From IMG/VR virus record IMGVR_UViG_3300037502_001945, positions 1 to 24,605 of that record: a stretch of DNA of 24,605 nt; one strand, given 5' to 3'. This document shows, piece after piece, positions 1-24,605 of this stretch. The stretch is from a virus. Each line of letters starts with the position of its first letter. The stretch's first letter is position 1. The notes under the pieces are model-generated. The model had not been told where the DNA came from and searched no databases. It saw nothing but the letters and a program-made list of their open reading frames with translations. Position numbers and translations under genes: made by a program.

Positions 1-228
1 GGCGATATTGTTCAATACACATTTGATAACCCGACAGACTCATTTGTTAGCGAAGCGGGCAAGAAAGTAAGAATCCACCCTATATTTTGGAGTGAGTGGA
101 GAGCAAGTTTCGGGATTGGAAATAAGATTGCAAATACTGATTTGTTTAGATATGTTAGGAATGGGAATACCGTGAAAGTGATTGGCACTATTTGGGCTAA
201 CCCAGAATTGCTGGAGGAATTACGATGA
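1..228 (+). CDS. YopX-like protein, C-terminal part
   Basis: The reading frame is open from the first base, so only the last 75 residues are present. The visible protein ends with the pattern VIGTIWANPELLEELR, preceded by a YVRNGNTVKV-like stretch. This resembles the C-terminus of the YopX family, common in the middle region of Firmicute phages and of unknown biochemical function. Its stop overlaps the start of the next small gene by 4 nt (ATGA), so the two are probably translationally coupled. The family call rests on the C-terminal pattern only. Confidence 0.6.
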   Translation, partial: GDIVQYTFDNPTDSFVSEAGKKVRIHPIFWSEWRASFGIGNKIANTDLFRYVRNGNTVKVIGTIWANPELLEELR

Positions 229-371
229 CCAAAACATACAAAGTAACCTACACCGACTGGAAAAACAGACCAAAGATAGCCTATATCTATGCGAACAGCC
301 TAGAAGAAGCGAAGGAGTCAGCGAAGATTATACAAGGCTTGGAGAAATTAGAGGGAGTGGAAGAGGAATGA
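225..371 (+). CDS. Small phage protein, 48 aa
   Basis: This short gene starts at an ATG inside the stop of the upstream gene (ATGA) and ends in an ATGA overlap with the next start. That tight double coupling is the main evidence that it is real. The ribosome site is a GGAGGAA stretch just before the start. The product begins MTKTYKVTYTDW and contains an NSLEEAKESAK helix, a layout typical of tiny phage middle-region proteins. I do not recognise a family and assign no function. Confidence 0.6.
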   Translation: MTKTYKVTYTDWKNRPKIAYIYANSLEEAKESAKIIQGLEKLEGVEEE

Positions 372-496
372 CTGACAGTGAGAAACTAAAACAAATCCTA
401 GACCTAACCTACAATCTGATATTTACGTCTGTCAATCTGACGGTTAAACAAAAGGAATTAATAGCAGAAATACGAGATTTAGCATCCGAGGAGTGA
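368..496 (+). CDS. Small phage protein, 42 aa
   Basis: The ATG at 368 overlaps the preceding TGA (ATGA) and has a GGAAGAGG ribosome site just upstream. A longer frame opens earlier but lacks a ribosome site and would lie inside the neighbours, so the 42-aa version is preferred. The product is probably a short helical protein (LKQILDLTYNLIF, KQKELIAEIRDL). No family is recognised. It lies 4 nt upstream of the late activator gene and is probably co-transcribed with it. Confidence 0.6.
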   Translation: MTDSEKLKQILDLTYNLIFTSVNLTVKQKELIAEIRDLASEE

Positions 497-500
497 AACC

Positions 501-920
501 ATGCAAGAACTAAGCAAAGCAAAGTTAGCTGATTTAGAAGAAGATTTTAGAAGTTACAAATCTATCCCGAAGAAGATTGCTGAATCATTGATCGCGAGCG
601 AATGGAAACCAGAAGATGAGAACGCATGGATAAAAGGCACGCAGAAGCACACAGAGAAGGCTCTGACGGATTTAATCAAGCGTGAGGATAATAAGTCATA
701 TATTTATTATTCGAAGCTCTATGCGGACATTACACAGGCTTATGAGAGCTTGACAGACGAGTTAAAGCATATTGTTGAGAAGTATATGTGGGGGGATAGT
801 GATTATCTAGGTTGGCAAGAGATAGCCGAGTGTATTCATTGTTCAACAGGGAGTGTATATCGTAAAAGATATAAGATACTGGAAACTTTGGCAAAAAAAC
901 GAGGAATTTTATCAGAATGA
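501..920 (+). CDS. ArpU/RinA-type late transcriptional activator
   Basis: This 139-aa protein has the length and C-terminal layout of the ArpU/RinA/DUF722 group of phage regulators, which switch on structural and lysis genes in Gram-positive phages. The C-terminus (about residues 85-135) contains a sigma-70 region 4-like helix-turn-helix: LGWQEIAECIHCSTGSVYRKR followed by a basic recognition segment. The ATG at 501 follows a GAGGAGTG ribosome site. It is the last gene before a non-coding stretch with a promoter-like sequence at 944-972, the expected target position for such an activator. The fold and context are clear; the exact subfamily is inferred. Confidence 0.8.
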   Translation: MQELSKAKLADLEEDFRSYKSIPKKIAESLIASEWKPEDENAWIKGTQKHTEKALTDLIKREDNKSYIYYSKLYADITQAYESLTDELKHIVEKYMWGDSDYLGWQEIAECIHCSTGSVYRKRYKILETLAKKRGILSE

Positions 921-943
921 GAAAGAAATAGGTATTATTCCGC

Positions 944-972
944 TTGTCAATAGTCCAAAATAGTATTATACA
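944..972 (+). promoter_or_regulatory. Candidate late promoter
   Basis: TTGTCA at 944-949 (5/6 match to the -35 consensus) and TATACA at 967-972 (4/6 match to the -10) are separated by 17 bp. They sit 23 bp after the activator gene and upstream of the whole packaging and structural cluster. The imperfect -10 fits a promoter needing an activator, and the gene just upstream encodes a likely one. Transcription would start near 979. Confidence 0.5.
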
Positions 973-978
973 ATGTCA

Positions 979-1190
979 GCGAAGATTGCGGAAACAATCC
1001 AAGCAAGCTACTATGCATAGTTAAATACGAAGTCGGTGGCATAGCATTAGACTTTGATTGAGAACTGCATGCTAGAGGGATTGGAATAATTTAGAAGTTT
1101 ACAGAAGAGCTTAGACTAGCATGTAGTTTTGAGTTATTTATATTTTCTCCTTTGGGAATCGTCAGAGATGGCGGTTCTTTTTATTTTACA
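979..1190 (+). ncRNA. Candidate structured leader RNA or small RNA (gene-free region)
   Basis: The stretch between the activator and the next gene (921-1208) has no credible open frame. It contains a long imperfect-free helix: 1061-1075 pairs with 1116-1130 over 15 bp with two G-U pairs and a 40-nt loop. An intrinsic terminator follows at 1156-1189. Together with the promoter at 944-972 these bound a transcript of about 205 nt. It could be a free small RNA, or a leader whose terminator must be read through to express the late genes. No known RNA family was recognised. Confidence 0.45.
1156..1189 (+). terminator. Intrinsic terminator in the late leader
   Basis: GAATCGTC (1156-1163) pairs fully with GGCGGTTC (1170-1177), with two G-U pairs and a 6-nt loop. 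A T-rich tract (1178-1187) follows. It lies 20 bp before the next gene's start, so it would block transcription of the late operon from upstream unless read through. Confidence 0.7.
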
Positions 1191-1208
1191 TAGAAAGAGG
1201 TGCGAGCC

Positions 1209-1493
1209 ATGGATGAATTACTAACCACCATGAAACAATTACAGAACGAGAAAGACGTCGATAAGATTGGTGAATTATTTCTGACGATGATTTCATTGTA
1301 TGGATTAACGACAGATGAAGTATGTGCGATTAGTTATTATCTGATTGATCATACGCTGCAGACACCAGTCAATAAAAACTTATTGCGTGATGAATTTAAT
1401 ATAGATGTCAATCAATTAGGAATCGATGGGAAGTTTGCGGTAGCCAAAGCAATGATTGCTACCTATGTTGAGAAGGTGCGTAAAGATGCCTAG
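1209..1493 (+). CDS. Hypothetical phage protein upstream of HNH, 94 aa
   Basis: The ATG at 1209 is chosen because an AAAGAGG ribosome site lies 8 nt upstream. An in-frame GTG at 1200 would lie inside that ribosome site. The product is predicted to be mostly helical and mildly acidic, beginning MDELLTTMKQLQNEK, with no signal peptide or membrane segment. It overlaps the HNH gene by 8 nt and is presumably co-expressed with it. Small proteins of this size are common here in packaging clusters, but I recognise no family. Confidence 0.75.
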   Translation: MDELLTTMKQLQNEKDVDKIGELFLTMISLYGLTTDEVCAISYYLIDHTLQTPVNKNLLRDEFNIDVNQLGIDGKFAVAKAMIATYVEKVRKDA

Positions 1494-1830
1494 GCCACAG
1501 AAACTCACCTTCATGAATGGAAAGCGTGTCCTGATGGATTATGCGACACGTAAGGACGAGTACCACAATTACAATAAAGATAGATGGCGATTCCAGAAAG
1601 AGTTGAAACAATTCTACAACTCAAAAGCTTGGAGGGATTTAAGTAAGTTGGTATTGAATGAGCATTACTATGTGTGTGTAGAGTGTGGAAAAGATGCAAC
1701 GTTAGCTGACCATATCGTTCCTGTTCGTGTTGATTGGTCTTTGAGGTTGGATAAAAATAACATTCAACCATTGTGCGACAGTTGTCATGCAATCAAAACA
1801 AGAAAAGAAAGAGAAATATATAATAATTAA
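1486..1830 (+). CDS. HNH endonuclease of the packaging module
   Basis: This 114-aa protein has a compact HNH nuclease. The zinc-binding pairs are CVEC (residues 64-67) and CDSC (97-100). The catalytic D75-H76 lies in ADHIVPV, and N92 precedes the last histidine region (CDSCHAIK). The ATG at 1486 has an AAGGTG site 7 nt upstream; the in-frame ATG at 1456 lies deep in the preceding gene. HNH proteins encoded beside terminase and portal genes are known partners of the terminase in cohesive-end cleavage (the HK97 gp74 group). The position right before terS and terL supports that packaging role rather than homing. Confidence 0.9.
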   Translation: MPRPQKLTFMNGKRVLMDYATRKDEYHNYNKDRWRFQKELKQFYNSKAWRDLSKLVLNEHYYVCVECGKDATLADHIVPVRVDWSLRLDKNNIQPLCDSCHAIKTRKEREIYNN

Positions 1831-1840
1831 AGTGGTTTTA

Positions 1841-1921
1841 AAGTGGGGATTTTTCTCGTATATGGGTCAAAAGTGGGGAATAGACCCCCTATTTTATGGA
1901 AACGGGGTAGGTAAGTGGGGA
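1841..1921 (+). repeat. Three AAGTGGGGA direct repeats; candidate cos/terminase site
   Basis: The 9-mer AAGTGGGGA occurs exactly at 1841-1849, 1871-1879 and 1913-1921 in the 156-bp gap between HNH and terS. ACCCC (from 1884) and GGGGT (near 1905) also form an inverted pair between copies 2 and 3. Iterated G-rich motifs beside terS in an HNH-containing phage fit small-terminase binding sites or a cos region. This is inferred from position and repetition only. Confidence 0.45.
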
Positions 1922-1986
1922 TTAAAAAGAACGCGCCCTCTTCCGTGACCAAAATTCCCTTTTCGAAAAACAAGGAGGTGATTAGA

Positions 1987-2451
1987 TTGGCTAAAAAACT
2001 AACGATGTTGCATAACAATAAAAAACATTTTACCAAAGATGAAATAGAGGATAGGAAAGCGGCTGAAATGCTTGCTGGTGATGGACTTGTTGAGCTTCAA
2101 GTTAGCGCTCCTAATCATATGAACTCCATTGCTAAACAAGAGTACAAGCGAGTCATTAATGATTTGCAAAAGTTACCAGTCAGAAACTTGGATAGAGCCA
2201 TCCTTGAGAATTATTGCCTATGGTATTCAATTTTTAAGGAAACAAGTAAAAAGATAACAGAACAAGGAAGTATTGTTGGCGATGAAGAAAGTGGATATAC
2301 CGAAAATCCATTGATTAGAACTTTAGAAAAAGCAACGAAAAATATTAAATCTACTGCTAGCGATTTAGGTTTGACTGTCGATAGTCGCATGAAACTATAT
2401 CTTCCAAAGAAAGAAGAAAAGAAAGAAACCATGTTTGATAAATTTGGTTAG
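1987..2451 (+). CDS. terS: Terminase small subunit, P27 family
   Basis: The small terminase recognises phage DNA and delivers it to the large subunit. The frame is open from 1915, but TTG at 1987 is the likely start, since a perfect AAGGAGG lies 7 nt upstream. That gives 154 aa, normal for the P27-like group. The body contains the helical NHMNSIAKQEYKRVINDLQKL segment and a C-terminal SDLGLTVDSRMKLYLPK pattern, both characteristic of P27-like small terminases. It ends 14 nt before the large subunit start. The upstream GTG at 1915 overlaps the third AAGTGGGGA repeat and has no good ribosome site, so I rejected it. Confidence 0.88.
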   Translation: MAKKLTMLHNNKKHFTKDEIEDRKAAEMLAGDGLVELQVSAPNHMNSIAKQEYKRVINDLQKLPVRNLDRAILENYCLWYSIFKETSKKITEQGSIVGDEESGYTENPLIRTLEKATKNIKSTASDLGLTVDSRMKLYLPKKEEKKETMFDKFG

Positions 2452-2465
2452 AAAGGGTGGTTGAA

Positions 2466-4166
2466 ATGGATGATACAACTAAATATGCCAAACGAGTTAT
2501 CTCTGGCGAAATATTAGCTTGTAAATCCGTTCAACAGGCTTGCAAACGACACCTAGACGATTTAGAGAATCAAACAGAATATGTGTGGGATTTTAGCTAC
2601 GCATCTAAAGTGATTGAGTTCATGGAGATGTTGCCCGATGTGAAAACTGGCAAAAGTTATCCGTTAGCTGACTTTCAAAAGTTTATCGTGGGTAGTCTGT
2701 ACGGATGGCGTAGAAAAGACAATCTCGAATGGCGAAGATTTACGAGAGCGTTCATTAGTTTAGCTAGGAAAAATGGAAAAACAATTTTAATTGCTGGCAT
2801 TTTATTGTACGAGTTTTTATTCGGTAAGGACCCAGCAATGAGTCGACAATTGTTTTGCACGGCAAACGATCGCAAACAATCGAAGATAGCTTTCGATATG
2901 GCGAGAAAACAATTAGATGCCTTGCGTGCGAAATTTCCAGAAATCAGAAAAGCATCAAAGAAAACTCGTGATGAATTGAAAAATTTAAAAGATGAATCGT
3001 ATATCACGTATCTATCTCGTGAAACTGGTGCAATTGATGGATTCGAGCCTTATGTAGGCGTATTTGACGAGTACGGAGCGAGTAAAACAACTGAAATGAT
3101 GGAATTGATTGAATCTGGTCAAGGTCAGCTCCACAACCCTCTCGTCTTAATTATATCTACGGCAAACTTTAATCTTAATGCGCCAATGTTTACGATTGAA
3201 TATCCTCGTTGTAAAAAAATACTATCTGGCGAATTAAAAGATGAACAATACTTTGGATTTATCGCTGAACAAGATAGTGTGGAAGAAATAGAAGATGAAA
3301 CTATGTGGTTAAAAAGCAACCCAATCCTTTGCGTTGAATCGTTGAAAGAAACGGTTACGGATTATTTGCGAAAACGTTGGAAAACGGCAAAGGAAACCGG
3401 CCAAACAATTAAAGTCCTAGTCAAAAACTTCAATCTCTGGACCCAAGGTAGCGAAGATAGCTACATGGATATCAATGATTGGAATAATGCCATTATCGAA
3501 GAACAAGATATTCGTGGTAGAAAGGCTTGGATTGGTGTCGATGTTGGTCGAACGAGTGATTTATTTAGTATTTCATGGGCGGTCCAAATGGATGGCTATT
3601 TTTATGTTGATTCGTTTAGTTTCGTCGCCACAAAGTATGGACTCGATACGAAAGAAAAACGTGATGGCGTGAATTACCGTTACTTGGAATCGAAGGGTGA
3701 ATGTAAAATCACTGAATTAGAAAGTGGTGTCATTGACTACGATGAAGTTTATGAATGGTTGGATGAATTTATCTACACGCACGAATTAGAAGTCCAATGT
3801 ATTGCGTATGATCCACACCAATATGGTCACATTCTAACATCAGTCGAGAAAAACCATCCTGAATGGCCGCAAGTTGAAATCCGTCAAGGAACACTCACGT
3901 TAAATATGCCAACGAAGCAATTTCGTGATGATGTGAAAGATTTGAAAGTCCGCCACAGTGGAAATGAATTGCTAACCGCTGCAATCAATAATGCAATCAC
4001 TAAAGTTGATAATAACGGTATGAGGATTGATAAGAATAAGAATAGTAATAAGATTGACCCCGTAGATGCCCTGTTAGATGCATACGCGATGTGTTACTTA
4101 GAATTTTCAAGCGGTGGATTTTGGACGGATGATAAAATTCTCAATGATTTAGAATTTGGATTTTAG
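2466..4166 (+). CDS. terL: Terminase large subunit
   Basis: This is the packaging motor ATPase and nuclease, 566 aa from the ATG at 2466 (ribosome site GAAAGGG; a GTG at 2457 is too close to that site). The N-terminal ATPase has a Walker A-like SLARKNGKT (residues 98-106) and a Walker B ending VFDEYG (D201-E202). The C-terminal RNase H-like nuclease shows GVDVGRTSD (near residue 359), IAYDPHQYG, and DPVDALLDAYA near residue 534. Domain order and length match the Terminase_1 family of HK97-like, usually cos-type, siphophages. No frameshift or missing motif is seen. Confidence 0.96.
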   Translation: MDDTTKYAKRVISGEILACKSVQQACKRHLDDLENQTEYVWDFSYASKVIEFMEMLPDVKTGKSYPLADFQKFIVGSLYGWRRKDNLEWRRFTRAFISLARKNGKTILIAGILLYEFLFGKDPAMSRQLFCTANDRKQSKIAFDMARKQLDALRAKFPEIRKASKKTRDELKNLKDESYITYLSRETGAIDGFEPYVGVFDEYGASKTTEMMELIESGQGQLHNPLVLIISTANFNLNAPMFTIEYPRCKKILSGELKDEQYFGFIAEQDSVEEIEDETMWLKSNPILCVESLKETVTDYLRKRWKTAKETGQTIKVLVKNFNLWTQGSEDSYMDINDWNNAIIEEQDIRGRKAWIGVDVGRTSDLFSISWAVQMDGYFYVDSFSFVATKYGLDTKEKRDGVNYRYLESKGECKITELESGVIDYDEVYEWLDEFIYTHELEVQCIAYDPHQYGHILTSVEKNHPEWPQVEIRQGTLTLNMPTKQFRDDVKDLKVRHSGNELLTAAINNAITKVDNNGMRIDKNKNSNKIDPVDALLDAYAMCYLEFSSGGFWTDDKILNDLEFGF

Positions 4167-4183
4167 AAAGGGATGAGTAGTTG

Positions 4184-4453
4184 ATGTACAGACCGAGATA
4201 TCTTAAACGTAAAAAATCGAGTGACGATAATTTATTAGAAATAACCCTCAAAGATTTTGAATCCGTCCCAGTGGTTCACTATAAAGGCAAACGTATCTTT
4301 AAAAAAGGTTTTGTAGGTATCGATTATAAGTGGCAAACCAAACAAGGATACGACCTGGGAAAACACATGATTGAAATATATGGGTATGATTTGGACGGGC
4401 GCAATGGATATCCCGTCAAAGATTTGATTAAAAAGGAACGTGGATGCCAATGA
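4184..4453 (+). CDS. Hypothetical protein between terminase and portal, 89 aa
   Basis: This basic protein begins MYRPRYLKRKKSS. It has no membrane segment and is probably beta-rich in its middle (VVHYKGKRIFKKGFVGIDYKW). The ATG at 4184 is preceded by GAAAGGGATG; an adjacent in-frame TTG at 4181 is also possible. It overlaps the next gene by 10 nt, supporting coupled expression. I do not recognise the family. The region between terL and portal often holds small accessory proteins in Lactobacillales phages. Confidence 0.75.
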   Translation: MYRPRYLKRKKSSDDNLLEITLKDFESVPVVHYKGKRIFKKGFVGIDYKWQTKQGYDLGKHMIEIYGYDLDGRNGYPVKDLIKKERGCQ

Positions 4454-4623
4454 TTAATAAATTTCTTAAATTATTATTTTTAAACATCCACACGATACTA
4501 TTATTTGTCGGTATAGCTTTCATAAGCATATCGGCTTTTTTGTATTCTCAAATTGTCGGATTCTTGGTTTTAGGTGTCGCTTGCTTGATTGTTAGTTACT
4601 TGATTAATGAGGGAAGAGGTTGA
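4444..4623 (+). CDS. Small membrane protein, DUF1056-like
   Basis: This 59-aa protein has two hydrophobic segments, at about residues 15-34 (ILLFVGIAFISISAFL) and 38-54 (VGFLVLGVACLIVSYLI), and short charged ends. That matches the DUF1056 type of phage membrane protein found just before the portal gene in Firmicute phages; its role is unknown. The ATG at 4444 is preceded by AAGGAACG and lies within the end of the upstream gene. An in-frame ATG at 4450 is an alternative. Confidence 0.75.
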   Translation: MPMINKFLKLLFLNIHTILLFVGIAFISISAFLYSQIVGFLVLGVACLIVSYLINEGRG

Positions 4624-4628
4624 TTTCT

Positions 4629-4796
4629 ATGTTTAAAGGAACTGGAAAACCGTTGCCGCTGAATCACTTGTTACTAATGTTATACCACGCAGGACAGAAA
4701 CTGAAGAAACCACCAGACACTAAACCAATTGACAATATTAAACACTTGCATGACTGGCAAGTTGATGTGTGGGAGAGTATGAAGTCAGAAAGGTAG
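4629..4796 (+). CDS. Small phage protein, 55 aa
   Basis: This short gene starts 5 nt after the preceding stop and uses an AGAGG ribosome site. The product begins MFKGTGKPLPLNH and ends with DWQVDVWESMKSER. It is soluble and basic in the middle (GQKLKKPPD). The tight spacing and good ribosome site support translation. I recognise no family and assign no function. Confidence 0.6.
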   Translation: MFKGTGKPLPLNHLLLMLYHAGQKLKKPPDTKPIDNIKHLHDWQVDVWESMKSER

Positions 4797-4832
4797 CGTG
4801 GTCTAATATCTCGTGGCTACTGCGTTAAGTGG

Positions 4833-4861
4833 TTTCTAGTAATTTCTAGTAGTTTCTAGTA
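4833..4861 (+). repeat. Three tandem TTTCTAGTA units with 10-bp period
   Basis: TTTCTAGTA occurs at 4833-4841, 4843-4851 and 4853-4861, separated by single bases, so the period is exactly 10 bp. It sits in the 90-bp gap just upstream of the portal ribosome site. One repeat per helical turn suggests protein binding, but the units also supply TAG and TAA stops in several frames. Function unknown. Confidence 0.75.
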
Positions 4862-4886
4862 ACGAATCAAGAAAGGAGGTGAATAT

Positions 4887-6116
4887 ATGCCCTATTTTCA
4901 ACCTTTAGGTACTACGACTCAAATGATTCACGAACTCATTTACGATGACAATTCAAGACCATCGTACACTGGAATTAAAGCGTTAAAGAATTCCGATGTT
5001 TTAACTGCCGTTACAATCGTTGCTGGTGATATTGCCCGATTCCCTATCGTGAAAAAGGATGCCGATGGAAATATCGTGCAAGATGAACGCATGAATTATT
5101 TGATGAATATTAAATCTGCTGATAAAGTATCGGCTCGAAATTGGAAATTCGCAATGGCAGTCAATGCCATATTGTGCGGGAATAGTTACTCACGTATCTT
5201 ACGTGACCCAGTAACGAATGAACCGCTTGAATATGAATTTTATCCACCGTCAGCCGTGATGATTAATTCGGACGATAATTTCGATACGTATTACTATCTG
5301 TTTTTTCCACCTAGTGGAAAACAACAAATCAGATGCGACCCAGACGATGTGATTCACTGGAAATTCTTCACCACCGATACACTGCATGGTCGTTCACCTC
5401 TGTTATCACTAGGAAATGAAATCGATTTGCAAAATTCGGGTATCAATACCTTATTGAAATTCTTCCGTGATGGCTTTAGTAGTGGGATTTTGAAATTAAA
5501 AGGTGCGCAGTTATCGGGCGATGCACGAAAAAAAGCTCGTAGTGAATTTGAGAAATCTCGTGAAGGCTCAACTGGTGGAAGCCCAATCGTATTAGATTCA
5601 ACGATGGAATACACACCACTGGAAGTTGATACGAACGTTTTGGGATTAATTAATTCTAATAACTACTCTACCGCTCAAATTGCTAAATGCTTGCGTGTAC
5701 CAGCACATAAATTAGCCGTGACGAATCCGAACCAGTCAGTGAAACAATTGAATGAAGATTATATTTTAAATGATTTACCTTATTACTTTGGTTCGATCAC
5801 TGCTGAACATCAATTGAAGAATTTTGATGATGAACAACGGCATCTATACACATTGGAATTTGATACACGTTCAGTGACAGGTCGTAATGTGGAAGAAATT
5901 CGTAAATTAGTCGATGGTGGTTTGATTAGTAAGAACGAAGGTCGAGTGGAACTAGGTAAAATTAAACTGGATGACCCGAATATGGATAGAATCCAAGTGA
6001 GTTTAAACTATGTTCCGTTAGATAAGCAAGATGAGTACCAAGCGAACAACAAGCAACGTAAAGGGGGTGATGAAAAATATGAAGAAGGAAATTCGTCAAC
6101 GGACAACGACGATTGA
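4887..6116 (+). CDS. Portal protein, HK97 type
   Basis: The portal forms the dodecameric ring through which DNA enters and leaves the capsid. The 409-aa product has family features: SDVLTAVTIVAGDIARFPI near residues 36-54, AILCGNSYSRILRD, a FFTTDTLHGRSPL segment, and SGILKLKG followed by FEKSREGSTGG. The C-terminal clip and wing region contains LRVPAHKL. The start at 4887 has an ideal AAAGGAGGTG site. The acidic, Asn/Ser-rich tail (residues 388-409) overlaps the protease gene by 38 nt, the usual portal-protease coupling in HK97-like phages. Confidence 0.95.
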   Translation: MPYFQPLGTTTQMIHELIYDDNSRPSYTGIKALKNSDVLTAVTIVAGDIARFPIVKKDADGNIVQDERMNYLMNIKSADKVSARNWKFAMAVNAILCGNSYSRILRDPVTNEPLEYEFYPPSAVMINSDDNFDTYYYLFFPPSGKQQIRCDPDDVIHWKFFTTDTLHGRSPLLSLGNEIDLQNSGINTLLKFFRDGFSSGILKLKGAQLSGDARKKARSEFEKSREGSTGGSPIVLDSTMEYTPLEVDTNVLGLINSNNYSTAQIAKCLRVPAHKLAVTNPNQSVKQLNEDYILNDLPYYFGSITAEHQLKNFDDEQRHLYTLEFDTRSVTGRNVEEIRKLVDGGLISKNEGRVELGKIKLDDPNMDRIQVSLNYVPLDKQDEYQANNKQRKGGDEKYEEGNSSTDNDD

Positions 6117-6693
6117 GCTTAGAACCTTGGATAATGACCAAGAAGTCATTGAGGGGTACGCATTAAAATTTGATCGTTGGTCAGATACGTTAGGTTGGTT
6201 ATATCCGTTTCGTGAAAAATTAGAACCAGGATGTTTAGAAGAAACTGACATGGATAATGTCGTGGCTTTATTTAACCACAATCAATCAGATATTCTTGGT
6301 CGAACTGGTGCGAATGTTACATTGGACGTTGATAATATCGGTTTAAAATTCCGAATCAATCCAACAGACACGACATTATCTCGTGATTTAATCGCCAATA
6401 TTCGTGCGGGAGTGATTAACCAATGCTCTTTCGCCTTCACTGTTCCAAATGAAGATGGCGCAGAAGAATGGCGTGAGAACGAAGAAACAGGCATTTATGA
6501 GCGGTATATCCATAAGATTGACCGCCTTTACGATGTTTCTGTCGTTACGACACCAGCTTATCCCGATACGGAAGCAGTCGTTGGTGCTAGAAGTCAAGAA
6601 TTGGTGGATGAACTAAGAAGTCATCCGAAAAAACAAGAAATTCGTCAAATGTTAGATGAATTGGAAATCGAAGAAATACTAAATAGCTTATAA
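6079..6693 (+). CDS. Prohead protease, HK97 family
   Basis: This serine protease cleaves the capsid scaffold domain during prohead maturation. The frame is open from further upstream, but ATG 6079 is favoured: a GGGGGTGAT site precedes it, whereas ATG 6070 lies too close to that site. The 204-aa product has EGYALKFDRWSD near the start, the catalytic histidine in LFNHNQ (H67) and the serine in QCSFAFTV (S117). A TTPAYPDTEA motif near residue 153 is also typical. It lies directly between portal and major capsid, as expected. Confidence 0.93.
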   Translation: MKKEIRQRTTTIELRTLDNDQEVIEGYALKFDRWSDTLGWLYPFREKLEPGCLEETDMDNVVALFNHNQSDILGRTGANVTLDVDNIGLKFRINPTDTTLSRDLIANIRAGVINQCSFAFTVPNEDGAEEWRENEETGIYERYIHKIDRLYDVSVVTTPAYPDTEAVVGARSQELVDELRSHPKKQEIRQMLDELEIEEILNSL

Positions 6694-6697
6694 AACA

Positions 6698-6727
6698 AGT
6701 CATTCCGCAACGGTATGGCTATTTTTT
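6698..6727 (+). terminator. Terminator-like hairpin before the capsid gene
   Basis: AGTCATTCCG (6698-6707) pairs with CGGTATGGCT (6711-6720) around a CAA loop, with one mismatch and one G-U pair. ATTTTTT follows. It lies between the protease stop and the capsid ribosome site. No promoter is visible after it, so it probably acts as a partial attenuator or must be read through. Confidence 0.6.
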
Positions 6728-6753
6728 ATGCGTAAAAACAAGGAGGAAACCAA

Positions 6754-7938
6754 ATGTTTGAAGAAAAAATGACGGAGATTCGCTCTTTAATCTCTGAAAA
6801 AGAGGAGAAAGTCGAATCATTAGCAACAGAGATTCGTGGGTTGCTACAAGAAGAAAAATTGGAAGATGCAAAAACTAAAAAATCAGAACGTGAAGCGTTG
6901 AAAGCAGAAGTTGTTGAATTACGTGAAAATCTTGCGCTTTACGAAGAGCAGAAAGAAGGGAATCAAGTGAAAGAAAACAAACGTACAAAAGATACTCCAA
7001 AGCAAAAAGAATACCGTGAATCATTAAATGATTATATCCGTTCTAAAGGTGAAGAACGTGATGGTGTCCGCTTTAAAGATGGCGAAGCAGTGTTACCTTT
7101 CGATTTATTACAAACTCGTGCAGCAGCAGACGATGGTATTTTATCAATTGATGTCGATGCAACTATTCCAGAATCAATCACTTACAATCCACAATTGGAA
7201 ATCAAAACTATTACTGACTTAAAACGTTTCACGAATGTGTTTAACGCAACAACTGCAAGTGGTAAATATCCAATCTTGAAAAAAGCGACTGCTCGATTAA
7301 ACACTGTAGCTGAATTAGAAGCAAATCCAGCGTTAGCGAAACCAGATTTTGCCGAAGTAGATTGGGCAGTACAAACTTACCGTGGCGCAATTCCAATCTC
7401 TAACGAATCTATCCAAGATTCAGCAGTTGACTTAGTTGGTATCGTTGCTCGTCATGCGAATGAACAGAAAGTAAATACGACTAACTTCGCTATTGCGAAT
7501 GTATTAACTTCATTCACTGCGGCTGCAATGGAAACGTTGGATGATTTGAAGAAAATTATCAACGTTGATTTAGATCCAGCATATAACAAAGCAATCGTTG
7601 CGACTCAATCATTCTACAATGTTTTAGATACATTGAAAGACGGAAACGGTCGTTACTTACTGCAAGATTCTATCATTTCTCCAAGCGGTAAAACTTTACT
7701 TGGTATGCCAGTATTCGTAGTTGAAGATGAACGCTTTGGTGCTGCTGGAAATACAACTGCTTTCATCGGTGACTTAGCTCGTGCAGTATTATTTGCTGAC
7801 CGTGTAGATGTAACTGTCCGTTGGGTAGACCATAACGTTTACGGTCAATACCTACAAGTTGCGACTCGTTTTGACACGAAGAAAGCTGACGAAAATGCTG
7901 GTTACTTTGTGACTTACACTGCACCAGTTACACCTTAA
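6754..7938 (+). CDS. Major capsid protein, HK97 fold, with N-terminal scaffold
   Basis: This 394-aa protein builds the capsid shell. Residues 1-75 are a charged coiled coil (EKMTEIRSLISEKEEKVESL and following), equivalent to the delta/scaffold domain removed by the prohead protease. Removal probably occurs near residues 115-122 (LLQTRAAADDG); the exact site is inferred. The remaining body shows the HK97-type ETLDDLKKIIN and GKTLLGMPVFVVEDERFG patterns near its C-terminal half. The start has AAGGAGG 8 nt upstream. Codon use is more uniform than in the neighbours, as usual for highly expressed capsid genes. Confidence 0.95.
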   Translation: MFEEKMTEIRSLISEKEEKVESLATEIRGLLQEEKLEDAKTKKSEREALKAEVVELRENLALYEEQKEGNQVKENKRTKDTPKQKEYRESLNDYIRSKGEERDGVRFKDGEAVLPFDLLQTRAAADDGILSIDVDATIPESITYNPQLEIKTITDLKRFTNVFNATTASGKYPILKKATARLNTVAELEANPALAKPDFAEVDWAVQTYRGAIPISNESIQDSAVDLVGIVARHANEQKVNTTNFAIANVLTSFTAAAMETLDDLKKIINVDLDPAYNKAIVATQSFYNVLDTLKDGNGRYLLQDSIISPSGKTLLGMPVFVVEDERFGAAGNTTAFIGDLARAVLFADRVDVTVRWVDHNVYGQYLQVATRFDTKKADENAGYFVTYTAPVTP

Positions 7939-7957
7939 TTACAAGGAGTGTTGATCA

Positions 7958-8194
7958 ATGAAAATTAAAATTAAAAAGCCTGTTTTGTTAGACATCGAAG
8001 GGGTTCAAAGAACATTTTATCCGTCTGACAAAATTATCGAAATTGATAATAAATTGGCAAAAGAACGTGACTACGAAGAACGATATGGTAAATATAGTGA
8101 CTACATTGAAATCATCGAAGGCGCGGACGAAGAAACCACAGACGAAGTAAAACCCACTCGTAAACGTACTGCGAAAAAGGCGGATAAGGAGTGA
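7958..8194 (+). CDS. Hypothetical head-region protein, 78 aa
   Basis: This small protein has an N-terminal probably beta-rich stretch (IKIKKPVLLDIEGVQRTFYPSDKIIEID), an acidic middle and a very basic tail (TRKRTAKKADKE). The ATG at 7958 follows an AAGGAG site. It sits between the capsid gene and the first connector, where many phages encode head decoration, completion or unassigned small proteins. I cannot place it in a family; a virion-associated role is inferred from position only. Confidence 0.75.
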   Translation: MKIKIKKPVLLDIEGVQRTFYPSDKIIEIDNKLAKERDYEERYGKYSDYIEIIEGADEETTDEVKPTRKRTAKKADKE

Positions 8195-8199
8195 TTTAA

Positions 8200-8535
8200 T
8201 TGAATTACTCTGAATTAATCGACGAAGAAGATTTCAAAGCAATCAAAAATTATCTAAAAGTTGATATTGACTATGAGGATAGTTTAATCAAATCATTCCT
8301 AGATGCTATCGCATTGCAATTAGTCGATGCGATAGACATTACGAAAAAACCAAGTGATTACATCAACGAACCACGATTCCACTTGGCGGTTAAGAAAGTT
8401 TGTAAAGAAGAATACGAGCATCGTGGTTTGAGTGCTGATTCGATGCGCCACGCACTCGTGAATGGAGTGGAGAACATTATTCACCAATTACGAGCGAAAG
8501 GCAGTGAGAACGATGATAACACGCAAGATGAATGA
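8200..8535 (+). CDS. Head-tail connector, gp6-like
   Basis: The 111-aa product begins with a TTG codon at 8200, chosen because AAGGAG lies 8 nt upstream and no ATG fits. It is largely helical and has the adaptor pattern of gp6-like head-tail connectors: an N-terminal DEEDFKAIKNYLKVD segment, then IDYEDSLIKSFLDAIALQLVDAID, and a C-terminal helix reaching RHALVNGVENIIHQLR. Such proteins bind under the portal as the first connector ring. The order of the next three genes fits this assignment. Confidence 0.82.
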   Translation: MNYSELIDEEDFKAIKNYLKVDIDYEDSLIKSFLDAIALQLVDAIDITKKPSDYINEPRFHLAVKKVCKEEYEHRGLSADSMRHALVNGVENIIHQLRAKGSENDDNTQDE

Positions 8536-8848
8536 ACGTATTGAGTTTTACACTGTCGAGGACGTGAAAGACGAGAATGGCGACTCTACACAAGTAGAAA
8601 CAACTCTATTTTTATGTTGGGCAGAAGTTGCGAAAGCGACTACGAAAGAGTTTCGGGACAGAACGATTAATCACATCGAAGGGCTTGAGAAACGAAAAGA
8701 ACGACGTGTGTTTTACATTCGTTTTCGTACGGATATTGATACATCGTACTTTGTTAAATGGCGAGATAAGAGGTATCAAATTAATGAAATTGAAGAAGAT
8801 TGGCAATCGAAAGATATGCTAATGGTGTCGGTGGAGGTGGTCGAGTGA
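8513..8848 (+). CDS. Head closure protein (head-tail joining)
   Basis: This 111-aa protein is of the SPP1 gp16/Phage_H_T_join type that closes the head and receives the tail. Recognisable parts are MNERIEFYTVEDVKDENGD at the N-terminus, an LCWAEVAKAT strand, and the C-terminal YQINEIEEDWQSKDMLMV segment. ATG 8513 overlaps the upstream gene by 23 nt. ATG 8528 is an in-frame alternative start, and neither has a strong ribosome site. The 3' end overlaps the next GTG start by 4 nt. Confidence 0.85.
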   Translation: MITRKMNERIEFYTVEDVKDENGDSTQVETTLFLCWAEVAKATTKEFRDRTINHIEGLEKRKERRVFYIRFRTDIDTSYFVKWRDKRYQINEIEEDWQSKDMLMVSVEVVE

Positions 8849-9210
8849 CAACTGGATTGGAAGAGTTACTTGGAAATATCCATAAGTTGCAAGTCAATAA
8901 TCGCCGTGTTGCTCGTCAAGCAGTAGAGGAAGGTGCAAATTTATTTGCGGATAATCTACGCAATAACACACCTGTTGATGATGGAGAAATGCAAGAGGAT
9001 GTTAGTGTAACTGGTTTTAGAGGCGGCGGACAAGGTCAGATTGAAAAAGACGTTGGTTACGGAAAAACAGCTGGTTGGCGTGTAAAGTACCCAGATGATG
9101 GAACGATACACCAAGGACCGCAAAATTTTAAAGAACATACGATTAGTCAGTCGAGACCTCAAATCCAAGAGAAATTTGCACAAAAAATTAAGGAGGGATT
9201 GAAACTATGA
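8845..9210 (+). CDS. HK97 gp10-like head-tail protein
   Basis: This protein of 121 aa starts at GTG 8845, favoured because GGAGG lies exactly 7 nt upstream and GTGA overlaps the preceding stop. Family patterns are the N-terminal GLEELLGNIHKL helix, RNNTPVDDGEMQEDV, and a C-terminal GPQNFKEHTISQSRPQIQEKFAQKIKEGL region. This matches the HK97 gp10 family that acts at the head-tail interface or in tail assembly. It is coupled by ATGA to the tail terminator gene downstream. Confidence 0.85.
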   Translation: MTTGLEELLGNIHKLQVNNRRVARQAVEEGANLFADNLRNNTPVDDGEMQEDVSVTGFRGGGQGQIEKDVGYGKTAGWRVKYPDDGTIHQGPQNFKEHTISQSRPQIQEKFAQKIKEGLKL

Positions 9211-9635
9211 ATGTTGAAACACGTGTTTATAGATTGCTCAATACCGACTTAAGACTTGTACAGATTTTAAATGAGATACGAGGTGGAGCATTACCGAACC
9301 AAGAAAACGGTATTTGGAAACACGATATCCCTAGCAATTTTAGGAAAAAGGAATATGCACCATTTATTCGTTTGAATCCTGTATTTGAAGCGGATTTTGG
9401 TTACACTGACGATGAATCTATGTCAGAGGAACAACGGGTCCAGATTAGTTTTTGGACGCAAAGTGATACACATTCGTACCGAATTAAAGAACGGATTGAC
9501 GAACTATTAAAAGAAAATAATTTTACTCGCTACACAGCGAATGAAAACCCGAGATACAAAGATACCGATATTGACTTGCTGATAAATCACAGGAAGTATC
9601 GGTTTTTTGATTGGCAAACTAAGGAGGAATTTTAA
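9207..9635 (+). CDS. Tail terminator/completion protein
   Basis: This 142-aa protein lies between the gp10-like gene and the tail tube gene, the normal place for the tail terminator that caps the tube. It shows an N-terminal helix (VETRVYRLLNTDLRLVQIL), central strands including RVQISFWTQSDTHSYRIKERIDELL, and a beta-rich C-terminus (KYRFFDWQ). That mixed alpha/beta order is usual for gpU/gp17-like terminators. The start has AAGGAGGG and overlaps the preceding stop. The assignment rests on position plus this pattern. Confidence 0.8.
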   Translation: MNVETRVYRLLNTDLRLVQILNEIRGGALPNQENGIWKHDIPSNFRKKEYAPFIRLNPVFEADFGYTDDESMSEEQRVQISFWTQSDTHSYRIKERIDELLKENNFTRYTANENPRYKDTDIDLLINHRKYRFFDWQTKEEF

Positions 9636-10198
9636 TGACAACAAGAACAGTAAAAATTGGTTTGGATAAATGGGAAGCAGTGCAACTTGATGAAGATGAC
9701 CAAGTGGTTGGAACTCCAACCTTAATTCCAGGTTTAACTTCTGCGCAATTAACATTGACGGTTAACAGTGGGAACTTTCAAGCGGATGATGGTTTGTGGG
9801 CAGTATTAGACGGCGGTATTTCGGCACTATCATTGACAATTGGTAATGCAGATTTAAAAACCGAAGCAAAACAAGTATTACACGATGTAGAAGTAGAAGA
9901 TGGTATGGAAATTTATAAAGCGAACATGAAATTCCCTTATGTTGCGACTATTTTCCGCAGTCGGTTGAACACTGGCAAATATGTGTGGTTTGGGCTTGCA
10001 AAAGGTAAGTTTTTACCAGGTGGAGTAGATTTACAAACTCGTGGGGAAACACCGACTGGTCAACCTGACACAGTTACAGGAAACTTTGAACCTCGTGCAG
10101 ATGAAGTGACTCATATTATTACACGTGAAGATCATGCTGATTTTGACTTACAAAAATTCAGAGCGAAAATTTTCCAAGGTGTAGCGCCTACGCCTTAA
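9635..10198 (+). CDS. Major tail protein, phi13 type
   Basis: The tail tube protein, 187 aa, starts at ATG 9635 within a TAATG overlap after an AAGGAGG site. The sequence is beta-rich, with a KIGLDKWEAVQLDEDDQVVGTP opening and GLTSAQLTLTVNSGNFQADDG, characteristic of phi13-type major tail proteins. DGMEIYKANMKFPYVATIFRS lies in the middle. It lies immediately before a strong terminator and the tail chaperone genes. No C-terminal Ig-like extension is present. Confidence 0.9.
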   Translation: MTTRTVKIGLDKWEAVQLDEDDQVVGTPTLIPGLTSAQLTLTVNSGNFQADDGLWAVLDGGISALSLTIGNADLKTEAKQVLHDVEVEDGMEIYKANMKFPYVATIFRSRLNTGKYVWFGLAKGKFLPGGVDLQTRGETPTGQPDTVTGNFEPRADEVTHIITREDHADFDLQKFRAKIFQGVAPTP

Positions 10199-10202
10199 CA
10201 CT

Positions 10203-10232
10203 AAGAGAGCCTAGCGCTCTCTTTTTATTTTT
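10203..10232 (+). terminator. Intrinsic terminator after the tail tube gene
   Basis: AAGAGAGC (10203-10210) pairs perfectly with GCTCTCTT (10216-10223) around a 5-nt loop, with a T-rich tract to 10232. It separates the abundant tube gene from the chaperones and would lower downstream expression. Full expression of tape measure and tip genes needs partial read-through or antitermination. Confidence 0.8.
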
Positions 10233-10250
10233 GTATTAGGAGGAAAAACG

Positions 10251-10571
10251 ATGGAACTAAGTTTTAAAGTCGATAACAAAATGCAGACATTTAAGAAAGA
10301 TGCCATTTATTTTAAGGACAATATTCGTGCCGTGCAACATACGATAGTACAAGACAAGTTTTATAAGTCTGACGATCCGACACCCGAAATGTATGAGGAT
10401 ATGCAACATAAATTTTGTGAAATGATTGCTGACTTGTTTAATAACGAATTTTCGGCAGAACAATTTAAAGCTGGGATGACATTAAAAAACATGAAAACCG
10501 CAGAAGAGATTTTCACGTTGGCATTAGGCGGGAAATTGGATAAAGAGGAAAAAGAATCCGAAAAAAAGTAG
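10251..10571 (+). CDS. Tail assembly chaperone, short form (gpG-like)
   Basis: This 106-aa protein follows an AGGAGG site and occupies the position of lambda gpG. It is predicted to be alpha-helical in its second half (MYEDMQHKFCEMIADLFNNEFS and AEEIFTLALGGKLDKEEKE) and ends in a charged, lysine-rich tail. Chaperones of this type coat the tape measure protein during tail assembly. Its last codons are the A AAA AAG heptamer used for the frameshift into the longer form. The call rests mainly on position and the frameshift. Confidence 0.85.
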   Translation: MELSFKVDNKMQTFKKDAIYFKDNIRAVQHTIVQDKFYKSDDPTPEMYEDMQHKFCEMIADLFNNEFSAEQFKAGMTLKNMKTAEEIFTLALGGKLDKEEKESEKK

Positions 10572-10762
10572 AACCTCAAACACCGAGTGAGGTTTACCAA
10601 TCGCTTAAAAAAATCGTGAAGAGTTTTTCGGAAAACGGCTACAAAGTCAATGATATTTTCAGCATGAAACTATCAGATATCGTGTTGCTGACCGAGATGT
10701 TAGAGACCGATTTGGAAACAGAATCGGAACTAACAGAGGATTTTTTAGACTTACTGATGTAG
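10251..10762 (+). CDS. Tail assembly chaperone, frameshifted long form (gpGT-like)
   Basis: A classic -1 slippery heptamer A AAA AAG lies at 10562-10568, directly before the zero-frame TAG (10569-10571). Slipping back one base continues translation for 64 residues (VEPQTPSEVYQSLKKIV onward) to the TAG at 10760-10762, giving 170 aa. The -1 frame has no start codon with a ribosome site of its own near its beginning. Lambda-like phages make the GT fusion in small amounts, and it links the chaperone to the tail tube. The mechanism here is inferred from the motif and the open -1 frame. Confidence 0.88.
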
Positions 10763-10778
10763 GAAAGGTGGAATATAT

Positions 10779-11816
10779 GTGGCATCAAATTTAGGTAATT
10801 TAGCAGCAACAGTCAGTTTGAATATTGACCCTTTTCAACAATCAGCAAGGGTATTAGAAACTCAAACAAGGTCAATTAATCGTGCGTTACAAGCAAGCGA
10901 AACGGCTTGGAAAAACAATTCCAAGAATATCAATGCACAAAAAACGCAATATGATTTAACTGGAAAAGCAATTCAAGTCCACACTGCACAGTTGGAAAAA
11001 CAACGCCAAAAATACAATGGTTTAAAAGCTGAAATTGGCGATGTGAATGACGCGACTGTTCAGCAGAAAACGGATTTATTAGCTGCGGAAGCTGCAATTA
11101 ATAAGACCGCCACAGAACTTGAACGATTAACTGGTAAATACAACGAACTAGGAAAACAAATCGCAATCAACGAATCTAATTGGACGAAGAGCGGAAAAGC
11201 CTTAGAAGAATTTGGTGAAAAAACATCAAAAGTCGGTCAAGGATTTAATGACTTTGGTACGAAGTGGACGTTGGGTGTCACTGCACCTATTGTTGCTGGT
11301 GTAACGGCAGTTACTACCGCAGCGATATCATGGGAAAGTAGCTTTGCTGGTGTGTTGAAAACCAACGATGAAGTCATTGATAAAAACGGAAATGTCGTTT
11401 ACAGCTACAAACAATTAGAAGATGGGTTAAGAAATTTAACTAAAGAATTACCATCGACCCATGCTGAAATTGCAGCAGTAGCAGAAGTGGCAGGACAATT
11501 GGGTATAAAATCACAAGATGTTGTTAGCTTCACTAAAACAATGATTGATTTGGGCGAATCTACAAACTTATCAGCGGAAGAAGCTGCGACATCGATTGCC
11601 AAAATTGCGAATATTACTGGTATGACTTCGGATGAGTATGAACGATTCGGTTCGTCAGTGGTAGCTTTAGGGAATAATTTCGGAACAACGGAATCGCAAA
11701 TTGTAGCATTGTCTAACAGGTTGGCGGCTGCGGGAACGTTGGCAGGATTGTCGGAAACTGAAATCTTAGGTTTAGCGACTGCCATGTCAAGTGTGGGTAT
11801 CGAAGCCGAAGCGGGT
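10779..11816 (+). CDS. Tape measure protein, exon 1 (residues 1-346)
   Basis: The tape measure protein sets tail length and helps DNA entry. Translation starts at GTG 10779 after AGGAAAGGTGG; the ATG at 10777 is in another frame and stops after five codons. Exon 1 encodes an N-terminal coiled coil (about residues 20-135), a hydrophobic helix near residue 170 (LGVTAPIVAGVTAVTTAAI), and the start of the conserved tail-minor-protein core ending MSSVGIEAEAG. The exon stops at U11816, the 5' splice site. Without splicing the frame hits TAG at 11838, giving an inactive fragment of 353 aa. Confidence 0.93.
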
Positions 11817-11889
11817 AAACTATTCTGCCCGGCGGCTTAGAAATAAGTCGTAAAAATTGAGTGAATTCAGGGAAAACCTAAGGTATTTA

Positions 11890-11898
11890 TGGTATAAT
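11890..11898 (+). promoter_or_regulatory. Candidate extended -10 promoter inside the intron
   Basis: TGGTATAAT is an exact TGn-TATAAT extended -10, about 90 bp before the endonuclease start. No convincing -35 is visible, which extended -10 promoters can tolerate. It could express the homing endonuclease independently of the late operon. Part of it lies next to the 5' strand of P5, so it may also be structural. Confidence 0.4.
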
Positions 11899-11987
11899 CA
11901 ATATGTGGCTAGGGTAGCTCCCGAAAAGCAAGTTCCCGCTTGCTTGCCACAACTTATAAAGGGAAATTACTTTGGGAGGTAATTAAT

Positions 11988-12899
11988 ATGGGAGTTACTA
12001 AAACTCATGAACAATTTTTAGAAGAAGTGAAAAACCTTGTCGGAAATGAATATACTGTTCTTAGTAGATATGTGAAAGGTCACAGTAAAATTCGTATGAG
12101 GCACAATAAATGCAGTTACGAATATGAAGTGACGCCAAGTTCTTTTTTATATAGTGCGAGATGTCCTAAATGCGCTGGAAATATCAAAAGAACGGATAAA
12201 TCTTTCAGACGAGAAATTCATGAATTAGTTGGAGATGAATATTTAGTAAAGTCGGAGTATATTTCTAATCATAAAAAAGTCACTATGTTGCATACTAAAT
12301 GCAATTGCAAATATGATGTAACGCCAGCTCATTTTATAACAACTGGTAGAAGATGTCCATTTTGCAACGGTGGCGTAAAAGTAAAAGATTACGATTTTTC
12401 ATTTGATGTGGAAGAGATGACAGACGGAGAATACTCAGTATTAAGTGATTATTCAAATAGCAAAACCCACGTCTTGATGAAACATAATAATTGTGAAAAC
12501 GTTTGGGAGATAAGACCTGATAATTTTAAATCTGGGAAACGTTGTCCGTATTGTAATCAAAGCCACGGAGAATTAGAAATAGCACGTATTTTGAGTGAAA
12601 ACAAAATTGACTTTATCCCACAATTTAAATTTGAGGAATGCAAGAAAAAACGTTCGTTGCCATTCGATTTTGCTATAATAAAAAACGAAAAAGTGAATTG
12701 TGTCATTGAATATAATGGCGAACAGCATTATCGCCCGGTCAAACATTTTGGTGGCGAGTCGGGGTATAAAAGCAGAATCGAAAACGATAGAATAAAAAAG
12801 ACGTTTTGTGATGAAAATAAAATTCCTCTATTAATTATTGATTATAATGAAAACATTGAAGAGAAAATAAATACTATGGCAATCCTGAGCCAAGCCTAG
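11988..12899 (+). CDS. Intron-encoded homing endonuclease, EDxHD type with zinc repeats
   Basis: The 303-aa protein would cut intronless tape measure alleles to spread the intron. ATG 11988 is chosen because GGGAGG lies 8 nt upstream; the open frame extends 16 codons further without a site. Three similar DNA-binding repeats (about residues 8-64, 73-128 and 137-190) each carry an EY-x-V segment, a histidine-cysteine group, and a CPxC pair (C59/C62, C123/C126, C186/C189), resembling DUF723-type zinc modules. The C-terminal nuclease has SHGE (E195), LPFDF (D227), EYNGEQHY (H247) and END (D267). This is the Vsr-like EDxHD layout seen in I-Bth0305I. The last codons and stop overlap intron P4 and P6. 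Confidence 0.88.
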   Translation: MGVTKTHEQFLEEVKNLVGNEYTVLSRYVKGHSKIRMRHNKCSYEYEVTPSSFLYSARCPKCAGNIKRTDKSFRREIHELVGDEYLVKSEYISNHKKVTMLHTKCNCKYDVTPAHFITTGRRCPFCNGGVKVKDYDFSFDVEEMTDGEYSVLSDYSNSKTHVLMKHNNCENVWEIRPDNFKSGKRCPYCNQSHGELEIARILSENKIDFIPQFKFEECKKKRSLPFDFAIIKNEKVNCVIEYNGEQHYRPVKHFGGESGYKSRIENDRIKKTFCDENKIPLLIIDYNENIEEKINTMAILSQA

Positions 12900-13100
12900 A
12901 CGGAAACGCTAGGAAGGTGCAACGACTAGATAAAGTAACCTAAACAAAAGCAATCATTAAGTTGGTTGTTTTTTTTGTATGGAGAAATATCCACGAGCGC
13001 TCAACATCTAAACAAGTAATGTTGTAGACGAAGATATAGTCTGAACTTATGGGAAACCATAAGAAGTAGAGGATAAAGAGCCTTTACGATAACATAATTG

Positions 13101-15995
13101 GGAACTGCTATGACACAAACGTTGACTGCTATTGAAAGTGCTGCGGCATCGGGTGGCGAAAGTTTAGATCAATTCGCCAAAATTGCTGGAATGAGTTCAG
13201 AAAAATTCGCTGAAACTTGGAACAAGAAACCTATTGATGCCATTCAATCATTTATCAAAGGTTTGGGCGAGCTAGATAGTAAAGGTGAATCAGCGACATT
13301 AGTTTTAGATGAAATGGGATTGAGTGGTGTACGCCAATCCAATATGTTGAGCTCTCTAGCTTTGGCATCTGACACATTAACTGGCGCAATAGATATGTCT
13401 ACACAAGCTTGGGGCGAAAATACTGCATTATCAGAAGAAGCTGAAAAACGCTACGCAACTGTTGAATCTCAATTAGGAATGTTAAAAAACGAAGTAGTTG
13501 ATATTGCGATTGAATTTGGCGGACCATTTATACAAGCATTGAGAGATGGATTGCAAGCAGCAAAACCATTCATCGAAGTTATTGCTGATTTAGCTAAGAA
13601 ATTTAGTGAAGCCAATCCAGAAACACAACAAGCGATTGTTAAGTATTTAGGATTAGCGGCTGCAATTGGTCCCGCTGCAAAATTACTCGGTGGTTTCCTA
13701 CAGATTACTGGTGGTGGTATATCGAGTGTCGGTAAAATGGCGCAAGGTGTAGGTAAATTATCTGGTACGTATAAAGCAAGTAAAGGTGCAATCGATGTTG
13801 CGACAGCTGCAACTGGGACATTTGCTAAAGGTGCAGCAACTACTGGACTTGAGGTAGGTTTATTGACAAAAGGTGTCGGATTAGCCACCACATCATTAGG
13901 TGGCTATACTGGAATTTTAGGTGCGATGACTACGCCTGCAGGCATTGCGATTGGAGCGATAGCAGCCGTAACTGGTGCAGTGATCATTGGTAAAAAAGCC
14001 TATGAAGATTATCAATTGTCTGGTGGTAAATGGGGGACGGAAGTCACTAAAGAGCAAGACAAGGTGATTGAGAAATCGCTACAATTGCGTGATGAAGCTA
14101 CCGCACATATTAATGATTATGTGGACGGATTAACCAACTCGGCTGATAAAGCGATTGAAGCCAATCAGAAGATTATCGATTCGATACAAAAAACGATTGA
14201 TAAAGAGCATGAGCGAGCAATTGAGAAGGCTAAAATCATTGAGAATGAGAATATCCAAACAGAACTTGAAAAGCAAGCTGACCGCGATAAACGGATTGCA
14301 GAACAATCATTACGTGCTGCACAAGAGCGAGTGGATGCTATCAATGCTATTTTAAGTAGCGCAAGTGAAAACTCTCGTAACCTATCTGATTACGAACGGA
14401 AATATATTTCTGATAATTATAAACAATTATCAGCAGAGCAATTGGAAGTCGCTGGATTTACGAATGAACAAATTTTAGCAATTGAAACGGCTTATCAAAC
14501 GGATTTATCTAAAATGAGTCGGAAACAATTGCAAGAGCGAGCGATTAGTGTTCACGAAGCATTGGATAACGAGCAACGTGCGTATGAAGAGCAACAACAA
14601 ATCATACGTGACGCAACAGAAGGTAATGCTGATTTACAAAAACGATTGCTAGGTGAATTGGAACAAGACCACAAATCAAATATTGAGGCGATGGTTTTAG
14701 GATATGCAAGACTCGGAATGGAGCAAGGTTTAAGCATCGAAAACATGAAAGCGACTTGGGAACAATACGGATTTACTGTAAATGAAGTCCAAGCGCTTGT
14801 TGATGCATCACTATCCAAAACCACAGACAATGTCGATATGTTTGCTAAAGGTGTGAGTGAAGCAGATTTTATGTGGAATGATATGGCGCTTGACCCTAAA
14901 ACTGGTGAAGTGCGTACCAACATGACTGAAATGTTAGTTGAAATGGCAAGCACCGAAGAAGGTTGGGAACAATTACGTTTTATTGCAAAAAACGCTGATT
15001 TGACCACAAACGCAAAAGAAGAAATTGCGATTGCAATTGGTGAAGCAGATAGGTGGAATCATTTATCAGTGCCCGATAAGAAGTTGTTGGTTGATAATGA
15101 CCTTGCGATGTACGAATTATATGAAACTATCAACGAGTTAGGTTTGTGGAACGAATATAACGCCGACCGAAAAACATTAGGTGTGGATAATGCGGATGCT
15201 GTCTATAAAACGTTGGAATCAAAAGAATCGTTGGAAAATTGGAATAAGTTAAGTCCAACTCTGAAACAGTTGCTTGCAGATGGTCCAGCAAAGGTGAACA
15301 CTGATAAAGCCACAGATGCAATCAAGGAATTTAACAAGCTTCCACCAGAAAAGAAAAAATTACTGACAGATAATCTGGATGCAGTGAATAAGATTAATAA
15401 TGCAAAAGAGCGATTGAATGAATGGAATAGGTATAAACCAGACCAGAAAACAATCACGATTAAAGCTGATACTAGCGGTGCTTCAAAGGCACAGAGTGCA
15501 GTTAATCAAGTTTATGGTAAAACAGTCTATATCGATGTTGTACGAAGAATTCAGGATTATGCAGGTAATTCACCATATGCAGCGCCTTTACGATATGCAG
15601 TCGGAACTCCATACCATTCGGGAGGTTTAGCTGTCCTTGGTGACGGTGGTAAACGTGAACCATATTTAACGCCACAAGGTGAGTTTGGAATCTCTCCATC
15701 CACAGATACACTGTTTAATTTACCACGAGGAACAAAGGTATGGTCATCGATTAGCAAAATGATGGATTCTTTACCACGGTTTGCAAATGGTACTAAATTT
15801 GATGATACCAATATCAGTCGGATGAATTTAGGCAATTTTGGTCAAAGCGAACAAAGAAATCAACAACCAGTCAGAAATGCTAAACCAACGATCAATATCG
15901 AAAATCTAGTTTGGAACAACAAAGAAGATATACGAAGATTTATGGTAGAAATGGGTTGGATACTCAATGTTGACGAAAGGGGGCAATTAGGATGA
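13101..15995 (+). CDS. Tape measure protein, exon 2 (residues 347-1310)
   Basis: After splicing, GGT joins GGA so that the protein reads EAEAGGTAMTQTL, the conserved glycine-rich motif of phage tail minor/tape measure proteins. Exon 2 adds several hydrophobic segments (for example PAGIAIGAIAAVTGAVIIG, coded near 13935-13990). A long charged coiled coil (about 14100-14700) and five repeats of about 31 residues (15054 onward) follow. The end is a globular part with PYHSGGLAVLGDGG. The spliced protein is 1,310 aa. An in-frame TTG at 13098 makes the exon look like a separate gene, but it lacks a ribosome site. The last codon overlaps the next ATG (ATGA). Confidence 0.93.
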   Translation, partial: GTAMTQTLTAIESAAASGGESLDQFAKIAGMSSEKFAETWNKKPIDAIQSFIKGLGELDSKGESATLVLDEMGLSGVRQSNMLSSLALASDTLTGAIDMSTQAWGENTALSEEAEKRYATVESQLGMLKNEVVDIAIEFGGPFIQALRDGLQAAKPFIEVIADLAKKFSEANPETQQAIVKYLGLAAAIGPAAKLLGGFLQITGGGISSVGKMAQGVGKLSGTYKASKGAIDVATAATGTFAKGAATTGLEVGLLTKGVGLATTSLGGYTGILGAMTTPAGIAIGAIAAVTGAVIIGKKAYEDYQLSGGKWGTEVTKEQDKVIEKSLQLRDEATAHINDYVDGLTNSADKAIEANQKIIDSIQKTIDKEHERAIEKAKIIENENIQTELEKQADRDKRIAEQSLRAAQERVDAINAILSSASENSRNLSDYERKYISDNYKQLSAEQLEVAGFTNEQILAIETAYQTDLSKMSRKQLQERAISVHEALDNEQRAYEEQQQIIRDATEGNADLQKRLLGELEQDHKSNIEAMVLGYARLGMEQGLSIENMKATWEQYGFTVNEVQALVDASLSKTTDNVDMFAKGVSEADFMWNDMALDPKTGEVRTNMTEMLVEMASTEEGWEQLRFIAKNADLTTNAKEEIAIAIGEADRWNHLSVPDKKLLVDNDLAMYELYETINELGLWNEYNADRKTLGVDNADAVYKTLESKESLENWNKLSPTLKQLLADGPAKVNTDKATDAIKEFNKLPPEKKKLLTDNLDAVNKINNAKERLNEWNRYKPDQKTITIKADTSGASKAQSAVNQVYGKTVYIDVVRRIQDYAGNSPYAAPLRYAVGTPYHSGGLAVLGDGGKREPYLTPQGEFGISPSTDTLFNLPRGTKVWSSISKMMDSLPRFANGTKFDDTNISRMNLGNFGQSEQRNQQPVRNAKPTINIENLVWNNKEDIRRFMVEMGWILNVDERGQLG
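15054..15515 (+). repeat. Five ~31-residue repeats in the tape measure protein
   Basis: Units start at 15054, 15147, 15240, 15330 and 15423, so the spacing is 93, 93, 90 and 93 bp. Each begins with Trp-Asn or Phe-Asn, followed by patterns such as KLSPTLKQLLAD or KLPPEKKKLLTD and a helix. Nucleotide identity is moderate, so the repeats are old rather than fresh duplications. Regular aromatic spacing is typical of tape measure proteins. Confidence 0.75.
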
Positions 15996-16711
15996 ATTCA
16001 TTTACCTATCTTGGAAAAAACTCACTTGATTTTGGGTTAAGAATTGAAGAAGGAGTTTCCTTTGAGTCTCCTGAACAAGACATCGAATATGTGGAAGTTA
16101 AAGGATTAGATGGAGATGTGCCTGTCGACAATGAACGGTTGAAAAGCACTTTGAAGTCTTTTCCAGTTACTATGTTTCCGAATGATAATCAAACGATTTC
16201 TGAACAAGCAACAGATATTTCCAATTGGCTCAAATCAAGTAAAGGATATTCTACTCTTGAAGTTGGAAACGAACCCTTGTATAGCTATCTAGCTTCTTAT
16301 AATGAACAATATAGTATTAGTCAGTTTTTAAGGCACTATGGTAAAGCAGCTTTAAATTTTAGAATAATGCCTTACAAATTCCTAAAAACAAGCCTATCCG
16401 AAATCACACTAGGTAGCACCATTACCAACCCTACTCAACGTCACGCTAGACCATTAATCACAGTGAGAGGTACTGGTAACATTACTATCAAAATCGGTCA
16501 ATCTACTTGGACGCTACGAAATGTAGACCAAGGCGTTGTGATTGATACCTTATTAGATACCGTTACGAATCTAAGTGGTACCGCAGCTGCGTGGGATAAA
16601 ATCACAAGCTATCCTTTACCAACGATTGCACCAGGAAATAATGCAGTCACAATCACAGGTAACGTGACGGACATCAAAATCATTCCTCGCTGGGAGGTGA
16701 TAGTCGGATGA
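15992..16711 (+). CDS. Distal tail protein (Dit)
   Basis: Dit forms the hexameric hub joining the tail tube to the tail tip. The 239-aa product starts at ATG 15992, coupled by ATGA to the tape measure stop. It shows the Sipho_tail-type N-terminal domain (FTYLGKNSLDFGLRIEEG, then YVEVKGLDGDVPVDNERL). A C-terminal galectin-like beta domain follows from about residue 140 (HARPLITVRGTGNITIKIGQ and TITGNVTDIKIIPRWEVIVG). The length is that of a minimal Dit without inserted carbohydrate-binding modules. It overlaps the tail-tip gene by 4 nt. Confidence 0.9.
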   Translation: MNSFTYLGKNSLDFGLRIEEGVSFESPEQDIEYVEVKGLDGDVPVDNERLKSTLKSFPVTMFPNDNQTISEQATDISNWLKSSKGYSTLEVGNEPLYSYLASYNEQYSISQFLRHYGKAALNFRIMPYKFLKTSLSEITLGSTITNPTQRHARPLITVRGTGNITIKIGQSTWTLRNVDQGVVIDTLLDTVTNLSGTAAAWDKITSYPLPTIAPGNNAVTITGNVTDIKIIPRWEVIVG

Positions 16712-19700
16712 AATATCCAATTTTATATTCGAGTAATGAAACAGATTTTTTTAGTTTAGGACTTGGGCCACTTAAAAATACTATCAAAGCCACTGTTACG
16801 GAAGAACGTAATGGTCCTTTTTATTTGGAAGCGGAAATATTGACTGATGAAGCGATATTCCCATTAGTCCTAAGCGATTGCATCATCAAAGCCGATGCAG
16901 GTCATCTGTTAAAAGACCAACGATTCCGAATAAAGCGTATTGTTCCTAAACATAATGGACGAGCAGAAATCTATGCGGAACACGTGAGTTATTTGGCGGA
17001 AGAATTAACCCTAAGACCAGAGGTAAGTATCACTGGAACCGCAAGCTCCGCTCTAACCGCTTGGAAAGGTGCGATTGTCGAAACCAATCCTTTTGTGGTT
17101 GATTCTGATATTTCTAGGACTGGCAACACCAAGTGGCGGATTGATAAGGTAGAAAATCCTCGTCAAGCACTAGGTGGTCCAGAAGGGTCATTACTAGATA
17201 CCTATGGTGGCGAGTACCGCTTTGATAATTACCGTATTAGCTTGTTGCAGAAACGAGGCACTACTGCTAATACAGTTTTGGCATACGGTCGGAATATAAC
17301 TGACTTTGAGCAAGAACGTAACATTGCCAACACTTACACTTCGATTGTGCCATTTGCCATCCATACCGATGATAACGAACAAGAAATCACTGTCACAGTA
17401 GATGGGTACAAGGTAAACAGTCAGTATGCCGGAAACTACCCTAACACTCGGTCATTACCAGTCAATTTTAGCGACAAGTTTGGTCATGACGAAATACCGA
17501 CTAAAGCTAAGTTGCAACAATTAGCAGAACAGTATATTACGGATAACGAAGTTGGCGTTCCTAAAACCTCGATTCGTGTCTCGTTTTTAGATTTGTCGAA
17601 ATCTGCTGACTATGACAAGTATAAGCATTTGGAAGAAGTTAACCTATGTGACGATGTTCGTGTAGTCTATCCAAAATTAGGTGTCAATACAGTAGCTAAA
17701 GTCATTCGTGTAATGTGGAATGTCCTAACTGAATCCTATGACGAGATTGAAATTGGTGAGAAGCGAACAACGCTTGCTACTAAGATTAATGAACAGTCAA
17801 AAGAAATAAAAGAGATTAACAACCAAACGAATTACGCATTAATCAGTGCGGACGGAAAGAACATCATCTTTTATGGATTGTACGGTCAAGATGGCTTGGG
17901 AGAGCCAACAGCTACCAAAGTTGGGGATAGTTGGTACAAGCCTGATGGCGAGTTTACCGAGTTGTACATTTGGAACGGTACGATTTGGGAATTTATCATG
18001 AGCACCAAAGAAAATCATGAAATTCGTGAAACCATCGAAGCTATCGAAGAAGAAATAGTTGTAATGACTGGAAACATCGATACTGCAGTTGACAACGCCA
18101 ACCAAGCAGTCATAGATGCTGGCTTTGCTACAGATACTGCCAATACTGCTCACTCTTTAGCCACCAGTGCAAATCAGTCAGCACAAGATGCAGTTAGTCA
18201 ATCTAGCCAAGCATACTCGTTAGCAGTGCAATCAGCAACAGATGCTAGTACAGCGTTGAATACCGCTAACAATCTGTTAGGACGTGTGGAAGGCGCAGAA
18301 GGCACAATCATTGATATTAACAGCAGCATTGATTATATTACTGGCGAACTAGAGCATAAGGTCAGTCAGACTGACTATGATACATTAACTGGACGTGTAG
18401 ACACCGCAGAGGGAAGTATTACAGCCAATGCTACTGCCATTACACAGAAAGCTAATCAATCAAGCGTTGATACCTTATCTGGTAGAGTTTCCACCGCAGA
18501 AGGTCAGATAAGCGTGCAAGCTGGGCAGATAGCTCAAAGGCTGACGGCTAGTCAAGTGGAGACGTTGGTAAATGGGAAAGGATATGCCACGCAAGCCAGT
18601 GTTAACAGCCAAGTGTCTAGGATTGATGGGGATATTAATAGTTGGAGTAGTCAGTTACAGACGGTGGATGCGAAGGTTGATGGGATTGAGATTGGTGGAC
18701 GGAATTTAATACCCTCCAGCTTCCTGAGTCCAAGTCAAGCAGTTAGCACAGAGGAGTTTACGTTGAACGGTTGGGCTGCACAGTTAATTAATCAAAATGA
18801 CACGCAAAGCATTCTATCTGAAGGGGAAACATACACGCTGTCCTATGAGTGCGAACTTATTGAACGGACTGACGCACCTACTTTGTTTTCATATCAAGCG
18901 GGATTCTTGCTATACTCGCAAACTGGTCAAATGGTATCGTTTTATTCTGGAGTAAGAGAGTTGGGGGAAACGAAAAAAGTTTCTGTCACTTTCGTTTGTC
19001 CCCCATTAGATTCAAACCACCGTATTTTGTTTTATACAAACAGATACACCACAAACGGTGTTGCCCCAATAGGAACAGACACCATTAGGTTTAAAAACTT
19101 TAAACTCGAAAAAGGCAACAAAGCCACAGACTGGACTCCAGCTCCAGAAGACCTAGCAACAGTCACACAACTGACTACCAATGTCAACCAGATTAACCAA
19201 TCTATCACTGACACTAACAGCTCCATCCAGTTACTGACCCAAACAGTCACGCAGAACGGACAGGATATTTCTAGCGTATCTGCTGATTTAACTGTAGCCA
19301 ACGGTAAAATCACTGGATTGACAAGTAAGACTGACGGTCACACTACGCAAATTGGGAATCTACAATCAGGATATGATGGGTTAAACAGTTTGGTAACAAG
19401 TGTTCAAACTGATTTGGACGGCAAGGTGGAAAATACTGCGTTCTCTAGCTTAGAACAGTTAGTCACAGGTATTCAAGCTACGGTGGAAGACAAAGAGGAC
19501 AAAACAGTTGTATCACAGTTAGCCAGTCAATGGCAGACCACGACTGATTTAGCCAACGGACATACCAGTCAGATTAGTAGTTTGGGCGACATGATTAATT
19601 TGCGTGTGACAAAAGATGAGTTTAATATGCGGAACCTTGTACCAAATGGTGGCGGTAATCCTCAAACGACAGATGGTTGGAATGGTGTTAAACCAGTATT

Positions 19701-21432
19701 ATCAACACATGCCTTCTACAGAAATGGAAGGGAGAATGTGTTTACAATTACTACTAGTTCCACGAGTGAAGTATACGCAGGAACGCCTAGATTTTTTGTA
19801 AAACCTAGTACGCAATACTCGCTTACTTTTTGGGGGTTTGCATCATCCAACGTAAGTAGCTCTGACGTTTGGTTACTAAGTAGACCGTCTGGGAGTAATA
19901 ATGATTACACATTAGCAACAATGTTGATGGGAGGATTTAGATTAAGCCATCTTTGGCTAGAGAAACGGACGTTAACGTTTACAACACCAAGCAATGTAGG
20001 AGCGGAAGCTTATTTGAGATTTGACCACAATGGTAGCACCAATGGGCAATCATCCTTAATGGGCTTTACTGATATTACTCTTGTGGAAGGTAGCACACCT
20101 GCCGATGCCTATATACCAGAGGTAATTAGTCAAATTAATTTGTCTCCGTCAACTGCGTTAATTGCAGCCAGTAAGGTTCAAATTACTGGTGATACTTATA
20201 TCGCAAACGGCGTTATAAAAACAGCCATGATTGGTGACGCTCAAATCAGTGGTGCTAAGATAGCTAATGCTACTATTAGTTCTGCGAAGATTATTAGTTT
20301 GGATGCGAGTAAGATTACAGCTGGAATAGTGACTGGACTGGTGCTTGCTTCAACTTCTAACACTGGTCGTTTTAGGGTTGAGGGTCAAAATGCTGTATTT
20401 CAAAACACTTCCACAAATAGGCGTACTGAAATCAATGAGACTGGGGTAGAAATATACAACGCCAACGGTACATTACGAGCGGAATTTAATCAACGTGCGG
20501 TCAATACAGGTATAGTGGGTACGAACACTCAAAACGTTTATTTGGGAACTGGAGGTACAGATGGCGAATTTGGCGAAGCGGGTGGTGGAGAGGTTCGTGT
20601 TGTTAGTTACAATTCCACTCCAGGAACAGGTGCGGTTACTGATTATGTTTATAGACCAGTAAGGGCTGAAGGCTTTGTCGGAAACTATGTCAATGTCAAC
20701 ACACCTTTTAGCTCTTTTAATCATTTGTATCTAAGACCTAGATTAACGGTGGGCGAAGTGCGTATCACTGGGAGTGGAAGTATTACCAATTACCATCCAT
20801 TAAGAGCTAGTAGATTATACGCAAATGTTTTGGAAATGAATAGTTCGCTTACAGGAAGCCACTTGTATCTAAGACCATCATCAGGCGGAGAAGTGCGCAT
20901 GACGGAAAGTGGTACAACGAATAATTACCTACCTATACGTAGTTCTGGAGCGTATGGTAACTTTATGGAAGTGAACACAGGAACGCACTTGTATGTTCGC
21001 TCAGCTGGAGAAGTGAGGGCAACTGCGAATGGTTCGACAAGCAGTTATATTCCAATGCGTGCAAGTAACTTTATCAATAACTCCTTAGCAGAAACGAAGC
21101 AAGATATTGTTAGACACCAAGACGATGCGTTAGAAATGATTAAATCAGCGACAATCTATGATTACCATTTGATTAGTGAGCGTCAGCGAGGTGTTGATAA
21201 ACACCATATTGGTTTAGTCATTGGCACTGGTTACAGCACTCCAGAATCTGTCGTCGATAATGGTGGAGTGAATCAATACGCCATGACTTCGTTGGCTTGG
21301 AAAGCTATCCAAGAGTTAGACACCAAAGTGGTTGATGAAGTGCAGTCACTTAGAAACGAGAATATACGTTTAACAGGCGAAATCAGCATATTAAGAAACG
21401 AAGTAGAATCCTTACGTCAATTAGTGGCGTAG
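16708..21432 (+). CDS. Tail-tip (Tal) and receptor-binding protein with S74 chaperone
   Basis: This 1,574-aa protein fuses several parts. Residues 1-355 form a Tal/prophage-endopeptidase-tail-type hub (AEHVSYLAEELTL and FEQERNIANTYTSIVPF). Residues 440-660 are an Ala/Ser/Thr-rich coiled-coil shaft with repeated GRVDTAEGSI-like units. Two jelly-roll, carbohydrate-binding-like modules lie at about 663-815 (GGRNLIPSS to DWTPAPED) and 973-1137 (MRNLVPNGG to YIPEV). Residues 1277-1460 are a beta-repeat region. From about 1461 a Peptidase_S74-type intramolecular chaperone follows (ETKQDIVRH, DKHHIGLVIGTGY), ending in a trimeric coiled coil. The chaperone probably trimerises the shaft and then cleaves itself off. 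Host binding is inferred from this layout. Confidence 0.9.
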   Translation: MKYPILYSSNETDFFSLGLGPLKNTIKATVTEERNGPFYLEAEILTDEAIFPLVLSDCIIKADAGHLLKDQRFRIKRIVPKHNGRAEIYAEHVSYLAEELTLRPEVSITGTASSALTAWKGAIVETNPFVVDSDISRTGNTKWRIDKVENPRQALGGPEGSLLDTYGGEYRFDNYRISLLQKRGTTANTVLAYGRNITDFEQERNIANTYTSIVPFAIHTDDNEQEITVTVDGYKVNSQYAGNYPNTRSLPVNFSDKFGHDEIPTKAKLQQLAEQYITDNEVGVPKTSIRVSFLDLSKSADYDKYKHLEEVNLCDDVRVVYPKLGVNTVAKVIRVMWNVLTESYDEIEIGEKRTTLATKINEQSKEIKEINNQTNYALISADGKNIIFYGLYGQDGLGEPTATKVGDSWYKPDGEFTELYIWNGTIWEFIMSTKENHEIRETIEAIEEEIVVMTGNIDTAVDNANQAVIDAGFATDTANTAHSLATSANQSAQDAVSQSSQAYSLAVQSATDASTALNTANNLLGRVEGAEGTIIDINSSIDYITGELEHKVSQTDYDTLTGRVDTAEGSITANATAITQKANQSSVDTLSGRVSTAEGQISVQAGQIAQRLTASQVETLVNGKGYATQASVNSQVSRIDGDINSWSSQLQTVDAKVDGIEIGGRNLIPSSFLSPSQAVSTEEFTLNGWAAQLINQNDTQSILSEGETYTLSYECELIERTDAPTLFSYQAGFLLYSQTGQMVSFYSGVRELGETKKVSVTFVCPPLDSNHRILFYTNRYTTNGVAPIGTDTIRFKNFKLEKGNKATDWTPAPEDLATVTQLTTNVNQINQSITDTNSSIQLLTQTVTQNGQDISSVSADLTVANGKITGLTSKTDGHTTQIGNLQSGYDGLNSLVTSVQTDLDGKVENTAFSSLEQLVTGIQATVEDKEDKTVVSQLASQWQTTTDLANGHTSQISSLGDMINLRVTKDEFNMRNLVPNGGGNPQTTDGWNGVKPVLSTHAFYRNGRENVFTITTSSTSEVYAGTPRFFVKPSTQYSLTFWGFASSNVSSSDVWLLSRPSGSNNDYTLATMLMGGFRLSHLWLEKRTLTFTTPSNVGAEAYLRFDHNGSTNGQSSLMGFTDITLVEGSTPADAYIPEVISQINLSPSTALIAASKVQITGDTYIANGVIKTAMIGDAQISGAKIANATISSAKIISLDASKITAGIVTGLVLASTSNTGRFRVEGQNAVFQNTSTNRRTEINETGVEIYNANGTLRAEFNQRAVNTGIVGTNTQNVYLGTGGTDGEFGEAGGGEVRVVSYNSTPGTGAVTDYVYRPVRAEGFVGNYVNVNTPFSSFNHLYLRPRLTVGEVRITGSGSITNYHPLRASRLYANVLEMNSSLTGSHLYLRPSSGGEVRMTESGTTNNYLPIRSSGAYGNFMEVNTGTHLYVRSAGEVRATANGSTSSYIPMRASNFINNSLAETKQDIVRHQDDALEMIKSATIYDYHLISERQRGVDKHHIGLVIGTGYSTPESVVDNGGVNQYAMTSLAWKAIQELDTKVVDEVQSLRNENIRLTGEISILRNEVESLRQLVA
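20536..21087 (+). repeat. Tandem repeats in the tail-tip tip region
   Basis: Units begin at 20536 (divergent, longer), 20722, 20860 and 20986. The last three start with HLYLRP or HLYVRS, then GEVR-x-T, a Ser/Gly/Asn-rich turn, Y-x-P-x-R, and N-x-x-E. The spacing of 138 and 126 bp shows they are related but not identical. They lie directly before the S74 chaperone, so they probably form stacked trimeric beta layers. Confidence 0.75.
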
Positions 21433-21457
21433 GGATATTTTAATTGGAGGAATTTAC

Positions 21458-21883
21458 ATGAAAATCACATTGAAAAACAAAGAATTAGCAACGACTATCA
21501 ACTTTTTGAAGAATATCCCTGTCAAAGGCGAGGATAGTCGCCACCGGACCAAGTTAAAGAAACAGTTGGAGTTGTCGTTCGGCGAGTTAGTCGAAGCGGA
21601 GAAAGAATTGATGGCTGAATACGAATTGTTGGACGAGAAAAAAGAATTGTTACCGCCTGAAAAACAAGATAAAGAATCAGTTGCGAAATTTCAAACGCAA
21701 CAAAATATTTTGTGGGAAGAAGAAGTCGTTATCGAATCTGGCGCTTACGTTAAAAACTTTAACGAAATGCCACGAATCTTGAAAGCCTACGAAGGCGAAT
21801 TGAGTGGAGATGAAGCGGACATTTACGACAAGCTTTTAGACCAAATGGAAGAACAAGCAAAAACAAAAGCTACTGACAAATAG
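21458..21883 (+). CDS. DUF1617 family phage protein
   Basis: The 141-aa product begins MKITLKNKELATTINFLKNIPVKG and carries the SRHRTKLKKQLE segment typical of DUF1617 proteins, found between tail and lysis genes in Lactobacillales phages. It is strongly helical and acidic. No catalytic residues are known for this family and its role is unknown. The ATG follows TGGAGG. The gene end lies within a terminator: the TAG stop is in the hairpin loop. Confidence 0.8.
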   Translation: MKITLKNKELATTINFLKNIPVKGEDSRHRTKLKKQLELSFGELVEAEKELMAEYELLDEKKELLPPEKQDKESVAKFQTQQNILWEEEVVIESGAYVKNFNEMPRILKAYEGELSGDEADIYDKLLDQMEEQAKTKATDK

Positions 21884-21896
21884 TCGGTGGCTTTTT
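21866..21896 (+). terminator. Terminator overlapping the end of the DUF1617 gene
   Basis: AAAGCTACTGAC (21866-21877) pairs fully with GTCGGTGGCTTT (21883-21894), 12 bp with two G-U pairs and a 5-nt loop, followed by T residues. The last codons form the 5' arm, so ribosomes finishing the gene would melt it. This is a possible translation-dependent attenuator. Confidence 0.75.
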
Positions 21897-21928
21897 AAAT
21901 AAATAAAAAAATATTAGGAGGAATCATC

Positions 21929-22165
21929 ATGGCTTTAAAAACAACTAAATCAACTACACTTACAGGGCAATCAATGATTGACGGTCAACAAGCGGTCTAC
22001 TACAGTGCTTCAATTTCAGATAACGGCGGAAATTCGACTATTTCTCAATCTATCACTAATCAAGATTTGTACGATACAAACAAAGCGGAGTGTCGTGCTG
22101 ATTTTAGAGAGTTTCAAGACGCTGTTTGGGCTATTGAAGATGAATTAGCAGTCGGTGTAGAGTAA
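21929..22165 (+). CDS. Hypothetical phage protein, 78 aa
   Basis: The ATG at 21929 has a strong AGGAGG site. The product starts MALKTTKSTTLTGQSMIDG and appears beta-rich at first (AVYYSASISDNGGNSTISQS), then helical (KAECRADFREFQDAVWAIEDELA). It lacks a membrane segment. Small proteins of this kind lie between tail-tip and holin genes in Lactobacillales phages, but I do not recognise a named family. Its place downstream of a strong terminator suggests separate tuning. Confidence 0.75.
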   Translation: MALKTTKSTTLTGQSMIDGQQAVYYSASISDNGGNSTISQSITNQDLYDTNKAECRADFREFQDAVWAIEDELAVGVE

Positions 22166-22245
22166 TGAAACGGCACAATATCATGAGAGCAGGCTGTTTA
22201 GGCTTGCTCTTATTTTGGTTGTTTGTTGCTTGGATTTTTATGTAG
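22165..22245 (+). CDS. Possible 26-aa membrane peptide
   Basis: The ATG overlaps the preceding TAA (TAATG). The peptide begins MKRHNIMRAG and continues as one hydrophobic helix (CLGLLLFWLFVAWIFM), a credible single-span membrane peptide with a basic N-terminus. There is no strong ribosome site, so it would rely on termination-reinitiation. The same DNA forms a terminator-like hairpin, which is an alternative explanation. It lies in the lysis region, where small membrane peptides are common. Confidence 0.4.
   Translation: MKRHNIMRAGCLGLLLFWLFVAWIFM
22183..22212 (+). terminator. Terminator-like hairpin before the holin genes
   Basis: AGAGCAGGC pairs with GCTTGCTCT (9 bp, one G-U) around a 7-nt loop beginning near 22193, followed by TATTTTGG. 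The T-tract is interrupted, so termination would be weak. It lies inside the possible 26-aa peptide frame. Confidence 0.4.
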
Positions 22246-22255
22246 GAGGTCTCAA

Positions 22256-22546
22256 ATGATAGACATTTTAACAATTGCAACATGGTCTGGCGCAATCATG
22301 GCGATTATCGGATTGGTGTCGTATTTGGTTAAACCGATTATGACCAACTTTACTAAAATCTCCGATAACCTCACCAAAATGAGCCATACCTTAGATTTGA
22401 TTACTAGGGATTTGGAAGCGAGTAAGGCTGACCGTACGGCTATTCATGACGAGTTGAAAAAACATGACGAGCGTATGGATAGACACAATGATCGTCTGAT
22501 TGAACACGGGGAACAAATTAAAACATTATTTGGAAAGGTTGGATAA
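22256..22546 (+). CDS. Membrane-anchored coiled-coil protein next to holin, 96 aa
   Basis: ATG 22256 is used because TAGGAGG lies 7 nt upstream; the longer frame from 22223 has no site. One N-terminal membrane segment (about residues 8-28, SGAIMAIIGLVSYLV) is followed by a charged coiled coil (SDNLTKMSHTLDLITRDLEASK, then KKHDERMDRHNDRLIEHGEQIKTL). This layout resembles XhlA-like or holin-associated proteins, except that here the membrane segment comes first. It is the gene before the holin and probably assists lysis. Its family is uncertain. Confidence 0.75.
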   Translation: MIDILTIATWSGAIMAIIGLVSYLVKPIMTNFTKISDNLTKMSHTLDLITRDLEASKADRTAIHDELKKHDERMDRHNDRLIEHGEQIKTLFGKVG

Positions 22547-22547
22547 C

Positions 22548-22757
22548 ATGATTTTAAAAGATAACCATTATCAAATCATCAAGTGGGTAGTGCTAACGGT
22601 ATTACCTGCTTTATCTGTGCTTGTAGGAGCGTTAGGCAAGGCTTACGGATTTGAGTATACAGATTTAACCGTCTTAACAATCAATGCCGTAGCGGTGTTC
22701 TTAGGAGCTGTGACAGGCGTTAGTCAATTGAACTACAACAAGAGTAAAGAGGATTAG
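22548..22757 (+). CDS. Phage holin, Dp-1-like
   Basis: The 69-aa product has two membrane segments, about residues 10-28 (IKWVVLTVLPALSVLVGALG) and 36-56 (LTVLTINAVAVFLGAVTGV), and a short basic tail (SQLNYNKSKED). Length, the WVVLTVLPA opening and the FLGAVTGVSQLNYNKS end match the Dp-1 holin group. Holins permeabilise the membrane so the endolysin can reach the wall. ATG 22548 starts 1 nt after the upstream stop, with AAAGG about 10 nt before it. Its stop overlaps a terminator hairpin. Confidence 0.85.
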   Translation: MILKDNHYQIIKWVVLTVLPALSVLVGALGKAYGFEYTDLTVLTINAVAVFLGAVTGVSQLNYNKSKED

Positions 22758-22776
22758 CGGTTGCTAGTCCTTTTTT
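22751..22776 (+). terminator. Intrinsic terminator at the end of the holin gene
   Basis: GGATTAGC (22751-22758) pairs with GCTAGTCC (22763-22770), 8 bp with one G-U around a GGTT loop, followed by six T residues. The holin stop codon is in the 5' arm. The downstream endolysin would need read-through or its own promoter. Confidence 0.8.
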
Positions 22777-22792
22777 GAATGGAGGGAATCAC

Positions 22793-22981
22793 GTGGAATT
22801 AACAGTAAATGGAAATGGCATAACCATCAATAAAGATGGTTCAGTCACAATCAAAGGTGTAATTTCTATCAACGGGAAATCACTCCCAACCGATGATGGT
22901 CAGGAGCGAAAAACACTAAGCGAAACAAAACTGCCAGATTTAGACGCTTCTAAAATCGCATGTGGAAAAATTAACTATTAA
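22793..22981 (+). CDS. Hypothetical protein in the lysis region, 62 aa
   Basis: GTG 22793 is chosen because GGAGGG lies 6 nt upstream; the frame opens earlier without a site. The protein starts VELTVNGNGITINKDGSVTIKG, a short repeated beta-strand pattern with alternating hydrophobic residues, and ends with a Lys/Asp-rich part. It may be a small structural or accessory protein, but no family is recognised. Its last 11 nt overlap the end of the minus-strand gene. Confidence 0.6.
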   Translation: MELTVNGNGITINKDGSVTIKGVISINGKSLPTDDGQERKTLSETKLPDLDASKIACGKINY

Positions 22982-23001
22982 ATTCATTAATAGAGTTAAT
23001 T
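22969..23001. terminator. Shared hairpin between convergent genes
   Basis: CTATTAA (22975-22981) pairs with TTAATAG (22987-22993), and AATTAA (22969-22974) pairs with TTAATT (22996-23001) beyond a 2-nt bulge. The preceding GGAAAAA reads as a T-tract on the minus strand. Both convergent stop codons lie in or beside the stem. It fits a terminator for the minus-strand gene best. Confidence 0.55.
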
Positions 23002-23198
23002 GTTGCTACCACGGCATTTTTTACAGCGTACTTCGTAACAATCACAGATAAATCAGCCAAAAATTGAGCTTCATCGGCACTTAAAGACACGTTGTTGTTG
23101 AACTGACTTTTTTCAATTTCTTCCAACATGTTTTGAAGCGTAGTTTGGCTAAGGGTTTCGTCAACTTGTTTGTTGACTATAGATTCTAAATCCTTCAT
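22971..23198 (-). CDS. Minus-strand small protein, 75 aa, in the lysis region
   Basis: This is the only convincing gene on the minus strand. The start at 23198 has a good ribosome site, GGAAGGTGG, at 23208-23216 on the complement. The product begins MKDLESIVNKQVDETLSQTTLQNMLEEIEK and is acidic and helical, with a more hydrophobic C-terminus (AQFLADLSVIVTKYAVKNAVVATI) that is not a clear membrane span. Opposite orientation, its own candidate promoter and terminator, and a place between holin and endolysin fit a moron or lysogenic-conversion gene. No family is recognised, and function is unknown. Confidence 0.7.
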   Translation of the reverse strand: MKDLESIVNKQVDETLSQTTLQNMLEEIEKSQFNNNVSLSADEAQFLADLSVIVTKYAVKNAVVATINSINEFNS

Positions 23199-23244
23199 GC
23201 ATTTTCACCACCTTCCTTAGCTTATTTGCGATGAGCCTAATGGA

Positions 23245-23250
23245 AGTATA
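23245..23250 (-). promoter_or_regulatory. Candidate -10 for the minus-strand gene
   Basis: On the complement, TATACT (5/6 match to TATAAT) is preceded by TTGA and lies about 30 bp upstream of the ribosome site. No good -35 is visible at 16-18 bp. The position suits a short-leader promoter that could work in the lysogen. Confidence 0.4.
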
Positions 23251-23294
23251 TCAAATTAACACACATTAAATCATAAAAATCAGGAGGTTTTACC

Positions 23295-23423
23295 ATGACA
23301 GACAAAGATTTATTAACACCAACAGAGGTCGTTGATTTTGACCAAAAAAAATATGAGCAAAATTTGAAAGAAAATACGTTTAATCGTGATGAACAAGGGA
23401 AAGATGGAAAGGGTGAAAATTAA
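23295..23423 (+). CDS. Small acidic protein before endolysin, 42 aa
   Basis: ATG 23295 follows CAGGAGG at a good distance, and the stop overlaps the endolysin start (TAATG). The product is hydrophilic and charged (MTDKDLLTPTEVVDFDQKKYE onward, with a GKDGKGEN end), without a membrane span. The strong ribosome site and tight coupling argue that it is translated. It may mainly help load ribosomes onto the endolysin message. No family is recognised. Confidence 0.65.
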   Translation: MTDKDLLTPTEVVDFDQKKYEQNLKENTFNRDEQGKDGKGEN

Positions 23424-24493
23424 TGACATTAACAATTACTCAAGTTAATTTACCTCAATCGAAGTATGCAATTAAGTGTCCGTTTGTAATGGACCCTGAC
23501 GGAATCACAATGCACAATACTGCAAATGATGCTAGTGCTATGGCAGAAATTTCATACATGCAAGGGAATCCTCATGAAGTTTCTTTCCATTATGCAGTGG
23601 ATGACGTTCGAGCGGTTCAAGGATTGGATTTAAATCGTAACGGTTGGCATGCAGGTGATGGTGGAAGTGGAAAAGGAAATAGAACGACTATCGGAGTTGA
23701 AATTTGTTATTCTAAAAGTGGTGGCGCTAGTTTTACCAAAGCAGAAAGAAATGCTGCTGAATTAGTCGCACGCATTTTAAAATCAAAAGGTTGGGGAATC
23801 AATAAGGTTGGTAAACACCAAGATTACTGGCAAGGAACTTACTACAAGTATTGTCCTCACCGTACACTTGATTTAGGTTGGCAACGGTTTTTGAATATGG
23901 TGCAAATAGAATTAAACAAATTGAATGGAACTTCCACAGTCACTCCACCAAAAGCAGAAGTGAAACCAACTACTCCGACACCTAAGCCAGTGACACCAAA
24001 GTACAAAGAAGATCCATTTAATGTGCGCCAAGTAACTGATGATGTCTTACGAGTAAGAAAAGAACCCAATACTAAAAGCGCAATAATCAAAGTATTGCCA
24101 AAAGGAAAGGAATTCACACCTACTAAGATTGTTCGCAACGGCGAATCAGTCGAAGGCTACACGACGTGGTGTAATACAGAAGGTGGTTGGGTCAGCATGG
24201 CTTACACGACACCTGCTAAAGCCACAACGCCAACTAAACCTGTAGCCAAACCTGCACCTGCGAAGAAGTATGTAACATTACCTGCAAGTGCCAAGCAGTG
24301 GGGAATCTATCGCCAAGGTGTTCAACCAGTTTCAAAGAATATCTTTGCATATTTAGCTCCATCTAAATTTGGTGGCTTGACGTATGAAATCAAAGGTTGG
24401 ACGGTAGCTAATCAAGTAGCTTTAATTGATACTCAAGATTTTGGACGTGTTCAGATCTATGTAGCAAAAGGTACTGGAGCAGTGATTAAATAG
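23423..24493 (+). CDS. Endolysin: N-acetylmuramoyl-L-alanine amidase
   Basis: The 356-aa enzyme cuts the amide bond between muramic acid and the stem peptide to lyse the host. Residues 20-150 are an Amidase_2 domain. The likely zinc ligands are H31 (MHNTAN), H132 (KHQDYW) and C144 (KYCPHR), with Y57 and K142 in the positions of the T7 lysozyme catalytic residues. A Thr/Pro/Lys-rich linker (residues 173-195) leads to an SH3b domain (about 195-262). After a second Pro/Lys linker comes a C-terminal SH3-like wall-binding domain (283-356, YVTLPASAKQW to YVAKGTGAVIK), resembling those of enterococcal-type lysins. There is no signal peptide, consistent with holin-dependent export. Confidence 0.93.
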   Translation: MTLTITQVNLPQSKYAIKCPFVMDPDGITMHNTANDASAMAEISYMQGNPHEVSFHYAVDDVRAVQGLDLNRNGWHAGDGGSGKGNRTTIGVEICYSKSGGASFTKAERNAAELVARILKSKGWGINKVGKHQDYWQGTYYKYCPHRTLDLGWQRFLNMVQIELNKLNGTSTVTPPKAEVKPTTPTPKPVTPKYKEDPFNVRQVTDDVLRVRKEPNTKSAIIKVLPKGKEFTPTKIVRNGESVEGYTTWCNTEGGWVSMAYTTPAKATTPTKPVAKPAPAKKYVTLPASAKQWGIYRQGVQPVSKNIFAYLAPSKFGGLTYEIKGWTVANQVALIDTQDFGRVQIYVAKGTGAVIK

Positions 24494-24523
24494 TTAAAAA
24501 TAAAATCAATTTCTCAATTAGTA

Positions 24524-24561
24524 AAGCCTATCTAGCGGAAACTAGGTAGGCTTATTTTTTT
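24524..24561 (+). terminator. Strong terminator after the endolysin
   Basis: AAGCCTATCTAG (24524-24535) pairs fully with CTAGGTAGGCTT (24542-24553), 12 bp with one G-U and a 6-nt loop, followed by ATTTTTTT. It probably ends the late operon. From 24562 to the end nothing further is recognised; no attachment site could be identified. Confidence 0.9.
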
Positions 24562-24605
24562 GTGTCTTAATTCAATATATCCGTTTAATCAAAACATTGG
24601 GCAGT

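Follow-up and report, generated by a model that had tools for sequence, protein, structure and literature searches.

A group IA intron in the tape measure gene of a siphovirus carries a homing endonuclease gene with a putative promoter and int-alpA leader of its own

The window considered here, the entire 24,605-base stretch of DNA that was analysed, is a complete IMG/VR virus record with siphovirus head and tail genes, and it raises the question of what separates the two pieces (10779–11840 and 13098–15995) in which its tape measure gene reads when unspliced, and how the gene lying between them would be expressed. The original prediction, made from the sequence by itself, placed a group I intron at 11817–13100. 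When we compared the window by blastn with the intron-less genes of five homologues (L140, L153, 36L, Javan132 and Javan349; loci L002, L003 and L004), the match broke exactly at 11816 and restarted at 13101 with the subject bases consecutive, so the predicted coordinates are exact; likewise, all 20 of the 20 tape measure loci identified in bacterial genomes were continuous across the insertion site. On the phrog_1293 profile exon 1 ends near position 353 and exon 2 picks up at 357, and the two exons join in frame to give 1310 residues with zero internal stops and a restored EAEAG|GTAM motif, which is uninterrupted in 36L, Javan132 and Javan349. The prediction that deleting the insertion rebuilds the EAEAGGTAMT region is thus borne out, and the homologue alignment it had proposed at the GG junction proved to be continuous across 11816|13101. 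The unspliced message does contain, as predicted, an ORF of 353 residues, and it is fair to infer that phage production would depend on splicing.

The insertion has the features of a group I intron: a P3–P8 core with P7 and its R- and S-like segments, P1 with a U.G pair at the 5' splice site, P10 and a terminal G (Table 1). A search with the Rfam group I model Intron_gpI (RF00028), one of the proposed checks, gave a divided result, as it identified a match at 12803–13063 with an E-value of 2e-8, but the score of 40.3 bits fell below the gathering cut-off of 50, which is a curator's threshold and not a defining trait of the ribozyme; in our opinion the low score reflects the position of the core's 5' half, on the far side of the ORF. 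The core was compared by RNAalifold in four introns, those of the window, the Staphylococcus phages PMBT8 and PT1-1, and Lactobacillus phage JCL1032, with the ORF excluded. Helices P1, P3, P4, the base of P5, P6, P8, P9 and P9.1 were common to all, with 21 of 51 pairs maintained by two-sided changes, while P2, P7, P7.1, P7.2 and P10 are by-eye readings; the pairs of P7 are invariant in the four introns and hence covariation cannot apply to them. These results uphold the predicted core helices P3–P9 and the R- and S-like segments, which are conserved in the relatives (P7 by eye), and the sequence and homologue boundaries together support the predicted P1 and P10 pairings with the exons (P10 by eye) and the terminal G. 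Two hairpins read by eye between P7 and P3 (P7.1 and P7.2) we take to suggest subgroup IA2.

Table 1. Positions of the tape measure exons and of the intron-borne features in the window
Feature	Position	Strand	Basis
Exon 1, tape measure gene	10779–11816	+	phrog_1293 tail length tape measure, 2.5e-86; homologue blastn match ends at 11816
P1: exon CGGGU 11812–11816 / intron GCCCG 11827–11831, splice-site U.G	11812–11831	+	sequence; kept in PMBT8 and PT1-1; GC pairs 4/4
Group IA-type intron, 1284 nt, terminal G at 13100	11817–13100	+	homologue boundaries, Rfam match, covarying core
P10 strand UUCU, pairs with 3' exon GGAA 13101–13104	11823–11826	+	direct sequence reading
P2 hairpin CGGCUUA-GAAA-UAAGUCG	11833–11850	+	comparison; prophage copy is CUACUUG-GAAA-CAAGUAG
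P3 5' strand UUGAGUG, partner CGCUCAA 12998–13004	11857–11863	+	RNAalifold; three compensatory pairs
P4 5' strand UUCAGG, partner CCUGAG 12884–12889	11866–11871	+	RNAalifold
P5 5' strand, partner 12867–12879; loop contains promoter, leader and ORF	11877–11890	+	base by RNAalifold; long extension by eye
Extended -10 box TGGTATAAT, putative promoter in P5 loop	11890–11898	+	sequence; prophage copy TGATATAAT at equivalent place
int-alpA RNA (RF02996): P1 11904–09/11946–51, P2 11912–14/11920–22, P3 11928–33/11938–43, loop UCCC 11934–37	11902–11963	+	36.5 bits
Segment A, GGGAA, complementary to leader P3 loop (pseudoknot)	11961–11965	+	loop complementarity
Leader P4 hairpin AAUUAC/GUAAUU, loop UUUGGGAG	11965–11984	+	compensated in prophage copy
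Homing endonuclease ORF, 303 aa, VSR-like / phrog_559 type, treble-clef domains	11988–12899	+	phrog_559, 9.3e-85
P6/P6a, contains ORF stop codon 12897–12899	12889–12920	+	RNAalifold, sequence
P7 5' strand GACUA (R-like segment), partner UAGUC 13037–13041 (S-like segment)	12924–12928	+	invariant in four introns
P7.1 and P7.2 hairpins; UGGA-GAAAUA-UCCA is 12980–12993	12944–12993	+	by eye
P8	13005–13030	+	RNAalifold
P9 hairpin CUUAUGG-GAAA-CCAUAAG	13046–13063	+	RNAalifold; five pairs changed on both sides
P9.1 hairpin GUAGAGG/CCUUUAC	13066–13087	+	RNAalifold
Exon 2, tape measure gene	13101–15995	+	phrog_1293, 1.7e-175; blastn match restarts at 13101

The suggestion that a tape measure gene is an uncommon host for such an intron is not supported by comparison with ICP1, JCL1032, PMBT8, PT1-1 and one streptococcal prophage. 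One study describes the tape measure gene as "another frequently interrupted gene" and establishes by RNA-seq and RT-PCR that in ICP1 three introns are spliced from it (PMC10448857). The ICP1 introns share with that of the window the host gene and an intron-borne endonuclease, and splicing has been shown for ICP1; however, it is a Vibrio phage with HNH-3 endonucleases and three introns, and the likeness is one of description. The intron of JCL1032 (NC_019456), a phage whose annotation gives the tape measure gene as a join of two pieces, is of the same class, 74% identical over the 3' half and located in the same conserved motif region, but it has no ORF and is inserted a few residues upstream. 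Those of PMBT8 and PT1-1 are at the identical site (AEAG|GSAM in PMBT8) and have an endonuclease of the same family in the P5 loop with promoter-like boxes before the ORF, but they lack the int-alpA leader and are unannotated. An int-alpA search of 246 Lactobacillales genomes returned one match, in the streptococcal prophage (G044; loci L168/L172), whose intron is at the identical site, is also 1284 nt long, is ~70% identical, and has the same promoter, int-alpA leader and endonuclease, differing in sequence divergence only; its int-alpA copy scored 33.8 bits, below the gathering cut-off, and its blastn breakpoints against intron-less genes were exact (9620|10905 on subject 5000|5001). An element that is rare yet recurs at one site is what would be expected of a homing intron, and the intron itself is ordinary, one more mobile intron in a tape measure gene.

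Its ORF occupies the P5 loop, and both the family profile match and the intron-borne position identify the product as a VSR-like homing endonuclease; the original prediction mentioned neither this identity nor the putative promoter and int-alpA leader ahead of the ORF. The protein shares 38–42% identity with endonucleases from introns of Gram-positive phages, some carrying the annotation VSR homing endonuclease (38% with the KSAP7 "group I intron-associated VSR homing endonuclease"), and 61% with the prophage copy. A PDB sequence search with it matched no solved structure, a viral-contig locus search with the endonuclease and with exon 2 gave zero relatives, and no further relative of the endonuclease was found in 335 genomes of the prophage's family. 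By analogy with its family it would probably cut intron-less alleles at the insertion site, homing on them and so spreading the intron. The last codons of the ORF run through P5', P4' and P6, so ribosomes translating it on the pre-mRNA would be likely to compete with folding of the intron. Between the window and prophage copies pS is 0.80, with synonymous sites saturated, and pN is 0.24; this constraint on the endonuclease, with pN much below pS, bears on whether the insertion is instead degenerate and non-splicing, leaving a tape measure gene that is broken or makes two polypeptides. We consider that very improbable: the group I score below the cut-off would fit it, but the in-frame join, the intact core, the exact boundaries and the relatives at the same site, as well as the constraint, all argue against it.

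The sole Rfam match above its cut-off in the window is to int-alpA (RF02996), which scored only just above it (36.5 bits, E-value 2.7e-4, gathering cut-off 35.8) and lies immediately downstream of TGGTATAAT, with 24 nt between it and the endonuclease ATG. The window copy has the conserved CUAG and CGAAAAGC, P1–P3 and the pseudoknot segment of the family; although the family is filed as an sRNA, here, as at most loci examined, it forms the leader of the neighbouring gene, and its P3 loop has a second partner, overlapping the Shine-Dalgarno. This second partner, copy B (11974–77), lies in the loop of the leader P4 hairpin with most of the Shine-Dalgarno GGGAGG (11974–11979). The predicted minimum free energy fold of the window leader favours another small hairpin over P4, in a model without pseudoknots. 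Despite the saturated synonymous sites of the endonuclease, the leader core is identical in the window and the prophage at 34 of 34 bases, from UAGGG through the end of P3, and the stems that differ are compensated (P1 from C-G to A-U, and two outer P4 pairs from A-U to U-A); comparison of the two sequences thus shows that the putative promoter and leader are conserved and that leader pairs covary. At the equivalent position the introns of PMBT8 and PT1-1 show promoter-like boxes and no int-alpA, from which it follows that the intron can do without the leader. We also weighed attenuation of transcription at P1 but dismissed it for the window, where P1 is not followed by a run of U's. For the T4 endonucleases I-TevI, I-TevII and I-TevIII, a promoter within the intron and structured RNA at the ribosome binding site are known (PMC2988022); the window resembles them in both respects, but in T4 the structures are simple hairpins restricted to long transcripts, whereas here an RNA of the int-alpA class would lie wholly inside the short transcript.

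Is int-alpA then a leader elsewhere? Viral contigs were scanned with one pattern, which gave at least 120 matches, and because this was one pattern in one scan the figures describe that sample. Among the matches listed, 16 of 20 scanned loci scored above the Rfam cut-off, and covariation in P1–P3 and the pseudoknot (51 sequences) was 0.443, compared with 0.126 for shuffled and at most 0.151 for slid alignments. In the 64 non-redundant leaders among the matches listed, int-alpA usually ended ~32–45 nt before a start codon; a start codon was found 25–50 nt past the RNA in 48 of 60, vs 27% at random places, and boxes matching TATAAT at 5 of 6 positions at the right distance upstream in 31%, vs 2.6% of control windows (both among the matches listed). 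Genes downstream were diverse (DUF1376, Rha, HNH, GIY-YIG, methyltransferases and tail tube; loci L011–L130, among the matches listed). This placement argues for a leader acting in cis. That int-alpA is instead a trans-acting small RNA, terminated by P1 and a following run of U's and only incidentally near a start codon, seems to us quite unlikely. Rfam does give the type of RF02996 as "Gene; sRNA", and among the matches listed at least four U's follow P1 in 17 of 64 leaders; however, no such run is present in the other 47 of the 64, nor in the window, the start-codon spacing is narrow, and in 51 of 57 leaders listed, vs 23 expected with swapped partners, the P3 loop fits the Shine-Dalgarno zone of the gene that follows it.

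The same 64 leaders, again among the matches listed, were used to compare pairing within each sequence with that of swapped partners. Segment A lies ~10–16 nt after P1, and its complementarity to the P3 loop averaged 5.5 bp vs 3.56 with partners swapped; the corresponding values were 4.94 vs 3.73 for the loop and segment B, which overlaps the Shine-Dalgarno, 4.69 vs 3.67 for the match of A to B, and 4.58 vs 3.54 for the stem of the P4 hairpin with B in its loop, each being above the maximum of 200 partner swaps. A P4 stem of at least 5 bp was present in 35 of the 64 listed leaders vs 7.0, and of the listed leaders with a clear start codon, 37 of 57 had a loop complementary to the A zone as well as the Shine-Dalgarno zone, vs 7.7 expected by swapping (maximum 15.5). 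Two mutually exclusive partners for the P3 loop suggest a translational switch. Alternatively, the leader could be merely a structural 5' end, for instance to shield the mRNA or offer ribosomes a standby site, with an A/B alternation that has no regulatory meaning. Both segments are purine-rich, and a single fold might simply keep the Shine-Dalgarno open in the P4 loop; the match of A to B within a sequence is nevertheless greater than that to swapped partners of equal purine richness, and we regard a purely structural role as rather doubtful. We infer that int-alpA is a portable cis-acting translational leader, which here would control the intron-borne endonuclease. The broader proposal is that int-alpA is for the most part not an sRNA; it would instead be a portable unit of promoter and leader, widespread among phage accessory genes, that toggles their translation through exclusive pairing of its loop with a decoy or the Shine-Dalgarno and has been captured by group I intron endonucleases. 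We hold this to have about even chances of being correct. An int-alpA leader within a group I intron, like the A/B model, is new as far as the literature we searched shows, in which a single paper names int-alpA, solely as an item in a list; part of this may already be known.

Besides the window and the prophage search, no group I core signature was found after an int-alpA leader among the loci examined, and group I matches were present in only 2 of 50 viral records with int-alpA. The exact leader core had one other match in viral contigs, free-standing before a reductase-like gene with no intron. The int-alpA pattern was absent from the endonuclease loci of PMBT8, LfeInf, Semele, 949, KSAP7 and phiL47, and a search of plasmids gave nothing of note. 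Phages D6E (L131, 2500–2600) and Tbat2_3 (L133, 1830–1930) carry free-standing HNH or NUMOD4 nuclease genes that share this promoter and int-alpA leader, the unit in Tbat2_3 lying antisense between tail genes in the manner of a moron.

Our explanation as a whole, to which we give a probability of roughly 0.7, is that a mobile group IA intron, whose boundaries, core structure and same-site relatives are established by the comparisons above, interrupts the tape measure gene within its conserved GIEAEAG|GTAM motif and carries an endonuclease driven by its own promoter and an int-alpA switch leader. On the long tail-gene transcript the intron would fold and self-splice, with guanosine attacking after U11816, and P1 and P10 would guide exon joining to yield the 1310-residue tape measure protein. 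The endonuclease would come mostly from a separate short transcript, beginning at ~11904 from the internal promoter, with int-alpA at its 5' end. Pairing of the P3 loop with segment A would leave B free in the Shine-Dalgarno hairpin loop (on), and pairing with B would block ribosomes (off); as segment A is transcribed first, the on state is the likelier default. Splicing would be spared, too, by translating the endonuclease apart from the pre-mRNA, since P5', P4' and P6 share sequence with the end of the ORF.

The leader matters more than the intron. If the explanation is true, it accounts for how an intron-borne endonuclease could be expressed apart from the long tail transcript with splicing unspoiled; and if int-alpA is a cis switch common to homing endonucleases, Rha regulators, DUF1376-type replication genes, methyltransferases and tail genes in phages whose hosts are very different, a general layer of control over phage accessory genes would have gone unnoticed.

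Our searches also touched on introns in other annotated phage genomes. The tape measure gene of PT1-1 (L007, 3800–5870) is apparently split by at least three introns, with breaks near 3813, 4253 and 5490, none of which is annotated. In PMBT8 (L134, 1364–2592) the same-site intron is unannotated; its broken endonuclease is labelled in part "hypoxanthine oxidase" and in part hypothetical protein, and two genes are recorded for the tape measure gene. In Streptococcus phage Javan576 (L006, 3780–4076) the portal gene is annotated in two pieces, and between them lies sequence that matches the window intron's 3' end at 94%; this is probably an unannotated group I intron. Finally, many S. thermophilus phages (e.g., MH937494, 1304–1486) have ~70 nt of the intron 3' end at 90–92% identity in an unannotated region close to where the record begins.
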